The translations under genes and the position numbers were made by a program. Shown here one piece after another: positions 1 to 64,000 of a stretch of DNA of 64,000 nucleotides. The notes beneath the pieces were generated by a model, which was not told where the DNA came from, did no database searches, and worked only from the letters and a program-made list of their open reading frames with translations. Positions within the stretch are counted from its first letter, which is position 1, and every line of letters starts with the position of its first letter. Origin of the DNA: Candidatus Sulfotelmatobacter sp. (GTDB lineage: Bacteria > Acidobacteriota > Terriglobia > Terriglobales > Acidobacteriaceae); assembly GCA_030041215.1 (NCBI GenBank), contig JASHOH010000159.1, positions 1-64,000 on the forward strand, written 5' to 3'.

Positions 1-525
1 AATCACCCGTTGCGCTTGCCGCTCTTACAAACTCGATGGCCTCACGTCGGCACAGAGGAAACCCGCGAGCATGGACTACAAGCTAAACTTCCCCAGGGAA
101 GCACGAACCCCAGTGGGCTGGATCTCGCGAAACAATCTCGCTCTCCGGTCGAGGCGGAAGTTTTTTCTTGACATCCCTTTTTATAGAACTCATTGACCCG
201 GGGCCAAAGGGATTTTGAGCGCTAACGCCTTCCATGAGAAGGCCGGTCGGAGTCAAGTGAATTTGTTCATGTTTTTGTTCGACAAGAGTTTTCTCCAGCC
301 GAGTAGCCACTGTCGCTATGCTTCCATCCGCACTCTCGAGGAGCGATTTTTCGCTCGGTGCATGTTGGGCGTTCTCGTTTCAGCCGGTGCTGCTACCTGA
401 TTATCGACCTGTAGTTCCATCCTTGAGAGTGGAACCTGGGCCAGGCGTTAGACGCAGTCACCGGAACTCGGCTTGGGGCTTTATCTTTATCTCTTCCTGG
501 AACGGTTTTGACTTTCTTTTTTGTT
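1..525. other. No intact gene; flank of a decayed IS110 element
   Basis: No open frame here resembles a known protein. The stretch lies immediately 3' (on the minus strand) of the IS110 transposase remnant that ends at 526 and may include that element's non-coding end, but I cannot place a boundary. The short frames on both strands look like chance frames. Confidence 0.4.
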
Positions 526-813
526 TTACGCGGCTGCCGCAACGGACATTGGGCTGCTGTTGTGCAACGCCTCGTACACTTCTCCGCTCACCCACAGGCG
601 ATGCAGTAACACCGCCCGGCTGCGCGGCATCGCCCCGAAGACTTCCCGCAACGCTTTCGCACTCGTGCCGACTCGCTGCTCCAACTGTATCCCGCCCATT
701 TCATCCACCACGCAGTACCAGCTGTTGCGATCTCCTAGATCCAATCCGATGGTTAATCTCTGCTGGGAAATATTTCTGCTCTGCATCGTCGCTACGGTGC
801 TAACCTTCTTCAT
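526..813 (-). pseudogene. Internally deleted IS110-family transposase
   Basis: A 95-codon frame starts at an ATG with a good AGGAG site 8 bases upstream. Its first half matches the N-terminus of IS110 DEDD transposases: IGLDLGDRNSWY with the first catalytic Asp, then QRVGTSAKALREVFGAMPRSR. At about residue 67 it jumps to AVLLHRLWVSGEVYEAL, which is the typical extreme C-terminus of the same family. The central part, including the remaining acidic residues and the serine region, is missing (intact members are roughly 330-400 residues). The product cannot be an active transposase. What I see is a clean N-to-C fusion; that it arose by internal deletion is inference. Confidence 0.8.
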
Positions 814-979
814 TGCCGGTCTCCTTTTATCTCTTGTGCCTCCCGGCCTTCTCATCCCATCTGCTAACAGAAGTTACAATCCCTCGTTCTTTCATCGCGA
901 TCGAGGCCCACAAGGAGGACCGGCGGGACCCGTATCTGTTCCCGTCGGGCCGAGTGGGCGAAATAGAGAAAGGCACACC

Positions 980-2797
980 CTAAGGGTTCTGCAGGGGCTT
1001 GGGAAGATCATCGCGAATCTCGATCGCGACGATATCGCCGGCGTAGGTTGCATCTGGCGCGGGGTGGTAATACACGATGGCGCGCAGGCCTTCCAAATGG
1101 TGACACATGTTAAAATGGTCGGCTCCGTACCAGATCGTATCGGAGATGCCGGTATCGAACCCACCCTTGCGATGAAAGGTAAGAAAGCGGCCGCCCTGGT
1201 CGAGGACCAAAGCCCAATCCCGGTCATTGTCGGCACAAGCCACCGATTTCACCTTGCCCTCGATGACTTGAGTATCTTTCGGACCCTCGAAAGCCATCTC
1301 TCCGGCGGGGTGCCGCTCGGCGGGAACGCTGTTCCACAGTTCAACAGCTTCGTTGTGATCCGAGCCAACCCAGCGATCGGCCACAAACCTGGCGGCGTCG
1401 GTAGCGTCGCTAGCCTTCCCCATGCGCAGAAGAATCTGCCCGCTCAGAAGGTGGTACCCGGCGAGCGAAGGTTCTAACTCCTCAGCCTTGCGTGACATCA
1501 GCAGGGCGGCATCGAAGTCGTGCTCCCGAAACGCGAGCCGCGCTAACTGGGCATACGCGGGTGCAAATTGCGGATTGATTTGCAAGACCTTACCCAGGGC
1601 CGCCCCAAAGCTATTCATGTCGGGGACAGCATTGGAAGAGGACAGGGGAGACATCATCGTCTTGGCGAATAACGACAGATAGAGCATGTTGTCCAGCGCA
1701 TAGGCTTGCGCGAACTCAGCGGAAGCCTCCGCGTCTTTCCCCTCCGCGAGATCGAGGTAGCCCAGATTTTCTTGGGCGAGACCAAGTTTAGGGTCATCCC
1801 TCATTGCCTGTTCATTGAGTGAGCGCGCGCCCTGCGAATCACCGATCCAGAGATGGTAGCTCGCCAACTCAGCCTCTGTTTCGGCAATGCTGGTCGTTCT
1901 AATCGCAAATTCTCTTTCATTAATTTGGGGAGTGTTCTTGAGCACAGTTACGTCAAAGGCTTTGCTCACCCTTGAGAAGTCTCCAGGGGCGGCCTCTCCC
2001 CACGTGTAGAGACCGAAAGCTTTATCAATTTCCTTGGGTTCACCGAAAGCTTGCTGGAAGGCTTTTCGCTGGACCACTCCCTGCTGCAGCAATGTAGAAA
2101 AACGATCAAGCTTTTTGCCGCCTTCCATTCCGGGACCATAAACCAAAAAATGAACGAGAGCCCACGATTCCGCATAAAAAAATTCGCTGTGGTGTAGGGC
2201 AGACCGCTGCGTTACCGCCATAATCTCGTCGATTGAATCCAAGGGAGCACTATGCAAGGCCCGAAGCCGCACCGTTGGTGCTCCAAGGTAAACTTTGTTT
2301 TCGTCGAAGCGAGTGTAAGCGTAAAACTCCGCCATGCCTTCATCCAGCCAGGTCGGCAACCAACGCGAGTTCATGTGCAGGATAGTGTGAGCGTATTCGT
2401 GATACACAACCTCCTTTGACCCGTCGCGCACGAAGGCGTCAAGGCGTACTATGGCGAATTGCTTCTCCCACCCGTGATGGAAAAGACCTCCGATGTGCCC
2501 CCCTGCGAATCCTCGAAATTGCGGATCCAGAGCTTTCGCAGTGGCTTGGTCCCGAACTGCTAGGACTAACAAAGGAGCACCCGACTCCAGCCGCCAGCCC
2601 GGAAACCGAGTGGCGAATACCCATCGCAGTTGTTCGAACTCACGAGCAACTTTAACTGCGTCTTGCGTACTGCCGTTGGTGAGCACACGGAAATGAGGGC
2701 TGCGGATCTCCGTCCAGGGTTTTTCTGCAGCAAACGTGGAGGGGACGAACGAAAGAATGGATGAGAGAAGGACTAAAGCTGGCAGTGGGCGCTCCAT
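980..2797 (-). CDS. Secreted peptidase-MA-like (gluzincin) protein with TPR-like C-half
   Basis: This is a 605-residue protein with a signal peptide at residues 1-24 (MERPLPALVLL..., cleavage near AFAA-like TFAA). I chose the ATG at 2797 because it begins the signal sequence; the frame stays open 30 codons further upstream. Residues 133-137 are HEYAH, followed by an acidic WLDEGMAEF at 149-157, the zinc-ligand layout of gluzincin peptidases of the peptidase MA/DUF1570 type. The second half holds alpha-helical, TPR-like repeats (about 300-480) and a small C-terminal beta-rich part with several Cys and His. It probably acts in the periplasm or at the cell surface. Substrate is unknown. It stands alone next to mobile-element debris. 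Confidence 0.65.
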   Translation of the reverse strand: MERPLPALVLLSSILSFVPSTFAAEKPWTEIRSPHFRVLTNGSTQDAVKVAREFEQLRWVFATRFPGWRLESGAPLLVLAVRDQATAKALDPQFRGFAGGHIGGLFHHGWEKQFAIVRLDAFVRDGSKEVVYHEYAHTILHMNSRWLPTWLDEGMAEFYAYTRFDENKVYLGAPTVRLRALHSAPLDSIDEIMAVTQRSALHHSEFFYAESWALVHFLVYGPGMEGGKKLDRFSTLLQQGVVQRKAFQQAFGEPKEIDKAFGLYTWGEAAPGDFSRVSKAFDVTVLKNTPQINEREFAIRTTSIAETEAELASYHLWIGDSQGARSLNEQAMRDDPKLGLAQENLGYLDLAEGKDAEASAEFAQAYALDNMLYLSLFAKTMMSPLSSSNAVPDMNSFGAALGKVLQINPQFAPAYAQLARLAFREHDFDAALLMSRKAEELEPSLAGYHLLSGQILLRMGKASDATDAARFVADRWVGSDHNEAVELWNSVPAERHPAGEMAFEGPKDTQVIEGKVKSVACADNDRDWALVLDQGGRFLTFHRKGGFDTGISDTIWYGADHFNMCHHLEGLRAIVYYHPAPDATYAGDIVAIEIRDDLPKPLQNP

Positions 2798-3013
2798 AGT
2801 GTGGAATATTGCTGGATTTCGAACCGGCCCGTCAATCATCTGGCGCAGCTGGATGGTCGCAGGGAAGATGGAGCCATTCCAGGGCATGGCACGACTCGAT
2901 GAGTTAAAGAACCTTGCCCATTAGATCAGCCGAAAATCTCTGCACCAATTGGGCGCCCACTCAGCGCGCGCACGCGTGCGCTAGACGGGAAGGCATCGTG
3001 ACCATAGGGCCAT

Positions 3014-3091
3014 GCCGCGTTCTTCCAGCGCTCCGTAGATTTCCGGTTTGGCAAACGCGGCGTCGGCCCGAAAGACCACTTCCTTGCCCAG
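3014..3091 (-). pseudogene. IS1380-family transposase fragment
   Basis: On the minus strand the frame reads LGKEVVFRADAAFAKPEIYG then ALEERG, which matches the conserved catalytic-core stretch of IS1380 transposases (FRADAAFA...EIYEALE...). Only about 26 codons remain. An upstream stop and a downstream switch to unrelated sequence show it is a relic. Confidence 0.7.
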
Positions 3092-3277
3092 TCAACGGTA
3101 AAAACGGGAGAGAAACCTCGATGAACCGAAACTGGGTTTGGCCCGTTCGGGGCACGCGTCACCTGTCCTCGAACGTGGGAACGAATCTGGGAACGGAACC
3201 AGTACCCGCCTGCTCTAAATGTGCTTCTCCGCTCCCAAGATGTCCGCTAACTCTCTGATTCTGCGTAGCTCAGCAGA

Positions 3278-3314
3278 GTGTGAAGATGGCACTCTACCGC
3301 TGAGTTAAGCGCCC
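3278..3314 (-). pseudogene. 5' half of a tRNA-Val(CAC) gene
   Basis: Read on the minus strand, GGGCGC is followed by a D-arm (ACTCAGCGGTAGAGT), an anticodon 5' strand CCATC and the loop TTCACAC, giving anticodon CAC. The matching GATGG strand, T-arm and acceptor 3' strand are absent; the sequence instead continues into an inverted D-arm-like word (GCTGAGCTACGC). It cannot fold as a tRNA and is a remnant. Confidence 0.55.
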
Positions 3315-3512
3315 AACATGCCCGGCAAGCTCATCATTATATACAAGTCTCCATCCACTTCGCGTCACTGAATCATCCCCGATTGCAAGGACTGATTAAA
3401 AGGCGACGGCGGGACTGCGCCCAACCGAGATTTGATGGTGACTACTTGTAACCAGGTTTGTCAGATAATAGTTTTACCGAAGCGTTGCGGCCGGTGCTGA
3501 GGCGGCCCTGAC

Positions 3513-6101
3513 ATGCCGCGCAGGTGGAGGCGTTGGATGCCCTGGCAATATTATTTTGCTGTACTTGCGCTCGTGTCGAGGATGCTGGTGAGCGGGGCAC
3601 GAGGACAAACGCCAGGACAGGGACAGTTGCCCTCCGCCGCTGATGTCGCGCAGAGCGAAATATCAACGCGGAGCGCCGATACTGCGATCAAGGTGCAAGT
3701 GAATCTGGTGCTGGTGCGAGTGGTGGTGAGAGATTCCGCCGGAAGGGCAGTTCCGGGTTTGAAGCAGGAAGATTTTCAGGTCTTCGATAACGGCAAGCGC
3801 CAGAAGATTTCCTCATTCAACGCAGAGACGGCTGACTCGCACGCGGAGACGGCGGCGAACGCTGTCGTAGAAACCTCGGAAAAACCAAATGGCGACGCGA
3901 CTGTGGTGAAAACGCCGGCCTTGCCGCATCGGTTCTTAGCCCTTGTTTTTGATGATCTACACATGAAAGCCGCGGACGCAATGGCGGTGCATGCGGCTGC
4001 GAAAAAGCTGTTTGCAAGTTTGACGCCGACAGACCGAGCAGCGATTTATTCAACCGGGGGCAACGTACAGCAGGATTTTACGGACGATACGGAAACGTTA
4101 CGGAAGACGCTAGCGGCAATCGTTCCTCATCCCGCCAAAGGGGAAGGGCAATACGAATGCCCGAACATAACCTACTATCAGGCCGACCTGATCGTGAATA
4201 AACATGATCGGGATGCGATCATGGCCGCGGCGATTGACGCTGACGTAAACGACTGCCCTACTGACATCCTCGCCACCGCGGTGCGGATATTGGAGCAGGG
4301 AGACGAGTTGACACGTGAAAGCTACCAACGCCTGGAAGACATCGTAAGGCGCCTGTCGGGTATGCCTGGGCAGCGCGTGCTGGCATATGTTTCGCCAGGA
4401 TTTCCTTTGCCAGATGCGATAGTGTCGAACAACTCGAATTTGATCGAGCGGGCGATACGGGCGGGAGTGGTTGTGAACACGATTGACGCGAGGGGCCTTT
4501 ACACGGCGGACGTGATGCCGGATATCAGCGCGCCTCCGCAGGTAGCGCCGTATAAAAGCTCGACCGTGGACTATCAAGGCATGGAAGGGACATTCCGTAT
4601 GCAAGCCCAGTTTGAATCTGGGCAGGTGCTTGCGGGGATGGCCGCGAGCACCGGCGGAAGGTTTTTTCACAACCGAAATGATCTGAATGTGGCGATGAGT
4701 CAGGCGCTGGAAGCACCGGCAATGAGCTACGTGCTAGGATTCGCCCCGCAGAACCCAGTTGCGAACGGCAAGTTCCACAGCCTGAAGGTGAAGGTGGCGA
4801 ACGGGAAGAGATACGAGATCGAGGCAAGGAACGGATATTTCGCGTTGAAAAAGTCGTCGGATCCGGAGGAGGAGGCAAAGCAGGAAGTAAGAGAGGCGCT
4901 GTTTTCGCAGGATGAGATTGCAGGACTGCCGGTACGGTTGAGGACGGAAGTTACTCAAGCAGACGCAATCTCGGCTCAACTGACCGTGCTCGCGCAGCTC
5001 GATGTCAGTGGAGTTCACTTTCGGAAGACAGAGGGGAGAAATTGCAACGATTTCGTCATCGCCACCGGACTGTTCGATAGGAATGGCCAGCTCGTAGACG
5101 GTCAGATGAAAGAAGTCGAGCTCAGGCTGATGGATTCCACACTGGAGAAAATGAGGCAGGATGGGCTGACATTCAAGACTGTACTTACGGTGAAGCCGGG
5201 GACATACAAGGTACGTGGCGTAGTGCGAGGGTCGGAGGGGGATCCGCTGACTGCAAGGAATTTGACGACTGTAATTTCTGGTCCGCAACCAAAAGGAAGC
5301 GTAAAGAACGTAAGCTTCCAAAACATGCAGTGGGCACCTCCAAAGGTGGATTTTCCCCTCAAATCCCTATCGGCGACTCCGCCGTGCGATCTATCCGATG
5401 TACTGGACCACACTGGCGCGAACGCTCTGGCCCTGGCCTCGAATCTGGAGAGATTCACCGCGCAAGAACACATTGACTACGTCATGCTCGATCGCGCCGG
5501 CATGGTAGAGGACTACGATTCGGGCTCCTTCCAGTATGTCTATTCAATTGAGCAACAGCCTGGCGGAAGCGTCAGTCGCGAATACCGGACCCCAATAAAA
5601 GGCAGCCACGTATTTCGAGCGGTGGGACAACATATCGGCGGGGCCGCAATCGCATTGATGTTTCTGCCGGACTTGCAGACTGATTACGAAATGAAATGCG
5701 AGGGTGCGGAAGAGAGAAACGGGCAACTCGACTGGGTTGTCCATTTTCAACAACGTAAAGACAGACCCAGCCGTACGGCGAAAGTGTGGGTCGACGAAAT
5801 TGCCCGTCCGGGTATCTTCGAGGGCCGGGCCTGGATCTCGAAAGATAATTTTCAGGTCCTCCACCTGGATGCAAGCCTCATGAACGGCGTGCCGGACATC
5901 GGGTTAGAAGAACTGGCAGTCTCGGTCGATTACGGACTCGTGCAAGGCCGGTCCGGGAAGCTCAGCCTATGGCTGCCCAATAGTATCGCCAGCTACTGGG
6001 GTTATGCCGCCCATCGGAGCATTCTTATTCACAGATTTTCCGATTTCGAGTTTTTTACAGTTGAAACAATAGAAAAGATCCAAGAACCGCGAAATCCCTA
6101 A
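3513..6101 (+). CDS. VWFA-related acidobacterial secreted protein
   Basis: An 862-residue protein. The N-terminus (about 1-31) is a cationic signal or anchor segment ending in GARGQ. Residues 60-110 carry the family hallmark: LVLVRVVVRDSAGRAVPGL followed by EDFQVFDNGK. The next region (about 145-335) is a von Willebrand A-type fold; the usual DxSxS metal site is replaced by FDDLHM, so metal binding is doubtful. The motif FAPQNP...FHSLKVKV with GYFA at about 410-450 closes the conserved VWFA-related domain, and about 400 further residues follow that I do not recognise. The family is greatly expanded in Acidobacteriota; role unknown, probably extracytoplasmic binding. It is monocistronic and not preceded by a clear ribosome site. 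Confidence 0.8.
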   Translation: MPRRWRRWMPWQYYFAVLALVSRMLVSGARGQTPGQGQLPSAADVAQSEISTRSADTAIKVQVNLVLVRVVVRDSAGRAVPGLKQEDFQVFDNGKRQKISSFNAETADSHAETAANAVVETSEKPNGDATVVKTPALPHRFLALVFDDLHMKAADAMAVHAAAKKLFASLTPTDRAAIYSTGGNVQQDFTDDTETLRKTLAAIVPHPAKGEGQYECPNITYYQADLIVNKHDRDAIMAAAIDADVNDCPTDILATAVRILEQGDELTRESYQRLEDIVRRLSGMPGQRVLAYVSPGFPLPDAIVSNNSNLIERAIRAGVVVNTIDARGLYTADVMPDISAPPQVAPYKSSTVDYQGMEGTFRMQAQFESGQVLAGMAASTGGRFFHNRNDLNVAMSQALEAPAMSYVLGFAPQNPVANGKFHSLKVKVANGKRYEIEARNGYFALKKSSDPEEEAKQEVREALFSQDEIAGLPVRLRTEVTQADAISAQLTVLAQLDVSGVHFRKTEGRNCNDFVIATGLFDRNGQLVDGQMKEVELRLMDSTLEKMRQDGLTFKTVLTVKPGTYKVRGVVRGSEGDPLTARNLTTVISGPQPKGSVKNVSFQNMQWAPPKVDFPLKSLSATPPCDLSDVLDHTGANALALASNLERFTAQEHIDYVMLDRAGMVEDYDSGSFQYVYSIEQQPGGSVSREYRTPIKGSHVFRAVGQHIGGAAIALMFLPDLQTDYEMKCEGAEERNGQLDWVVHFQQRKDRPSRTAKVWVDEIARPGIFEGRAWISKDNFQVLHLDASLMNGVPDIGLEELAVSVDYGLVQGRSGKLSLWLPNSIASYWGYAAHRSILIHRFSDFEFFTVETIEKIQEPRNP

Positions 6102-6276
6102 CCCCTAACACCTCTTTGTGCCTTCGGAGCTGCATCACAGTTTGGCTGCGCATTTCGAAAAGCCATTGCCGACGGGTGGGTCGGGACGAAATTCAGTGAT
6201 TGACGCCAGATAACATCAGTGCGCATTCCCGCCGGTTTCGCACGCCCGATGTCGAATTTAAGCTCGAAGGGCGGTT

Positions 6277-6660
6277 CTATCGCGTTGATGTAGCGATACC
6301 CGCAGTATTGCCACCGATTCCAACCATGAGCACAATTTTTTCCATCTTTCTGTGGCCATGCCTGTGCAACTCGTAGGAAGTGAATATTTCAGTCGCGAAC
6401 AGCATTCCCTGCGCGACTCCGGCAATCACTGGGCCGCTGTGTACAAAGGGGCGGGCGAGCGGATCATGTTCCTGGAAGCCGGGCAGTCCGTAGTTGTGCA
6501 TTGTGAACGCCATATCGACTGATTTGGCGGTGGCATCCGCTGCAATCAGGGCGACATTGGTTTTCGTCCAGTAAGAAGACGATGCTTCGAAAAAATCCTG
6601 AGCGACTGCGGGTAGAGACAAGAGTAGTAGAATGATCGCCAGCCTGATCAGGTTCGTCAC
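6277..6660 (-). CDS. Small membrane/secreted protein of unknown function
   Basis: A 127-residue protein read from a GTG start with a strong Shine-Dalgarno sequence (GAGGAGG) 4-5 bases upstream, which fixes the start. Residues 1-20 form a signal peptide (LIRLAIILLLLSLPAVAQ). The mature part has a hydrophobic segment near 75-95 (GPVIAGVAQGMLFATEIF) with conserved-looking polar residues (D..K..D, HRHGHRK), suggesting one or two further membrane helices. I do not recognise a named family. A perfect-looking hairpin lies just upstream of its ribosome site. Confidence 0.6.
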   Translation of the reverse strand: MTNLIRLAIILLLLSLPAVAQDFFEASSSYWTKTNVALIAADATAKSVDMAFTMHNYGLPGFQEHDPLARPFVHSGPVIAGVAQGMLFATEIFTSYELHRHGHRKMEKIVLMVGIGGNTAGIATSTR

Positions 6661-6677
6661 GGCTCCTCCTCGGGTCA

Positions 6678-6710
6678 GGCTCCGGAAGCGGCAGCAACCG
6701 CTCCGGAGCC
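6678..6710. other. Strong hairpin in the 5' leader of the 6277-6660 gene
   Basis: GGCTCCGG..AGCGG and CCGCT.CCGGAGCC pair almost perfectly around the loop CAGCAA. On the plus strand it is followed by TCTTATTT, so it could end plus-strand transcripts; on the minus strand it sits about 10 bases before the Shine-Dalgarno sequence and could affect translation or transcript stability. Confidence 0.45.
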
Positions 6711-6963
6711 GTCTTATTTAGTTGTCGGCAAAAGCCAGGGCGATCATGACTTCATAAACCCCAACAACCGCCAAATTGACCGAGGAGTACGCTCCCTCAG
6801 GGTTCTTTAGGGCGCGAAATTAGAGTTCGTGAACAAGTGGGATCGAAACGGGCCGGAACATTGAGAATGGTGTACCTGCGCGCCAGCGAATAAGGACTTT
6901 TGCAGGTTTGAATTAACCGTTTTTCAGAGGGACTCGGTTCATCTGGGGGAGTGCCTTTTTACA

Positions 6964-7200
6964 TCAGTCTGCGGGCTCGCAGGGAGGTTCGGTGGGATCC
7001 GATGAGAATTCCGTCTGTTGTTCGAGCAGGCGATCGAGTTCAGCGCGGGTCTGCGTGATAAGCGCCTCAGCAAACTGGCGGGCGGAGCGTTGCCGCTCCA
7101 GGGAAAGATCTTTCACGCGCATGTTCAGCAAAGGGATGTCGGCTTCAAAATGCCGCAGCGCCTCCTGCACACGGATAATGCGATAGGAATGGGGAATCAT
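6964..7200 (-). CDS. Small coiled-coil hypothetical protein
   Basis: A 78-residue protein. The ATG at 7200 is preferred over an upstream in-frame start (7269) because AGGAG lies 8 bases before it. The sequence is almost entirely helical and charged (MIPHSYRIIRVQEAL, then heptad-like LERQRSARQFAEALITQTR), typical of a short coiled coil. No domain recognised, no signal peptide, so likely cytoplasmic. It lies 108 bases downstream of the end of the divergentless minus-strand REC-PilZ gene's neighbour region and could be cotranscribed with it only if transcription reads through, since the PilZ gene is upstream on the same strand. Confidence 0.5.
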   Translation of the reverse strand: MIPHSYRIIRVQEALRHFEADIPLLNMRVKDLSLERQRSARQFAEALITQTRAELDRLLEQQTEFSSDPTEPPCEPAD

Positions 7201-7307
7201 AGCGATGTTCTCCTGTATCCGATCAGAGTGCCAAGGCAGAAAGGCGGGCACAAGTAATGAAACTGGCACTCGCTATGTGAGAATGGAGCGTGATAATGGC
7301 AGGAAAA

Positions 7308-8039
7308 TTACTGCAGAGCCTCTGGCTTTGCGCCTGGCGATTTTTCGCTGGTGCTATGGGCTTTTTCCAACTCCTCGCCCAGCCATTTTTCTAGCACTTC
7401 CTGGGAACTTTGCGGGACACGGAGAAAACGCAGTCCCACGTGGCCTTTGATGTCAACCCAGGCGACTACGGCTTCGACGTCGAACGGCATGTTCGTTCCC
7501 GGAAGGGTAAATTGCAAACGGGGGCTGGCATTCTTTGGCAGCGCCTGATGCAGAACCAATGCCATGCCGCCTTCACTGATGTTTGTGCTGGTGGCATTGA
7601 TTTCCTTGTTGTCGTCAAGGACGATCCTGACCCGCATTTTGACCGGTTGGCGATAGTACCGGCGCCGTTCGCGCTCCATAAAACTGAGGGCGGCATGGAA
7701 GCAGCGTAAGGCGTTGAGCGTGCTTATCGGCTTTTGCAGAACGAAGTTCACTCCCATCCCGAACGCTTCCTGGGTTGTGGTTTTTCTGCCGTTCAATACA
7801 GCAAAGGTCACAGAATTCTTGTTGCTGGGAGTGTTCCGTAAACCTTGCAGCACGGCAAGGCCTCCCGGCAGATCGTCACAATCAACAATGATGGCGTCGA
7901 ACTTTTCTGAGATCAGAATCTCGGTTGCCTTCCTTGCTTCCTGACACACTTCGACGTCAATCGAAAGCTTTTCCAGCGTGGGACGAAGAATGCGGACCGT
8001 CTCGATATCCCGGCTTAGAAGAAGAGATTCCAGTGCCAT
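7308..8039 (-). CDS. Receiver-like and PilZ two-domain protein
   Basis: A 243-residue cytoplasmic protein. Residues 5-120 form a CheY-like receiver fold with the phospho-acceptor region AIIVDCDD (Asp about 53) and the conserved Lys in VLQKPIS near 104. Residues 127-225 are a PilZ domain: RRRYYRQPVKMRVRI supplies the arginine patch and NISEGGMAL the N-x-S-x-x-G motif used for cyclic-di-GMP binding. The C-terminus is a disordered tail. The combination suggests a phosphorylation- or c-di-GMP-responsive adaptor, for example for motility or exopolysaccharide. Partner unknown. Another PilZ protein (50435-52681) and a diguanylate cyclase (43910-45406) are in the window. Confidence 0.8.
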   Translation of the reverse strand: MALESLLLSRDIETVRILRPTLEKLSIDVEVCQEARKATEILISEKFDAIIVDCDDLPGGLAVLQGLRNTPSNKNSVTFAVLNGRKTTTQEAFGMGVNFVLQKPISTLNALRCFHAALSFMERERRRYYRQPVKMRVRIVLDDNKEINATSTNISEGGMALVLHQALPKNASPRLQFTLPGTNMPFDVEAVVAWVDIKGHVGLRFLRVPQSSQEVLEKWLGEELEKAHSTSEKSPGAKPEALQ

Positions 8040-8203
8040 ATTGAAATTTTAGACTTGGATCAGATGCGGGCAAAGTGACTAAGGTGTTAAGTATACCAAG
8101 TGCAGGTGTGCTTATTGGTGATTCATTTTCTCTCTTCAAGCACGTATATGTGTTTACTCTCCTTCTGTAAGTAGAATGTCGGAGTCTTAAAGGTGATCTC
8201 ACA

Positions 8204-8695
8204 ATGCCGCGTGCCTATTTATCACTCGGATCAAATCTCGGCGACCGCGAGGCCCTACTGCGGCGGGCATTGAGTCGACTGGCCGCTGTCGCGCAGGTGA
8301 TCGCTGTCTCCTCTTTTTACGAAACCGAGCCCGTGGAGTTCAACGAGCAGCCTCGGTTTGTGAATTGCGCAGTTTTGATTGCAACCAGCAAGACGCCGCA
8401 GGAACTGATGGCGTCATTGCTCGACATTGAGCGCCAACTGGGAAGACAGCGAGCGGAGAAAAAGGGGCCGCGATTGATTGATATCGATATTCTGCTGTTC
8501 GATGACAACGTCATCAGTTTGAATGAACTTACAATTCCGCATCCTGCGATGCAGCAACGGCGCTTTGTGCTGGAGCCACTGGTGGAGATCGCAGCGGATG
8601 CAGTGCATCCAGTTCTGAAAAAGACGATTCGGGAATTGCTCGATGCGCTCCCGCCGGGGCAGAAGGTAACAAAACTGCAAATCAACGAGAGCTGA
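8204..8695 (+). CDS. folK: 6-hydroxymethyl-7,8-dihydropterin pyrophosphokinase
   Basis: A 163-residue enzyme that transfers pyrophosphate from ATP to 6-hydroxymethyl-dihydropterin in folate synthesis. Visible hallmarks are AYLSLGSNLGDR at the N-terminus, the substrate-loop region FYETEPVEF, the Mg-binding GPRLIDIDILLFDD (about residues 87-100) and HPAMQQRRFVLEPL. Length fits the family. It is a stand-alone gene between the divergent PilZ gene and the convergent DinB-like gene; no other folate gene is adjacent, although folC lies 50 kb away. Confidence 0.95.
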   Translation: MPRAYLSLGSNLGDREALLRRALSRLAAVAQVIAVSSFYETEPVEFNEQPRFVNCAVLIATSKTPQELMASLLDIERQLGRQRAEKKGPRLIDIDILLFDDNVISLNELTIPHPAMQQRRFVLEPLVEIAADAVHPVLKKTIRELLDALPPGQKVTKLQINES

Positions 8696-8705
8696 AGCTA
8701 GCCAA

Positions 8706-9275
8706 TTATTGCCCGTCGATGGCGGAGAAATACCTTTCTTCCAAAATGTTGCGATGGTGCAGCTCGTGTCCGGCAATGATGTAGGCTAACGCTCGTACTG
8801 TAACTTCGTTCTTGTTGGCGACGCCACGCCGCGACCACGCGGCTTCATCGAGGTTGCGGAAGAGCGATAGCGTAGCTCGCCGCACCGCAATGAAGTCTTC
8901 GACCAGATCGCTCAGCAGACGCTGCGCGAAGGGACAGTTTCGCACATAGTCGTCCTGCTCGAATCCTTCCATTGGCGTCGCGTCGGCACGCGCAACGCGC
9001 AGCGCCCGATAGGCAAAAATACGCTCAGTATCGCAGATATGGCCGAGAACTTCCTTGGCACTCCATTTGTCCGGAGCATAGCGAAAGTCGCCATCTTCTT
9101 CGTTACGACCGGAAAGCAAAAGCATCATTTCCCGCCGCTGCCGGTCAAAGGTGGCGAGAATGTCTTCGCCTTCAACCAAGGAAATATAGCGATCGTAATA
9201 AGGCGCGTATTGGCCCGGCTGCGGACGTGCGATCGTGACAGTGGGAACGACTACAGCCGACTCTGAAATGTTCAT
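8706..9275 (-). CDS. DinB-superfamily protein
   Basis: A 189-residue protein of the DinB/YfiT four-helix bundle superfamily. The ATG at 9275 is chosen for the GGAG 7 bases upstream. The putative metal triad is visible as His in EVLGHICDTER and two His in AGHELHHRNIL near residues 90-95 and 165-175, with KWSAKEVLGH the typical family signature. Members include bacillithiol or mycothiol transferases and many proteins of unknown activity, so no reaction is assigned. It converges on folK with only 10 bases between the stop codons. Confidence 0.75.
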   Translation of the reverse strand: MNISESAVVVPTVTIARPQPGQYAPYYDRYISLVEGEDILATFDRQRREMMLLLSGRNEEDGDFRYAPDKWSAKEVLGHICDTERIFAYRALRVARADATPMEGFEQDDYVRNCPFAQRLLSDLVEDFIAVRRATLSLFRNLDEAAWSRRGVANKNEVTVRALAYIIAGHELHHRNILEERYFSAIDGQ

Positions 9276-9444
9276 AATGTACTCCAGACGACCCCCTTTT
9301 TCTGTTAGACGGGTGTGCGAGCCAAAAAGCATACTCTCAACCTCTATAGACGATTGTCACGAGAAAGTATTTTTTGGGGAAACTTTACACGGTGAAAGGC
9401 TGGCGGTTTGCGGCTCGGTCAAAGTAGAAACAGGTACCAAAAGA

Positions 9445-9473
9445 GAAAACCCCATTGAAAATAAAGGGTTTTC
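9445..9473. other. A/T-rich hairpin upstream of the bactofilin gene
   Basis: GAAAACCC and GGGTTTTC form an 8-bp stem around a 13-base loop. It lies between two divergent genes, so it is not needed as a terminator for either; it could mark a leader structure of the bactofilin transcript. A TACAAT -10-like box follows at about 9501. Confidence 0.3.
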
Positions 9474-9569
9474 CACAGCGCTCATTCTGAGACGGGGGAG
9501 TACAATGCCATTTGGTCATGCAAGTGCGGCGCATGATCCCAATCCCAACAGGAAAGGAAACTGTCATCC

Positions 9570-10109
9570 ATGTGGAAGCCCACTAATCAGCCTCAAACCC
9601 CCACGCGGCCGGGAGAGCCGGAGCGTTCAACAGTATCCGGCCCGAGCGCGCCTGCCATGGCCAGTGAGCCGGTAGCGCCCCGCCCGGTGGCCACGACCAC
9701 CACGGCGGACCAGGCCACGATCGGCAAGTCGCTCGTGATCAAGGGCGAGGTGACTGGCTCGGAGTCGCTTTATATCGACGGAAGGGTGGAAGGCTCGATC
9801 AGCCTGGCAGGGAATCGCGTGACCATCGGCCGCAATGGCGTCGTCGCGGCCAACATCAATGCGCGCGAAATCGTGGTGCTGGGCAAAGTGCGCGGCAATC
9901 TGACCGCCAGCGACCGTGTGGATATCCGCAGCGACGGCTCGCTCACCGGGGATGTTGTGGCGGCGCGCATCTCGATTGAAGATGGCGCCTATTTCAAGGG
10001 CGGCATCGACATCCGCAAAGCCGGCCAGCAGCCCGCGCAGACCAAGCCGAACGGCGAGGACAAGAGCATTCCTGCGTCAGAGCCGGCGGTGGTTGCAGCA
10101 AGGGCGTAG
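9570..10109 (+). CDS. Bactofilin
   Basis: A 179-residue cytoskeletal protein. The first 45 residues are a Pro/Thr/Ser-rich disordered tail. The central 100 residues (about 48-150) are the right-handed beta-helix bactofilin domain, seen as the repeating pattern TIGKSLVIKGEVTGSESLYI, VEGSI, VRGNL, GSLTGDV. A short disordered C-tail follows. Bactofilins polymerise without nucleotide and organise cell-envelope or division machinery. It is upstream of, and convergent with, the MurJ gene. An AGGAAAGG ribosome site precedes the start. Confidence 0.9.
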   Translation: MWKPTNQPQTPTRPGEPERSTVSGPSAPAMASEPVAPRPVATTTTADQATIGKSLVIKGEVTGSESLYIDGRVEGSISLAGNRVTIGRNGVVAANINAREIVVLGKVRGNLTASDRVDIRSDGSLTGDVVAARISIEDGAYFKGGIDIRKAGQQPAQTKPNGEDKSIPASEPAVVAARA

Positions 10110-10177
10110 TTCGGGATTTAAGACAAATGGCGGCGGAGTTCGCAGAGGATGCGAATGGCCGCTGCTTTGTTTTTCGC

Positions 10178-11809
10178 CTATGGCTGTGTTCCCGCGCTCA
10201 GAATCTCCTTGGTCTCGCCTTCGGCGACGCCGGGGTATGCGGTCTTGCGCCTGCGCAGATCATTGGGCAAGGATGAGCGTAACAGCCATAATCCAAGAAG
10301 CGTCGCTGCCGCCCAGGTAACAGTAATCAGCGCCAGTTGTAATACGTCCGCGATCCGGCTGCCATGACCAGAAACGAACGGCGTCGCGCTACGGGCGATC
10401 TCCAGGCTGATACCACCCGCGATGATTGCCGTGAGGACCGATTTTCCTAACTCGTCCCAGCGCAACCCTCGCAGTGAAACCAGCTTTCGGTAGTGCAGGA
10501 GAAAAGCCAGCGCCAACAGATTCGCCCCGATGCCGATATCAGAGGCGTAGGCCAATCCAACAACTCCGCACTTGTGAAACAAGAATGAATAGACCGGCAA
10601 CGAAGCGGCTGTGATGATTGTTACTGCAACCATTGGAGTCAGCGTGTCGCCGGCGGCGTAGAAGGCACGGGCGTAGAGACCTTGCGCTGACCACAGAGCC
10701 AGCGAGAGCGAGAACCAGAAGAAATACACGGCGGTGGTTTGCGTGTCGGAAACCGTGAATCGCCCACGGCGATACACGAGATCAATCAGCGGGACGGCGG
10801 CGGCCATCATCCATCCAGTGGCAAGGAACGAGGCGGCGGCGACACGGTACACGGAGTCGTTTACGGTCGCGGCAAATTCTTGCAGGCGCTTCTCGTTAAA
10901 TAGCCGCGCGAAAAAAGGCAGAGAAGCTTGCCCTGTGGCCTGGCCTAAGACCGCGATCGGCACGCCGAACAGACGCTTGGCGTAATTGAGGCGCGCGATG
11001 TCGCCAATGCCGCTTGAAGCATAGTGGCGCAGAATCCAATCGTCGGCGGTGACCAGCGAAACCCCGAGCATCAATGGAATCGACAGGTGCACCCACTCGC
11101 GGAAAGCCGGGTTTGTAACGTCAAACGAAGGACGATATCCCGTGCCGATACGGGCCGCGCCGATTACGCTGGCTAGGAATGGCCCTACGAAAGATCCTAC
11201 CAGCGCGCCGTAAGCCAGCGACGCTATTCCGAAATGGCGGCCGCCGATGACTCCTCCCAGAATGATCAGCACGTTATAAAGCAGTGGCCCAAAAGCTGGA
11301 TAAAGAAAAAGACGGTGTGAGAGCAGAACCGCCGAGACGACTCCGCCAACATAGAAAAAAATCTGCGCAGGCAGCAGTATGCGTGTGAGATGAACAGTGA
11401 GCGTGACCTGAGCTGGCGAAAAGCCGTGAAACATCCAGCGCACGAATTGCGGCGTGATGATTTCGCCGATGATGGTGCCCACAATCATCACCGCCGACAT
11501 AACCGTAATCACGACCGAGAAGGTTTTTTCCGCGTCGGCATCGCGCTTTTCGGCGAGAAACCGCGTGTAGATCGAAATGAAGGTGATGGAAGCCGCGCCT
11601 CCGGCAACGATGTAATTCAGCCAGTCCGGGAGGGTGAAGGCGGCGACGTAGGCATCGACCTGCTGCCCGGCGCCGAATGCATAGGCGATATACGCCTCGC
11701 GGACATAGCCAATAATGCGCGAGAGCATCACGGTTCCCATGAGCAGCAACGTGGCTGAGAAAGCCGTGTGCTGATGCGAGGGCCGGAAGAAGCGCAGAAG
11801 TTTGCTCAT
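10178..11809 (-). CDS. murJ: MurJ/MviN-type lipid II flippase
   Basis: A 543-residue polytopic membrane protein with about 14 hydrophobic helices. The N-terminal motif MLSRIIGYVREAYIAYAFGA matches the MurJ/MviN signature, and the internal FAxxFxAGDTxTP-like stretch is seen as YARAFYAAGDTLTPM. MurJ moves lipid II across the inner membrane for peptidoglycan synthesis. I use the ATG at 11809; the frame stays open to a TTG at 11863. Some acidobacterial homologues may act on other polyprenyl-linked sugars, so the exact substrate is inferred. Confidence 0.85.
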   Translation of the reverse strand: MSKLLRFFRPSHQHTAFSATLLLMGTVMLSRIIGYVREAYIAYAFGAGQQVDAYVAAFTLPDWLNYIVAGGAASITFISIYTRFLAEKRDADAEKTFSVVITVMSAVMIVGTIIGEIITPQFVRWMFHGFSPAQVTLTVHLTRILLPAQIFFYVGGVVSAVLLSHRLFLYPAFGPLLYNVLIILGGVIGGRHFGIASLAYGALVGSFVGPFLASVIGAARIGTGYRPSFDVTNPAFREWVHLSIPLMLGVSLVTADDWILRHYASSGIGDIARLNYAKRLFGVPIAVLGQATGQASLPFFARLFNEKRLQEFAATVNDSVYRVAAASFLATGWMMAAAVPLIDLVYRRGRFTVSDTQTTAVYFFWFSLSLALWSAQGLYARAFYAAGDTLTPMVAVTIITAASLPVYSFLFHKCGVVGLAYASDIGIGANLLALAFLLHYRKLVSLRGLRWDELGKSVLTAIIAGGISLEIARSATPFVSGHGSRIADVLQLALITVTWAAATLLGLWLLRSSLPNDLRRRKTAYPGVAEGETKEILSAGTQP

Positions 11810-11924
11810 GGGCTTTATGCCCGAAGTGCCAGGCTCAAGTAGCAACTGAAAGGATTCCTTCAAAAGCCTAACAGAGGTTCACTCGCGCGCGGAGTTCATT
11901 GCATAAATCGGACCGAGTGTTCCT

Positions 11925-14159
11925 CTATTGATACTGTTGTCGCTGCCGCCGGCGCTCACGCCAGCGCCTGATCTTGCGCACGGCCGAACGCACTTTGTAA
12001 TACTCATTGATCGGCCGGTCGTCGCTCAGAGCGGGAGTGGATGGCGAGGCCGCAATTAGCTGGTCGATGGACATCTCGTTATCCAGCACTACCTCGAATT
12101 GTTTTGCGGCCGTTGCGTTCGGCCCCCATTCGAGCAAGTCGGCGACCGCAGGGGCCGGCAATCGCTTCGCCAACCCAGCTGCATCTCGATCCGGTATGGG
12201 AAGGTCGCTGGCCAGGAAATGGTATCCCCAGCCCTCAACTGAACCGAATACCCGGACATGGGGAAACGATTGCCGCAGAGCGAGCGCTACCGCGGCCACT
12301 TCTTCACGGTCGCCGCCACCGGGCAGCCATTGTTGCAGAATGCCTCCGGGACGAAGCCGCTGCCGCAAGACATAATAAAGGTCTCGGGAGTAGAGCAGGC
12401 TGGAGCCGGCCGCCTCCACAGGCGGCGGTGGGTCGATTGTGATGACATCGTATTGCTGCGAGGTGCGCTCTAGATAGCGACGGCCATCGTCGATGACCAC
12501 GTGAGACAGCGGCGAGTTCAGAATCTCGGCGGCATCGCTGTGATAAAAGCCGAACAGCTTTGGCACGCTGGGTACCAGTTCCACCACGGTGATCGGAATT
12601 CCCCATGAATGCAGCGAGCGAAAGGTTGTTCCCATTCCAAAACAGATGGCGAGAGCGTTTTCCGGTCGGCGGTCGAGAAACGCCAGCGGCAAATGTGCCA
12701 TCATTTTCGTAATCGGCGTCAGCGAAGTCATGCCGTATCCATTTACCAACAACTTTCGATCCATCCCTGTTCCCGTGGCAATTACGGTGGCCGTGGAATC
12801 CCGCAGAACCATTCCCTTGTTGCGGTAGAGACCCTCATAGTCTTTGCTCGGCAAGACGATAAGTGCCGCCAGGGGGACTAACAAGAATGCAGTGGCGCGT
12901 GCCACAAAACCTGCCTGCGATCCAGACAGAAATGCGGAAGGGACGGCAACCACGAACCACGGTACCGCGAGCAACAGCAATGCCCAGCGCTCGCTGATCC
13001 AGGGCAGGAAAAGAAAGCCTGCCACCAGTGGACCAAGAATGCATCCCACCACATTGACCGCGTATGCCTTTCCCGCCCGTGCCGGATCGCCCTTGGCCCA
13101 GCGGTCAACCAGCATGGGGGTCAGAAAACCGACCAAACCGGTAAGAGGCGCAATCCCAATGACTATCCGCATGCCGCTCCACAGACGAGCAGCTGGGTTT
13201 GCGGTAAAGAGTGGAAACAGCGCAGCCAGCGCCAACATCGTCCAAAGCAGCGGACTTTCCCGGTCGTCACGCGCACTCCAGCGGCGATAAATGCCCGAGC
13301 CGATAAAGGTTGCCGACAGGTACGTGGCCAGGATGCCCGCAAAAGCGTACACCACGGTTCCCAAGTAAGGCGTGAACTGGCGGATCCAGACCACTTCCAT
13401 GCCCATGCTCGTCAGGCCGGCGGCAAAGAGCAGTAACAGCGGAGAGGTTCCTATGTTAGCGGTTGCGGCTTGCGGTTCGGCGCTCGGCGAAGTATTCGCC
13501 ATCTCGGTTTCGTACGAACTCCGCGACATGAGCGTGGCCATAATTGCGATGGCAATGTTGCAGGCCACGCCGACTCTCAATGCCTTGTGAAATCCCAGTA
13601 GCTCGATCAGCAGCAGGGGCAATGCTGTTCCCATCACGGCGCCCCCTACGTTTGCCATGTAAAGGAAACTGAAGGAGCGAGACGTTTTTTTCGGAGCGTC
13701 TTTGAAGGTACGCCCAATGGCTAGCATGGCCACGGGAATCGTGGCTCCCATCAATGCGCACCAGGGGATTATGGTTAGCGCAACCCAGATCCCGGAAAGA
13801 AGGTAGTACTCGACGGAGGAAGTTGATCCGAGGTGCTGGTAGAGGTTGTGTCCGAGCTGTAGCTCGGCGGGAACGAGGAAACCTGAAGCACCGATCAGTA
13901 ACTCAGTTGCGGCATAGAGGCGAAGCGCCGGGAAATGTATTTTTTCTGCATGACGGCGAATCCATACCCCGCCACCCCAGGAGCCGAAACCCAGTCCGGC
14001 CATGAACACCGACAGTACGATCGAAACCATGGCGGTGGTTACCCCAAACTGCGCCATGGACAATCGCAACCAGACCAGTTCATAGAGAATCGAGCAGAAC
14101 CCGGAAAGAAAGAAGAAGATGAAGAACCAAGCCATGGAAAACGTTCTTGCTTTTTTCAT
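11925..14159 (-). CDS. Membrane protein with fused aminopropyltransferase-like domain
   Basis: A 744-residue protein. Residues 1-450 hold about 12 membrane helices in an MFS-like pattern that begins FFLSGFCSILYELVWLR, a hallmark of fused spermidine synthase-like membrane proteins. Residues about 480-690 are a Rossmann methyltransferase/spermidine synthase fold: ALAICFGMGTTFRS, VVELVPSVPKLF, VIDDGRRYLERT and DVITIDPPPPVE. The C-terminus is Arg-rich. I chose the ATG at 14159 because the 60 residues before it are not membrane-like. These fusions are common in Acidobacteriota; polyamine activity is not established for them. Confidence 0.75.
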   Translation of the reverse strand: MKKARTFSMAWFFIFFFLSGFCSILYELVWLRLSMAQFGVTTAMVSIVLSVFMAGLGFGSWGGGVWIRRHAEKIHFPALRLYAATELLIGASGFLVPAELQLGHNLYQHLGSTSSVEYYLLSGIWVALTIIPWCALMGATIPVAMLAIGRTFKDAPKKTSRSFSFLYMANVGGAVMGTALPLLLIELLGFHKALRVGVACNIAIAIMATLMSRSSYETEMANTSPSAEPQAATANIGTSPLLLLFAAGLTSMGMEVVWIRQFTPYLGTVVYAFAGILATYLSATFIGSGIYRRWSARDDRESPLLWTMLALAALFPLFTANPAARLWSGMRIVIGIAPLTGLVGFLTPMLVDRWAKGDPARAGKAYAVNVVGCILGPLVAGFLFLPWISERWALLLLAVPWFVVAVPSAFLSGSQAGFVARATAFLLVPLAALIVLPSKDYEGLYRNKGMVLRDSTATVIATGTGMDRKLLVNGYGMTSLTPITKMMAHLPLAFLDRRPENALAICFGMGTTFRSLHSWGIPITVVELVPSVPKLFGFYHSDAAEILNSPLSHVVIDDGRRYLERTSQQYDVITIDPPPPVEAAGSSLLYSRDLYYVLRQRLRPGGILQQWLPGGGDREEVAAVALALRQSFPHVRVFGSVEGWGYHFLASDLPIPDRDAAGLAKRLPAPAVADLLEWGPNATAAKQFEVVLDNEMSIDQLIAASPSTPALSDDRPINEYYKVRSAVRKIRRWRERRRQRQQYQ

Positions 14160-14382
14160 TGAGCCGGCACTGGGCAGCTTAGAAATCTGAACACAACCCT
14201 CCTGATCGCGCAAAGTGAGTTGGTGTAAACGATCTTGCGCTCTGATCAATTGCAGAGAAAAGTTGCCAGGTGATGTGCGATTAATTTGCATTTTATACCC
14301 GATGCATCGCGGCACCGTGAAGAAGTTGAATTGGGCCACAGACTTCCTTGCCGTGGGCCACGATTGATCTCATACTCGATTT

Positions 14383-17040
14383 ATGCGTGAGCTGGGTGCA
14401 AGCTTGACCTGCGTGCTCTGGTTCGTGTTGGGTTGTTGGGGGGTGAGTTCGGTCGCCCAGATCATCCCTGCGCAACGCGCACCCGTCAGCCGGGCAAATC
14501 CAACGAACCCGCCTGTTACTCAGAAAGTTACAGTTGCCGTAACGGACGAAAATGGCGTTGCCGTCCCGTCCGCGCGCGTGGAGTTGCAGCCACCGCCACC
14601 CGCGCTCGCATTGCGCTGCGAAACTGACTTTGCCGGCCGGTGTGAGTTCAATAATCTGCCTTCCGGCACGTACGAAGTTCGCACCGAGAAAACCGGCTTC
14701 TATGCCATGGTGCAATCCGGCGTGCAAATCAGCGGGGCGAATGTTGACCTAATTCTTTCTCACCAGCAGGAAGCGCATGAGGTCGTGAATGTTACCGAGT
14801 CAGCGCCGGCAATCGACCCGGGACAGATCGCCACCAAAGAAGAACTCAGCAGCACCGAGATTATCGACATTCCTTACCCTGGGTTCCACGATTATCGCAA
14901 CGCACTCATTTTCGTTCCCGGGGTCACGCCTGATGGGTTCGGCCTATTGCACGTGTCCGGCGCCGAAACCTATCAGACACTCGTTATTCTCGATGGATTC
15001 AATGTGACCCAGCCCACCAACGGCCAGTTAGCGGTAAGAACCAGCGTCGATTCTTTTCGCTCGATACAGATCACTCCCAGCAGAGAGCCGGCCGAATACG
15101 GAAAAGGTTCCGGCGGGGTGCTGGCATTGAACACGCGCATGGGAGATGATCATTTTCATTTTAATGCCATGGACTTCATCCCCGGCCTCCAGACAATCAA
15201 AGGGATTTCCCTCGGTCAGGCCACGCCAATTTTCACCGTGTCGGGACCAATCCGCAAAGGCAAGACATGGTTCATCGATGCTTTGAATGGCGAATACGAC
15301 AACAATATTTATGTGAACCTGCCTTCCAATGCCGATACCGACCACATCTGGCGCATCGATAATCTCGCCAAATTGCAAACCAATCTGACGGCGCGGCACA
15401 TTCTGACACTGAGTTTTCTTTCCAACTATTATCACGATCAATACGACGGATTGTCTCTTCTTCAGCCACAGCCAACGACTCCCACTGATGCCGAAACCGC
15501 TTATATCGGCTCGTTCAAGGACCAATATTATTTTCGCCGCGGAGCGTTGCTGGAAACTGGCTTCGGTGTGGCGCAATACACCGTGGATCTGACTCCACAG
15601 GGGAATGCTCCCTATATCGTGCTTCCGCCAGGACCGACAGGCAATCAAGCCGCGGCGGGCAACTACTATCTGCACGAGGACACTCTGGCGCGCAGAGTGC
15701 AGGGAATAGCAAATCTGTTTTTGCCTCCGCAACAGTGGCATGGACGCCACGACATCAAAGTCGGAGTCGATCTCGACCGCCTGAACTACAACGCGCAGTT
15801 CTTGCGGCAGCCGATTTCATTTTTGCAGGTCGGCCAGCCTCCGCCGGCACAGGCGCCACAGCCGTGCCCAACTGACTCAAACGGCGTTCCCATCGTGCCC
15901 TCAACCACCTGTGCCCGCTACTCGGTCTTCTCCGGAGGCACATACAACACAATTTTCAACACGGAAGCCAGCGCCTACGTCGAAGACCGCTGGCAGATCA
16001 CGAATCGATGGCTCATCGAACCCGGGCTGCGTTTCGATGAAGACCAAATCGTGCGCGCGCCATTGATCGCTCCCCGTTTGGCCGGAACCTATGTTCTCGA
16101 CGAGGAAGGGAATACCAAGCTCTCGGCAGGCATCGGCATTATTTACGATGGAACGGCTCTGGGATTGATCCATCAACCATTCGAAGGCCTGCGCACCGAT
16201 TACTTTTTCGACACAAATGGATGCCCGCAGGAGCCGAACGGGACGAGTGTGCCGTGCAGTCCGCCGCCGGCAGCGGAGCCGGCACCGATATCTGTTCCCA
16301 CAACATTCTTTGTCAACCGAAACACGCTTTCCGCTCCGCGCTACGTGAACTGGAGTGTGGGGTTGGAAAGGAAGCTCCCCTACGCAATTTTTCTGAAGCT
16401 CGAGTTCCTTGAAAAGCGTGGCTCCCGTGGCTTTGCCTACAACACAGTGAATGGAGCAGTGGATGGAAACTTCGTTCTTCAAAATCTCCGCGACGATCGT
16501 TACGACTCGTTCGAAATCAGCTTGCGGCACCGTTTTCGCCAGTATTACGAAATCTTCGGCGCATATACGTGGTCAAGAGCATATACGAATCAAGTCTTCG
16601 ATTTTAGTCTCGACATTCCGCTCTTAAGCCCGCAACTACCAGGACCGTATCCATGGGACACTCCCAACCGCTTTGTTGGCTACGGCATTCTGCCCGTGCC
16701 CACAGTGCCGATCATTCACAAATTTGATGTGGTTTACTCAGCAGAAGCTCGCACAGGTCTGCCTTTCCTTGCGACCACAAATCAGGGAGAGATTTCGCCC
16801 GGCCACCCTCCCGGCAGCTTCCGGCTTCCGACGTATTACACGGTTAACCTGCAATTCGAGAAACGCTTCCGTCTTCTCGGCCGTTATTGGGCGCTGCGCG
16901 GCGGCTTCGACAACGTTACCAATCATGCCAATGCAGCTCTGGCAAATGGCGTTATCGATCCATCCCATCCCCTGCCAACTTTCATCGACCAGAACGGGCG
17001 AGCGTTTACAGGAAGGATTCGATACTTGGGCAAGCAATGA
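14383..17040 (+). CDS. Oar-like TonB-dependent outer-membrane receptor
   Basis: An 885-residue outer-membrane protein. A signal peptide (1-26, ending SSVAQ) is followed by a carboxypeptidase-regulatory-like beta-sandwich (about 45-130: VTVAVTDENGVAVPSARVEL, LPSGTYEVRTEKTGF). A plug-like domain with PGVTPDGFGLLHVSGA and ILDGFNV follows at about 175-290, then a large beta-barrel. There is no obvious TonB box. This architecture is highly expanded in Acidobacteriota and probably takes up oligosaccharides or peptides; ligand unknown. The gene is divergent from the membrane aminopropyltransferase-like gene, with 223 bases between starts, and convergent with the quinone oxidoreductase gene. Confidence 0.85.
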   Translation: MRELGASLTCVLWFVLGCWGVSSVAQIIPAQRAPVSRANPTNPPVTQKVTVAVTDENGVAVPSARVELQPPPPALALRCETDFAGRCEFNNLPSGTYEVRTEKTGFYAMVQSGVQISGANVDLILSHQQEAHEVVNVTESAPAIDPGQIATKEELSSTEIIDIPYPGFHDYRNALIFVPGVTPDGFGLLHVSGAETYQTLVILDGFNVTQPTNGQLAVRTSVDSFRSIQITPSREPAEYGKGSGGVLALNTRMGDDHFHFNAMDFIPGLQTIKGISLGQATPIFTVSGPIRKGKTWFIDALNGEYDNNIYVNLPSNADTDHIWRIDNLAKLQTNLTARHILTLSFLSNYYHDQYDGLSLLQPQPTTPTDAETAYIGSFKDQYYFRRGALLETGFGVAQYTVDLTPQGNAPYIVLPPGPTGNQAAAGNYYLHEDTLARRVQGIANLFLPPQQWHGRHDIKVGVDLDRLNYNAQFLRQPISFLQVGQPPPAQAPQPCPTDSNGVPIVPSTTCARYSVFSGGTYNTIFNTEASAYVEDRWQITNRWLIEPGLRFDEDQIVRAPLIAPRLAGTYVLDEEGNTKLSAGIGIIYDGTALGLIHQPFEGLRTDYFFDTNGCPQEPNGTSVPCSPPPAAEPAPISVPTTFFVNRNTLSAPRYVNWSVGLERKLPYAIFLKLEFLEKRGSRGFAYNTVNGAVDGNFVLQNLRDDRYDSFEISLRHRFRQYYEIFGAYTWSRAYTNQVFDFSLDIPLLSPQLPGPYPWDTPNRFVGYGILPVPTVPIIHKFDVVYSAEARTGLPFLATTNQGEISPGHPPGSFRLPTYYTVNLQFEKRFRLLGRYWALRGGFDNVTNHANAALANGVIDPSHPLPTFIDQNGRAFTGRIRYLGKQ

Positions 17041-17053
17041 TGGTAAATCAGCG

Positions 17054-18052
17054 TCAGATTTTCAGGACGATCTTTCCGAAATTCCTGCCTTCCTGTAGCA
17101 GTTTGTAAGCCTCTGCTGCACGCTCAAGCGGGAAGACCTCACCTATAACCGGAGCCAGCTTACCCTGCTCAATCCACTCCGAAAGCTGCCGCCAGGCCGG
17201 TTCCATGATGTCGCGTTTCTGCGAGAGATAAGTCAGCCACAATCCCTGTGCCATAGCTGACTTTGCGTATAGCGCGCGTATGTCAAGCTGTGGTTGTTTG
17301 CCGGTCGCCGTGCCGTACTGAATCACGCGCCCGAAGTCGCGCAGGCAACGCAGGCTCTTGGCCGTATGATCGCCGCCTAACATTTCGAAGACCGCGTCCA
17401 CGCCTTCGCCATGGGTGAGGTCTTTAATGGCTTGCTCATAATCTTGCTGCTTGTAATTGATTCCGTGCTGAAGACCAAGCTTTCGCACGCGGCCAAGCTT
17501 TTCATCGGACGATGATGTCCCGTACATTTCAATGCCGAGAATATGTCCGATTTCAACTGCGGCAGTTCCGACACCGCCAGCGACGGCGTGGATGAGGACG
17601 CGGTGTTTAGGCCCCCGGGCTTCGCCCGGCTGGACAGGCGAGGGCGGTTGTCCCCACATGGCCGAAGGAATCATTCCTGCCTGCCAATAGGCGAGATAAG
17701 CGGTGAAATAATTCACGGGAAACGCGGCCGCTTGTTCGTCGTTCCAGGAATCGGAGACCGGCCACAGCAAGTGCGGGTGGGCTGGGACTTTCTCGGCGAA
17801 GGCCCCCCACTGGATGTAGCCCATCACTCGCCGTCCAGTGCTTTCTTCGATACCGGAGAATTCGCGGCCGGCAGTCAACGGTGGCGAAGGGGTTCCCGGA
17901 TAACCGCCGAGAGTCGTCATCACGTCGGCGAAGTTCAATCCGCCGGCCTTGACCCGCACCAGGGTTTGTCCTTGCGCCGGTGTTGGTTCGGGAATTTCTC
18001 TTATTGCAAGCGCTTCCGGTCCGGAAAGGCGGGTAATTACCAGGGCTTTCAT
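17054..18052 (-). CDS. Zinc-independent quinone oxidoreductase-like MDR protein
   Basis: A 332-residue medium-chain dehydrogenase/reductase. The N-terminal GroES-like part contains VRVKAGGLNFADVM and lacks the zinc ligands of alcohol dehydrogenases. The NADPH-binding Rossmann part has LIHAVAGGVGTAAVEIG at about residues 153-169. The family reduces quinones, enones or similar carbonyls with NADPH. Residues about 130-148 (SAMWGQPPSPVQPGEARGP) sit at a point where relatives run straight from the helix into the Rossmann strand; their DNA is a palindromic repeat word shared with the ispE insertion. Confidence 0.85.
   Translation of the reverse strand: MKALVITRLSGPEALAIREIPEPTPAQGQTLVRVKAGGLNFADVMTTLGGYPGTPSPPLTAGREFSGIEESTGRRVMGYIQWGAFAEKVPAHPHLLWPVSDSWNDEQAAAFPVNYFTAYLAYWQAGMIPSAMWGQPPSPVQPGEARGPKHRVLIHAVAGGVGTAAVEIGHILGIEMYGTSSSDEKLGRVRKLGLQHGINYKQQDYEQAIKDLTHGEGVDAVFEMLGGDHTAKSLRCLRDFGRVIQYGTATGKQPQLDIRALYAKSAMAQGLWLTYLSQKRDIMEPAWRQLSEWIEQGKLAPVIGEVFPLERAAEAYKLLQEGRNFGKIVLKI
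17611..17660. repeat. Palindromic repeat word inside the quinone oxidoreductase gene
   Basis: The words CCGGGCTTCGCCCGGC, then TGGACAG, and a second arm TGTCCCCAC lie in frame in this gene. The same order of words recurs in the in-frame insertion of ispE at 25273-25350. It contains two nested hairpins. Confidence 0.7.
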
Positions 18053-18425
18053 GAGCAGAGTCTAGCAGGAGACGAGGAAATTGCTTTGACCATCTCAATT
18101 ATCCTTGGCGATTTCGTATGTCTGCTTTTGCATCTGGTGGATCGAGGAGGCGAATTTCCAAGCCTTTTTGTCATCCTCGCCTGGAAAGTCTCATCTCCCA
18201 GTGATCGCCGCAGTTTGTTCTCCATCTGTTGGCTGGCGGGTATATACTCTGGGCGGTAGCTTACTGTAGTTTCTCCCGGCTACGCCTCTACCGGCCGGGA
18301 CGGGGCGATATTCATTCCCCTAATCCGCGCCCCGCATAAGCAATGCCACTTCCCGTCCGGGGGCGGCGAGGAAGCGGCACCGGTGCATCGCGTCGATGGC
18401 GATGCTGCACCGGGGGAGGTTTATT
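18053..18425. other. Non-coding region between divergent genes
   Basis: No gene found. A TATACT -10-like hexamer lies at 18243-18248 without a convincing -35 partner, and CCCGG..CCGGG can form a short hairpin at about 18275-18300. This is the leader region of the PIN-TRAM gene. Confidence 0.35.
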
Positions 18426-19523
18426 GTGAACTTAGTACTTGTACGTCTTCTTTTTGTGCTAGTTGTTGCGCTCACCTGTTACCTAATTGCCCCGTTCGGA
18501 CGCTCGCAAAAAGTGGATGCAGGCATTGGTGCGCTACTGGGCGCAATCATTGTCCTGTTCGAGTGGAAGCTGCGCACCGTCAGCCTGAAGCGGCTGATCG
18601 GCGCGGCTATTGGCAGCATCCTTGGCATCTGCGGTGCCTACCTGTTCGCGCTGGTTATTCGCAGCAGCGTACCCCCCGGCGGTACACAGAGCTTTCTCCA
18701 GATCCTGGTTATGCTCCTGATGGCCTACGTCGGCTTAATTGTCGGGGCCAACAAAGGCGACCTGCTCAATCTTGCGGCCCTGGGCGGAATCTTTGGCGGT
18801 GAGAAGCAGGGGAAGAAAAGCTACAAGATTCTCGACACCAGCGTCATTATCGACGGCCGTATTGCCGACATTGCGGAAACCGGCTTCCTCGATGGCATCA
18901 TCGTCACTCCTCAATTCGTACTGCGCGAACTTCAGCTCGTAGCCGACTCCGCGGATTCGCTGAAGCGCAACCGGGGGCGCCGCGGGCTCGACGTGTTACA
19001 GCGGCTGCAAAAGATGGCCACGTTGCAGATTCAGATTGTGGAAGATGATTTTCCAGCGATTCGCGAGGTCGATCTCAAGCTGATCGAATTGGCCAAGCTT
19101 TACGAGGGGAAAATCATTACCAACGATTTCAACCTGAACAAGGTCGCCCAGTTGCAGGGCGTGGAAGTGCTGAACATCAACGAGCTGGCGAACTCGCTTA
19201 AGCCCATCGTTCTGCCGGGCGAGATCATGAAGGTCTTCATCCTGAAAGAAGGCAAGGAATACAACCAGGGCGTCGCCTACCTCGATGACGGCACCATGGT
19301 GGTCGTCGATAATGCGCGCAAGATGATCGGCAAGACCATCGACGTTTCAGTTACCTCCGTCCTTCAGACTACAGCCGGAAAGATGATCTTTGGCAAGTGG
19401 GATGAGCGGGCATTTACGAGGACGACCGTACCCGGTCCCTCCACAACGTCCGCGGTTACGGGGGCACCAGTGACGGGGCCAGTGGTGCCTAACACGCTGG
19501 TCGAGACTAAGCCGCAGCCCTAG
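18426..19523 (+). CDS. PIN/TRAM-domain integral membrane protein (YacL-like)
   Basis: A 365-residue protein. I choose the GTG at 18426 because GGGGGAGG lies 7 bases upstream and the protein then begins directly with the first membrane helix ([18 protein letters not shown]); the frame is open 10 codons further. Four membrane helices occupy residues 1-115. A PIN nuclease-like domain follows ([15 protein letters not shown] with conserved Asp, to about 260), then a TRAM RNA-binding domain and a Thr/Pro-rich tail. The family resembles Bacillus YacL; possible RNase or RNA-binding role at the membrane. It precedes ispD and ispF, the same neighbourhood as in Gram-positive bacteria. Confidence 0.85.
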
Positions 19524-19675
19524 CAAAGGCCAACTCACTGACCCGCAGAAAACGGAGCACGCCGGGAATCTTGGCCCTTGGTGGTATTTTTCTCGGCGAT
19601 CTCGGCTTCCCCAATCGCGAAGATTGTCCTGCGATTTGAAAGTCCTGCGCGGCACTCGTATACTTACACCCCGCT

Positions 19676-20422
19676 ATGAAGGTTGTTGTGATCATTCCCG
19701 CCGCGGGGCTGGGCACGCGGATGGCTTCGGCGCACGCGGCCGGAGGCCGGCAGAAGAACACTCTGCTTTCCAAGCAGTTCACGGAACTGGGTGGCACACC
19801 GATCCTCATTCGTACTTTGCGCAAGTTTGCCGCCGTCAATGCGGTGAGCGAAATCTGGGTCGCCCTTCGGCAAAATGAGATTGCCGGCTTCCGCGCGCGT
19901 CTGGAAAGCGAAGCCAAGGATATCTTGACGAAGAAGGTAGAGTACATTGTTGGCGGCGAGCATCGCCAGCATTCGGTCCAGAACGCACTGAACGCGGTCT
20001 CTGCGGCACCTGATGATATTGTGCTGGTGCATGACGCCGTGCGGCCGTTTGTTACTCACGAGATCATTCAGGACGTGATTGAGGCGGCACAGAAATACGG
20101 AGCGGCAATTGCGGGGGTGCCCGCTGTCGATACGGTGAAGCAGGTCGAGCGTACTGCTGAGGGAGCGCTCATCAAAGCGACCATTCCACGCGCCGCGATT
20201 GTGCTGGCCCAGACTCCACAGGGTTTTCGCTATGGCGTCATCAAGAAGGCCTTCGACGAGGCCGCAGCTGATGGATTTCTGGGAACGGACGAGGCCTCGC
20301 TGGTAGAGCGGTCTGGGCACGATGTTGCTGTGGTGATGGGCTCGCCGCAGAACATCAAGATCACCGCTCCTTCTGACATGGAATTGGCCGAGTTCTATTT
20401 GAAGACTTCAGATCGCCACTGA
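19676..20422 (+). CDS. ispD: 2-C-methyl-D-erythritol 4-phosphate cytidylyltransferase
   Basis: A 248-residue enzyme of the MEP isoprenoid pathway that joins MEP to CTP. The N-terminal nucleotide-binding loop IIPAAGLGTRM is followed by KQFTELGGTPIL. Further signatures are VHDAVRPFV (metal and CTP site) and PSDMELAE near the C-terminus. A small acidobacterial insertion (ASAHAAGGRQKNTLL) separates the loop from KQF. The gene is followed after only 4 bases by ispF, indicating an operon, and ispE lies 4 kb downstream. Confidence 0.95.
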   Translation: MKVVVIIPAAGLGTRMASAHAAGGRQKNTLLSKQFTELGGTPILIRTLRKFAAVNAVSEIWVALRQNEIAGFRARLESEAKDILTKKVEYIVGGEHRQHSVQNALNAVSAAPDDIVLVHDAVRPFVTHEIIQDVIEAAQKYGAAIAGVPAVDTVKQVERTAEGALIKATIPRAAIVLAQTPQGFRYGVIKKAFDEAAADGFLGTDEASLVERSGHDVAVVMGSPQNIKITAPSDMELAEFYLKTSDRH

Positions 20423-20426
20423 CCCA

Positions 20427-20957
20427 ATGCCAACGACCAACCACCGGCGACCAACGACCAGAATTGGCTACGGTTTCGATTCCCATGAATTCCGTGCCGG
20501 CATTCCGCTAAAGATCGGTGGCATTGCACTGGCGCATGACAAGGGACTTGGCGGACATTCCGACGGAGATGTGCTGCTGCATGCCATCACCGATGCTCTG
20601 CTCGGGGCGGTTGCAGCGCCGGATATTGGAGCTTTGTTTCTACCTTCCGATCCGAAATGGAAGGGTGCCGATTCGGTGGTGTTTCTGCATGAGGCGCTGA
20701 AACGGGTGCGCGGCGCAGGATATCGCGTGGCGAATGTCGATGCAAGTTTGATCATGGCCGCGCCCAGGATTGGGCCTCACGCTGCAGAAATTCGATCGCG
20801 CGTTGCCCGGTTACTGGGCGTGAGGGCTGATTGCGTCGGGCTGAAGGCGAAAACTCCTGAGGGATTAAACCTGGAAAATGCCGCAATTGCCCATGTAGCC
20901 GTGCTGCTGGAGAAGGCGGCGGCTGCGCGACGGTCTCGAAAAAAATCCAAAACGTGA
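20427..20957 (+). CDS. ispF: 2-C-methyl-D-erythritol 2,4-cyclodiphosphate synthase
   Basis: A 176-residue MEP-pathway enzyme that cyclises CDP-ME 2-phosphate with release of CMP. RIGYGFDSHEF gives the metal-binding Asp and His, and GGHSDGDVLLHAITDALLGA the third His and helix. LKAKTPEGL carries the active-site Thr-Glu. The protein normally begins close to RIGYG; here 11 additional residues (PTTNHRRPTT...) are encoded by an iterated CCAACGACC-type word, so the intergenic repeat has been absorbed into the N-terminus or the true start is obscured. A charged Lys/Arg tail ends the protein. Translationally close to ispD. Confidence 0.93.
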   Translation: MPTTNHRRPTTRIGYGFDSHEFRAGIPLKIGGIALAHDKGLGGHSDGDVLLHAITDALLGAVAAPDIGALFLPSDPKWKGADSVVFLHEALKRVRGAGYRVANVDASLIMAAPRIGPHAAEIRSRVARLLGVRADCVGLKAKTPEGLNLENAAIAHVAVLLEKAAAARRSRKKSKT

Positions 20958-20959
20958 GT

Positions 20960-21772
20960 TTATCTAGTGCGCGTCTCGGCGGCTTCGATCAGAGCGTGGA
21001 ATATGGCGCGGGAGGCTTGATCCTCATCAATAGAGCGTTCAGGGTGCCATTGCACGGCGAGCACGAAGTGATTTGAATCTGTTCCTTCCAAAGCTTCGAT
21101 GATGTTGTCATCCGGGCAGCGGGCGGAGATGCGCAGGCCCTGGCCGATCGCGTCGGCGGATTGGTGGTGGGAAGAATTCACCGGCAGCAGAATCGTTTTC
21201 TCAGCGGCTAAAGCCCCGTCTGCTTGGCTCCGCTTGCGCGGCGCTGAAGCACCGCTCTTCCACGGTTGCTCCCCATCGACAATTTGCGCCAGCTTTGACT
21301 TCCTCTCAATCTCGACTGTGTGAGCTATTGGAATTTTTCGACCGGCTTCGTGATTGACGCGCGTGCGCAGCGACTCCGGCAGGAAATCCGGGATGTGCTG
21401 CACCAGTGAACCCGAGCAGAAGACGTTCAGGCTTTGCAGTCCGTAGCAAATTCCAAGAACCGGCTTGCGTGTCTCATAGGCATCTTGCAACAAGAGAGTG
21501 TCAACAGCGTCGCGTTGAACATCGGGAGCGGCGCTGCGCAGTGAGCGCTCCGCTCCGTATTTCGCGGGGTCGACGTCAGCGTTGCTGCCGGGCAGAAGCA
21601 GGCCGTCACAGCGCTCGAAAATTTTTCGCACTTCCTCCCCTCTTCGATCAAGCGGCACGCGCAACGGTTCGCCTCCGGCTTGTTCGACGGCACGCTCATA
21701 CTGAACGATTGCGCGCTCGGCATATTCCGGATCAAGCGAATGCGGCATAGGGATGGCGATGCACGGCAGCAT
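20960..21772 (-). CDS. Class I glutamine amidotransferase (peptidase C26/PuuD-like)
   Basis: A 270-residue enzyme. The nucleophile is Cys109 in VLGICYGLQSLNV and the catalytic pair is His243/Glu245 in VQWHPERS, as in gamma-glutamyl-GABA hydrolases and related C26 peptidases. GLLLPGSNADVDPA at about 57-70 is the family substrate-loop. Residues about 169-193 are not seen at this place in relatives I know, and their DNA holds a palindromic word also found in ispE (see repeat at 21238). The substrate could be a gamma-glutamyl amine or peptide; not proven. The gene abuts the small membrane gene upstream (stop of one next to start of the other). Confidence 0.85.
   Translation of the reverse strand: MLPCIAIPMPHSLDPEYAERAIVQYERAVEQAGGEPLRVPLDRRGEEVRKIFERCDGLLLPGSNADVDPAKYGAERSLRSAAPDVQRDAVDTLLLQDAYETRKPVLGICYGLQSLNVFCSGSLVQHIPDFLPESLRTRVNHEAGRKIPIAHTVEIERKSKLAQIVDGEQPWKSGASAPRKRSQADGALAAEKTILLPVNSSHHQSADAIGQGLRISARCPDDNIIEALEGTDSNHFVLAVQWHPERSIDEDQASRAIFHALIEAAETRTR
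21238..21265. repeat. Palindromic repeat word inside the amidotransferase gene
   Basis: GCGGCGCTGAAGCACCGC followed by TCTTCCACGG. Copies with two or three differences lie at 22352-22379 (intergenic/kinase fragment) and 25216-25243 (inside ispE). Here the word is read on the opposite strand in frame as part of an insertion at residues 169-193. Confidence 0.75.
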
Positions 21773-22063
21773 TCAGCTTACTCTCTCGATCCCAGCCAGC
21801 GTTTTTAATTGCCGATAATGGCGGACCTCAATTGTCACCGAGAGAACGAAGATAACGCATCCCGCGACAAGCGCTATCGGTATGGCAATAAGCCGGTAGG
21901 CTACCCTCATATCAGGATGAACGCGGCGCAGGGCTGCAACAATCAGAGTACCGACAATGCCGAACAGTAGACTGACGGCGAATGCGATCAGGGTGCAAAT
22001 GAAGGTCACCAGCACGACCCGCACCGGGATAGTGAACCAGCGGGGTGGACGTGCTTGCGGCAT
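21773..22063 (-). CDS. Small two-helix membrane protein
   Basis: A 96-residue protein with two clear hydrophobic segments, VRVVLVTFICTLIAFAVSLL with its continuation (about 14-45) and a second at about 58-80 (AIPIALVAGCVIFVLSVTI). The stop codon is immediately followed by the start of the amidotransferase gene on the same strand, so the two are probably one operon. No family recognised. Confidence 0.6.
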   Translation of the reverse strand: MPQARPPRWFTIPVRVVLVTFICTLIAFAVSLLFGIVGTLIVAALRRVHPDMRVAYRLIAIPIALVAGCVIFVLSVTIEVRHYRQLKTLAGIERVS

Positions 22064-22332
22064 AATCTAGACTACATCAGAGCAGAGCCGATGTGCATTC
22101 CTTGGCGAGCGCCGAAGAGATTTTTAAGCCTGTCCTACCCCTCCCCCTTATGTTTGACTCTTTAGAATCATCGACTTAGCGGGGAAATCCTCTTTGATCT
22201 ACGTCGCTCAGTAACTTACGGGCAAAATCCTGGAAACAAATGACTTAGTTCAATGATATTAAACATCCAATTACCGTTTCTCGTAGATATTGTTAGCAAA
22301 CTTGTAGAGGAAGTCAACCGAAAAATTGGGGT

Positions 22333-22479
22333 TCACATCGACACCGCTAACGCGGCGCTAAAGCGCCGCTCTTCCATGGTGCGGCCGAGGTCGGTGTCTT
22401 GCGCCTTGTAAACCACACCCATCCCACCACCGCCCAGCTTCTCAATGATGCGGTAATGCGAGATGGTTTGGCCGATCAT
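22333..22479 (-). pseudogene. N-terminal fragment of a Ser/Thr protein kinase
   Basis: A 48-codon frame reads [20 protein letters not shown] then [13 protein letters not shown], which is the glycine-rich ATP loop of bacterial eukaryotic-like kinases. The VAIK lysine strand and everything after it are missing: right after DLGR the frame runs into the palindromic repeat and stops. It is a truncated relic; whether the repeat caused the break is not known. Confidence 0.8.
22352..22379. repeat. Palindromic repeat word at the kinase break point
   Basis: GCGGCGCTAAAGCGCCGC followed by TCTTCCATGG, the same word as at 21238 and 25216. Its 3' end touches the surviving kinase sequence. Confidence 0.75.
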
Positions 22480-22681
22480 CGTGCTCGCGCGCGAGCCCAC
22501 CCTTCGAAAACTCTTCGACTTTGCTCAGGGCAGGCTACGGGTGGGACCCCTCAGCCGGAATGGGAGTAATGCTACGGAGGTGGGTCGGGCAAGTCAATCG
22601 CGCGTGAGCGGAGGATGGGCCAGAAGCGAATGCAAAGCAGAAGTCACGCGGCATTTTCAGGTAGTGTATAAGTAATTAAGT

Positions 22682-23419
22682 ATGTCGCAGGCGGCATCAG
22701 CCATTACGCGGAGCCCCGCCGATGTAGTTCGGATCACGCCCGTTTCGCAGGCGGCGAATGGAGTGTGCTACGCCACATCCGGTGAAATCTCGGTCAGCTC
22801 TTTCGATCTGGAGCGCATGATTGGCGCCGTTCCCGTTAAGATCGCCACAGCTCTCCGGCGCAAGGCTTACTACTTCGTTCCGCTGACGGTCGGGCAGGGC
22901 GAGGACACGCTCATCGCCGACCGGTATGACGTGGCGCTCAGCGATAACGCCGTGTGCCATCGCAATTTGAATCTGGGCGATTCACAGTGCGTGTTCATCT
23001 CCACGCGGTTGATGGATGACAAGTTTTCAGTCGCTTTCGAGTTCTATATCAATGTAGGACATGCACTGGTAGAAATCGCCGGCGTTTCGCGGGAGTTCAG
23101 CGAGCTGGCATGGAAGCAGGTAGATGCTGGCGTGCGTGGTGAGACCTCACTGGATGCTTGGGAATCCCGCAAGCTGGCAAGCGCCCGTGGGCCCGACGCC
23201 GAGCGTTATAAGAACGAATATTTCGAGGCGACGTTTGCCGACACGATTTCTATCTACCTGCTCTCGATGTATCTAGACGTGGACTATCACGATCTGCGGG
23301 AGCGGGATTATCCTCTGCTGGCGCCATCGGCGCTGGCTGAGCGCTTGCGGAAAGTGGCGGAGCTGTTCCCGGCGAATCCGGGATATGAATTTGCGGTGCT
23401 GTACAGGCGGCGGGGATAA
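22682..23419 (+). CDS. Conserved-looking hypothetical protein
   Basis: A 245-residue soluble protein. I do not recognise a domain. It has no signal peptide or membrane helix. Regular alternation (SVSSFDLERMIGAVPVKIAT, SVAFEFYINVGHALVEIAG) suggests an alpha/beta fold, and acidic-aromatic clusters (YLDVDYHDLRERDYPLL) occur near the C-terminus. The open frame has normal codon bias for this genome and is long, so I consider it real. It is convergent with the cupredoxin-like gene. No ribosome site is clear. Confidence 0.6.
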   Translation: MSQAASAITRSPADVVRITPVSQAANGVCYATSGEISVSSFDLERMIGAVPVKIATALRRKAYYFVPLTVGQGEDTLIADRYDVALSDNAVCHRNLNLGDSQCVFISTRLMDDKFSVAFEFYINVGHALVEIAGVSREFSELAWKQVDAGVRGETSLDAWESRKLASARGPDAERYKNEYFEATFADTISIYLLSMYLDVDYHDLRERDYPLLAPSALAERLRKVAELFPANPGYEFAVLYRRRG

Positions 23420-23451
23420 GGCCGACGCGGGGCAGTGCCCACTCTACAACC

Positions 23452-24264
23452 TCACTTATTCCCGATCGCAAAATTGACTGTGCTGGCCGAATTTGCGTTT
23501 ACCGTGACCGATTTCTGCCAAGTCTTCGGGTCGCTGAACACCGGCCGCTGCACGGCGTGCTCGGTGAGCACGTCATAGGCCTGTTCCTTACCGATCAGAA
23601 TCCAGCCCTCGTGCCATGCCACGATTTCATAGGTTCCGGCAGGGACATTGGTGAACTCGAAACGTCCGCTCTCGTCGGTAACGGCATAATACGGGTGAGC
23701 GGCGACCATCATTTCGGCATTCATCCAAACGTGGCCGCCGTTACAACGGAGATTGACCAGGCCGGGAGTTGACATGCTGCGCGTTACGACCTGGTTAGGA
23801 AATGGGAAAGGCAGGTTGTAGCTGGCAGCTCCATCCATGTGGATGGTGTGCAGCGTGGCATCGGAACTTTGCATCGACAACATTGCATTCTGCGGCACCA
23901 GAAGAATATGCGGAATGTAGCGGCAATGCTTCTGGTCAAGGTGACGGCGCTGTTCGGGAAGTTCCATCGCTTTTCCAGCATGGATGTTCTTCAGGTAAAC
24001 GACGGTGTTGGCGACTCCGTTATCCGGCCCAATAATGAGACGATCCAAAGAAGCCGTTTTCTGGCCATCAATTTCGCAGATGGCTGGGTCTTTGGTGATG
24101 GGCAACTCAAGCTCGCGGGGAACAGGTCCAGACCATTTGACGGTGCCGGAAATGGTGCCTCCGTCGGTAATCGAGATGACTTGGTAGTCCGATTGCGCGG
24201 CAGCGAGAGTTACGGCCGCAAGTGAAAAAAACAGCCCAGAAACGACGGTATTCATTTTCCGCAT
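23452..24264 (-). CDS. Secreted cupredoxin-like protein with CarboxypepD_reg-like C-half
   Basis: A 270-residue exported protein with a signal peptide (about 4-24, ending LAAAQ). Residues 35-185 contain ANTVVYLKNI, a second His/Cys-containing strand (QKHCRYIPHILL) and ATLHTIHM, followed by LRCNGGHVWMNAEMM. The spacing His139, Cys174, His178, Met181 fits a type 1 copper site (cupredoxin). Residues 195-225 (DESGRFEFTNVPAGTYEIVA) match a carboxypeptidase-regulatory strand set. Proteins of this type are often found with respiratory or copper genes; here it is alone. Function as electron carrier is inference. Start uncertain: ATG at 24264 or 24255. Confidence 0.65.
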   Translation of the reverse strand: MRKMNTVVSGLFFSLAAVTLAAAQSDYQVISITDGGTISGTVKWSGPVPRELELPITKDPAICEIDGQKTASLDRLIIGPDNGVANTVVYLKNIHAGKAMELPEQRRHLDQKHCRYIPHILLVPQNAMLSMQSSDATLHTIHMDGAASYNLPFPFPNQVVTRSMSTPGLVNLRCNGGHVWMNAEMMVAAHPYYAVTDESGRFEFTNVPAGTYEIVAWHEGWILIGKEQAYDVLTEHAVQRPVFSDPKTWQKSVTVNANSASTVNFAIGNK

Positions 24265-24612
24265 ATAAAGAAGCCCCGTTAGCCCACCGCCCGTTGCTGC
24301 GCTTGCGATCGCGTACAACGCGGGCTGGAATTTTGGATCGTCTTGCTTTCCACAAGCAACGTCACCAACTTGCGGGACAGCGCTGCACAGGGGCCCGGCC
24401 TGGGGCGGCCAGCGCTATCGTTTGCGGTCGTACCGGATTCCAAACGGGAGGACCGTCACCGGCTCGTGTGATCGGAATCACTGACATTAGACTGCGCTAA
24501 TTGTCCTCGGCGGTCGAGATTACCAAGGTGATATCTCCGCAGGGGGTGGCCATAACCAGACATAACAAGTGCCGCTTCCCGCTTCAGGGCGAAGTATTTA
24601 CAATCGTCCTCC
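24265..24612. other. Non-coding region between divergent genes
   Basis: No gene recognised and no strong promoter or hairpin seen. It separates the cupredoxin-like gene from ispE, and must hold both promoters. Confidence 0.35.
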
Positions 24613-25749
24613 ATGTCGGTAACCGTGCGATCTTTCGCGAAGATCAATCTCGGGCTACGTATTGGCGCCCGGCGGCAGGATGGTTTTCACGATCTGCTGA
24701 CGGTCTATCAAACGATTGGGCTGCATGATGTTATCCGGCTAACGGTAGAGCGCGGCAGCGGGATTGAAATTCACTGCACTGATTCCAGAGTTCCCTATGA
24801 TGAGTCGAATACTTGTCACCGCATCGTTGAGAAGGCATTGTCCGTACTGGGTGCGAAGGGCCGCGTTCTAATCGAAATTGAAAAGCGATTGCCAGTGCAG
24901 GGCGGGCTCGGTGGGGCTTCGTCGAATGCCGTAGCGGCGCTAATCGCGCTCGAGAGAGCTTTGAAGAAAAATTTGTCGGCATCAGAACGGCTGCGTATTG
25001 CGAGAGAAGTGGGTTCGGACTTGCCGCTTTTTCTGATCGGCGGCACAGTTCTAGGGATTGGTCGTGGGGAAGAGGTTTATCCGCTGGAAGATTTGTCAGC
25101 GATGGCCTGCGTGGTGGTGACGCCGGAGGTGGGAGTGTCTACGCCGAAGGCTTTTGTGGAGTGGGACCGACGACAGGCGCAGGGGCCAAAGCCCCCTTCC
25201 TCAAAGGCTCCTGACGCGGCGCTGAAGCGCCGCTCTTGCACGCTCGACCCAGAGTGCGGGGAGGAACAGGTCGCCGGGCTTCGCCCGGCCGGACAGCCCC
25301 GTTCGGCTCGCTCACGCTCGCTCAGGGCAGGCTGGACGGCTGTCCCCACGTTGACCAGCCCCGCTACGTCCGATAGAATGAGTGAGCTTAGCCTAGAGCT
25401 TTCGGCGTGGCTGAGCGAGAGCTTTTCCGGTGCTCCTCAGAGTGGTCGGCGGTTCAGGAGGGGCCGGGCCGAGAACCTGCTTCTCGCGCTTGTCCGGACC
25501 GGGATTCAGAACGACTTCGAACAGGTCGTCCTTCCCGAGTATCCCGAGTTGAGTGAAGCGAAGCGTGCGTTGGAGGGCGCGGGCGCGAAATATGCGTCGT
25601 TGTCAGGCTCTGGCTCGGCGTTGTATGGATTATTCGCCCGCCGAGAACGCGCGCGGCTTGCGGCAAGGCGACTGCGCCAGCAAGGTTGGGAGGCGCAGGA
25701 AACGGTCACGCTGATGCGACGGCAATATTGGAAGCGGATAATCGCGTAG
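24613..25749 (+). CDS. ispE: 4-diphosphocytidyl-2-C-methyl-D-erythritol kinase with in-frame repeat insertion
   Basis: A GHMP-family kinase of the MEP pathway that phosphorylates CDP-ME with ATP. SFAKINLGLRI supplies Lys10, LPVQGGLGGASSNAVAAL (93-110) is the ATP loop, and GSDLPLFL carries the catalytic Asp136. SLSGSGSALYGLF near the C-terminus is the third GHMP motif. The protein is 378 residues, whereas the family is usually about 280-310. The surplus is at residues about 187-255, Pro/Arg/Ser-rich, encoded by palindromic repeat words. Both sides of the insertion remain in frame with all catalytic motifs intact, so the enzyme is probably active. ispD and ispF lie 4 kb upstream. Confidence 0.92.
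   Translation: MSVTVRSFAKINLGLRIGARRQDGFHDLLTVYQTIGLHDVIRLTVERGSGIEIHCTDSRVPYDESNTCHRIVEKALSVLGAKGRVLIEIEKRLPVQGGLGGASSNAVAALIALERALKKNLSASERLRIAREVGSDLPLFLIGGTVLGIGRGEEVYPLEDLSAMACVVVTPEVGVSTPKAFVEWDRRQAQGPKPPSSKAPDAALKRRSCTLDPECGEEQVAGLRPAGQPRSARSRSLRAGWTAVPTLTSPATSDRMSELSLELSAWLSESFSGAPQSGRRFRRGRAENLLLALVRTGIQNDFEQVVLPEYPELSEAKRALEGAGAKYASLSGSGSALYGLFARRERARLAARRLRQQGWEAQETVTLMRRQYWKRIIA
25171..25377. repeat. Composite palindromic insertion inside ispE
   Basis: Roughly 200 bases holding three hairpins: GCGGCGCTGAAGCGCCGC (25216), GCCGGGC-TTC-GCCCGGC (25273-25289) and GGACAGCC...GGCTGTCC (25291/25338-25345). The first word recurs at 21238 and 22352, the second and third at 17611-17660, and GCTCAGGGCAGGCT at about 22519. 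Boundaries are estimated from the protein. Confidence 0.7.
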
Positions 25750-25770
25750 CAGCATGGCGCGCAAATTTTT

Positions 25771-25856
25771 GATTGTTGATTGTTGATTTTTGATTGAAAA
25801 TCTATATGTACCCGTGATGGGGTTTCAATCGACAATCAGCAGTCAACATCAACAAT
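25771..25856. repeat. Iterated-word foldback (TTGATTG type)
   Basis: Left arm 25771-25800 iterates GATTGTTGATTGTTGATT; right arm 25822-25856 iterates its complement (CAATCGACAATC.., CAACATCAACAAT). It separates ispE from tRNA-Gln. Confidence 0.75.
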
Positions 25857-25864
25857 GGCTTTAC

Positions 25865-25938
25865 TGGGCCGTCGACTAATGGTAGGTCAAGTGCCTTTGG
25901 AGCACTTTGTCTAGGTTCGAATCCTAGCGGCCCAGCCA
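25865..25938 (+). tRNA. tRNA-Gln (anticodon TTG)
   Basis: The acceptor strands TGGGCCG and CGGCCCA pair fully; the anticodon stem AGTGC/GCACT encloses CTTTGGA, giving anticodon TTG; the T-arm CTAGG-TTCGAAT-CCTAG is canonical. The 3' CCA is encoded (GCCA at 25935-25938). It sits between two foldback repeats, so it may be a separate transcript. Confidence 0.95.
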
Positions 25939-25943
25939 GAAAT

Positions 25944-26028
25944 CAGTTCTCAGTTGCCAGTTCTTGGTTCTCAGTTGAACTGGCCGAGCCCCAAAAACTG
26001 AGAATTGACAACAGAGAACTGAGAACTG
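25944..26028. repeat. Iterated-word foldback (GTTCTCAGTT type)
   Basis: Left arm 25944-25980 (CAGTTCTCAGTTGCCAGTTC...) and right arm 25996-26028 (AACTGAGAATTG..., GAGAACTGAGAACTG) are imperfect complements. The right arm ends 2 bases before the prs start codon and occupies the place of its ribosome site. Confidence 0.75.
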
Positions 26029-26030
26029 CT

Positions 26031-27092
26031 ATGGCTACCCTGATCACCGAAAAGGCGGAAAAGGTCGAGAAGAAGTCCGAACACATGGCCGACGAGAAGC
26101 CGGAGCGCAAACCGCGCCCGCGCGCGGATGACAAGTTCAAAATCTTCAGTGGCACGGCGAACGAGCCGCTGGCGGATGAGGTTTGCAATTTTCTCGGCAT
26201 GCCCAGGGGGCAGGCGCAGGTGGTCCGCTTCGCCGATGGCGAGGCCTACGTGCAGATTCAGGAGAACGTGCGCGGCGCCGACGTTTTCGTGATGCAGCCG
26301 ACTTGCCGCACCGTGCACCTGAATGGCAAGAGTTCCAGCGTCGATGAGCACCTGATGGAGTTGCTGTTGATGATTGACGCGCTCAAGCGCGCTTCAGCCC
26401 GGCGCATCACAGCGGTGATGCCATATTTCGGCTACGCACGGCAGGACCGCAAGGACAAGCCGCGCAGCCCGATTTCATCGAAGCTGGTGGCAGATTTGTT
26501 GACGACCGCCGGTGCACAACGGGCACTGATTGTGGATTTGCATACGCCGCAGTTGCAGGGATTTTTCAATATTCCGGTGGACCATCTGTTCGCTTCACCG
26601 GTGCTGGTGGATCACTTTAAGAAGCTGAATCTACCGAACTTGACGGTGGTCTCTCCCGATGCGGGAGGCGTGGAGCGAGCTCGTTTTTTTGCCAAGAAAG
26701 TCGACGCGGCCCTGGCCATAGTCGACAAGCGCCGCACGGACGTGAACGTAGCCGAAGTGATGCACGTCATCGGCGATGTGAACGGGCGCACGTGCTTGAT
26801 CATCGATGATCTGATCGACACGGCAGGCACGCTGGTGAAAACCGCGAAGGCTCTGATCGAGAACGGCGCGACTGAGGTTTACGCGTGTTCGTCGCACGCG
26901 GTTCTTTCGGGCCCGGCCGTGGAAAACATTTCGAAGTCGATAATTCGCGAAGTCGTGGTGACGAACACGATTCCGCTGAGCGAGGAGGCCAAGCGCGAGC
27001 CAAAAATTCGCGTGCTTTCCATCGCAGGGTTGATCGGCCGGGCGATTCAGGCCAATCACGAAGAGACTTCGGTAAGCAAGTTATTCATCTAG
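26031..27092 (+). CDS. prs: Ribose-phosphate pyrophosphokinase
   Basis: A 353-residue enzyme making PRPP from ribose 5-phosphate and ATP, feeding purine, pyrimidine, His, Trp and NAD synthesis. KIFSGTANEPLADEVC starts the conserved core at about residue 36; VMPYFGYARQDRKD is the flexible ATP loop, DLHTPQLQGFF the regulatory-site region, and LIIDDLIDTAGTL the PRPP-binding loop. Residues 1-35 are a Glu/Lys-rich extension absent from most Prs proteins; translation could instead begin at the internal ATG at about residue 19. It precedes rplY by 15 bases. Confidence 0.95.
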   Translation: MATLITEKAEKVEKKSEHMADEKPERKPRPRADDKFKIFSGTANEPLADEVCNFLGMPRGQAQVVRFADGEAYVQIQENVRGADVFVMQPTCRTVHLNGKSSSVDEHLMELLLMIDALKRASARRITAVMPYFGYARQDRKDKPRSPISSKLVADLLTTAGAQRALIVDLHTPQLQGFFNIPVDHLFASPVLVDHFKKLNLPNLTVVSPDAGGVERARFFAKKVDAALAIVDKRRTDVNVAEVMHVIGDVNGRTCLIIDDLIDTAGTLVKTAKALIENGATEVYACSSHAVLSGPAVENISKSIIREVVVTNTIPLSEEAKREPKIRVLSIAGLIGRAIQANHEETSVSKLFI

Positions 27093-27107
27093 GTAAGGAC
27101 TCAACTT

Positions 27108-27848
27108 ATGCCAGCTACTTTGGAACACAACGTTTTAGAAGCGCAACCGCGCCAGTCAGGAACAAAGAACAACGCCCGGCGGGTGCGCCGCGAAGGAAAG
27201 ATTCCAGCCGTAGTGTACGGCGCGGGAAAGAATGCAACGTCGGTAAGCGTCGATCCCCGGCATGTGCTACGCATTCTCCGCAGTGACAGCGGACACAACA
27301 CCATTTTCGATCTTGCCATGAACGGCGAACGCACCAAGGCCATGATCGTCGACTGGCAGTATGAGCCGATCAAGGGCAACCTGCTGCACATTGACCTCAA
27401 GCGCATCGCCATGGACAAGACCCTGCGCGTCAGTGTGCCGATCATGCTGCAGGGCGTAGCGGCGGGCGTCAAGACCGAGGGCGGCATTCTCGAACACATC
27501 CTGCGCGAGGTGGAAATCGAGTGTTTGCCCGGCGACATTCCCAGCCACATCGATGTCGACATCAGTCATCTGACTTTCGGCAAAGTATTGCGCGTCAGCG
27601 ATCTGCCGCACAGCGCCAAGATCAAATATCTGACAGACGAGAACCAGCCGATCGCTCACGTGACGGCGGTGAAGGAAGAAGTTGCTCCGACTCCGGAAGC
27701 CGCAGCAGCGGAAGCGGCAGCAGCTCCGGCTGAGCCTGAGGTCATCAAGAAGGGCAAAGCGGAAGCTGAGGAAGAAGGCGAAGAAGCGGCTCCGGCTGAG
27801 AAAGCCGAGAAGAAGCCTGAGAAAGCTGAGAAAAAGGAGAAGAAATAG
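27108..27848 (+). CDS. rplY: 50S ribosomal protein L25/general stress protein Ctc
   Basis: A 246-residue 5S-rRNA-binding ribosomal protein of the long (Ctc) type. The N-terminal L25 domain has RRVRREGKIPAVVYGAGKN; the middle TL5/Ctc domain (about 95-185) includes VSVPIMLQGVAAGVKTEGG and IECLPGDIPSHIDVDIS. The last 60 residues are an Ala/Glu/Lys tail seen in many such proteins. The gene follows prs and precedes pth, the common bacterial order. A 100-bp GC-rich repeat begins right after the stop codon. Confidence 0.95.
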   Translation: MPATLEHNVLEAQPRQSGTKNNARRVRREGKIPAVVYGAGKNATSVSVDPRHVLRILRSDSGHNTIFDLAMNGERTKAMIVDWQYEPIKGNLLHIDLKRIAMDKTLRVSVPIMLQGVAAGVKTEGGILEHILREVEIECLPGDIPSHIDVDISHLTFGKVLRVSDLPHSAKIKYLTDENQPIAHVTAVKEEVAPTPEAAAAEAAAAPAEPEVIKKGKAEAEEEGEEAAPAEKAEKKPEKAEKKEKK

Positions 27849-27950
27849 GATGCGAGCCAAACGCGCATTTACGCGCCGCAGAAAGCGCGGCGCTTCGCGC
27901 GGCTCGCCCAGATCCTTCGGCGACCGTAGAGCTGTCGCCTCAGGATGACA
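27849..27950. repeat. 100-bp GC-rich intergenic repeat, copy A
   Basis: Starts GATGCGAGCC, contains GCGCGGCTCGCCCAGATCC and ends CTCAGGATGACA. Related copies at 42483-42582, 48248-48345 and 48859-48958. It fills the gap between rplY and pth; its centre differs from the others (GGCGACCGTAGAGCTGTCGCC hairpin). Confidence 0.75.
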
Positions 27951-27980
27951 AATAATGTCTAGCAGGCCTGGGACGGCAGC

Positions 27981-28559
27981 GTGAAACTGATCGTCGGTCT
28001 TGGCAATCCTGGCATCGAGTATCAGTTCACGCCGCATAACGTTGGATTTTTAGCGGTCGATCGCATCGCCGGCGAGCACGGCGTTGAAATCAGGAACCGG
28101 CAGTGCCGGGCGCTGACGGCGCGAACGCAAATTGCAGATGTTCCAGTGCTGCTGGCCAAACCCGAAACCTACGTGAACCTGAGCGGCATGTCGGTGCGGG
28201 AGCTGCTGGCGAAGCACGATGCCAAACCGGAATCGGACCTGATCGTGATTCAGGACGAACTGGATTTTCCGCTGGGCACGCTGCGGATTCACACGCGGCG
28301 CAGTTCGGCGGGGCACAACGGGATCGAGTCGATCATCGGGGCGCTGAATACGAATGATTTTTTGCGCATCCGGATCGGCGTCGCACCCGAGAATAAGGTT
28401 AGCGACGGCAGGGAATATTTGCTCTCGCCAATGCGCAAGGCCCAGTTGGCAGTTATTGACGAGATGCTGGATCTGGCCGCTGAAGCTGTAGAGGTCATTT
28501 TGAAGGACGGGCCGGACGCGGCCATGAACCGGTTTAACCGGAAAGAAGAGAAAGATTAG
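27981..28559 (+). CDS. pth: Peptidyl-tRNA hydrolase
   Basis: A 192-residue enzyme that frees tRNA from dropped-off peptidyl-tRNA. KLIVGLGNPGIEY holds Asn9, FTPHNVGF the catalytic His19, and IVIQDELDFPLG the conserved Asp near 94. HNGIESIIGAL is a further signature. A GTG start codon is used. It lies in the prs-rplY-pth-rpsF order. The stop codon is immediately followed by a CACGGATT foldback. Confidence 0.95.
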   Translation: MKLIVGLGNPGIEYQFTPHNVGFLAVDRIAGEHGVEIRNRQCRALTARTQIADVPVLLAKPETYVNLSGMSVRELLAKHDAKPESDLIVIQDELDFPLGTLRIHTRRSSAGHNGIESIIGALNTNDFLRIRIGVAPENKVSDGREYLLSPMRKAQLAVIDEMLDLAAEAVEVILKDGPDAAMNRFNRKEEKD

Positions 28560-28632
28560 CCACGGATTGGCACGGATTTTCACGGATCAGGATTTTCTGG
28601 TTTATCCGCGCAAATCCGTGAGAATCCGTGGC
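28560..28632. repeat. Iterated-word foldback (CACGGATT type), copy 1
   Basis: Left arm 28560-28588 has three CACGGAT words; right arm 28604-28632 has the complementary AATCCGTG words. It begins at the last base of the pth stop codon and ends 12 bases before rpsF. Confidence 0.8.
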
Positions 28633-28644
28633 AGGAGACGGGAA

Positions 28645-29049
28645 ATGAATCGTACTTATGAACTGATGTTTATCGTTCGCCCCGACATGGCGGATGAAGA
28701 TCTGGACAAACTGATCTCGAACCTCGAGTCGACGGTGACTTCGGCACCCGGAACGGTCAAGAAGGTAGAGCGTATGGGCAAGCGCAGGCTGGCCTATACT
28801 GTGCGCAAGTTCCGCGAGGGAATCTACATTCTGCTGACCATCGAAGGCGGCGGTTCAGTGATTCACGAAGTCGAGCGCCGGCTGCGCGTGACCGAGCCGG
28901 TGATCAAGTTCCTCACCGTGCGCATCGACCTGGAGCAGAAGCGGCTGGAGAAGATCAAGAAACTGCGTGAGGCGCGTAGAAAAATTAGCACGGAGACGCC
29001 CGCGGGCGCGGAAGCTCCCGTGACCCCGGCGACAGAGGTGACAGCTTGA
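28645..29049 (+). CDS. rpsF: 30S ribosomal protein S6
   Basis: A 134-residue protein binding 16S rRNA next to S18. I choose the ATG at 28645 because it has GGAGACGGGAA upstream and begins with the family start MNRTYELMFIVRPD; the open frame extends 26 codons further only through the foldback repeat. RMGKRRLAYTVRKFREGIY and RRLRVTEPVIKFLTVR are conserved. A Thr/Pro/Ala C-tail follows. First gene of rpsF-rpsR-rplI; no ssb gene lies between rpsF and rpsR. Confidence 0.95.
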   Translation: MNRTYELMFIVRPDMADEDLDKLISNLESTVTSAPGTVKKVERMGKRRLAYTVRKFREGIYILLTIEGGGSVIHEVERRLRVTEPVIKFLTVRIDLEQKRLEKIKKLREARRKISTETPAGAEAPVTPATEVTA

Positions 29050-29055
29050 ACGGAA

Positions 29056-29150
29056 TCGTTGATTGTTGATTTCTGATTCTTGATTGAACACCAAGTCAAC
29101 TTCCGCAAGAAATTTCTCAATTAACAATCAAAAATCAACAATCGACAATT
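29056..29150. repeat. Iterated-word foldback (TTGATTG type), copy 2
   Basis: Left arm 29056-29088 (GTTGATTGTTGATTTCTGATT...) and right arm 29115-29150 (CAATTAACAATCAAAAATC..) pair over about 30 bases. Same word family as 25771-25856. Located between rpsF and rpsR. Confidence 0.8.
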
Positions 29151-29198
29151 ATTCTTTGCCAAAAGCACAACGACATAGAGGACTTACGAAGGAGTTTT

Positions 29199-29579
29199 AT
29201 GGCGGAAGAAACAAAAGCAGCAACAGAGCGCCCTGCTGAAGGCGCAAGAACCGACACAGTACGGCCAGCAGGAGACCGTGCCCCTGGCGATCGTCCGCGG
29301 TTTGGGGCAGGGGGACGTCCCGGGGCGGGCGGTGCTCCGCGGGAAGCTGGCGGGCGCAAGTTTTTCCGGCGCAAGAAAGTCTGCAAGTTCTGCACCGAGA
29401 AAATTGCCGAGATCAACTACAAGGACTACCGCCTGCTCGGGCAGTTCGTGGCTGAGAGCGGCAAGATCGTGCCGCGGCGTCTGACTGGCGTGTGCTCGCC
29501 GCACCAGCACCGGCTGGCGGTGGCCATCAAGCAGGCGCGCAATATTGCACTGCTGCCGTTTGCGGGAAGAGCTCAGTAA
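29199..29579 (+). CDS. rpsR: 30S ribosomal protein S18 with long N-terminal tail
   Basis: A 126-residue protein of the small subunit. The conserved core begins at about residue 53 (RKFFRRKKVCKFC). CKFC and the later CSPHQHR give a possible zinc site (C+ form of S18). The core ends with KQARNIALLPFA. The first 50 residues are Gly/Pro/Arg/Ala-rich and disordered, longer than in most bacteria. AAGGAG lies at a normal distance before the start. It forms a set with rpsF and rplI. Confidence 0.95.
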   Translation: MAEETKAATERPAEGARTDTVRPAGDRAPGDRPRFGAGGRPGAGGAPREAGGRKFFRRKKVCKFCTEKIAEINYKDYRLLGQFVAESGKIVPRRLTGVCSPHQHRLAVAIKQARNIALLPFAGRAQ

Positions 29580-29586
29580 GGCTGTC

Positions 29587-29655
29587 GGCCACGGATTTGC
29601 ACGGATCTTCACGGATCACTCTTTCTTATGAACCTGATCCGCGAAATCCGCGGCC
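29587..29655. repeat. Iterated-word foldback (CACGGATT type), copy 2
   Basis: Left arm GGCCACGGATTTGCACGGAT with a third word, right arm GATCCGCGAAATCCGCGGCC. Same family as 28560-28632. Located between rpsR and rplI. Confidence 0.8.
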
Positions 29656-29681
29656 AGGAAATCGAATTCGGAGTCATGCAC

Positions 29682-30137
29682 ATGGAAGTCATCCTCAAAG
29701 AAGACGTCAATAAACTCGGTTCGCGCGGCGACGTGGTGAAGGTCGCCGAAGGATATGGGCGCAATTTTCTTCTGCCGCGCAAGCTGGCCATCGAGGCCAC
29801 AGAGGGCAACAAGGCCGTCATCACGCAGATGAAAGCTGCGGCCGTGCGGCGCTCGGCCAAAGAAAAGTCGCAGGCCGAAGAACTGGCGAAGCAGTTTGAT
29901 ACGCTCTCGGTGTCGTTCACGCGCAAGTCGGGCGAGCACGATCAGTTGTTCGGCTCAGTCACTTCCGCAGACATCGCCGAGGGTGTGGCCAAGAAAGGCA
30001 TCAATGTCGATCGGCGGCAGATTCAGCTTCACGATCCGCTGAAGACGCTGGGCGAATTCACCGTCCCGGTGAAGCTGCACAAGGACGTGACCGCGCACCT
30101 GAAAGTAGTGATCGAGAAAGAAGCGGTCGCCGAATAG
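29682..30137 (+). CDS. rplI: 50S ribosomal protein L9
   Basis: A 151-residue elongated two-domain protein binding 23S rRNA. The start at 29682 is chosen because MEVILKEDVNKLGSRGDVV is the canonical N-terminus and GGAG lies 8 bases upstream. VAEGYGRNFLLPRKLAIEAT completes the N-domain; a central helix (about 45-75) links to the C-domain with LFGSVTSADIAEGV and GEFTVPVKLHKDV. Last gene of the rpsF-rpsR-rplI group; the usual dnaB does not follow. Confidence 0.95.
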   Translation: MEVILKEDVNKLGSRGDVVKVAEGYGRNFLLPRKLAIEATEGNKAVITQMKAAAVRRSAKEKSQAEELAKQFDTLSVSFTRKSGEHDQLFGSVTSADIAEGVAKKGINVDRRQIQLHDPLKTLGEFTVPVKLHKDVTAHLKVVIEKEAVAE

Positions 30138-30217
30138 TCTAGATTCACTCTCTACTGTGCACAGGGCAGGCCTTTGCGGCACACAAGGGTGAATCAGTTC
30201 CTTTGTTTACTACTTCC

Positions 30218-30370
30218 TTAATACACACCCTTCGCCTCCTGGGTGCGCGTGTGGAACTTGAATCCGTTCCAGGTTTCGTCGAGCTTCTGAATCTGCGGCG
30301 GTCCGAGGCCCGGCAGAACCCACGAGTCATGTCGATGCGAGCGCAACCGATGCCAAGATTCGAAGATGGT
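30218..30370 (-). pseudogene. Possible C-terminal fragment of an unidentified protein
   Basis: A minus-strand frame without its own start ends in WVLPGLGPPQIQKLDETWNG, then FKFHTRTQEAKGVY and a TAA stop. The composition looks protein-like and differs from chance frames in the area, but I cannot name the family and the 5' part dissolves into a repeat-like hairpin. Low confidence. Confidence 0.25.
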
Positions 30371-30429
30371 GAGTGAGGAAAGGGTGGTTCTTTGAAAGTA
30401 GAAGCGAGCAGTGGTCCTCTCGGCCCAAA

Positions 30430-30472
30430 GAGCGGACGCCCCTCGGATCCTTCTTTCCGAGAGCGTCCGCTC
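30430..30472 (-). terminator. Hairpin terminator after the 30485-30805 gene
   Basis: GAGCGGACGC pairs with GCGTCCGCTC and the inner CTCGG with CCGAG, giving a 15-bp stem with 1-2 base bulge. It starts 13 bases past the stop codon of the minus-strand gene. The T-tract on that strand is short (TTT), so efficiency is uncertain. Confidence 0.5.
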
Positions 30473-30484
30473 GGCGATTAAGCA

Positions 30485-30805
30485 TTAAGCAACTTTGCTA
30501 ATCCCCTGATAGCCGGTTACACCCTGTGCTTCCCGGCGGAGATGCCGGTTGCCCCAGAGGTTGCCGAACTTGGCTCTAGCCTCGGGCACGGAAATGGTGT
30601 CCGTATGCGAAACTACCAGGAAATCCATGGCTTCGCCGTCCATGTCAGAGATAAGGGTTGGAGAGGTTGACTCGTGCGAACGGAGGACGCACAGAGGAGT
30701 GTCGCTTCCGCGCGCAAACCCGACTGCCGTCAAGGTTTGACCCTTGAAGTTCTCGGCCAGGTTGGAACCGGAAACAACGTCGCCGATTTCATACTTGTTC
30801 GGCAT
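30485..30805 (-). CDS. Small cytoplasmic hypothetical protein
   Basis: A 106-residue protein with an excellent ribosome site (AAGGAGGAAA, 7-8 bases before the ATG) and its own hairpin terminator, so it is very likely expressed. MPNKYEIGDVVSGSNLAENF suggests a small beta-barrel-like N-terminus, followed by DMDGEAMDFLVVSHTDTISV and a basic segment (RAKFGNLWGNRHLRREAQG). No family recognised. Monocistronic. Confidence 0.65.
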   Translation of the reverse strand: MPNKYEIGDVVSGSNLAENFKGQTLTAVGFARGSDTPLCVLRSHESTSPTLISDMDGEAMDFLVVSHTDTISVPEARAKFGNLWGNRHLRREAQGVTGYQGISKVA

Positions 30806-31314
30806 TTAAGTTTCCTCCTTGTTTAGATTTGCCTTTTTATGAGGCCATTCTGGGAAGGTCTGGGGCAGGCCCGGAGAAGCGTCCTCCTACTCTACGAACC
30901 TTGGTGTTTGTCCTCGCGCCCTCAGACCAAATGTTAGTGTGTGGTTAACTTAGTAAGAGACAAGTCTTCCCATTTGTATTTAGTCTCTTTTAATCCCATT
31001 CTTCGTCATTCGTCAGTGACCCCGGTCACTGCTCTGCGTGATAAACGGCACCAGGGTCTGGCGTTAGACCCGTGCCGCAAATGGTCCCTCTCGCTTTGTC
31101 CCCTAGAGCTACCTTTATTCAAACTGCGGGTGGGAAGTCCCGGCTGACAATCGCTTGCGACTCGGGGGGTGAGGCAACAAAGGCATGCGAATAGGCCGTC
31201 TTTGCCGGCGGGGCGAGTCCGCCTATTGGTCACCCCGCTGCGTGACGCGGCACACAGCCACGAGCCTGCCCCAGAGGGAGAATAAAACGTAACTAATCTC
31301 CATCGGGGTGCGTC
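30806..31314. other. 509-bp non-coding region before the carbamoyl-phosphate cluster
   Basis: No gene. It contains AAGAGAC...GTCTCTT followed by TTAAT (30955-30992), a possible terminator on the plus strand, and the compact palindrome CAGTGACC-CC-GGTCACTG at 31014-31031, a candidate operator or hairpin. A long structured leader of the 31315 operon is possible but I see no known riboswitch. Confidence 0.4.
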
Positions 31315-32646
31315 ATGAAGAGGATCCTGATTCTTGGCGCTGCGGGCCGGGATTTTCATAACTTCAACGTTTTCTTTCGCTACAACTCGGACTGCCAAGT
31401 TGTAGCTTTTACTGCCACTCAAATTCCAGACATTGCCGGGCGATCTTATCCGCGGGAGCTTGCCGGGCCTCTTTATCCCTACGGCATTCCTATTTTTGAA
31501 GAGAAGGATTTGGAGAAGCTGATCGCCGAACACGACATTGACGTTGTGGTTTTTTCCTACAGCGACATTTCTTATCAGAACCTGATGCATGTGGCTTCGC
31601 GTGCGCTGGCGGCGGGCGCGGACTTCTGGCTGCTGGGCACGGAGCACACGCAGATCGAATCGCACATTCCCGTGGTTTCAGTGTGTGCGGTGCGCACCGG
31701 GTGCGGCAAAAGCCCCGTTTCGCGGCTGGTGGCGGAGGAGCTGCGGCGGCAGGGGCGAAAACCCGTGGTGGTGCGCCATCCCATGCCGTACGGAGATTTG
31801 GCGGCGCAGGCGGTGCAGCGCTTTGCCACCCTGGAAGATTTGGACGTTCAACAGTGCACGATTGAAGAGCGGGAAGAATACGAACCGCACATTCGGAAGG
31901 AAACGGTCGTCTACGCGGGCGTTGATTACGAGCAGATTTTGCGGCGTGCGGAAAAAGAAGGCGATGTTATTTTGTGGGACGGCGGAAACAACGACACTCC
32001 TTTCTATAAATCGGATCTGGAAATTGTGGTTGTCGATCCGCATCGTCCCGGCCATGAATTGGCCTATTACCCGGGCGAAGTCAACTTTTTCCGCGCTGAC
32101 GTAATCGTCATCAACAAAGTGGATACGGCGTACCAGCGCGATCTGGAAACGGTGTCGCACAACATCAAGACCAACAACCCGGGAGCCGCGGTTTTTGAAA
32201 TGGCGTGCCGGGTGAAGGTGAGTGATCCCAATCTGATTAATGCAAAGCGCGTGTTGGTTGTGGAGGATGGTCCCACGCTGACGCATGGAGAAATGCCGTA
32301 TGGCGCCGGGATCGTGGCGGCGCGACAGTGCGGCGCGGCCGAGTTGGTCGATCCACGGCCGTACGCGGTGGGATCGATCCGTAGCACATACGAGCGCTAT
32401 CCGCACCTGACCAGCCTCCTGCCGGCCATGGGCTATAGCGCGATGCAGCGGCATGAGCTGGAGGAAACCATTCGGCGGACTCCCTGCGACCTGGTGCTGA
32501 TTGCCACTCCCATCGATCTGGCGCGCGTCATCGTCATCGACAAACCGAATCTGCGGGTTACCTACGAAGTAGAAGAGCTAACCAAGCCGGGTCTGGCGGA
32601 ACGGCTTGCCGAATTTGCGCGAGAGCACGTGCCGGTCCTGGCGTAG
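31315..32646 (+). CDS. Cyclic-2,3-diphosphoglycerate-synthetase-like P-loop GTPase
   Basis: A 443-residue protein. KRILILGAAGRDFHNFNVFF at the N-terminus is a Rossmann-like dinucleotide loop followed by FTATQIPDIAGRSYP, typical of the family annotated as cyclic 2,3-diphosphoglycerate synthetase. A P-loop AVRTGCGKS lies at 125-133, ILWDGGNNDTPF near 222, and VIVINKVDTAY carries an NKxD-like guanine motif. True cDPG synthesis is known from methanogens; bacterial relatives have no proven product. It is the first gene of a tight cluster with OTC, carbamate kinase and ATCase (10, 12 and 2-base gaps), so a role in carbamoyl-phosphate or ornithine metabolism is inferred. Confidence 0.75.
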   Translation: MKRILILGAAGRDFHNFNVFFRYNSDCQVVAFTATQIPDIAGRSYPRELAGPLYPYGIPIFEEKDLEKLIAEHDIDVVVFSYSDISYQNLMHVASRALAAGADFWLLGTEHTQIESHIPVVSVCAVRTGCGKSPVSRLVAEELRRQGRKPVVVRHPMPYGDLAAQAVQRFATLEDLDVQQCTIEEREEYEPHIRKETVVYAGVDYEQILRRAEKEGDVILWDGGNNDTPFYKSDLEIVVVDPHRPGHELAYYPGEVNFFRADVIVINKVDTAYQRDLETVSHNIKTNNPGAAVFEMACRVKVSDPNLINAKRVLVVEDGPTLTHGEMPYGAGIVAARQCGAAELVDPRPYAVGSIRSTYERYPHLTSLLPAMGYSAMQRHELEETIRRTPCDLVLIATPIDLARVIVIDKPNLRVTYEVEELTKPGLAERLAEFAREHVPVLA

Positions 32647-32656
32647 GAGGGTGGCT

Positions 32657-33628
32657 ATGATCAAGAAAGATTTTATCTCGATCAGAGATTTTTCTCCCTC
32701 GGACATTTTGTATCTTCTGATTCTTGCGCGGCAGATCAAGGCTCATCCGCTGTCTTACTGCGATGCGCTGAAGCGCGAAACCCTGGCCATGATTTTTGAG
32801 AAGCCTTCGCTGCGGACACGGGTCAGCTTTGACGTCGGAATTCAGCAGCTCGGGGGATTCTCCCTGTATCTGTCTCCGCAAGAGATCAATCTTGGCAAGC
32901 GCGAGTCGGTTTATGACGTGGCCAAGAACCTGGAGCGCATGGTGCAGGGCATCATGATTCGCACGTTTGCCCATGAGACCGTGGAGCAGATGGCGAAGTA
33001 TGTCTGCATCCCGGTGATCAATGGGTTGACCGATTACAGCCATCCCTGCCAGGCAATGGCTGATTACCTCACCATGTGGGAGGCCAAGGGCGATCTCGAG
33101 GGATTGAAGGTCGCATTTGTGGGAGACGGCAACAACGTGGCGAACTCGCTAATGTTTGCTGGCGCGCAGTTGGGTGCGCATGTGTGGGTGGCGACACCGG
33201 AAAATCACACGCCCAGGGCTGAAGCAGTCGAGTGGGCACGGGTGCGCAGCATGGAGACTGGCGGAAGTTGCAATCTGACGAATGATCCGCGAGAGGCGGT
33301 CGACGGCGCCGATGTGGTCTACACCGACGTGTGGACGAGCATGGGGCAGGAGGCAGAAGCGGAGAAGCGAGACGAGGAGTTTCATTTTTATCAGGTGAAT
33401 ATGCCGCTGTTCCGGCGCGCGAAACGCGATGCCATCTTCCTGCATTGTCTGCCGGCGCATCGCGGCAAAGAAGTGACGAACGAAGTGATCGATTCACCGC
33501 AATCGCTAGTGTTTCAGCAGGCTGAGAACCGGCTGCACGCGCAGAAGGCCATCATGCTGGAGCTGATGAAGAGCGAGTTCGTGAAGCTGCCAACTCTGGT
33601 GGAGTTGCAGGAAATGGTGCATCCGTAA
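32657..33628 (+). CDS. argF: Ornithine carbamoyltransferase
   Basis: A 323-residue enzyme exchanging carbamoyl phosphate + ornithine with citrulline + phosphate. The start at 32657 has AGGAGG 7 bases upstream; the longer open frame upstream overlaps the previous gene. FEKPSLRTRVSF (48-59) is the carbamoyl-phosphate loop, HPCQAMADY the His-Pro-x-Gln motif, DVWTSMGQE the SMG ornithine loop and FLHCLPAHRG the Cys motif. These motifs favour ornithine over aspartate or N-acetylornithine. Position next to carbamate kinase suggests a possible catabolic role, but anabolic function cannot be excluded. Confidence 0.9.
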   Translation: MIKKDFISIRDFSPSDILYLLILARQIKAHPLSYCDALKRETLAMIFEKPSLRTRVSFDVGIQQLGGFSLYLSPQEINLGKRESVYDVAKNLERMVQGIMIRTFAHETVEQMAKYVCIPVINGLTDYSHPCQAMADYLTMWEAKGDLEGLKVAFVGDGNNVANSLMFAGAQLGAHVWVATPENHTPRAEAVEWARVRSMETGGSCNLTNDPREAVDGADVVYTDVWTSMGQEAEAEKRDEEFHFYQVNMPLFRRAKRDAIFLHCLPAHRGKEVTNEVIDSPQSLVFQQAENRLHAQKAIMLELMKSEFVKLPTLVELQEMVHP

Positions 33629-33640
33629 ACGTCCGAATTT

Positions 33641-34636
33641 ATGAAAACCATGCTTCTTGCCGTCGGCGGCAACGCGCTCATCCGCACGGGTGAGACGGGG
33701 ACCATCGCCGAGCAGCTTGCAAATGCACGCCGGACAGCGGCAGAGATCGTGGGGCTTTGCCAGCAGGGCTATCGGATTGTGCTCACCCATGGCAACGGGC
33801 CGCAGGTGGGTGCGGCGCTGCTGCGCTCGGAACGTGCCGTCAGCCAGGTTCCGGGACATTCGCTCGACGTGTGCGACGCCTCGACGCAGGGCGAAATCGG
33901 ATACCTGCTTCAGCAATCGCTGGAGAGCGAGCTGAAAGCGGCGGGTTTGCACATTCCCGTGGTGACGGTTCTGACGCAGACGGTGGTTTCGGCCGATGAT
34001 GATGCAATGCGCCATCCAACGAAGCCCATTGGACCTTTTTATTCGCAGCTTGATGCCGAGGAGCGCAAGCGTCAATTCGGTTGGAAGATCGTCGAAGATG
34101 CCGCGCGCGGTTACCGTCGCGTGGTTCCGTCGCCGGAGCCGATTGAGATCGTGGAGCTGGAGGCGATCCGGGATTTGGTGGAGCAAGAAGTACTTGTGAT
34201 TGCCTGCGGAGGCGGCGGCATTCCGGTCGTGTGGCGGAATGGCAAGCTGGAGGGAGTGGAGGCGGTCATCGACAAGGATCGCGCGTCGGCCTTGCTGGCA
34301 ACGTGTTTGGGCGTGGATCTGTTTGTGATCTCCACTGACACGGATTACGTGTATCTAGATTACAAGAAACCGGGGCAGCGGCCGTTGCAGCGAGTGACCG
34401 CAAGCGAACTCGAGATGCATTTGAAGGCCGGCCAGTTTCCGCCAGGCAACATGGGGCCAAAGATTGAGTCGGTGTTGCGATTTCTGCGTGCCGGCGGCCG
34501 GCAGGCGGTCATCACCTCCTGCGAGAACTTGCGCAAAGCCGTTGTCGGATCCGCCGGTACGCAGATATTTCCCGATGCAGCGGTGGCAGAAGGGATGGCA
34601 GAAGCACATATCGAAGTTCCTGTGGGAGGGCGTTGA
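33641..34636 (+). CDS. arcC: Carbamate kinase
   Basis: A 331-residue amino-acid-kinase-fold enzyme converting carbamoyl phosphate + ADP to ATP + carbamate. LLAVGGNALI at the N-terminus, IVLTHGNGPQVG, VIACGGGGIPVVW, GVEAVIDKDRASALLA and PGNMGPKIESVLRFL are full-length family motifs. It follows the OTC gene after 12 bases and precedes the ATCase gene with almost no gap. No arginine deiminase gene is in the window. Confidence 0.95.
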   Translation: MKTMLLAVGGNALIRTGETGTIAEQLANARRTAAEIVGLCQQGYRIVLTHGNGPQVGAALLRSERAVSQVPGHSLDVCDASTQGEIGYLLQQSLESELKAAGLHIPVVTVLTQTVVSADDDAMRHPTKPIGPFYSQLDAEERKRQFGWKIVEDAARGYRRVVPSPEPIEIVELEAIRDLVEQEVLVIACGGGGIPVVWRNGKLEGVEAVIDKDRASALLATCLGVDLFVISTDTDYVYLDYKKPGQRPLQRVTASELEMHLKAGQFPPGNMGPKIESVLRFLRAGGRQAVITSCENLRKAVVGSAGTQIFPDAAVAEGMAEAHIEVPVGGR

Positions 34637-34638
34637 GT

Positions 34639-35607
34639 ATGGCAGAGTCACTGATCGCGGCTTCTGTGCCTGAGCGGGCGGACGCGGCTGTTCAACGAGA
34701 TGCGAAGCTGCGTCACGTGGTGGAGTCGCAGCAGTTCACAGTGCCATTGTTGATGGAATTGTTCGATCGCACCGCCGGCATGGAGCGAGTTGTGGCGCGC
34801 GGGGGTTCGCTGGATTTTCGGAGCAAGATCATGGCGACGCTGTTTTATGCGCCCTCGACGCGCACGCGCTTCTCGTTCGAGGCTGCTATGCACCGGCTGG
34901 GCGGCAGCGTTCTCTCAACCGAACATGCCCACGCGTTTTCCTCGGCGGTTGAGGGCGAGCAGCTTGAGGATACGATCCGCATCATCGGCGGCTATTGCGA
35001 TGTGATCGTGCTTCGTCCAGTCGAGGAAGGTGGCGCGAAACGAGCGGCGCAGGTTTCGCCGGTCCCGTTGATTAACGCGGGTGACGGCGATGGAGGGCAA
35101 CATCCTACGCAGGCTTTGCTCGACCTGTACACCATTTTTCGTGAGCGGCCTTTGAATGGACTGCGGGTGGCAATTATCGGCGAGCTGGATCGCGGCCGCA
35201 CGGCGCGATCGCTGGCTTATCTGCTGGCGAAATTCGATCGTGTAAAGCTGTTTTTCGTCAGTCCTCCAGAACTGAGGATGAGGAGAGACATCCTGGATTA
35301 TCTCGATGAACACGACATCGACTACGAAATCGAACAGGAGATTGACCGGGTAATTGGGGAGGTCGACGTGGTGTATCAGACTAGAATTCACCCGGATCGG
35401 GCGAGCAATGCGGAAATGGTCAGACGTTATGCCATCGATTCGTCGGTGCTGCAACGCATGAAATCGGATGCGCTAATTTTGCATCCGTTGCCGCGCACCG
35501 TGGAACTGGATCGTTCGGTGGATGATGATCCCCGTGCAATGTATTTTCGCCAGGCCAGGAACGGGCTGTTTGTACGTATGGCGTTGCTGACCATGCTGCT
35601 GGAGTGA
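34639..35607 (+). CDS. pyrB: Aspartate carbamoyltransferase catalytic chain
   Basis: A 322-residue transferase. The ATG at 34639, two bases after the arcC stop, has GGGAGGG 8 bases upstream. FYAPSTRTRFSFEAAMHRLG is the carbamoyl-phosphate loop, GGQHPTQALLDLYTI the His-Pro-Thr-Gln motif and LILHPLPRTVE the aspartate-binding loop, which together point to ATCase rather than OTC. It normally starts pyrimidine synthesis; placement behind OTC and carbamate kinase, away from pyrC or pyrR, is unusual. No regulatory chain gene (pyrI) is adjacent. Confidence 0.88.
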   Translation: MAESLIAASVPERADAAVQRDAKLRHVVESQQFTVPLLMELFDRTAGMERVVARGGSLDFRSKIMATLFYAPSTRTRFSFEAAMHRLGGSVLSTEHAHAFSSAVEGEQLEDTIRIIGGYCDVIVLRPVEEGGAKRAAQVSPVPLINAGDGDGGQHPTQALLDLYTIFRERPLNGLRVAIIGELDRGRTARSLAYLLAKFDRVKLFFVSPPELRMRRDILDYLDEHDIDYEIEQEIDRVIGEVDVVYQTRIHPDRASNAEMVRRYAIDSSVLQRMKSDALILHPLPRTVELDRSVDDDPRAMYFRQARNGLFVRMALLTMLLE

Positions 35608-35663
35608 CTGCAAGGTATCAGACGATTCGGAGCGGGGGTTTGGTCCGGAAGTATAGCGTCACG

Positions 35664-35709
35664 GAGATCCCTCGCCCCGCTGGTGAAAACGCGGGGCTTC
35701 GGGATGACG
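35664..35709. repeat. 46-bp hairpin repeat, copy 1
   Basis: CCTCGCCCCGCTGGTGAAAA with the arm GCGGGGCTTCGGGATGACG. An inverted copy with few differences is at 43775-43820. It lies between pyrB and rocD and could attenuate transcription between them. Confidence 0.75.
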
Positions 35710-35790
35710 GCGGAGAAAGGTCGGCAGCCTGCACCAGGGACGATTTTTTGAACCATGTATGGTTTGTCGTGTCATTGAAAAGGGAGAGAC

Positions 35791-37008
35791 ATGTCATTCA
35801 TAACGGATAGTGCTTTGACGCAGGATTTCATCGAACTGGAAGAGCAGTACGGGGCGCATAACTATCGTCCTCTTGATGTCGTCATCGAGCGGGCTAAAGG
35901 GGTTTGGGTTTATGACGTAGAAGGCAACCGGTATCTTGATTGCCTGGCCGCTTATTCGGCCTTGAATCAGGGGCATTGCCATCCGGCGATTTTGGAGACG
36001 CTTATCGAGCAGGCGCACAATGTCACGCTGACGTCGCGGGCGTTTCGCAACCATCAGCTTGGCCTGTTCTACAAAGAACTCCACGATTTGACCGGATTCG
36101 ATATGACGCTGCCGATGAACTCCGGCGCCGAAGCGGTTGAAACTGCCATAAAGACGGCCCGCAAGTGGGGCTACAAAGTAAAAGGCATTCCGGAGGGCCA
36201 GGCCGAGATCATTGTCTGCGCCAATAATTTTCACGGGCGCACAGTCACGATCGTCGGGTTTTCTACGGACGAACAATATCGCGATGGCTTCGGGCCGTTT
36301 ACGCCGGGATTCAAAGTAATTCCTTTCGGCGATGCGCAGGCTCTGCGCGAGGCGATCACGCCGAACACGTGCGCGTTTCTGGTTGAGCCGATTCAGGGAG
36401 AAGCGGGAGTGATCATTCCGCCGGCAGGATTTTTGAAAGAAGCCGCGGAAATCTGCAAGCAGAATCGCGTCTTGCTGATGTGCGACGAGATTCAATCGGG
36501 GTTGGGACGCACCGGCAAACTGTTCGCTTATATGCACGAGGGAATTACGCCCGATGTGCTGATCATCGGCAAGGCGCTGGGTGGAGGATTCTATCCGGTT
36601 TCGGCTGTGCTGGCGTCGAAGGAGATTCTTGGCGTGTACCGGCCGGGAGATCATGGCAGCACTTTCGGTGGCAATCCGTTGGCGTGCGCTGTGGCGCGAA
36701 CGGCTTTGCGGGTTCTGATTGAAGAAAAGATGGTGGAGCAATCGGCGACCTTGGGAACCTACTTCCTAACGTTGCTGCAAACCATGCGCAGCTCCGCGTT
36801 GAAGGAAGTGCGTGGCAAGGGGTTGTGGATTGCGATTGAACTGAACAGCGCAGCGCGTCCGTATTGTGAGGCCCTTAAGGATGAGGGAATTCTATGCAAA
36901 GAAACTCACGAGCGGGTGATTCGCATCGCGCCGCCTCTGGTGATCAAGCGGGACGAGATTGATTGGGCGTTTCAGAGAATCAGGAAGGTGGTGGAAAGGG
37001 CTTCGTAG
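35791..37008 (+). CDS. rocD: Ornithine aminotransferase
   Basis: A 405-residue class III PLP enzyme converting ornithine + 2-oxoglutarate to glutamate semialdehyde + glutamate. [20 protein letters not shown] is the typical OAT N-terminus; [16 protein letters not shown] holds Asp232 and [20 protein letters not shown] the PLP-lysine Lys261. [18 protein letters not shown] is also diagnostic. GGGAGAG lies before the ATG. Ornithine released from citrulline by OTC would be drained by this enzyme, linking it to the cluster upstream, from which it is separated by 183 bases and a hairpin repeat. Confidence 0.93.
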
Positions 37009-37046
37009 ACTCGGTAGCGACGGTTGGTCGGGAAAAGAAGAAGCCT

Positions 37047-37073
37047 CACTTTCGCGTGCAAAGCGCGAAAGTG
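37047..37073 (+). terminator. Hairpin after rocD
   Basis: CACTTTCGCG and CGCGAAAGTG form a perfect 10-bp stem with loop TGCAAAG, 40 bases past the rocD stop, followed by GGGGCG and later CTTTTTC. It shares design and words with the hairpin at 40242-40272, so it may be a repeat acting as terminator. Confidence 0.5.
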
Positions 37074-37235
37074 GGGCGTTCAGCTTTTTCGATTGGCTTA
37101 AAACTTCGTGAGGCATCGTCGCCTACTACGTCCGTCCTACATTATTCTCGACCCGAGAAATTCGTCCGTGTAACCACTCGATTCGATCTGTTGGGCGCAG
37201 ATCAATATCTTGCAAGCGAATACATCTCGACCTCG

Positions 37236-38033
37236 TTAATGGACGCTCTGTGCAGCTTCCTCGATCAATGCGGCGACTTCTTTCGGATGCGAAACGTAGA
37301 CCACGTGGCTGGCTCCTGCCACTTCGGCTGTGTGGCTCTTTGCGCGGGCAGCGTACCAGCGTTCGAGTTCCGGGTTAATAGTACGATCGCTGCCCGCTAC
37401 CAACATCCAGCTTGGTTTCGTTCGCCAGGCAGCGCTGGTGATGGTCGCTGAGAAATTATCGGCGAAGTTGAACACTTGCGAGCGCGCCATGAAAGCGGCT
37501 TGGTCAGGCGGAAGGTCGGCGGCGAACAATTCGTGGAACTGGGCGGGGTCAATGTAGGTGAACCCATCCGGGGTCTTCTTGATCGCACCTGATTTTGCCA
37601 GGTCGCTGGGGAAGCGCTTTCCGTCCTCCGACTCTTTCTCTCCGGTATCTGGCATGTGCGCGGCGATGTACACGAGGCCCAGAACAGATGGGTCGTTTCC
37701 GGCCTCGGTGATTACGGCACCCCCGTAGCTGTGGGCAACAAGGATACAGGGTCCCTGCTGCAGAGAAACTATGCGTCTGGTGGCGGTCACGTCATCTTTA
37801 AAGGACGTCTCGGGCTCCTGGACGATGCTCACGTTGTAACCGTCTTTGACAAGAATGTCGTAAACGCCCTTCCAGCCAGAACCATCTGCCCAGGCGCCGT
37901 GAACCAGCACGATATTCCGAACGTGGTGCTCGTTGCTCTGCGCTGACATTGCAGCAAAGGTCAATAGCAGAACAATGCAAATAGAGTGAGCCATTCGTTG
38001 CGCCGCTCTTGTCGCCATCATTGCTCTCGTCAT
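37236..38033 (-). CDS. Exported alpha/beta hydrolase
   Basis: A 265-residue protein. Start at 38033 is supported by AAGGAGA 7 bases upstream. A signal peptide (about 14-32, CIVLLLTFAAMSAQS) is followed by IVLVHGAWADGSGW (oxyanion-hole HG), the nucleophile elbow VAHSYGGAV, Asp in LVAGSDRTINPE and His in GASHVVYVSHP. It resembles the esterase/salicylate-type family often annotated alpha/beta hydrolase with unknown substrate. Divergent from the YceI-like gene. Confidence 0.85.
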   Translation of the reverse strand: MTRAMMATRAAQRMAHSICIVLLLTFAAMSAQSNEHHVRNIVLVHGAWADGSGWKGVYDILVKDGYNVSIVQEPETSFKDDVTATRRIVSLQQGPCILVAHSYGGAVITEAGNDPSVLGLVYIAAHMPDTGEKESEDGKRFPSDLAKSGAIKKTPDGFTYIDPAQFHELFAADLPPDQAAFMARSQVFNFADNFSATITSAAWRTKPSWMLVAGSDRTINPELERWYAARAKSHTAEVAGASHVVYVSHPKEVAALIEEAAQSVH

Positions 38034-38253
38034 GGTGTCTCCTTTTCTGCGAATTGGTAGCACCCAAGGTAGTCTTTGGCAAGGATGCGCCAGTCTGCAA
38101 AAGGATGCGGCAAGTGTTGCGGGCACGAAGTCAAAATCCTCGCCCTATCGCAAAAGGCGAGGCGAGGGCGGGGCAGCCCGTAGCCGAAGCAGCAAAAATA
38201 TTGATCTTTTTCGCCTGCTCGCTCATCCCACATTGAAAGGAGGCGTGAATATT

Positions 38254-39120
38254 ATGTCTAGGTACAGTGTGTTGTTCGCCGCAATAGCAGTTCTTGCTCT
38301 GGGCGCTTCGAACAATCCCGCTCCCACGGCCGGATCTTACCGGCTCGATGCGGACCATTCCGACGCTCAACTCATCACCGATGCGACCACAGATTATGGG
38401 AAGACAAAATTGAATGTGACACTTGGCTTCGCCAGGATGAACGGTCGTGTGGAAATCAACAACGACGACCTCTCGAAGTCTTCCTTCGACTTCAGGCTCT
38501 TCCCCTCTACCGGAATGGCGCCCATGATTAATGAAGATGGAAAGTTCCTGAGACATTGGCTGGAAAATATGTCGAGCCATACTCTGGTTTGCTTTCACTC
38601 CAAGGGTGCTGTGCGGACGCCTGACGGAAAGCTGCAAACTACCGGCAATCTGATTCTGACGCGCGTGGACCGAACCGTGGAGGCCAACCCGAGCGAAGCC
38701 TATGCTGGACCCGTGTACGGCCCACCGATAGTCCATCGCGTTTCGCACGAAGCTACATTTGTTTTCGATTTAACGCCCGGCGGAAAAGATGGTTCGATCC
38801 AGGCGAATGGAAAAACCAGCATGTTCCGCGAGGACTATCCGCAGTTGGTGAGGGCGGTAGTGAATACTTACTGGCCGCCAGTAGTTGAGGATGAAAAATG
38901 TGAATACCCACCCAACGTGGGCGAAGATTATCACGGTGCCCACTGTACGGGAAAACTGCTGACCGCGCCAGGCCTTCCCGAAGCGCCCCAGGCGGCCAAC
39001 GCGGAAGATATTGGCACGCCTTCTGATTACAACTCGATTGTCGGAAATCGTGTGAACATTGCGGTTCATATGCGCCTGATCCCAGCAGGCTCAGGCGAAG
39101 TGGCGGCGGGTGGGTACTAA
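38254..39120 (+). CDS. Exported YceI-like domain protein
   Basis: A 288-residue periplasmic protein. AAAGGAGG upstream fixes the start; the open frame extends much further only through non-coding sequence. Signal peptide 1-22 (ending ALGAS). SYRLDADHSDAQLITD and LGFARMNGRVEINNDDL resemble the start of YceI lipocalin-like barrels, and GNLILTRVDRTVE continues the pattern. The C-terminal 100 residues have two Cys (EKCEYPP, GAHCTGKL) that could form a disulphide. Isoprenoid binding is known for YceI relatives; ligand here unknown. Confidence 0.65.
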   Translation: MSRYSVLFAAIAVLALGASNNPAPTAGSYRLDADHSDAQLITDATTDYGKTKLNVTLGFARMNGRVEINNDDLSKSSFDFRLFPSTGMAPMINEDGKFLRHWLENMSSHTLVCFHSKGAVRTPDGKLQTTGNLILTRVDRTVEANPSEAYAGPVYGPPIVHRVSHEATFVFDLTPGGKDGSIQANGKTSMFREDYPQLVRAVVNTYWPPVVEDEKCEYPPNVGEDYHGAHCTGKLLTAPGLPEAPQAANAEDIGTPSDYNSIVGNRVNIAVHMRLIPAGSGEVAAGGY

Positions 39121-39641
39121 ATCCACTCCATCGGATTTCTTGGGGAGTTTGAATGGGGCTGGGCTGGCGCGCCGTTTCGTCCGAGATGGTTGGATTGCGG
39201 CATGGCCGGCCCGCATTTCTTTCGCCAGTTTTGGCGATTAGGAGATCGCAAGGGGTTCGTGTCGACCCATGCACATTCACGCGGGCAGTAGTGCCCGCGC
39301 CACACAAGCTCGGTCGAGCGTTGCTCCTCGACTGCGCTCAGGGCAAAACAGGCGAGGGCCCTTGTGCCTCCCTGTTCTGTTTCCAAGCTGTTGAGCCTCA
39401 AGCAGAAACCCCTTTTTCTACCCTATAATTTTTGCTTACGAAACTGCTGACTCTGCGTCTATTCCTATGCCAGCCCGGGAGACGGCATTGACACTGGGCG
39501 GCCAGGGAACGATCCAACATGCCGGCCGATGTTCTAGCGGTGCCACTTGCGGTTGGTGAACGGCCTGTAACGAGAGAGAAGTATCGGGCGGAAAAAGTCA
39601 GTAGAAGAGACCAAGACAACCAGCACCCCGCGCGGGGCCGC
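39121..39641. other. 521-bp region upstream of the ECF sigma operon
   Basis: No gene supported. It has a hairpin repeat at 39281-39298 and a perfect TATAAT at 39424-39429 without a good -35 box. In-frame extension of the sigma gene reaches 39519. Confidence 0.35.
39281..39298. repeat. GCGGGCA-GTAG-TGCCCGC hairpin, copy 1
   Basis: A perfect 7-bp stem with a GTAG loop, followed by GCGCCA. A second copy is at 49285-49300 (CGGGCA-GTAG-TGCCCG-TGCCA), also intergenic. Confidence 0.7.
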
Positions 39642-40235
39642 ATGGCTGCACCAGAACGCCGCATCGACGATACGATCCTCATCCGCGAGGCGCAGCGGGG
39701 GAACGCTGCCGCCTTCGAGGAACTCGTGCGCCACTACGATCAGGCGGTGTTGCGGCTCGCGCTGCATCTCACCGGGACCGAGCACGACGCGCAGGATGTT
39801 TACCAGGACGCCTTTTTGAAGGCGTACAAGAACATCGGAAATTTTCGCTTTGAGTGCTCGTTTTATACATGGATTTACCGGATCGTCACCAATTTGTGCC
39901 TCGACCATCTGCGCAAGAAAACAGTGCGTAAGGAAGATCCGCCGGTGGTAAAGGATTCGAATGGCGAAGAGTACGACCTGCTTGATCAGGTGGCCGATGG
40001 ACGGGCGGGAGCGAATCCGGAGCGGGATTTGATGCGGCGGCAGTTAGGCGCGCGAATTGCCGGCGCTCTGGAGAAATTGACGGCGCGCGAGCGCATGGTT
40101 TTTGAACTGAAGCATTATCACGGGTTGAAGCTGCGGACCGTGGGCGAGATTTTGCATACGACTGAAGAGACGGCGAAGAATACGCTGTTTCGGGCCACGC
40201 AGAAGTTGCGGGGCCAGTTGGCGGATATGAGGTAA
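39642..40235 (+). CDS. ECF RNA polymerase sigma factor (RpoE-like)
   Basis: A 197-residue sigma factor. Region 2 is seen as AFEELVRHYDQAVLRLALHL to NFRFECSFYTWIYRIVTNLC with DHLRKK; region 4 as LTARERMVFELKHYHGLKLR and the helix-turn-helix ILHTTEETAKNTLFRATQKL. I chose the ATG at 39642; an upstream in-frame ATG at 39519 would add 41 residues lacking homology. It is followed by its putative anti-sigma factor after 87 bases and heads an envelope-stress-like operon with a DUF4097 and a PDZ protein. Confidence 0.9.
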   Translation: MAAPERRIDDTILIREAQRGNAAAFEELVRHYDQAVLRLALHLTGTEHDAQDVYQDAFLKAYKNIGNFRFECSFYTWIYRIVTNLCLDHLRKKTVRKEDPPVVKDSNGEEYDLLDQVADGRAGANPERDLMRRQLGARIAGALEKLTARERMVFELKHYHGLKLRTVGEILHTTEETAKNTLFRATQKLRGQLADMR

Positions 40236-40241
40236 GGGGTT

Positions 40242-40272
40242 CCCACTTCTCGCAAAAGACGCGAGAAGTGGG
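40242..40272. repeat. CCCACTTCTCGC hairpin between sigma and anti-sigma genes
   Basis: A perfect 12-bp stem CCCACTTCTCGC/GCGAGAAGTGGG with loop AAAAGAC, 6 bases after the sigma stop codon, followed by GGCGCCCGGGCTTGAGGATG. Similar to 37047-37073. It may lower expression of the downstream genes relative to the sigma factor. Confidence 0.75.
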
Positions 40273-40322
40273 GCGCCCGGGCTTGAGGATGACGCCGGAG
40301 TGAGAGAGATGAGGGTAAGAAT

Positions 40323-41258
40323 ATGAAGTGCGAATGGGTACGGGAAAACATCACGCTGCATGTTTATGGCGAGTTGGCCGATGATGCCCGCCATGAGCTC
40401 GAGCAGCACGTCGCCCGCTGCGCGGATTGCGCCGCGGAACTGAAGGCCGAGAAGGAATTTCATGCGCTGCTGGCGCAGGTTCCAGCAGAGGAGCCGTCGC
40501 CGAATTTGCTGGCGGCTTCGCGTATGAGATTGCAGGAAGCGCTGGAGACAGCGGAGCAAGGGAGGTTCTGGCACCGGCTGGCGTTTGATCCGGCAAACTG
40601 GCTGCGTCAGGTGAAATTCTCTCCCGCGCTGGCTTCGGTGATTTTGATACTCGGCTTCGCGGGCGGCGTAGGGACTTCTTATGAAGTGTTTGTACGCGGG
40701 CGCCAGCCGGTCACGGCAGTCGGCACGGCGCCTGCGCCGCTAGAAGCCGCAATTTCTGGCATTCGCTCCATCACGCAAGATCCCGCCACAAATCAGGTCA
40801 GCATCCAGTACGACACGGTTTCCACACAGCAAGCGCAGGGGTCATTAAACGACCAGCGCATCCAGCAACTTCTCTTGTTCGCCGCGCGCAACAACTACAA
40901 TTCCGGCGTACGCATGGATTCGGTCGATCTGCTCACCAAGAAGCCCGATGTTTCGCAGGTGCGCGATGCACTGATGTATGCGCTGCGGTATGACACGAAT
41001 CCGGGCGTGAGGTTGAAAGCGCTCGATGGGTTGGGTCCGTTCGTGAAGGATGATACGCGCGTCCGCGATGCGCTGCTGGAGGCCCTGGTGAATGATTCGA
41101 ATCCCGGCGTGCGCACCGAAGCGTTGCGCATGATCGAGCCAGTAAAGGCTGATGGTAGCGTCCGCGGCGTCTTGATGACGCTGGCGGCGAAGGATCAGAG
41201 CCAGTACATCAAGTCGCAGGCGCGCACGATGCTGGCGCAGTTGCCGGAAATTGATTAA
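40323..41258 (+). CDS. Zinc anti-sigma factor with HEAT-like repeat domain
   Basis: A 311-residue membrane protein. Residues 1-45 form a ZAS/zf-HC2 domain with Cys3, His29, Cys33 and Cys36 (LEQHVARCADC), which in relatives binds the sigma factor. One membrane helix is at about 98-117 (FSPALASVILILGFAGGVG). The exported part (about 155-310) consists of HEAT-like helical repeats: SGVRMDSVDLL, PGVRLKALDGL, PGVRTEALRMI, QYIKSQARTML. Such a domain is not the standard anti-sigma output and could sense a periplasmic partner. Follows the sigma gene. Confidence 0.85.
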   Translation: MKCEWVRENITLHVYGELADDARHELEQHVARCADCAAELKAEKEFHALLAQVPAEEPSPNLLAASRMRLQEALETAEQGRFWHRLAFDPANWLRQVKFSPALASVILILGFAGGVGTSYEVFVRGRQPVTAVGTAPAPLEAAISGIRSITQDPATNQVSIQYDTVSTQQAQGSLNDQRIQQLLLFAARNNYNSGVRMDSVDLLTKKPDVSQVRDALMYALRYDTNPGVRLKALDGLGPFVKDDTRVRDALLEALVNDSNPGVRTEALRMIEPVKADGSVRGVLMTLAAKDQSQYIKSQARTMLAQLPEID

Positions 41259-41302
41259 CAAAAGTGAGAGATTTCTGGGGAGAAAGGTAAAAGGTAGTTG
41301 AG

Positions 41303-42475
41303 TTGAGACGTTCGCCACAATTCGTCAAATCGCTGTGCATCGTGGCTGTGCTCGGGACACTGGCTGGTGCGCAGGAAACTCATAGCGGCACATGGAGTCA
41401 ATCCAATTCCGGCACACTGGCCGCCGCTCGTAACATTAGGGTCAAAGTAGATATGGGTTCCGTGGTTTTGCACGGTGGATCACGGCAAGACATCAGCTAT
41501 TCCGTGCGCGGAGAGTATGACCAGGATAGCCATCGCCATTATGGCTCCTTCCGAATCAATGCCTCCGTCAAAGGTGACACTGCGTGGATCATCGGTGAGT
41601 GGGAAGGTGGGCAGCCGCGCAGATTTTCAGGCCAGTTTGTGATTGATGTCCCGCACGATGTTGCTTTCGTCAAAGTAGAAACCGGCGGCGGCAGCGTGGA
41701 ACTGACGGGTGTCGCCGGCCAGGCGGAAGTCGAGAGCGGCGGCGGCAAGATTCGCCTAGATGATATCGGCGGATCGGTAAACGCTGAAACTGGCGGCGAC
41801 TCAATCGAGATTGGAAGTGTTGGCGGCGACCTGAAGCTGGAGACTGGCGGTGGAAATATCTCGATCAGGTCGGCCAAAGGAAAGATTCACGCCTCCACCG
41901 GCGGAGGTAATGTTTATTTGGCTTCCGGCGATGGCGGTGCGGAGCTCGAGGCGGGCGGCGGCAACGTCGAGATCAAACGCTGCGGCGGGCGAGTCAAGGC
42001 ATCGACTGGCGGCGGCAACATCACACTGGGTGATATCGGCGGTCCCGCCGATATAGAAACTGGCGGCGGAAGCATTCATCTTGCTTCAGCCAAAGGGCGC
42101 GTGGGTGCGAACTCTGGCGCGGGAACGATTGAGCTTTACGGTGTTCCTTCTGCGCGCGTGGAAACTGGCGCGGGCGGAATCGTAGTCAAGCTGATCAACA
42201 CGGGCAGTGACCGCACTGACTCCATGCTGGAAACTTCAGCAGGAGACATCACGGTTTACATCGCGCCGGATGTTGCGGTTTCTGTGCGCGCCAGTGTCGA
42301 ACTCGGAAACGGACACCGCATTTCGTCCGACTTTCCCGACATTCACATTATGAGTGAGGGCGAGAAGTGGGGTCCTAAGACGCTCACTGCGGAAGGCAAG
42401 TTGAATGGAGGCGGGCCGCTGCTCAAGGTCCGCACCACGACTGGCGACATTTGTTTCCGGCGCACTGGGCAGTGA
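41303..42475 (+). CDS. Exported DUF4097-type beta-helix repeat protein
   Basis: A 390-residue protein read from a TTG codon, with signal peptide (about 7-24, ending LAGAQ). From residue 115 to 330 it consists of short repeats centred on ETGGGSVEL, ESGGGKIRL, ETGGDSIEIG, STGGGNVYL and similar, about 18-20 residues each, typical of DUF4097/beta-strand repeat proteins. These form a solenoid at the cell envelope and often accompany ECF sigma or LiaI/LiaF-type stress operons. Function unknown. It lies 44 bases after the anti-sigma gene. Confidence 0.8.
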   Translation: MRRSPQFVKSLCIVAVLGTLAGAQETHSGTWSQSNSGTLAAARNIRVKVDMGSVVLHGGSRQDISYSVRGEYDQDSHRHYGSFRINASVKGDTAWIIGEWEGGQPRRFSGQFVIDVPHDVAFVKVETGGGSVELTGVAGQAEVESGGGKIRLDDIGGSVNAETGGDSIEIGSVGGDLKLETGGGNISIRSAKGKIHASTGGGNVYLASGDGGAELEAGGGNVEIKRCGGRVKASTGGGNITLGDIGGPADIETGGGSIHLASAKGRVGANSGAGTIELYGVPSARVETGAGGIVVKLINTGSDRTDSMLETSAGDITVYIAPDVAVSVRASVELGNGHRISSDFPDIHIMSEGEKWGPKTLTAEGKLNGGGPLLKVRTTTGDICFRRTGQ

Positions 42476-42482
42476 AAAGGAA

Positions 42483-42582
42483 GCGAGCCAAAAGTGCGCG
42501 TTATTGTGGCGCAAAAATCGCGCCACGTCGCGCGGCTCGCGCAGATTCCTCGCTGCGCAAAAGAAGCTTGCTCGGAATGACA
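42483..42582. repeat. 100-bp GC-rich intergenic repeat, copy B
   Basis: GCGAGCC..., ATTGTGGCGC, GCGCCACGTCGCGCGGCTCG, CAGATTCCTCGCTGCGCAAA, CTCGGAATGACA. Closely matches copy D (48859-48958). It lies 7 bases after the DUF4097 stop and 19 before the PDZ gene. Confidence 0.8.
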
Positions 42583-42601
42583 TTCAAGATAGGGGGTAGT
42601 T

Positions 42602-43759
42602 ATGCGAATTCGCATGTTGACGATGATCGTGCTATTGCCGTTCCTGTTCAGTGTTTCGCAGGCTGAACAGAATTGGGTGTCTGATTGGCCGCGCACTTTC
42701 GGCATTTCCAGCGAAGACACGGGCGGAAGTTCTTATCTCGGCGTTGACATCGCGGACATCACTCCCGAGCGCCTAGGCGTTTTGAAGCTGAAAGAAGAGC
42801 GCGGCGCGGAAGTCACGATGGTCGATCAGGACGCTCCTGCCGGCAAGGCCGGTATCAAGGAGCACGATGTCATACTGAGCGTCAACGGGAATCCGGTGGA
42901 AGGCAAGGCGCAGCTTCAGCGCATGATTCATGAAACACCACCGGGACGCGTCATCACGCTCGGCCTGAGCCGTGACGGACAGCCGTTGACGATTAAGGTG
43001 CAACTCGCCGACCGGCGCAGCGAGTTCCACATGTGGAAGGAAGTTCCCGACAAGGAATTTCATGTCGAAGTTCCACCGATTCCCCCGGTTCCAAATCTGC
43101 CTGATTTCGATATTCCGAGCATGGGAGTTGTCTATGTTCACTCCTCGATGCGAAGCGGATTGATGGTGGAAAATTTGACTCCGCAGTTGGGCGAATTCTT
43201 CGGCGCCAAGAATGGCAATGGAGTCCTGGTGCGCTCGGTGGATAAGGGCAGCCGCGGAGAAAAGGCCGGTCTGCGCGCGGGCGACGTTATTGTCCGAGTG
43301 GGCGATCAGTCGATCCATGACACCAGTGACTTTACTCATGCTCTCCATTCGCGCAACGGCGGGTCCGTAAGCGTTGTGGTGATCCGTGATAAGAAGGAAC
43401 AGACGCTCACGTTGACTCTTCCAGAGCGCAAGGACTCGGGCGATATGAATGAGGAAGAAAGTCTTTCGATCCGCGAACAGGACGCCGAAAATCAACTTGA
43501 CTTAAGCGAGTTGCAGGAAGAACTCGCAGAGTTGCAGCCGCAGATCAAACTGGCCCAGGAACAAAGCCAGCAGAAAGTAATGTCGAATCTGCGGGCAGCT
43601 TTGTGTGCTCAGAAAGAGGCAATGAAACAAGCGGCCGATCAACTGCGAGAACAATTTGGTGCCAAGACGCGTCAGAGGTTGGAAGAAGAACGGCAGAAAT
43701 TGCAGCAGCAGATGGAGCAGCTTCGCCTGAAAATTGACGGGAACGGGTTTGATATTTAG
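42602..43759 (+). CDS. Exported two-PDZ protein with coiled-coil tail
   Basis: A 385-residue protein with signal peptide (1-21, ending VSQA). The first PDZ domain (about 43-130) contains SYLGVDIADITPERL, APAGKAGIKEHDVILSVNG; the second (about 185-275) GVLVRSVDKGSRGEKAGLRA, GDVIVRVGDQSI. Residues 290-380 are a Gln/Glu-rich coiled coil. There is no serine protease domain, so it is likely an adaptor or chaperone-like partner in the periplasm. Fourth gene of the ECF sigma operon. Confidence 0.85.
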   Translation: MRIRMLTMIVLLPFLFSVSQAEQNWVSDWPRTFGISSEDTGGSSYLGVDIADITPERLGVLKLKEERGAEVTMVDQDAPAGKAGIKEHDVILSVNGNPVEGKAQLQRMIHETPPGRVITLGLSRDGQPLTIKVQLADRRSEFHMWKEVPDKEFHVEVPPIPPVPNLPDFDIPSMGVVYVHSSMRSGLMVENLTPQLGEFFGAKNGNGVLVRSVDKGSRGEKAGLRAGDVIVRVGDQSIHDTSDFTHALHSRNGGSVSVVVIRDKKEQTLTLTLPERKDSGDMNEEESLSIREQDAENQLDLSELQEELAELQPQIKLAQEQSQQKVMSNLRAALCAQKEAMKQAADQLREQFGAKTRQRLEEERQKLQQQMEQLRLKIDGNGFDI

Positions 43760-43774
43760 CGGAGGATGGGCCGG

Positions 43775-43820
43775 CGTCATTCCGAAGCCCCGCGCTTTCA
43801 CCAGCGGGGCGAGGAATCTC
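43775..43820. repeat. 46-bp hairpin repeat, copy 2 (inverted)
   Basis: CGTCATTCCGAAGCCCCGCG and CAGCGGGGCGAGGAATCTC; reverse complement of 35664-35709 with about four changes. It lies 16 bases past the PDZ gene stop and may serve as the end of the sigma operon. Confidence 0.75.
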
Positions 43821-43909
43821 ACCCCCGAGGACCTGTGGGCAAGGAGATCCTTCGCTCCGCCTGAAGAACGGCTGCACTCAGGATGACGCATGTAAGTGTG
43901 ACCACGTAC

Positions 43910-45406
43910 CTAAGACCCTGCAGCCTGGCTGTGTGCTTCACGTCCGAGGCAAACTTGATTTCTTCCCGCCTGCTTGGCCGCGTACAGGGCTGCATCAGCA
44001 GCTTTCACTAACTGATCGCGCGTGGTGCCATGCTGGGGAAAAGCGGCAACTCCCGCGCTGATCGTTACCGTGCAAGGCACGCCGGGGAACTGCCAGCCGG
44101 CAACCATCTTTCGCAACTTCTCTGCGATAGACACGGCGTGCTCCGAGTTGGCCTGTGTCAGCAAGATACAGAATTCCTCGCCGCCGTAGCGGCATACCAC
44201 ATCGATTCGTCTGACTTGCTTATTAAACAGAGAAGAAACCTGCCGCAAGACCTCGTCTCCCAGAACGTGCCCGAACTCGTCGTTGAGCCGCTTGAAGTGA
44301 TCGATATCCGCCATAATGATGGCCATTGCTGTGTTATAGCGACGAGCACGTTCAATCTCTTCCAGGATGCGCATTTCGAAATGGCGGCGATTGAAAATTC
44401 CCGTGAGGCCATCCAGATAAGCAAGCTGTTTCACGCGCTCGACGTAGTGCGCATTCTGAATGGCGGTAGCGCAGATGTCGGCGACGGATTCGAGCGATTG
44501 CAGGTCGCCGTCGCGGAAAGCGTCAGGCAAGGCGCTATCCAGGGCCAGGATGCCCAGCGTTTGTCCAAACGATACCAGGGGAATGCATATGCGCGCCGCT
44601 GACTCGTCAAAAAATTTCGCGGAGGCGCCACGCATGTCGGTCTCTGTCGCGCCGCCGTTGCCGGCCAGAATCGTGGCCCATGGCTCTGTGTTCGCGGGAA
44701 AGCGTCCGCCCTGGGGAATACGCGGCGTCAGCGTGCCATGATGTGCCCTCAGCACCAGATCTCGATCTTCGCGCAGAAACAACGATACGTGCGAAACGCG
44801 AAAGGCGCTTTGGATCAGCTCGCATACTCTCGCCAGCAAATCCTCCAGTTCCAGCACAGCCGTGGTTTGCTGCGCGATGGCGTTGATGGCCTGCAATTGC
44901 CGGGCGCGTTGCTGCTCTAGGGAATAAAGACGGGCATTCTGCAATGCGATGGAAGCGTGGGTTGAAAACAGCATCAGCAGGTCGATGGTTTGAGGATCAA
45001 AGTGGTCGACGTGGTCACTTTGACAATCGAGGACGCCCACCACTTCATCGCGCACCATAAGCGGAATGGCCAGTTCCGATCGAGTGGATTTGGCCGCGCA
45101 CACATAGCGCGGGTCTTCGCTCACATCGGGCGCATAGACCGGTTGTTTTTTCAGTGCCGCCGCGCCAGTGATGCCCTGGCCCAGAGCCAGCCGGATCCTG
45201 TCCTGGCCTTCATCCCAGCCGATCTGCGAGCGGATATAGAGCTGCTGCGCCTTCTTGTCGAGCAGACCGATGGCCACGTTGCGGAGATGAAAGTAGTCCC
45301 GCGCGATCTCCAGAATGCGCTGCAGCACCTCGTCCAAGTCGAAGGTAGACAGCACTGCCTGGCCGGCATCGTACAGGACGGCAATATTGTTCATGTTAAA
45401 GGACAT
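43910..45406 (-). CDS. Diguanylate cyclase with two GAF domains
   Basis: A 498-residue cytoplasmic protein. Two GAF sensor domains (about 20-160 and 185-320; e.g. ELAIPLMVRDEVVGVLDCQS and RICIPLVSFGQTLGILALDS) precede a GGDEF domain (about 325-490). The active site reads RYGGEEF at 406-412, and RRID at 399-402 is five residues before it, the position of the inhibitory I-site, so product inhibition is expected. DADIDHFKRLNDEFGH-like metal and base residues (MADIDHFKRLND) are present. It makes c-di-GMP in response to small ligands. Convergent with the PDZ gene. Confidence 0.93.
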   Translation of the reverse strand: MSFNMNNIAVLYDAGQAVLSTFDLDEVLQRILEIARDYFHLRNVAIGLLDKKAQQLYIRSQIGWDEGQDRIRLALGQGITGAAALKKQPVYAPDVSEDPRYVCAAKSTRSELAIPLMVRDEVVGVLDCQSDHVDHFDPQTIDLLMLFSTHASIALQNARLYSLEQQRARQLQAINAIAQQTTAVLELEDLLARVCELIQSAFRVSHVSLFLREDRDLVLRAHHGTLTPRIPQGGRFPANTEPWATILAGNGGATETDMRGASAKFFDESAARICIPLVSFGQTLGILALDSALPDAFRDGDLQSLESVADICATAIQNAHYVERVKQLAYLDGLTGIFNRRHFEMRILEEIERARRYNTAMAIIMADIDHFKRLNDEFGHVLGDEVLRQVSSLFNKQVRRIDVVCRYGGEEFCILLTQANSEHAVSIAEKLRKMVAGWQFPGVPCTVTISAGVAAFPQHGTTRDQLVKAADAALYAAKQAGRNQVCLGREAHSQAAGS

Positions 45407-45481
45407 CCTAACGTGGCGGAAAGCGTCGCCGGAGGTGCCGAAAGTAACCAGGGAAATTGGCTTTTACGATCCGGCAGCAGC

Positions 45482-45688
45482 CTACTTCCATTTTCTGGCG
45501 GTGCGAATCAGCCCGTATGCCACCAGACAGAACCAGAAATCAACGATCATGCCGACATCGAACTGGAAGGGGCGATGACGCGGCAGCGGCAAGGATGGAG
45601 CCAGAAGAAAGTAGGCGATGTTGCCGAGGACAATCGCGCAGAAAGCCTGAATGAGATTTACCTTCACAATTGAGTTAGACAACAACAC
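45482..45688 (-). CDS. Small two-helix membrane protein
   Basis: A 68-residue frame from a GTG start (or a second in-frame GTG 7 codons later). Two hydrophobic helices, AFCAIVLGNIAYFLLA and GMIVDFWFCLVAYGLI, are separated by a basic Pro-rich loop (PSLPLPRHRP). No family or ribosome site is clear; the amphipathic pattern supports a real membrane peptide. It lies upstream of the diguanylate cyclase on the same strand with a 75-base gap. Confidence 0.45.
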   Translation of the reverse strand: MLLSNSIVKVNLIQAFCAIVLGNIAYFLLAPSLPLPRHRPFQFDVGMIVDFWFCLVAYGLIRTARKWK

Positions 45689-45833
45689 GGCAGAGTTAGT
45701 TGCGGGATCGTTGCCAAAATGCGCTTCAGCTCTTTCGACCTGCCGGAGATGGTTTTCGCTGAAGTGCGTTTTTCGAAAAAAAATGGGAGCACAGTTTGTG
45801 CTCCCTCAATCAGTGTTGGCTAGCGCGAGGAGG

Positions 45834-46223
45834 TTATTCGTTTGAACCTGCCACCTGCATCGCCTCGCCAGATTCAGTCAGATCCAGAGCGATTTTCTTA
45901 CCCTGAAAACGTATGCCGGCCAGGGAGCGCGCACCTTTGTCGGTACTCGTAATCACGGCCGCATCATTGGCCGCCGGCGATTGCAGCTCTACGATGTGGG
46001 CGGGAGCTTTCGCAATGACTTTCTTGCCCTGAATGAAGCTCAACTCCACGTTGGGCCCATTTCCGTCCCACTGCAATCGGTATTCTCCTGGTTTCAAGGT
46101 GGTGCCGTTCACCGTGACGGGGTCACTGATCTGGAGATCACCTTTCGTTCCCGCAAACGCGCTCGCGGCCAGCAAGATCGCCAGCCCCAGCACCATGAAC
46201 TTCGATACCGTCGCAAACCTCAT
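45834..46223 (-). CDS. Small exported protein of unknown function
   Basis: A 129-residue protein with strong ribosome site (AAAAGGAG, 6 bases before ATG at 46223). Signal peptide 1-25 (ending ASAFAG). The mature domain begins KGDLQISDPVTVNGTTLKPG then EYRLQWDGNGPNVELSFIQG, a beta-rich pattern frequently seen in small acidobacterial secreted proteins. Function unknown. Its 5' leader is antisense to the promoter of the small RNA candidate. Confidence 0.7.
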   Translation of the reverse strand: MRFATVSKFMVLGLAILLAASAFAGTKGDLQISDPVTVNGTTLKPGEYRLQWDGNGPNVELSFIQGKKVIAKAPAHIVELQSPAANDAAVITSTDKGARSLAGIRFQGKKIALDLTESGEAMQVAGSNE

Positions 46224-46301
46224 GACTGCTCCTTTTCTTCCCCGAAATTTCGTCGGAGAGCGGCTGGGGCGGCCCAATATTTACGACTGGCGAGAAAACC
46301 C

Positions 46302-46329
46302 TTGTGTTTTGCCGCGAATCGCCTACAAT
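46302..46329 (+). promoter_or_regulatory. Promoter of the small RNA candidate
   Basis: TTGTGT (46302-46307) and TACAAT (46324-46329, 5 of 6 consensus) are 16 bases apart. The predicted start at about 46336 coincides with the first base of the structured region. Confidence 0.55.
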
Positions 46330-46335
46330 GCAGCG

Positions 46336-46478
46336 GTCGGGGTCCAGCGAAAGCCGCAAGGCTGCCGCTGTGCATGGGGTTTTCTCATCTGGGCCGCCAA
46401 ACCGAGAGTGAGAAAATCCCAGACCCCGCGAATCTTCTGTTACTGCAACGGACCGAATCTGCGGCCCGTTTCTTTGTT
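46336..46478 (+). ncRNA. Candidate structured small RNA
   Basis: A region of about 140 bases, flanked by a promoter and a hairpin with T-rich tail, folds as a three-way junction. P1: CGGGGTC (46338-46344) with GACCCCG (46422-46428). P2: CAGCG-AA-AGCC, GNRA loop GCAA, GGCT-GC-CGCTG (46345-46370). P3: GGGGTTTTCTCA (46376-46387) with TGAGAAAATCCC (46409-46420), 12 pairs including one G-U. The GNRA loop points to the plus strand. I could not match it to 6S, SRP, tmRNA, RNase P or a riboswitch class that I know. No coding frame of note overlaps it on the plus strand, and no gene follows within reach, so it looks free-standing. Confidence 0.6.
46447..46475 (+). terminator. Terminator of the small RNA candidate
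   Basis: AACGG-A-CCG and CGG-C-CCGTT form an 8-bp stem with one mismatch around AATCTG, followed by TCTTTGTTC. Confidence 0.5.
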
Positions 46479-46660
46479 CATTACGGTTTGTTCGTGCGGA
46501 AAGTTCCCTGACGGATTACTTAATTTCCCACGCTTATTAGACGTGATTCGCAAGGGCGAGTAAGCAGGTTTTCGATAGCAGAGTTTGCAATTTACAAGTA
46601 TTGACCAGATGCGCGGAACAGTTTGCATCTGTCTTGTTAAGTGCGTCGTTTCACAATCGT

Positions 46661-47476
46661 CTAGTCGGCGTCGCCGTGCTGACGTTCCACCGACCAGATG
46701 CTGGCCTGATCTTTTTCGAAGGGATAGACGTGCACCATCCAGTTGAAGACTATAGGATGAAACGTTCCACCGGCGGCATCGCAGGCTTCCTGCGTAGCGA
46801 TCGACCCTTTCAAGCCGAATAGCGGATGCGGACCGAAGTATTCGCTCTTCCGCCCCGCGGGCGCAGTGCAAAAGTTTACGTGCTCGTGCCACTGCGCGAC
46901 ACTGAGCGGAATACGTTCGTCAAGCTGATCTTCGCTAAGCCGCTTGGGCGCAGTGTACATTACGCCAATCAATTTGTAATCATCGCCATGTTTTTCGTAA
47001 AGCAGCGAAGTCGGATGCTCGGGATTGAAACGGAAAGCGGCCTCCATCGCATAGCCATAATTCGTGAAGTGATACATTTTCTGTGGAAGTTCAGGATGAA
47101 AAATCTTAAAGCCGTCGTTCAGCGCGGTGCGATAGTCAAGATACTTTTCTGAAACCTTGCGCGCGGCTTCGGCTACTTGCTGGGCGCGTTCGGCATCGCC
47201 GGGTTTTGCGGCGCGAAGCGCGGTCATCTTCATGTGAGGGCCCATATCCATGTGGCCCTCCATCGCATGCATGGCGTGCATGCCGCTGTCGGCGTCTTTG
47301 TCGGAGTCGGCGTCGCGGGAGCTGTTCATTCCACTCATATGCGACATGTCGTGGCCTGGCATGTCCATAGCAGGCATGCTCGGTTGAGTATTGGAAGGGG
47401 TGGCTGCGGGCTGTTGCTGGCCCCAGCTAAGGCTGGCGAACAAGAATATCGAAATCAGGATGGCGATATGACGCAT
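46661..47476 (-). CDS. Exported His/Met-rich protein of unknown function
   Basis: A 271-residue protein with signal peptide 1-19 (ending LSWGQ). Residues 30-85 are rich in Met, His and Asp (MPAMDMPGHDMSHMSGM, MHAMHAMEGHMDMGPHM), as in copper-binding linkers. The folded part (about 90-270) has a helix with AARKVSEKYLDYRTALNDGF, then YHFTNYGYAMEAAFRFNPEH, HEHVNFC and FNWMVHVYPF, with many His that may bind metal. It matches a conserved family I have seen only as hypothetical. Probable periplasmic metal binding; not proven. Confidence 0.65.
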   Translation of the reverse strand: MRHIAILISIFLFASLSWGQQQPAATPSNTQPSMPAMDMPGHDMSHMSGMNSSRDADSDKDADSGMHAMHAMEGHMDMGPHMKMTALRAAKPGDAERAQQVAEAARKVSEKYLDYRTALNDGFKIFHPELPQKMYHFTNYGYAMEAAFRFNPEHPTSLLYEKHGDDYKLIGVMYTAPKRLSEDQLDERIPLSVAQWHEHVNFCTAPAGRKSEYFGPHPLFGLKGSIATQEACDAAGGTFHPIVFNWMVHVYPFEKDQASIWSVERQHGDAD

Positions 47477-47599
47477 GGCGGATTCCCCCGCTTGGTTTCT
47501 ATTAACACTGTCCTAGGGGAATTGTTTTTGCAACAACGTGTGAATCGCCGGAGTAACAGAGGTAACAAACCTGACTTTCGTCGACGTTTGCCGTTGCAC

Positions 47600-48067
47600 C
47601 TACTGCATCGGCACCGAAACATGTTCATGCACGGTGACCCATTTGCCATCCTGGTTCTCAAAGACTGCCGTCCAGCGCATGTTTCCCATATCGATTTTGC
47701 CACTCTTTTGAGTCATCTCGAACTTTACCGTTGCAGTTACCCAGGCCAGATCTCCATGAGGATGGACGGCGAAATCGTCGTTCACCGTGAATGTGGCGCT
47801 CTTATAGTTCGAGAGCAGACCCTTGGCCCCTTTATCATATTCGTCCCAACTGGTGTACTTCAGAGGCGCGATGTCGAAAAATGTGTTCGCGCCGGCGGCG
47901 TAGTATTTTGCGACGTTATCAGGATTGAGAGTCGCCCAGCCATCCCATATCTTCTGCGCGTAAGTTTTGTCGGGAGGCGCAGTGGGCTTCTTGGATCCAG
48001 CAACCAACGGCTGAGCTACCGAAAACAGGGCGATACTCACCAGACAGACGACGAGAAAGTTTTTCAT
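47600..48067 (-). CDS. Exported SnoaL/DUF4440-like protein
   Basis: A 155-residue protein. The ATG at 48067 has GGAG about 9 bases upstream and begins a signal peptide (1-23, ending QPLVAG); the longer upstream frame is repeat DNA. The mature part has the cone-shaped NTF2-like pattern: YAQKIWDGWATLNPDNVAKY at the N-terminal helices, then HPHGDLAWVTATVKFEM and MRWTAVFENQDGKWVTVHEH. The fold is used by isomerases and by proteins of unknown role. The region 48068-48372 upstream holds only a repeat. Confidence 0.7.
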   Translation of the reverse strand: MKNFLVVCLVSIALFSVAQPLVAGSKKPTAPPDKTYAQKIWDGWATLNPDNVAKYYAAGANTFFDIAPLKYTSWDEYDKGAKGLLSNYKSATFTVNDDFAVHPHGDLAWVTATVKFEMTQKSGKIDMGNMRWTAVFENQDGKWVTVHEHVSVPMQ

Positions 48068-48247
48068 GTGGATGTCTCCAGAATCGGCGGAATTCTCGCA
48101 CACCGGACGCGAATACGTAAAGCGCATTGACCGATCTTGGCGCGCCACGTAAAATAATTGAGTTTGCCTGTACTCGCCGACCCGTTCTGGGGGCGCCTGC
48201 CGTGGCTGCTCACGCGCTGCGGTGGAAACACAGCAAGCAATAAGGTT

Positions 48248-48345
48248 GCGAGCCGGACGCGCTTTTGCGCGTCGCAAAAAGCGCGACGCATCGCGCGGCC
48301 CGCCCAGGTCCCTCGCTGCGCAAAGAACGCTTGCTCGGGATGACA
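48248..48345. repeat. 100-bp GC-rich intergenic repeat, copy C
   Basis: GCGAGCC, GCGCGACGCATCGCGCGGC, CCTCGCTGCGCAAAGAACGC, CTCGGGATGACA. It lies 28 bases before rplU; its left hairpin has a different inner sequence from B and D but the same outline. Confidence 0.78.
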
Positions 48346-48372
48346 GCAGTATTTTTCGATGGAGGCACAAGC

Positions 48373-48846
48373 ATGTACGCGGTGATTCGCGCGGGCGGAA
48401 AACAATACCGGGTAGCACCCGGCGATGTAATTCGAGTGGAAAAGCTGGCCACGGGCACGGATGGCCATGTGGAATTCCCAGAAATTCTGGCCGTTTCGGC
48501 GAATGACGGCGAGATCGGCAAACCGCAGTCGAAAGCGCGCGTCACCGGCCAGATCGTCGAAGAAGGGCGCGGCGACAAAGTCATCGTCTTCCATTACAAG
48601 CGCAAGAAGCAATATAAGAAGTTGCGAGGGCACCGGCAGCCCTACACTGCCGTGCGCATCTCGGAGATCGCTTTTGATGGACAGAGCTTCAAGGCTCCCG
48701 AGCTGGAGAAGAAAGAGGCGAAGCCGAAGAAGGCGAAACCTGTTGCTGAAGTGGAAGAGCGCGAGGCGGAATCGAAGCCGAAGGCTGCGGCGAAGAAGAA
48801 ATCGGCTCCGAGGAAGGCAGCGAAGAAATCAGCAAAGAAGAAGTGA
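48373..48846 (+). CDS. rplU: 50S ribosomal protein L21 with Lys/Ala-rich tail
   Basis: A 157-residue protein. The ATG at 48373 follows GGAGGCACAAGC and gives the family start MYAVIRAGGKQYRVAPGD. Core motifs include VIVFHYKRKKQYKKLRGHRQ and residues up to about 103. The last 55 residues are a basic Lys/Ala/Glu tail of low complexity, longer than in most bacteria. The upstream open frame runs through the repeat and is not used. Operon with rpmA and obgE. Confidence 0.95.
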   Translation: MYAVIRAGGKQYRVAPGDVIRVEKLATGTDGHVEFPEILAVSANDGEIGKPQSKARVTGQIVEEGRGDKVIVFHYKRKKQYKKLRGHRQPYTAVRISEIAFDGQSFKAPELEKKEAKPKKAKPVAEVEEREAESKPKAAAKKKSAPRKAAKKSAKKK

Positions 48847-48858
48847 ACATGAAAGGAT

Positions 48859-48958
48859 GCGAGCCAATCGCGCGATTTATTGTGGCGCGAGAAGCGCGCC
48901 ACTTCGCGCGGCTCGCCCAGATTCCTCGCTGCGCAAAAGAAGCTGGCTCGGAATGACA
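48859..48958. repeat. 100-bp GC-rich intergenic repeat, copy D
   Basis: GCGAGCC, TTTATTGTGGCGCGAGAAGC, GCGCGGCTCGCCCAGATTCC, CTCGGAATGACA. It lies between rplU and rpmA, two genes normally cotranscribed, and is nearly the same as copy B. Confidence 0.8.
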
Positions 48959-48997
48959 TGAAATCTAATCTGGCAACTGGCCACTGAGAACTGATTT

Positions 48998-49261
48998 ATG
49001 GCACATAAAAAAGGACAAGGTACTTCAAGAAACGGCCGAGACTCGAACTCGCAGCGGCTGGGGTTTAAGGCATTCGGCGGGCAAGTCGTGCCCGGCGGAA
49101 CGATTATCGTTCGTCAGCGCGGTACCCGCGTGAAGCCGGGTCTGAACGTCGGCCGCGGCAAGGATGATACTCTGTTCGCGAAGATCACGGGACGCATCAA
49201 ATTTCTGAATAAAGGCTCGATGGGCAGGTTCGTGATGATCGAGCCGGTGGAAGCGCAGTAG
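48998..49261 (+). CDS. rpmA: 50S ribosomal protein L27
   Basis: An 87-residue large-subunit protein near the peptidyl-transferase centre. [20 protein letters not shown] is the canonical N-terminus, with [20 protein letters not shown] and [10 protein letters not shown]. No N-terminal cleavage extension is present. Second gene of rplU-rpmA-obgE. Confidence 0.96.
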
Positions 49262-49284
49262 CCTTCGGAACGTTGAACGCGTCG

Positions 49285-49300
49285 CGGGCAGTAGTGCCCG
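49285..49300. repeat. CGGGCA-GTAG-TGCCCG hairpin, copy 2
   Basis: Six-bp perfect stem with GTAG loop, followed by TGCCA, in the rpmA-obgE gap. Matches 39281-39298. Confidence 0.65.
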
Positions 49301-49381
49301 TGCCAGATGGCTGCCACACCAAATGCCTCGTCTTCAGGACGGGGCTTTTGTGTTGGTCGAGGAACGACAACGGCGATTTCC

Positions 49382-50422
49382 ATGTTCATCGATGAAGCCA
49401 AAATTCGCGTGAAAGCTGGCGACGGGGGCAACGGCTGCATGGCTTTTCGCCGCGAAAAATTTGTTCCGCGGGGCGGGCCTTCCGGCGGAGATGGGGGCAA
49501 GGGCGGCGACGTAGTGATGGAATCGAGCGAGTGCCACAACACGCTCGTGCATTTCCGCTTTAATCCGGAGTACAAGGCCGAGCGTGGACGTCACGGCGAA
49601 GGCTCCAACAAAACCGGACGCGACGGTGCCGATGTTGTTCTGAAGGTGCCTGTGGGTACGATTGTCTACGACGACGAAACCGGTGAGAAAGTTTTCGACT
49701 TCTCGGCAGCTGATCAGCGCATGATTATTGCCTGTGGCGGCCGCGGTGGACGGGGCAATGCCCAATTTGCCACGTCAACCCATCAGGCGCCGCGCGAGTG
49801 CGAGCCTGGCCGCCCCGGTGAGGAGCATGTCTATCGACTCGAACTCAAGTTGCTGGCCGATGTCGGGCTGGTCGGATATCCGAATGTTGGTAAATCCACT
49901 TTGATCTCGCGCATCTCGGCGGCGCGCCCGAAGATTGCCGATTATCCGTTCACTACGCTCGAGCCAAATCTGGGCGTGGTCGTCGTCGGCGACGCTAAGA
50001 ATGAAATCAGCTTCGTGGTCGCCGACATCCCCGGCTTGATCGAGGGAGCACATACTGGCTCCGGATTGGGAACGCAGTTCTTGCGCCACATCGAGCGCAC
50101 CCGCCTGCTGGTTCATCTGGTCGATGTTTCGGACAGCAGCGGACGGCCCGATGTGGTCAAGGATGTCGAGGTAATTCTGAGCGAACTGGCCAGCTTCGGC
50201 GCTGGTCTGGAAACAAAGCCGATGATAATGGTCGCATCGAAGATGGACGTGGCGCACAAAGACAAAGTCGCCGCTTTGAAACGCTACTGCAAGAAGCACA
50301 AGCTGAAGCTGTATGAGATTTCGGCTGTCACAGGCAAGGGCATCGAAGAACTTAAATACGCAATGGCAAAAGAGGTTGATGCGCTTCGCAGGCAGGCGCT
50401 GCAACAGGCTGAAGCAAGTTGA
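49382..50422 (+). CDS. obgE: Obg-family GTPase
   Basis: A 346-residue essential GTPase linked to 50S assembly and stress control. [19 protein letters not shown] is the family start, so I use the ATG at 49382. The Gly-rich Obg domain (1-158) contains [15 protein letters not shown]. The G domain has GYPNVGKST (G1), TTLEPNLG (switch I), DIPGLIEGA (G3) and MVASKMD (G4). The long variable C-terminal domain of some homologues is absent. Third gene of the rplU-rpmA-obgE group. Confidence 0.96.
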
Positions 50423-50434
50423 TCAAATGAAGCT

Positions 50435-52681
50435 CTATGCCCGTGGCAACTGGCCCGCGTGCTGGAACTGATATTGCAGAATCTTTGCTGCCAGCGCGGG
50501 CATTCTTTCGCCGCTTGGCTTCACCGTACGGACCACTTCTCCCTTACAAATTACCTCGGTGGGTGAAAGTCCGGCGATCTCGGCGGGCAACACGAGATTG
50601 ATTTCCAGCACTACGTTCGGCTGCAAGACATCTTCCGCCTCAAACAACAAGCCCGAGCGGCTGATATTTTTGGTTTCTCCGGTATGCCAAGTCTGCTCGT
50701 CCAGGCGACGGTACTTCAGCGGCAATTGCAGTTGGAAGCGCTGCGCCCGCGACATCGCCGGCGCGGCGGCCTGAGCAACTTGCGCCTGCATCTCGGCCAG
50801 AGGCGCCGGAGTTGTATCCAGCACCGCGCGCACCCGAGTGCTCAGCTCATGCAGCGTGAAGGGCTTTTGCAGCAGGTGCACACCTTCATCGAGCATGCCA
50901 TTGTGCCCAATCACATTCTCGGTGTAGCCCGACATGTACAAGATCTTGGTGTTGGGACGAATCTCTGATATGCGCTGTGCCAGTTCGCGGCCATTCATGC
51001 CCGGCATGATCACGTCCGTCAGCAGCAGATGAATCACCCGCTCATGCGCCACAGCGACCTGCATGGCAACTGCTCCGTCGGCGGCTTCAATGACTTTGTA
51101 CCCTTGTTTCTCCAGAAATTGTCGCGCCAGATAGCGCAGATTCGCCTCGTCCTCGACGAGCAGGATAGTTTCTGTGCCCGGCTGAGCCGGGACAGTTTCC
51201 ACGGGAGTAGCGACTTGCGCCGCAGGCTGAAGCGCATCACCCACGCGTGGCAGATAAATTCTGAAAGTGGTTCCCTTGCCCGGACCGCTGTTCACCCAGA
51301 TGTAGCCACCGCTCTGCTTGACGATTCCGTAAACGGTTGAGAGTCCCAGCCCCGTGCCCTTTGGCCCTTTCGTGGTGAAAAAAGGTTCAAAGATGTGCGA
51401 TTGCGTTTCCGCATCCATGCCAGCGCCTGTATCGCTGATCGCCAGCATGACGTAATTTCCCGGTGTCAGAGGAGCGTGCAAGCGGGCGTACTCTTCATCT
51501 AGAGAAACATTCGACGTTTCAATGGTCAGCTTGCCGCCGGCGGGCATGGCATCGCGTGCGTTCACTGCCAGGTTCATAATTACCTGCTCGATCTGTCCAG
51601 CATCGGCGCGGACTGTGCCCAAGCCCGCAGCCGAATTCATCACCAGCTCGATATCTTCTCCAATGACGCGCCGGAGCATCTTCATGTTTTCGCTGACCAC
51701 GGAGTTGAGGTCGAGAATTTTCGGCGCCAGCATTTGCTTGCGGCTGAAGGCAAGAAGCTGGCGTGTGAGCGAGGTGGCCCGTCCCGCGGCGCCGGCAATC
51801 TCCTGAGCCGGACCGCGCAAGGCCGGCTCTGGGCCAAGGCGGTCGAGCAGGAATTCCGAGTAGCCGGAAATCACCATGAGCAGATTGTTGAAGTCGTGCG
51901 CAATTCCGCCAGCCAGTCTTCCGACAGCCTCCATTTTTTGCGATTGGCGCAGTTGCTCCTCGAGTGCGCGGCGCTCGGTAACGTCTTCCGCAAACAGCTC
52001 GAAAGTTTTTTCCTTGGCGCCGTTTGAAACTGCGCGCCCTGAAACTCGTACGGTCGTTTCAGTGTCGTCTTTGCGTTTCCACTGGAATATCAGACCTCGA
52101 AAGGGCGCGACCGCACGCAAATGATCGGCGAGTTCGAACCAGTGCTGCGCGTCTGCGTATAGCTCTCCCAGGTGCTTTCCCACTAGCTCTTTGGGCGAGG
52201 AATATCCCAGCATTTTCAGCACCGCCGGATTTACATCCAGCACCTGGCCGGTGGCGCTGCAACGGCAAATGCCATAGGGAGCGTTAGTCACGAGCGACCG
52301 GAAATTTCTTTCCGAGCGGCGCAGTCCTTCCTGCGCGCTGCGCAGTGCCGCATTGAACCAGCAGATCAGAATGGCGAGTACGACGAACAGAGCAAGCCGC
52401 ATCATCGTGGAACGGAATTGCTCAGGCGTGTGCTCTCCGGAAAAAGAAAAATAGGCGCTGACGGTGAGCGCGAATGAGGTCGCGACCAGTCCCGGCTTCC
52501 AGCCGCCGTACCAGGCGCTGATCATTACCGCGACGGCAAACACTGCCAACCGGCTCTCGGCGACATTCGGCAGCAGCAGCCCCGCAATCAGCGCCAATGC
52601 CGTGCTGAGCACAGCTACGCCATAACGCAGAATGGGAGCTCGAGCCGGCGGGATGCGAAGTAGGGGGAGGGTTACCCGCAT
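50435..52681 (-). CDS. Hybrid histidine kinase with receiver and C-terminal PilZ domain
   Basis: A 748-residue membrane sensor. Residues 15-115 hold three or four helices of the DUF4118/KdpD-like kind. A PAS domain follows (about 122-235), then HisKA with His262 in [12 protein letters not shown] and an HATPase with [11 protein letters not shown] (N-box), GAGMD and [14 protein letters not shown] receiver domain (about 505-620) has [15 protein letters not shown] and Asp in [13 protein letters not shown]. The C-terminal 105 residues form a PilZ domain ([26 protein letters not shown]), so c-di-GMP may tune the phosphorelay. Cognate output unknown. Convergent with obgE. Confidence 0.88.
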
Positions 52682-52912
52682 ATGAGCCGATCTTAATTCT
52701 GGTGTTCTGAAGCAGCGAGATTACAGGAGTTCAAGCCAGCGCTCGTCTGTAGCTATCTTTTGAGGGCTCTAATTCCAGCCAACCAGACAATGGCCGGAAG
52801 GACAATGGGACTTGGACTTGTTGTACATCGAGGGCGTAATCCCGAAAGGAACTTGCCCTTGAGCAGAAACTGACTTGCCAAGCGAGGCGGCGAACGATGA
52901 CACTAGCCGGGC

Positions 52913-53623
52913 ATGAATATCGGCCTGTTTGGTGGCACATTCGATCCCATTCACCGCGGCCATCTCGCGCTGGCACGCGCGGCGCGCGAGCGTTGCAAAC
53001 TTTCGCGCATTCTTTTCGTGCCCGCGAACGCTCCGCCGCACAAGCAGGGAGAGCCGCTCTGCGCATTCGCGCACCGCTACGCAATGATTTCGCTTGCCAC
53101 GCAGGCAGAAAAAGACTTCATCCCATCTTTGTTGGAAGCACCCGAATCTTCAGCCACTGCCGCGCCAGGAAAAGAAAAAATCAAGACGGCGGCCAAACCG
53201 AACTACACCATCGACACTGTCGTACGACTCAAGCAATCACTAAAGAAAATTGACAGACTTTTTCTGCTCGTTGGCATCGATGCGTTTGAGGACATTGCCA
53301 AGTGGCATCAGGCAGAAGCATTGTTTGGCGAGTGCGCCTTTGTGGTCGCGAGCCGTCCAGGATATTCGCTTGCCGATGTCGCCAATGCGCTGCCTGAGAG
53401 CCTGCGTCCGCGCAAAGAAGTCACCCAGCCGTTTCACAAGCAAGCTGCCAGCGGAGATCTGGTATTGAATGGAGTGACGATTCATCTGCTCGATAATGTT
53501 TACCAGCCGATATCCTCAACTGCCATTCGCCAGGCGGCAGCCGCCGGCAAGCCATTGGGAAGGTTCGTGGAGCCCGCCGTCGCCGATTACATAAAGAAGA
53601 CGGGACTATACAGGCGCGGTTAG
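52913..53623 (+). CDS. nadD: Nicotinate-nucleotide adenylyltransferase
   Basis: A 236-residue enzyme that adenylates nicotinate mononucleotide in NAD synthesis. MNIGLFGGTFDPIHRGHLAL carries the HxGH motif (His14-His17) and ISSTAIRQAAAAGKPL the ISSTxxR motif near the C-terminus. An additional Ala/Lys/Pro stretch at about residues 78-100 is not typical of NadD. It precedes rsfS, the usual bacterial partner, with an iterated-word foldback between them. Confidence 0.93.
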   Translation: MNIGLFGGTFDPIHRGHLALARAARERCKLSRILFVPANAPPHKQGEPLCAFAHRYAMISLATQAEKDFIPSLLEAPESSATAAPGKEKIKTAAKPNYTIDTVVRLKQSLKKIDRLFLLVGIDAFEDIAKWHQAEALFGECAFVVASRPGYSLADVANALPESLRPRKEVTQPFHKQAASGDLVLNGVTIHLLDNVYQPISSTAIRQAAAAGKPLGRFVEPAVADYIKKTGLYRRG

Positions 53624-53823
53624 TCGTTGGTCGTTTCTCGTTGGCTCTCGCGACGGGGCAAAGCTGCTGTGGGACTGTCAGGGTGCAAGGAGTCTTGTGC
53701 GCGGTTTCCGGCGCCTCAGAACGCACAGCCTGATCGTCGTTTACAATGAAGTTCGCTGGTGTGCGCCAAACCAACCAACTGCTAACCAACGACCAACACC
53801 AACGACTAACACCAACGACTAAC
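53619..53823. repeat. Iterated-word foldback (CCAACGACTAA type)
   Basis: Left arm 53619-53644 (GTTAGTCGTTGGTCGTTTCT...) overlaps the nadD stop codon; right arm 53783-53823 repeats ACCAACGACTAACACCAACG. The loop is about 140 bases. Similar words occur in the first codons of ispF. Confidence 0.75.
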
Positions 53824-53837
53824 GACTGATTTCCTGC

Positions 53838-54278
53838 ATGAAGAAAACTGAGCTGAAGAAGCAAGTAACGGCCGCCATTCAGGCCTGCCTCGACAAAAAA
53901 GCCGAAGAAATTTCCATATTAGAGATGGAGAAGGGATCCGGAGCATTTACCGATTATTTCGTTCTGTGCAGCGGCACGAATCCCAAGCAGGTGCAGGCCA
54001 TTGCCGATGAAGTGGAATTGCGGCTGAAAAACGCAGGCGTTCGGCCGACGCAGGTTGAAGGATACAAACAGGCAGACTGGATCCTTGTCGACTACGTTGA
54101 TTTTGTGGTGCACGTTTTTTCCGAAAAAGCGCGGAAGTTCTATGATCTCGAGCGGCTTTGGAAGACAGCGAAAAGGCTGGAGGCGTCAGATTTGAAATCG
54201 AAGAGGAGGACCAGCCCGATTAAGATGAAAACCAGCCCGCGAACACACGCGGTCGCTTCCCGCCGTAAAACCGGATAG
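53838..54278 (+). CDS. rsfS: Ribosomal silencing factor RsfS
   Basis: A 146-residue protein that binds L14 and blocks subunit joining in starvation. ISILEMEKGSGAFTDYFVLC with SGTNPKQVQAIADEVE and VEGYKQADWILVDYVDFVVH are family motifs. The conserved domain ends at about residue 115; a basic tail of 30 residues follows. It lies downstream of nadD as in most bacteria. Confidence 0.94.
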   Translation: MKKTELKKQVTAAIQACLDKKAEEISILEMEKGSGAFTDYFVLCSGTNPKQVQAIADEVELRLKNAGVRPTQVEGYKQADWILVDYVDFVVHVFSEKARKFYDLERLWKTAKRLEASDLKSKRRTSPIKMKTSPRTHAVASRRKTG

Positions 54279-54305
54279 AACCGCTTTCTTTTTTGCGCTT
54301 TGAAC

Positions 54306-55160
54306 ATGACGATTCCTGTCAAGCCGCAATCCTCATCGAACAAACCGGGTTGGGGCAGCTCTTATCGTCTGGTCGCTGCCGAGAAGTGGAAGGCGAAGTC
54401 GGCAGCGATGGGAAAGCCTGTAACCGACGCCCTGGTTGAGTACGCTGCGCCTCAGCTGGGCATGCAAGTACTTGATGTCGCCACCGGCACAGGTGAGCCC
54501 GCGATCACTATCGCCATGCGAGTAGGACCGCAGGGGCACGTCACCGCTCTCGACCTAAGCGCAGAATTACTCGACGTCGCCAAAGGAAGGGCGCAAGAGC
54601 GCGGCCTCAAGAATTTTGTCGCGCAACAGGGCGATGTTCATCAGTTGCCCTTCCCTAATGACTATTTTGATCTGGTAACTTCGCGTTTCGGGGTAATGTT
54701 CTTCCGCGATCCGGCGCTGGCGTTGCGGGAGATTCGTCGCGTCTTGCGCCCGCAGGCGCGCGCATGTTTCTTGGTGTGGGGATCATTCGATCAGCCCTAT
54801 TGGCAAAGCACCATGGGAATCGTGCGCCGCCATGTGGGAGGGCCATTATTGCAACCGGGAGGTCCCGATCCGTTCTGTTTTGCGGAGCCGCGCAAACTTT
54901 CGCAACTGCTGCGGGATGCAGGGTTTCGTGAGGTACACGAGGAAACAATAAACGTGGCATGGACCTGGCCCGGCGCCGCGGAGGAACTATGGGAGTATGC
55001 GCGGTCGGTTTCCGTTCCATTCCGCGCAATGCTCGATCGCGTTCCAAAAGAGCTGTGGCCGAAAATAGATGCCGAAGTACACGCTGCGATCGGGCAATAT
55101 GTTCGCGGCGAGACTATTGAGTTCGGTGCGAGCGTGGTGCTGGCTTCGGGGAGCAAATGA
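54306..55160 (+). CDS. Class I SAM-dependent methyltransferase
   Basis: A 284-residue enzyme. VLDVATGTGEPAITIAMRVG is SAM motif I, VTALDLSAELLDVAKGRA gives the acidic adenosine-binding residue, and FDLVTSRFGVMFFRDPALAL plus LREIRRVLRPQARA match motifs II-III of the UbiE/COQ5-like Methyltransf_11 family. Substrate unknown. A TTG six bases upstream of the ATG could also be used. It lies between rsfS and rlmH and is probably cotranscribed. Confidence 0.85.
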   Translation: MTIPVKPQSSSNKPGWGSSYRLVAAEKWKAKSAAMGKPVTDALVEYAAPQLGMQVLDVATGTGEPAITIAMRVGPQGHVTALDLSAELLDVAKGRAQERGLKNFVAQQGDVHQLPFPNDYFDLVTSRFGVMFFRDPALALREIRRVLRPQARACFLVWGSFDQPYWQSTMGIVRRHVGGPLLQPGGPDPFCFAEPRKLSQLLRDAGFREVHEETINVAWTWPGAAEELWEYARSVSVPFRAMLDRVPKELWPKIDAEVHAAIGQYVRGETIEFGASVVLASGSK

Positions 55161-55169
55161 TTATCCGCC

Positions 55170-55625
55170 GTGAAGATCACAATTGCGTGGATTGGAAAAA
55201 CCAGAGAACCGGCGATTGAGGCGCTGACCAGCGAATATCTGAAGCGCATATCACGCCACGCGCAAGTAGAGGCGCTGGAATTCCGTGACGAAGTGGCGTT
55301 CTTGCAGCGGTTCAGGGGCGGCGGGAAGAAAAGCAAGAATCCCGGAAAGTCGACATTGCTGTTGATGGATCCCCGGGGAAAGCAACTCTCGTCAGAAGAG
55401 TTTGCTCAGTTTCTAAGAAACTATTTGGACCGCAATCCACTACCTCTTATATTTGCGATCGGTCCGGCCGACGGATTCAGCGAAGCAGCACGCAACGTGG
55501 CGCATCAATCGATTTCGCTCGGCAAAATGACGCTGGCTCACGAGTTGGCACGCGTGGTCCTGCTCGAACAACTCTATCGTGCCTTCACGATTCTCAAGGG
55601 ACACCCTTATCATTCGGGCCATTAA
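55170..55625 (+). CDS. rlmH: 23S rRNA pseudouridine-1915 N3-methyltransferase
   Basis: A 151-residue SPOUT methyltransferase. MKITIAWIGKTREPAI is the family start (GTG codon). LLLMDPRGKQLSSEEFAQFL, LIFAIGPADGFSE (knot SAM loop) and SLGKMTLAHELARVVLLEQL followed by HPYHSGH at the C-terminus are diagnostic. It modifies helix 69 of 23S rRNA. rsfS-rlmH linkage is common in bacteria; here the methyltransferase gene is inserted between them. Confidence 0.95.
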   Translation: MKITIAWIGKTREPAIEALTSEYLKRISRHAQVEALEFRDEVAFLQRFRGGGKKSKNPGKSTLLLMDPRGKQLSSEEFAQFLRNYLDRNPLPLIFAIGPADGFSEAARNVAHQSISLGKMTLAHELARVVLLEQLYRAFTILKGHPYHSGH

Positions 55626-55715
55626 GGCCATTCGTCTCTAAAAGGGCGAAATGCGACTGAAGAAACACACACGAGGGTTCTCAGTTAGGGGGCTGAGAAC
55701 TGGGAACAACGAACT

Positions 55716-56198
55716 TCACTGGGTCACTGTAGCCTGATAGCTGACGGTTTGCCAGCGTCCGTTGCGCCTTACCCACACGCGCGTGTAGCGATAGGGTCCG
55801 CTGAAATCTTCGCCGAGCTGGTGGCCTTTCACATCGGCGCGAGCTGTCACAACGGCGGTGTCGCCGTACACTCTGACGACTATGTCGCTTACGTCAAACG
55901 ATTCATACCGCAGTTGGCCGCTGCGGCGCGCAGCAATGGTTTCCTGCTTTGTCGTTACTTGCCCGAGTGGCGTGATGGCGACGTAATCGTCGGCCAGCGT
56001 TCGAGATGAGAACTCAGCGTCACGATGGAGTAAGGCGTCTTTCATCTGCCGCTCCATCTCGATGACTTGCCGCATGGTTTCCTGTTCGCTCGTGTCGAAT
56101 CCGGAGCGGGGATGCACGGCAACGTGTTGCGCGGCTGCGACAGGAGATACCGCTAACGCACAAAACAATAACACTGACAACACACAGTTGTTAAGCAC
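55716..56198 (-). CDS. Exported DUF4440/NTF2-like protein
   Basis: A 160-residue protein read from GTG with GGAGGT 7 bases upstream. Signal peptide 1-23 (ending SPVAAA). The mature domain shows RQVIEMERQMKDALLHRDAE and LADDYVAITPLGQVTTKQET, then GDTAVVTARADVKGH and RYTRVWVRRNGRWQTVSYQA, the standard DUF4440 (SnoaL-like) fold. Activity unknown. Between rlmH and this gene lies a small hairpin (GTTCTCAGTT/CTGAGAAC at about 55677-55706). Confidence 0.8.
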   Translation of the reverse strand: MLNNCVLSVLLFCALAVSPVAAAQHVAVHPRSGFDTSEQETMRQVIEMERQMKDALLHRDAEFSSRTLADDYVAITPLGQVTTKQETIAARRSGQLRYESFDVSDIVVRVYGDTAVVTARADVKGHQLGEDFSGPYRYTRVWVRRNGRWQTVSYQATVTQ

Positions 56199-56475
56199 AG
56201 CGAGACCTCCGGCAGTGCAGCGGAAAGATCAGGTCCGTTGGCACGCAATACGTATTCTTGGATGCAACAGTTCCACTGCGCACTCCGATTCTTGCGGGCA
56301 GACGATAACAAAAATATAAACGACAAGTTGTGAGCGCGGACCCGTTGCGGCGAGGAGTTCACACAGTAGAAGACTCTGAATGTTGCAATTATGTTCGTGT
56401 TTCTGTGAGCCTTGCCTGGTGTGGGCCAGATGCGCCTTCACTGGAGATTTCTAATACAATCGATTCGAGTTCCCT

Positions 56476-57012
56476 ATGACTGACGTACGCCGCGGACTCA
56501 TCATCGTCAATACCGGTCCTGGGAAAGGCAAAACCACTGCGGCAATGGGCACGGCTTTGCGAGCCGTGGGCCAAGGAATGCGGGTGCTGATGCTGCAATT
56601 CCTCAAAGGCTCATGGCACTATGGCGAACTGGATGCGGTGAAGGCCTTTGGCGACAAGTTTGTCATGAAACAAATGGGCCGAGGATTTGTGAAAGTTGGC
56701 ACGGAAAAGCCTGACCCCGAAGACGTAAGAATGGTCGAAGAGGCCTGGGCAGAAGCCGAAAGAGCAATTCAATCGGGCGAGTGGGATTTGATCATTCTGG
56801 ATGAGATCAATTACGCCATCAGCTACGGCATGCTGGATCCGGCAAAAGTTGTGCAGGCCCTCAAAAGCAAACCGGAAATGGTCCACGTGATCTTGACGGG
56901 CCGCAACGCACACCCCACAATTATCGAGGTTGCCGACACAGTGACCGAAATGCGCCAGATCAAGCACGCGTATGAAAAAGGCGTTATGGCGCAGAGAGGA
57001 ATCGAATATTGA
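56476..57012 (+). CDS. cobO: Cob(I)yrinic acid a,c-diamide adenosyltransferase
   Basis: A 178-residue enzyme adding the adenosyl group of ATP to corrinoids (BtuR/CobO family). The P-loop is GPGKGKTTAAMG (14-25), with MLQFLKGSWHYGEL and LIILDEINYAISYGML as family motifs, and VILTGRNAHPTIIEVADTVT at the C-terminus. No other cobalamin genes or B12 riboswitch are seen nearby, so it may serve salvage of imported corrinoids. Confidence 0.93.
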   Translation: MTDVRRGLIIVNTGPGKGKTTAAMGTALRAVGQGMRVLMLQFLKGSWHYGELDAVKAFGDKFVMKQMGRGFVKVGTEKPDPEDVRMVEEAWAEAERAIQSGEWDLIILDEINYAISYGMLDPAKVVQALKSKPEMVHVILTGRNAHPTIIEVADTVTEMRQIKHAYEKGVMAQRGIEY

Positions 57013-57479
57013 TTGAGTAATTGAGTAATTTTGTCGCAATTATGCACTTGACAAACCCATGCAAAAAGTCTAACCGACAAAGAAGAAAACTAAAACTAGG
57101 TAAATCGGCGTGAGGCATACATTGAAGGCGCGTTACAGGCTCATGCGCTGGAGGCTCCGGCGAAGGCTCCCAGTAGCAATACCCGTAGCCTTAATCTGCG
57201 GAGCCTTGACGACTATTTTGGACTGGTCGGGGGACATTCCGTGGTGGAAGCCGAGAATGTCTCATCACCTTAGTGCGGTTTGGTGGCATTTTTTCCCAGC
57301 CGCAGCATTTATCTTCCTTTCCTTTATGCTCTGGCCCTTCCGAGTGGCTACGAGCGCTGGCTCATCGCCTGACTGGCCCCTTTAGGGTTTGTCAAAGGCA
57401 TAATTGCGAATTTTGTAATTGGTCCAGATGTCGACCGGTTTTAAAATTACTAAACTACCAAATTTCCCAATTACCAAAT
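57011..57479. repeat. Paired A/T-rich iterated words around a small ORF
   Basis: GATTGAGTAATTGAGTAATTTT at 57011-57033 has an imperfect complement in 57439-57479 (AAAATTACTAAACTACC, then CCCAATTACCAAATT). The small gene 57110-57385 lies in the loop. Right arm ends 4 bases before accD. Confidence 0.5.
57110..57385 (+). CDS. Possible small membrane protein
   Basis: A 91-residue frame from GTG. A very basic N-terminus (RHTLKARYRLMRWRLRRR) precedes two hydrophobic helices, PVAIPVALICGALTTIL and AVWWHFFPAAAFIFLSFML. This topology is plausible for a real inner-membrane protein, but there is no good ribosome site and no recognised family. Confidence 0.4.
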   Translation: MRHTLKARYRLMRWRLRRRLPVAIPVALICGALTTILDWSGDIPWWKPRMSHHLSAVWWHFFPAAAFIFLSFMLWPFRVATSAGSSPDWPL

Positions 57480-57483
57480 TCTT

Positions 57484-58329
57484 ATGGCTTGGTTCAAACG
57501 CGAATCCGCAGAGTTGAGTCCTTCGGGCGAGAAGACGGTTCGTACCGAAGGCCTGTGGGTGAAGTGTGAGAACTGCCGGCAGATCATTTGGAAAAAAGAC
57601 CTGGAAGAGAACCTGAACGTCTGCCCCAAGTGCCAAAAGCACTTTCGCATTGACGCCCGTATGCGGTTGTCATTGCTGATGGATGACAATCAGTATGAAA
57701 CTTTCGACGCTGGATTATCCTCGACCGACCCTCTGAAATTTATCGATCTCAAGCCGTATTCGTCGCGTTTGCGTCAGGCGCAGCAGGATACGGGACTGAA
57801 AGACGCCGTGATCAACGCGAAAGGCAAATTGATGGGCCGTCCTGTGATCGCGAGCACCATGGAGTACGCGTTCATCGGCGGGAGTATGGGGGCTGTCGTA
57901 GGCGAGATGATTACTCGCGCTGTCGAGCGTGCCGCGGATTCGAGAACACCGCTAATCATCGTCTCAGCTTCAGGTGGCGCGCGCATGATGGAGGGCGTGG
58001 TCAGTCTGATGCAGCTTGCCAAGATTTCTGCTGCGCTCGCGCGCCTGGATAAAAGCAGGGTCCCCTTCATTTCCGTGCTAACCGACCCGACCACCGGAGG
58101 CGTTACGGCTTCCTTCGCAATGCTGGGAGATTTGAATATCGCCGAACCCGGCGCTCTGATTGGCTTTGCCGGTCCGCGCGTAATCGAGCAGACGATCCGT
58201 CAGAAACTGCCGCAGGGCTTTCAGCGCAGCGAATTTCTGTTGCAACATGGCATGCTCGACGCCGTGGTTCATCGCAAGGAGCTTAAGCCGTACATCGCAC
58301 GAGCGCTGGATTTCATGGCAGCCGCTTAA
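57484..58329 (+). CDS. accD: Acetyl-CoA carboxylase carboxyltransferase subunit beta
   Basis: A 281-residue subunit forming malonyl-CoA with AccA. The zinc ribbon has Cys28, Cys31, Cys47 and Cys50 (VKCENCRQII, NVCPKCQKHF). The carboxyltransferase core contains ASTMEYAFIGGSMGAVVGE, SASGGARMMEGVVSLMQLAK and PTTGGVTASFAMLGDLNIAE. Followed by folC, an arrangement found in many bacteria. Upstream A/T words replace a normal ribosome site. Confidence 0.96.
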   Translation: MAWFKRESAELSPSGEKTVRTEGLWVKCENCRQIIWKKDLEENLNVCPKCQKHFRIDARMRLSLLMDDNQYETFDAGLSSTDPLKFIDLKPYSSRLRQAQQDTGLKDAVINAKGKLMGRPVIASTMEYAFIGGSMGAVVGEMITRAVERAADSRTPLIIVSASGGARMMEGVVSLMQLAKISAALARLDKSRVPFISVLTDPTTGGVTASFAMLGDLNIAEPGALIGFAGPRVIEQTIRQKLPQGFQRSEFLLQHGMLDAVVHRKELKPYIARALDFMAAA

Positions 58330-58504
58330 GCTTCTGGCTCTTGGCCTAGCTCTTGGCTTTTGATCCGGTACGGATGGATGCATCCTTCCTTGTTATTTTT
58401 CGTCTGATAATCTGAACGTTCCGTAGCCGTAAGCAAGAGCGTTCAGCTTACGGCCAAAAGCCAAGAGCTAAAAGCCAAGAGCTAAAAGCCAAGAGCTAAA
58501 AGCT
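58328..58504. repeat. Iterated-word foldback (AAGAGCTAAAAGCC type)
   Basis: Left arm 58328-58362 (AGCTTCTGGCTCTTGGCCTA...) begins at the accD stop codon; right arm 58452-58504 has AAAAGCCAAGAGCT three times. It ends where FolC-like coding sequence starts. Confidence 0.8.
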
Positions 58505-58535
58505 GAATACCTCCTACGAAACCGCCGTTGCCCGC

Positions 58536-59843
58536 ATGTTCGCGCTCGGACACGAGCTGGCGCAGACGCCTGCGCACAAGTTCGATCTGGTGCACATGCG
58601 GGTGCTGTTGCGGGCGATGGGCCATCCTGAGCGGCGCTTTCCTAGCGTGCTGATTGCCGGTACCAATGGCAAAGGCTCCACTGCCGCAACCCTGGGTTCA
58701 ATTCTGCGCGCCTCCGGCTTGAAAACCGGGCTGTACACGTCGCCGCACCTGGTGTGCATCAACGAAAGAATCAGGATAAACGGCAAAGAAATCAGCGATG
58801 ACGATTTCGCCTTTCTTCACGGCGAGGTAGACGCGCTTGCTGAAAAACTGGTCGAGGGCGGGCAATTGCCTTGGCATCCGAGCTTTTTTGAAATGATGAC
58901 GGCCATTGCTTTCGAGCACTTCGCCCGCGGGCAGGTTGATCTGGCCGTACTTGAGGTCGGGATGGGCGGCCGGCTGGACGCCACCAACGTGATTGAGCCG
59001 CGGCTGAGCGTGATTACTGACATCTCTCTCGATCATCAGAAATATCTCGGCAACACTGTGGCCGAGATTGCCCGTGAGAAGGCGGGCATCATTCGCCCGG
59101 ATGGAGTGGTAGTAGTCTTGCCTCAACAGCCGGAAGCCAATGATGTAATTGGGAACACGATTCTGGATTTGGAAGCACGGGCCGTGAACGCGGTGCCGTA
59201 TGTGCCGCCGCTTGTCAGTCCCGAGTCCCGAGTCGTGAGTCCTGAGGCTTACGCTCTGCGGGTCATGGGCGAGGAGATTGTGGTGCACAGCCCGCTTATC
59301 GGGCGGCATCAGCTGCGCAATGTGGCGCTGGCAATCGCTGCGGCGGTCGAATTGAATCAGCAGGGCTTCCCCGGAATCACTGCGAAAACCATCGAGCGCG
59401 GCATTCGCGAAACCCGCTGGCCGGGTCGCTTTCAAACAATTCCCGCGCATCCCGGATGGCCGGAGATGGTCATCGACGTCGCTCACAATCCTGCCGGAGC
59501 CTGGGCGCTGCGTTCTGCTCTCTCGGAGCGATACGAGGGGCGTTCCCTCATATTTCTTTTTGCCGCCATGCGCGACAAGGCAATCTCCGAAATGGCTGAG
59601 ATTCTGTTTCCCTTGGTTGATCGAGTCATTGCCACGCGGCCGGAAAATCCGCGTGCCGCTTCGCCCGAGGAAATTCGCCAAGCTGCCGCGCGAACATCAG
59701 CAGAGGTAGAAAGTGTGGAAGATGTCTCGCAAGCCGTGGAGCGCGCCTGCGCGCTGGCGCTCGAAAACAAAGCAGTCCTCGTGATTACGGGGTCGATTTA
59801 CCTCGTCGGCGAGGTCATGCGGAAAATTGGCACGCAAGTCTGA
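58536..59843 (+). CDS. folC: Folylpolyglutamate synthase/dihydrofolate synthase
   Basis: A 435-residue ligase (from the ATG) adding glutamate to folates. IAGTNGKGSTAATL (40-53) is the P-loop, LYTSPHLVCINERIRINGKE the substrate region, LEVGMGGRLDATNV the Mg site, and DVAHNPAGAWAL the C-domain signature. FolC homology appears to begin 11 codons earlier (NTSYETAVARMFALGHEL), but no ATG, GTG or TTG exists there; only CTG at 58503 right after the repeat, so the start is either CTG or a shortened ATG form. An internal iterated word (59214-59246) encodes PLVSPESRVVSPEAY. Confidence 0.92.
   Translation: MFALGHELAQTPAHKFDLVHMRVLLRAMGHPERRFPSVLIAGTNGKGSTAATLGSILRASGLKTGLYTSPHLVCINERIRINGKEISDDDFAFLHGEVDALAEKLVEGGQLPWHPSFFEMMTAIAFEHFARGQVDLAVLEVGMGGRLDATNVIEPRLSVITDISLDHQKYLGNTVAEIAREKAGIIRPDGVVVVLPQQPEANDVIGNTILDLEARAVNAVPYVPPLVSPESRVVSPEAYALRVMGEEIVVHSPLIGRHQLRNVALAIAAAVELNQQGFPGITAKTIERGIRETRWPGRFQTIPAHPGWPEMVIDVAHNPAGAWALRSALSERYEGRSLIFLFAAMRDKAISEMAEILFPLVDRVIATRPENPRAASPEEIRQAAARTSAEVESVEDVSQAVERACALALENKAVLVITGSIYLVGEVMRKIGTQV
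59214..59246. repeat. Iterated word inside folC
   Basis: CAGTCCCGAGTCCCGAGTCG followed by TGAGTCCTGAG: four copies of GAGTCCC-like 7-mers, in frame, encoding a short Ser/Pro/Glu loop between conserved parts of FolC. Confidence 0.55.
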
Positions 59844-59891
59844 GCCGGCATGCGCGCACAGTTACTTGCAACAATCCCCTAAAATAGAAGC

Positions 59892-60713
59892 GTGCAGGAA
59901 GTGAATTCATCGGTGAAGCTTGAGGGCAGCGAGCAGCCTGCCCCAATTGCCGCTCCAAGGCCGAGCCCGCACGCGATTCCCGGGAAAAAATACGGCTGGC
60001 TCAGCCGGCTGCGCTCTTACTTCTTTTTCGACCCCTTGATCTGGTTTTACACGCTGGTTATGGGGTTGCTGGCTCTCCCGGCCGGTTTCTTCGACCACGA
60101 CGGCCGCCTTCTGCACTGGTTTTCGCGAACCTGGTCATGGCTGATATTCAAGAGCATCTTTTCGCCGTTAAAAGTCACGGGCCTTGAGAAGATCGACAGC
60201 TCGAAGCCTTATGTCTATGCGGCGAATCACGCTTCGGCCATGGACATTCCGGTTCTCTATGTTCACCTTCCTTTTCCATTTCGCATCGTTTTCAAAAAGG
60301 AGTTGCTGTACTATCCGCTGGTCGGCTGGCAGTTGAAACGATCGGGGCAAGTCTGCATCGATCAGCAGCGGCCCAGTAATTCGATTGCAGCCATTCGTTC
60401 TGCCGTCAAAAGTTTGAAAGCTGGTATGCCGCTGGTGATCTTCCCCGAAGGCGGCCGCACGAATGACGGATACGTAAAGCCTTTTTTGCCCGGGGCATTT
60501 TTTCTCGCCCTCAAAGCGCAAGTCGATATCGTGCCGATCGCTCTGGTCGGAACCTACGAGCTGCTGCCAATGGACACTTATCACATCAAATGCCGGCCGC
60601 TCGAAATGCGCGTAGGCGAGCCGATCTCGACAGCGGGAATGACTATGCGGGATCTGAACACGTTGTCGGCGAAGGTGCAGAAGGCGGTGGAGGAGTTGTA
60701 TTACCACCCATAA
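59892..60713 (+). CDS. plsC: 1-acylglycerol-3-phosphate acyltransferase family protein
   Basis: A 273-residue membrane-bound acyltransferase read from a GTG. Hydrophobic helices at about 45-66 and 78-92 anchor it. ANHASAMDIPVLYVHLP contains the catalytic His113-x4-Asp118, and LVIFPEGGRTNDGYVKPFLP is the FPEG substrate motif. It makes phosphatidic acid or acylates a related lipid. Upstream folC ends 49 bases before. A 38-residue soluble N-terminus is longer than in typical PlsC. Confidence 0.88.
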   Translation: MQEVNSSVKLEGSEQPAPIAAPRPSPHAIPGKKYGWLSRLRSYFFFDPLIWFYTLVMGLLALPAGFFDHDGRLLHWFSRTWSWLIFKSIFSPLKVTGLEKIDSSKPYVYAANHASAMDIPVLYVHLPFPFRIVFKKELLYYPLVGWQLKRSGQVCIDQQRPSNSIAAIRSAVKSLKAGMPLVIFPEGGRTNDGYVKPFLPGAFFLALKAQVDIVPIALVGTYELLPMDTYHIKCRPLEMRVGEPISTAGMTMRDLNTLSAKVQKAVEELYYHP

Positions 60714-60726
60714 AATTCGAATGTGT

Positions 60727-61551
60727 CTAGCGATACCGAAGCTGAAAATTCACGAGCACTTCCGTATCTACTTCCACCGGCTCCCCCAATAACAGATATG
60801 GCCGGTATCTCCATTGCTGCACCGCCCCGATCGCAGCCGGGGCGAGCTCCTTTGGCCCGGAAACCAATTTCAGATCCACAATCCGTCCCTCCTTGCTGAT
60901 CCGGGCATGCAGCACCACTGTGCCTTGAATCCCTGCGCTTTTTGCTTCGGGCGGGTAAACCGGTTGTACCCGATGTATTAGCAACCCCTGCGAAACTCCC
61001 TGGGAAACGCGCACTCGCTTGGCCGAGCCCGCGCTGGCGGCATCATCTGCTGTCGTTGCGGGCAGCGCAGCCGCATTATCCCCCTTTGGAGCTTTCTCGT
61101 CTTTGATCTTGTCCGAGAAGGCGAAATCGAAAGGAATTTTCGTAGACACCTTCACGGCTTTGCCATTCTTGATGAAAGACTTGAACTTCCACTTTTTCAC
61201 TGCTTCTGTGGCCGATTACGCCAGAATGGGATCGCCGCTGATCAGTTCCACGCTCTCCACGTCACCCATCTCAGAGACGATAATTTTGACCCAGACTTGA
61301 CCTTGCAACTTCTTCTTACTCGCTTCGAGCGGATAGAAGGGTTTGACAGTCTTGATTGGCTCCAGCGTGGTTGAGTCGGGGGGCGGCGCAGGAGCACTCT
61401 CGGAGGACGGAGTACGGTCAGGCTGCGCAGGTTGTGTGGATTGTGTCGTTGAGGTGTCTTGTGGCGCTGGGGCTGAGGCCGAAGGCGATCGTGCCAGGGC
61501 CGCACCGCAACCCAAAGCCGCAATAGCCGCAAACTTCCACGTCGCACGCAT
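60727..61551 (-). pseudogene. Two-TonB-domain protein gene split by one in-frame stop
   Basis: The minus-strand reading frame runs for 274 codons with a single TAA at 61216-61218. Upstream part (111 residues): signal peptide 1-20, Pro/Ser/Thr linker, then KPFYPLEASKKKLQGQVWVK and VESVELISGDPILA. After the TAA it continues without frame change as SATEAVKKWKFKSFIKNGKA, completing the first TonB-C fold, then a linker and a second TonB-C domain (RVQPVYPPEAKSAGIQGTVV, AAIGAVQQWRYRPYLLLGEP). CAA (Gln) at the stop position would restore one protein. Either a nonsense mutation, a sequencing error or readthrough. Confidence 0.75.
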
Positions 61552-61866
61552 GGCGGGGCAGAATTATATCGCAGAAGAAGCACAAAAGATGGGCTACAGG
61601 CAACGTAACTGCCCGCCGTGTTGCGCGTTATCCATGCGTAACACTACTCCGCGCGGAGAATCGGTTGAAGGCTCTGAGCTAATAAGCGGATGAGCGGCTT
61701 CTGATCGAAGCGGTGCAGCCGATCCGTTCGGGAACATCTGGTATGTGGCGACGCATGTGAGGGATGTGACTCCCCAGGATTCACAGAAACAGTTAACAGC
61801 CCACCCAACGAAAAACTGTTGGGTGGGCAACACAACGCGGTGTTCTCCAACTTTGCGGCTGACCGA
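61552..61866. other. Non-coding region between TonB-like and beta-propeller genes
   Basis: No gene seen. It holds the propeller gene's terminator hairpin (61799-61828) and presumably the promoter of the TonB-like gene. Confidence 0.4.
61799..61828 (-). terminator. Hairpin terminator of the beta-propeller gene
   Basis: GCCCACCCAAC and GTTGGGTGGGC form a perfect 11-bp stem with a 8-base A-rich loop, 38 bases past the stop codon; on the minus strand it is followed by TGTTAACTGTTTC. Confidence 0.6.
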
Positions 61867-63993
61867 CTAGTGAATTGTCCCCGCGACGAAGACGCCCATC
61901 GGATCGCTTCCCGCCGAATAGGGAGAAGTCGACAGTTGCGTAATTGCGCCGGTCGCAGCATCGATGCTGTAGCCGAGCAACTGGTCTCCATTGGAGAGAT
62001 ACAGAAAACTTCCTGACGGATCGGCCGAAATTCCGCGCGTGGCTGCACTCGCCGAGAATGGAGAGCCGGGAAGCGCCGTGAGTTCTCCGGTGTTGCTATT
62101 GATGGAGTACCCGTCAATCGTTGCATCATTATTGGTCATATAGACATATTTCCCGATTATGTCAGTGGTGACGGCCCAGGGAGCCGCACCTCCGGCAAGC
62201 GGTGTTCCGATGAGCGTCAATTTGCCACTGGTTGCGTTAATGCTGTAGGCCGTGATGCCGCCTGTGCCGAACGACTGTCCGTTGGCGGAGTACGCAAATC
62301 GTCCTGTGGGATCGACCGTCACCCATGAGGGCTCGCTGGTACCGGAAGGCGGGAGAAATGGCGAGCCGGCAACCGCGGTCAGTTTGCCTGTGCTCGTGTT
62401 GATCGAATAGACGCTGATTCCTGCAGTATCGGCACAACATGCTTCGGAAACCAATGCGAAGCGTCCGGTCGGATCGACCGTAACGTCATCCGGAGCGACA
62501 ATATCGGTGGTAAAAGGAGAGCCCTTGACCGCAGTCAGCGCCCCGGTCGTCTGGTTGATTTTGTAAGCATAGACTCCGTTCGTGTCGATGCACACTGCGA
62601 AAACAAATCGGCTGCTTGGATCGACCGCGACGGCATAAGGCGAATCACCGGCAGTGACGGTCCCTATTGAGGTGAGCGCGCCAGTAGAGCTGTCCACCGT
62701 GTATTCGCCGATGTTGCCGCTGCCATTTGCCGTGTACAGAAATTTTCCGTTAGGCGCCAGCGCCACTACGCGAGGACTTCCGCTGCCGAACGGAGAGCCG
62801 CTCACCGCGGTCAGATCGCCGGTTGTCGGATTCACCGCGAGCGTCGGTACGCCCCCTTCGAAGTCGGCAACGTAGGCGTAGCTCGGCGTGTAGGTAATAG
62901 CTGTCGTTCCTGCGCTGACGACCACCGCAACGGGAGATTTGCGGGCGCGCGTGGGTCCGGGGACGATCGCGGAAAGGGCGCCGGTGCTACTGTTTAGTGT
63001 GAACATCGACACGTCGTCGGCACTTTCGTTTCCGACGAACACGAACTGGCCGCTGGGATCAACCGTAACGGTCGCGGGCGCTTTGTCTGTACTTACCGGC
63101 GATCCAGAAACGGGCGTGAGAGCTCCGGTGCTCGAGTTGAGGGTGAATTCGGAAACGTTGTTCGAGCCCGAGTTCGTCACGTACACGAATTTCGACGATG
63201 GATCAACTGCTAGCGCTGACGGCTTCGTTTCGGCGGCGAATGGCGAGCCGGAAACGGCTGTGAGCGCTCCGGTGCTGGCGTTCAAGCTGAACGCGGAAAC
63301 GTTCTTCGAGCCGTTATTGGCCACATAAACGAACTTATCCGAAGCAGTCACGGCCAGTCCCATGGGAGTCGTGCCTGCCGCGAACGGCGAACCGGAGATG
63401 GCAGCCAATGCGCCGCTGCTGCTGATTGAAAATCCCGAGATATTGTCAGATCCGCTATTGGCGACATACAGAAATTTGCCGGACGGATCGACCGCCAGCG
63501 CAGCAGGACTGGTGCCCGCGGTGAACGGGGAACCGGAAACCGCAGTCAGGGCGCCAGTTGTAGTATCGATGCTGTAAGCCGAAACGTTTCCCGTGGTCTT
63601 ATTTGCCACGAACAGAAATGCTCCCGAAGGAGAAACCGCCGCCGCGCAAGCGCCAGTTTCGGCGGCAAATGGAGAACCCGTAACTTCAGTCAGCTTGCCG
63701 TTGGTCAAGTTCACTGCAAATGCCGAGACGTTGTGCGATCCGGCGTTGGCCACGTATAGGAAGGCCCCGCTGGGGGTAACCGCGACCGATGATGGCTTGG
63801 AACCGGCGAGCGCATATCCGTTATCGCGCAGAAATCCGGTGGTGGCGTTGACGGTATAGATCGAAACTGTGTTGTCGCTGGAGTTTGCCACGAAAGCGAA
63901 GCGGGGAGTGGCGACGGCGAAGGCTGGAACGCTGAGTAAAAGTAAAAACGTGCCGACAGAAAATTTCCTGAGAGTAAGCCAACGCATTTGCAT
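61867..63993 (-). CDS. Exported lactonase-like/YVTN beta-propeller protein
   Basis: A 708-residue protein with signal peptide (1-28, ending PAFAVA). The rest is about 14 repeats of 45-50 residues with the pattern VAVDPSGKFLYVANSGSDN, then ISGFSI, TGALTAVSGSPF, which is the blade signature of the 6-phosphogluconolactonase-like/YVTN propeller family. Fourteen blades suggest two seven-bladed propellers. Some repeats are nearly identical at the DNA level (e.g. the GGCGAGCC-GGAAACGGCGGT-like joints), hinting at recent duplication. Likely extracellular; ligand unknown. The gene starts 8 bases before the window end. Confidence 0.82.
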   Translation of the reverse strand: MQMRWLTLRKFSVGTFLLLLSVPAFAVATPRFAFVANSSDNTVSIYTVNATTGFLRDNGYALAGSKPSSVAVTPSGAFLYVANAGSHNVSAFAVNLTNGKLTEVTGSPFAAETGACAAAVSPSGAFLFVANKTTGNVSAYSIDTTTGALTAVSGSPFTAGTSPAALAVDPSGKFLYVANSGSDNISGFSISSSGALAAISGSPFAAGTTPMGLAVTASDKFVYVANNGSKNVSAFSLNASTGALTAVSGSPFAAETKPSALAVDPSSKFVYVTNSGSNNVSEFTLNSSTGALTPVSGSPVSTDKAPATVTVDPSGQFVFVGNESADDVSMFTLNSSTGALSAIVPGPTRARKSPVAVVVSAGTTAITYTPSYAYVADFEGGVPTLAVNPTTGDLTAVSGSPFGSGSPRVVALAPNGKFLYTANGSGNIGEYTVDSSTGALTSIGTVTAGDSPYAVAVDPSSRFVFAVCIDTNGVYAYKINQTTGALTAVKGSPFTTDIVAPDDVTVDPTGRFALVSEACCADTAGISVYSINTSTGKLTAVAGSPFLPPSGTSEPSWVTVDPTGRFAYSANGQSFGTGGITAYSINATSGKLTLIGTPLAGGAAPWAVTTDIIGKYVYMTNNDATIDGYSINSNTGELTALPGSPFSASAATRGISADPSGSFLYLSNGDQLLGYSIDAATGAITQLSTSPYSAGSDPMGVFVAGTIH

Positions 63994-64000
63994 GGGAACC

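What the first reader, a model, noticed from the sequence alone, without database searches (positions are those of the whole stretch)
17611..25377. Palindromic repeat elements inserted in frame in three conserved enzymes
Seen: two shared word sets lie inside coding DNA. CCGGGCTTCGCCCGGC + GGACAG + TGTCCCCAC occurs in the quinone oxidoreductase gene (17611-17660) and in ispE (25273-25350). GCGGCGCTGAAGCGCCGC + TCTT occurs in the amidotransferase gene (21238), in ispE (25216) and in a kinase relic (22352). In each enzyme the words encode residues at a place where relatives lack them, with catalytic motifs preserved on both sides. Known: Rickettsia palindromic elements behave this way. Inference: a comparable coding-tolerant element family exists in this acidobacterium.
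Basis: partly seen in the sequence, partly recalled or inferred. Interest (0 to 1): 0.82.

Follow-up and report, generated by a model that had tools for sequence, protein, structure and literature searches.

The report
Mobile hairpin repeats inside enzyme genes
Short hairpin-forming DNA repeats, of two families each tied to its own small transposase, sit in frame inside flexible loops of several conserved enzymes of a soil acidobacterium; such repeats were already known to enter genes now and then, but here the same loops carry them in many species of one genus and the transposase lineages can be named.

Summary
Confirmed and extended. The word sets belong to two repeat families of the genus Candidatus Sulfotelmatobacter. 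Family A (two hairpins, ~65 nt) has 65 copies at up to 2 mismatches in this genome, family B 46; reversed-pattern controls gave 0 here. A is in 32 of 37 and B in 37 of 37 genomes of the genus; outside it 1 (noise level) and 0 of 24.

Each family is tied to its own lineage of REP-associated tyrosine transposase (RAYT): all 9 closest A-RAYT loci and all 6 closest B-RAYT loci carry cognate repeats nearby; 20 of 21 and 24 of 24 other loci examined do not. So these are REP doublets.

Eight of 65 A copies lie in frame inside Pfam-supported genes, among them ispE, gyrA, pheT, tilS and fpg. Sister species lack them or carry repeats in the same loop. In pheT the hairpin stays 91% identical while fourfold sites are at 46.5%. 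In 22 of 28 RAYT genes the repeat's inner hairpin encodes the transposase's own C-terminus. Intragenic REPs are known; this is a well-anchored new variant.

The parts
17054..18052 (-). quinone oxidoreductase (PIG3-like) gene that carries a family B unit
   Evidence: ORF; Pfam ADH_zinc_N, ADH_zinc_N_2, ADH_N; TIGR02824 quinone_pig3 full-length match, below its cut-off
17611..17660 (+). family B doublet (hp1 CCGGGCTTCGCCCGGC 17615-17630; hp2 with tail 17632-17657), read on the opposite strand as MWGQPPSPVQPGEARG
   Evidence: 2 mismatches to the family B hairpin; 10 of 23 same-genus orthologues have a 12-residue loop, 25 residues here
20960..21772 (-). class-I glutamine amidotransferase (Peptidase_C26) gene carrying a family A doublet
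   Evidence: ORF; Pfam PF07722
21200..21265 (+). family A doublet: hp1 21200-21216, spacer, hp2 + tail to 21265; read on the opposite strand as PWKSGASAPRKRSQADGALAAE
22350..22379 (+). solitary hp2 half of family A at the broken end of a Ser/Thr-kinase N-terminal relic ([48 protein letters not shown]; kinase named from its motifs, recalled)
   Evidence: no spanning ORF of 100 aa or more
24613..25749 (+). ispE (CDP-ME kinase) carrying A and B units between Trp-Asp-Arg (residues 184-186) and residue ~248
   Evidence: ORF; TIGR00154 over its cut-off; Pfam GHMP_kinases_N/C; invariant W184 D185; model matches solved IspE
25178..25243 (+). family A doublet in ispE: hp1 25178-25194, spacer, hp2 + tail; peptide QGPKPPSSKAPDAALKRRSCTL
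25273..25349 (+). family B doublet in ispE whose hp2 loop holds a third repeat (family D, ~25299-25333)
   Evidence: folding

Best explanation
The words are parts of two families of REP doublets (paired hairpins), each tied to its own lineage of REP-associated tyrosine transposase (RAYT, an HUH single-strand transposase) and most likely spread by it. SHOWN: family identity, near-restriction to the genus, stem covariation, linkage of each family to one RAYT lineage, in-frame copies in eight Pfam-supported genes, orthologues without them. INFERRED: the RAYT moved the hairpin pair, or a larger composite of such pairs, as single-stranded DNA; insertions that broke genes were purged, and those that landed in frame in exposed loops stayed. 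The unit is easy to tolerate because hp2 is stop-free in five of six frames in its commoner form, and because in most RAYT loci the inner hairpin of the downstream unit is translated as the RAYT's own C-terminus (..PQGLKP..), so this DNA has been under coding constraint at its source. In this species no cognate RAYT was found and the spacers of its copies are all unlike each other, so the copies look like old residents; in a sister species with the RAYT some dispersed copies are still nearly identical.
For: Copies: 65 A, 46 B, reversed controls 0. Range. Stem covariation at one hp2 pair: G-C 40, C-G 16, unpaired 5 of 61. RAYT link, A: search of 61 genomes, 40 matches, 30 given as loci; the 9 best (L224-L232, 9 species) all have A copies near, 7 on both sides within ~0.7 kb, 2 on one side; of the other 21 loci 20 have none and L245, a fragment, has some; the four such RAYTs in the tree form one clade (0.96). 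RAYT link, B: 47 matches, 30 given as loci; 6 of 6 best lie between B copies, 0 of 24 others have one within 1 kb. Both RAYTs pass NF047646 (111.4 and 80.8 bits, cut-off 80). Copy number is higher with the cognate RAYT: A median 38 (n=9) against 5.5 (n=28), p 0.0004; B 87 (n=6) against 27 (n=31), p 0.01. RAYT frame read through hp1 in 22 of 28 loci looked at. In-frame genes; five frames used. Loop: AlphaFold model of IspE has residues 197-249 under pLDDT 50, the rest matches IspE 1uek, TMt 0.80. G001: 4 of 409 spacer pairs between loci at 75% or more; this genome: 0 of 738.
Against: No movement was observed. No insertion boundary is clean: in gyrA the sister with a 95% identical protein lacks the unit, but the linker around it differs too, so no joint or target duplication could be read. 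No GTAG tag as in classical REPs. Two RAYTs of other clades also have one A copy each, L204 at ~0.2 kb and L201 at ~1.4 kb. The copy-number test ignores kinship and MAG incompleteness, and counts G034 (RAYT with a stop) as having and G007 (fragment) as lacking the RAYT. No expression data.
Confidence: 0.85

Rival explanations
1. A Rickettsia-type palindromic element: a coding-tolerant selfish repeat of its own kind, with no transposase link.
For: Same behaviour: in frame, in loops of conserved enzymes, several frames. PMC3733652 equates RPE-4 and RPE-6 with intragenic CGTC REPs and reports no transposase association of CGTC repeats.
Against: Each family here sits at the flanks of one RAYT lineage. 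The CGTC tag is not conserved (GACG directly before the stem in 19 of 65).
Confidence: 0.06
2. The hairpins are functional structures kept by selection in these genes (mRNA structure, gyrase or chromosome-structure sites), and mobility is of minor importance today.
For: In pheT of seven species hp2 DNA is 91% identical (21 pairs) while fourfold sites are 46.5% and spacers 43% (15 pairs); in ispE of five species 85% (hp2) and 93% (hp1) against 43% for the spacer; the hp1-hp2 distance is 22-27 nt in 39 of 65 copies while the spacer has almost no sequence information.
Against: Re-insertion or homogenisation from other copies gives the same pattern; in most genes looked at many sister species lack the unit; hairpin conservation is partly built in by searching for it.
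Confidence: 0.25
3. Old loop inserts that came in once in the genus ancestor and have been lost many times, so that 'insertion' in this species is not an event of its own. (A question of history that can be true together with the best explanation.)
For: Where shared, the units have the same strand, frame and loop (ispE A in five species, pheT A in seven); the pheT spacer of this genome and G010 is 85% identical.
Against: Fewest state changes on the species tree: 4 (ispE A), 5 (ispE B), 4 (QOR B), 5 (pheT A); the ispE hp2 of this genome is of the GCGC type while the four others are GCCC.
Confidence: 0.35
4. Chance similarity or assembly artefact.
For: None found.
Against: Zero hits in shuffles, zero reversed-pattern matches in all 37 same-genus genomes (two outside genomes had one each), zero hits in 389,700 codon-shuffled bases.
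Confidence: 0.005

Closest known systems
REP sequences / BIMEs / REPINs with RAYT (REPtrons)
   Same: Paired palindromes, tens of copies, mostly outside genes, RAYT gene flanked by inverted units, pairing of repeat type and RAYT lineage, spacers between the palindromes.
   Different: No GTAG tag; the two hairpins of a unit differ from each other; 8 of 65 A copies inside Pfam-supported genes; the RAYT frame runs into the unit in 22 of 28 loci, of which related cases are in print (PMC2817692, passages).
TIRYT / TIRtron elements of Acidobacteria (T. saanensis, K. versatilis, A. capsulatum, G. mallensis; PMC3733652, sections 15, 16 and part 1 of 17 seen)
   Same: RAYT-like genes with long inverted repeats, some overlapping the gene ends, some forming repeat families; the reported GGGGWSAS motif fits the family B end (GGGGACAG).
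   Different: Other genera; the parts seen do not mention intragenic copies of TIR families; supplementary files were not seen.
Rickettsia palindromic elements (RPE)
   Same: In-frame palindromic inserts in conserved proteins.
   Different: PMC3733652 assigns RPE-4 and RPE-6 to CGTC REPs, which lack a transposase link; sequences were not compared here; RPE details beyond that paper are recalled.
Intragenic GTAG REPs of O. terrae and others (PMC3733652)
   Same: REPs encoding 20-30 residues inside replication, repair and tRNA-related genes; recB of two Xanthomonas hit at about the same site.
   Different: Here the same loop is occupied in up to nine species of one genus (pheT, two of them decayed), with other species empty, and DNA-level retention was measured.

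Membership tests
REP / RAYT (REPtron) elements | Repeats flank a gene for a REP-associated tyrosine transposase | tested here: met
   9 of 9 (A) and 6 of 6 (B) closest RAYT loci; NF047646 above cut-off
REP / RAYT (REPtron) elements | Short palindromes, tens to hundreds of dispersed copies, often paired | tested here: met
   65 A and 46 B copies; hp1 found 22-27 nt from the hp2 core in 39 of 65 A copies
REP / RAYT (REPtron) elements | Conserved GTAG tag next to the hairpin (classical superfamily) | tested here: not met
   GTAG/CTAC near the A stem in 3 of 65 copies on either side; not counted for B
REP / RAYT (REPtron) elements | RAYT binds and cuts the single-stranded repeat | not testable with these tools
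   needs purified protein
REP / RAYT (REPtron) elements | Predominantly extragenic | tested here: met
   57 of 65 A copies not inside a Pfam-supported gene; 39 of 42 distinct spanning ORFs of 100 aa or more were scanned; B not tested
Rickettsia palindromic elements / CGTC REPs | CGTC tag at one end | tested here: not met
   GACG directly before the A stem in 19 of 65
Rickettsia palindromic elements / CGTC REPs | In-frame presence in unrelated conserved proteins | tested here: met
   eight A-bearing genes plus the quinone oxidoreductase with B
Acidobacterial TIRYT elements | GGGGWSAS motif in the inverted repeat | tested here: inconclusive
   family B end reads GGGGACAG, which fits; family A end (TGGAAGAG) does not; compared by eye with the motif quoted in PMC3733652

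The most novel reading that the evidence does not exclude
Conserved enzyme loops are a stable habitat for REP hairpins: once inside a gene, the hairpin DNA is held by selection or by continual rewriting from other copies, while the spacer between the hairpins and the silent sites around it drift to saturation, so that a mobile-element structure is kept at DNA level inside core genes (pheT, ispE) across a genus, even in species without a cognate transposase; and the element can live there because one half of it evolved as the coding 3' end of the transposase gene.
Probability: 0.4. Interest if true: 0.8.

Novelty: new variant of a known kind. Interest (0 to 1): 0.62.

Why it matters
REPs are defined as extragenic, and it is open how coding-tolerant palindromic inserts such as those of Rickettsia arise. 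Here in-frame inserts, the family they belong to, and the transposase lineage that carries the same family at its flanks are in hand in one genus with dozens of genomes, including species with and without the transposase. That makes three questions testable: whether RAYTs create in-frame protein inserts, why these tolerate translation, and whether hairpin DNA inside genes is under selection. Annotation should also expect repeat-derived '[10 protein letters not shown]', 'PWKSGASAPR' or 'MWGQPPSAVQ' segments in proteins of these bacteria.

Tried and rejected
Rejected: chance (shuffles, reversed patterns and codon-shuffled sequence); a known RNA family (Rfam at gathering thresholds finds only the tRNA at 25865-25935 in 17000-26500); a single element family (A and B have different hairpins and different RAYT lineages); a plain IS200 transposase (NF033573 below its cut-off for both RAYTs). 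Led nowhere: the 30 loci of the PF01797 search (L154-L183) were other lineages, among them only L173 and L177 showed A words and L162 a B word; an exact insertion joint in gyrA, QOR, ispE or the amidotransferase could not be read because the loops differ otherwise too; VIA-align library not available. Long spanning ORFs not counted as intragenic: L033 and L044 (the unit lies before the likely start of the domain protein), L004 (run of N, not scanned), the antisense ORF of ispE (not scanned), and 29 other distinct ORFs without a Pfam match.

Choices behind counts: the 8 intragenic copies are those with an ORF of 100 aa or more, at least 20 residues on either side of the unit, and Pfam domains around it. 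In PheT the Pfam domains lie only on the C-terminal side and the N-terminal part is supported by its alignment with orthologues; in the BNR-like protein the C-terminal-side matches are below the Pfam cut-off. RAYT loci were 40 chosen from the capped list of PF01797 places in same-genus genomes. One search used 28 of the 30 loci (L241 and L245 left out). Species tree: 24 genomes, three proteins, loops left out. For ispE B I counted G000 (interrupted unit) and G019 (4 mismatches) as present and weaker look-alikes (G011, G021) as absent; for ispE A, G016 (4 mismatches) as present; for pheT the result was 5 changes with or without the two decayed copies. QOR of G016 has 4-5-mismatch B words counted as absent.
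Full report
WHAT IS THERE. Both word sets are in the window at the stated places and are far beyond chance. They are ends of larger units. Family A is a two-hairpin unit of about 65 nt: CTCAG + hairpin 1 (GGGCTRAAGCCC) + a spacer + ACGCG-hairpin 2 (core GCGCTRAAGCGC) + tail CGCTCTTCCACGG. In this genome 65 places match the hairpin 2 core at up to 2 mismatches (27 exact; reversed-pattern control 0). Hairpin 1 was found upstream of 40 of the 65, 39 of them at 22-27 nt from the core and one stray at 43. The spacer carries 0.03-0.23 bits per position in its first 14 nt against 1.0-2.0 in hairpin 1 and the core (the hairpin values are partly forced by the search). One stem pair of hairpin 2 covaries: G-C 40, C-G 16, unpaired 5 of 61. 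Family B has a hairpin of variable stem followed by GGACAGCCGAGGGCGGCTGTCC and CCAC; 46 matches in this genome at up to 2 mismatches, control 0.

RANGE. Family A (up to 1 mismatch) is in 32 of 37 genomes of the genus, 0 to 77 copies, and in 1 of 24 genomes outside it, with one copy; two outside genomes had one reversed-control match each, so the outside hit is at noise level. Family B is in 37 of 37, 1 to 161 copies, and 0 of 24 outside. The genus is Candidatus Sulfotelmatobacter, inferred from two contigs with that name in their titles (JASIEN010000717.1, JASICF010000185.1) whose lengths equal G013:C222 and G009:C610; a further contig with the length of G015:C187 (PMSQ01000201.1) is titled only Acidobacteriaceae bacterium.

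THE TRANSPOSASES. A first pass over 40 same-genus PF01797 loci showed clusters of A copies at four RAYTs that form one clade (support 0.96), and single copies near two RAYTs of other clades, L204 and L201. A search with one of the four over 61 genomes gave 40 matches in 22 genomes; 30 came as loci. The 9 best, in 9 species, all have A copies near: on both sides within about 0.7 kb in 7, on one side in 2. One fragment (L245) also has some; the other 20 loci have none. Those others often carry the same architecture with another hairpin 2 and tail (for instance GGCACGACTGAAGTCGTGCCCTTCCCGG, GGCGCGCCTGAAGGCGCGCCCTTTCAA, CGCAGCGCTGAAAGCGCTGCGCCACCC; read by eye), as expected if repeat and RAYT diverge together. 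For family B, three B copies around a ~540-nt gap in G026 pointed to a second RAYT; a search with its relative from G001 gave 47 matches, 30 as loci: the 6 best all lie between B copies and 0 of the other 24 have one within 1 kb, three having one further off. Both proteins are RAYTs by NCBIfam NF047646 (111.4 and 80.8 bits, cut-off 80) and Pfam Y1_Tnp. In this genome the best matches to the A and B queries are 54% and 46% identical and have no cognate repeats nearby, so no cognate RAYT was found here.

WHY THE UNIT TOLERATES TRANSLATION. In 22 of 28 loci the RAYT reading frame runs through hairpin 1 of the downstream unit, with a C-terminus of the type ..PQGLKP..; the stop lies in the spacer or just beyond in the A lineage, and in several other lineages the frame runs on for 150-225 nt through the whole unit. 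So part of the unit is coding DNA at its source. PMC2817692 reports four cases of a rayt 3' end built into a BIME, and PMC3733652 mentions repeats overlapping RAYT gene ends, so the overlap as such is not new.

INSIDE GENES. Of the 65 A copies, 8 lie inside Pfam-supported genes: ispE and the C26 amidotransferase in the window, and gyrA, pheT, tilS, mutM/fpg, an FAD-oxidase/Fe-S protein (with other repeat-like pieces beside it, by eye) and a YCF48/BNR-like protein elsewhere. The other 57 have no such gene: of 42 distinct spanning ORFs of 100 aa or more, 39 were scanned. Five reading frames are used ([49 protein letters not shown]); these are the five that are stop-free when the loop reads CTGAAG. 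The quinone oxidoreductase carries B. In IspE the AlphaFold model has residues 197-249 below pLDDT 50 and matches solved IspE (1uek, E 1.3e-19, TM by target 0.80).

ORTHOLOGUES. QOR: 12 residues in 10 of 23 orthologues, 25 here; B on the same strand at up to 3 mismatches in G000, G015, G012, G020. ispE (22 orthologues): A in G001, G004, G012 and, weaker, G016; B at up to 2 mismatches in G002, G020, G023, G006; loops of 7-23 residues without A or B units in G005, G007, G008, G009, G014, G015, G024. Amidotransferase: a whole A unit here only; loops of 5-14 residues without any match in 10 of 23 others (an eleventh has a weak B-tail match). pheT: A in G000, G010, G013, G001, G002, G004, G015, decayed in G003 and G007; no hairpin 2 in G005, G006, G008, G009, G011, G014. 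gyrA: A here and (3 mismatches) in G007, traces in G011 and G001; absent in G010, whose protein is 95% identical. On a tree of 24 genomes the fewest changes are 4 (ispE A), 5 (ispE B), 4 (QOR B), 5 (pheT A). Recurrent insertion and old insertion with repeated loss are both possible: shared units keep strand and frame, which speaks for descent, while the ispE hairpin of this genome is of another stem type than the other four, which speaks for separate events.

DNA-LEVEL RETENTION. In pheT of seven species hairpin 2 with its tail (30 nt) is on average 91% identical over 21 pairs, hairpin 1 82%, the spacer 43% (15 pairs of equal length) and fourfold-degenerate sites of the same genes 46.5%. In ispE of five species hairpin 2 is 85%, hairpin 1 93%, the spacer 43% (10 pairs). 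Either the hairpins are under selection inside the genes or they are rewritten from, or re-inserted by, other copies. I could not separate these.

AGE. In G001, which has the RAYT, 4 of 409 spacer pairs between 20 fetched places are at least 75% identical (a trio on three contigs at 94-100%, and one pair at 79%); in this genome 0 of 738 (shuffled null 1 of 8180 and 2 of 14760). The likeness is not confined to one doublet: the trio shares about 180 nt, an inverted pair of doublets with outer sequence, before the flanks part, and the other pair about 150 nt. So what spread there was a larger composite.

COMPARISON. What it works like: RAYT-borne REPs. Membership: RAYT link, palindromes, pairing and extragenic majority are met; the GTAG tag is not; biochemical recognition is untested. 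It does not meet the CGTC tag of the Rickettsia elements. PMC3733652 (passages, sections 15 and 16, part 1 of section 17) already describes intragenic REPs, with R. conorii RPE-4/-6 among them, and acidobacterial RAYT-like genes with inverted repeats; PMC6006769 (passages) notes about 600 hairpin structures tied to class 3 Y1 transposases in Solibacter; PMC3116915 (passages) defines REPINs; PMC12306157 and PMC8266576 were seen in passages. No paper in the library holds both 'Sulfotelmatobacter' and 'palindrom'; searches listed no report of these families, though only titles and abstract starts were seen for most papers listed.

VERDICT. The finding is real and its inference is right in substance. 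It is a new variant of a known kind: intragenic REP doublets with identified RAYT lineages, recurrent at the same protein loops in a genus.

Noticed in passing
window 22523-22536 and 25320-25333: A further dispersed repeat (GCTCAGGGCAGGCT) beside the kinase relic and nested inside the family B hairpin of ispE.
   Followed up: partly
window 35664-35713, 42571, 43771-43820, 48947: Copies of another repeat of the type ..TCGGRATGAC; the 50-nt copies at 35664 and 43771 are inverted and 92% complementary.
   Followed up: no
window 27862, 42495, 48258, 48871: Four copies of a 58-nt repeat, 74-84% like the reference copy, not assigned to any family.
   Followed up: no
window 25764-26028 and 29054-29150: TTGATTGTTGATT-type and CAGTTCTCAGTT-type inverted repeats around the tRNA gene.
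   Followed up: no
window 22300-22500, minus strand: Ser/Thr-kinase N-terminus cut short at a solitary family A hairpin, which is read in frame up to a stop; the repeat may mark the breakpoint.
   Followed up: partly
L379 (G001:C49:14000-15500): Array of seven nearly identical family A doublets within 1.5 kb.
   Followed up: no
L353 (G001 pheT): A third hairpin type (GGCGCGGCTGGAAGCCGCGCCCTTTCAA) nested between the two A hairpins inside pheT, in frame.
   Followed up: partly
L018 (G000:C161:42323): FAD/Fe-S oxidoreductase gene with the A unit between B-like and other repeat-like peptides in one in-frame stretch (by eye).
   Followed up: partly
L034 (G000:C233, near 34586): An ORF across an A copy ends in YMHRNPVVRGL.., which looks like a RAYT C-terminus relic (recalled motif); no Pfam match.
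   Followed up: no
flanks of L233-L253: Sister RAYT lineages with the same two-hairpin layout but other hairpin 2 and tails, suggesting a larger superfamily of doublets.
   Followed up: partly
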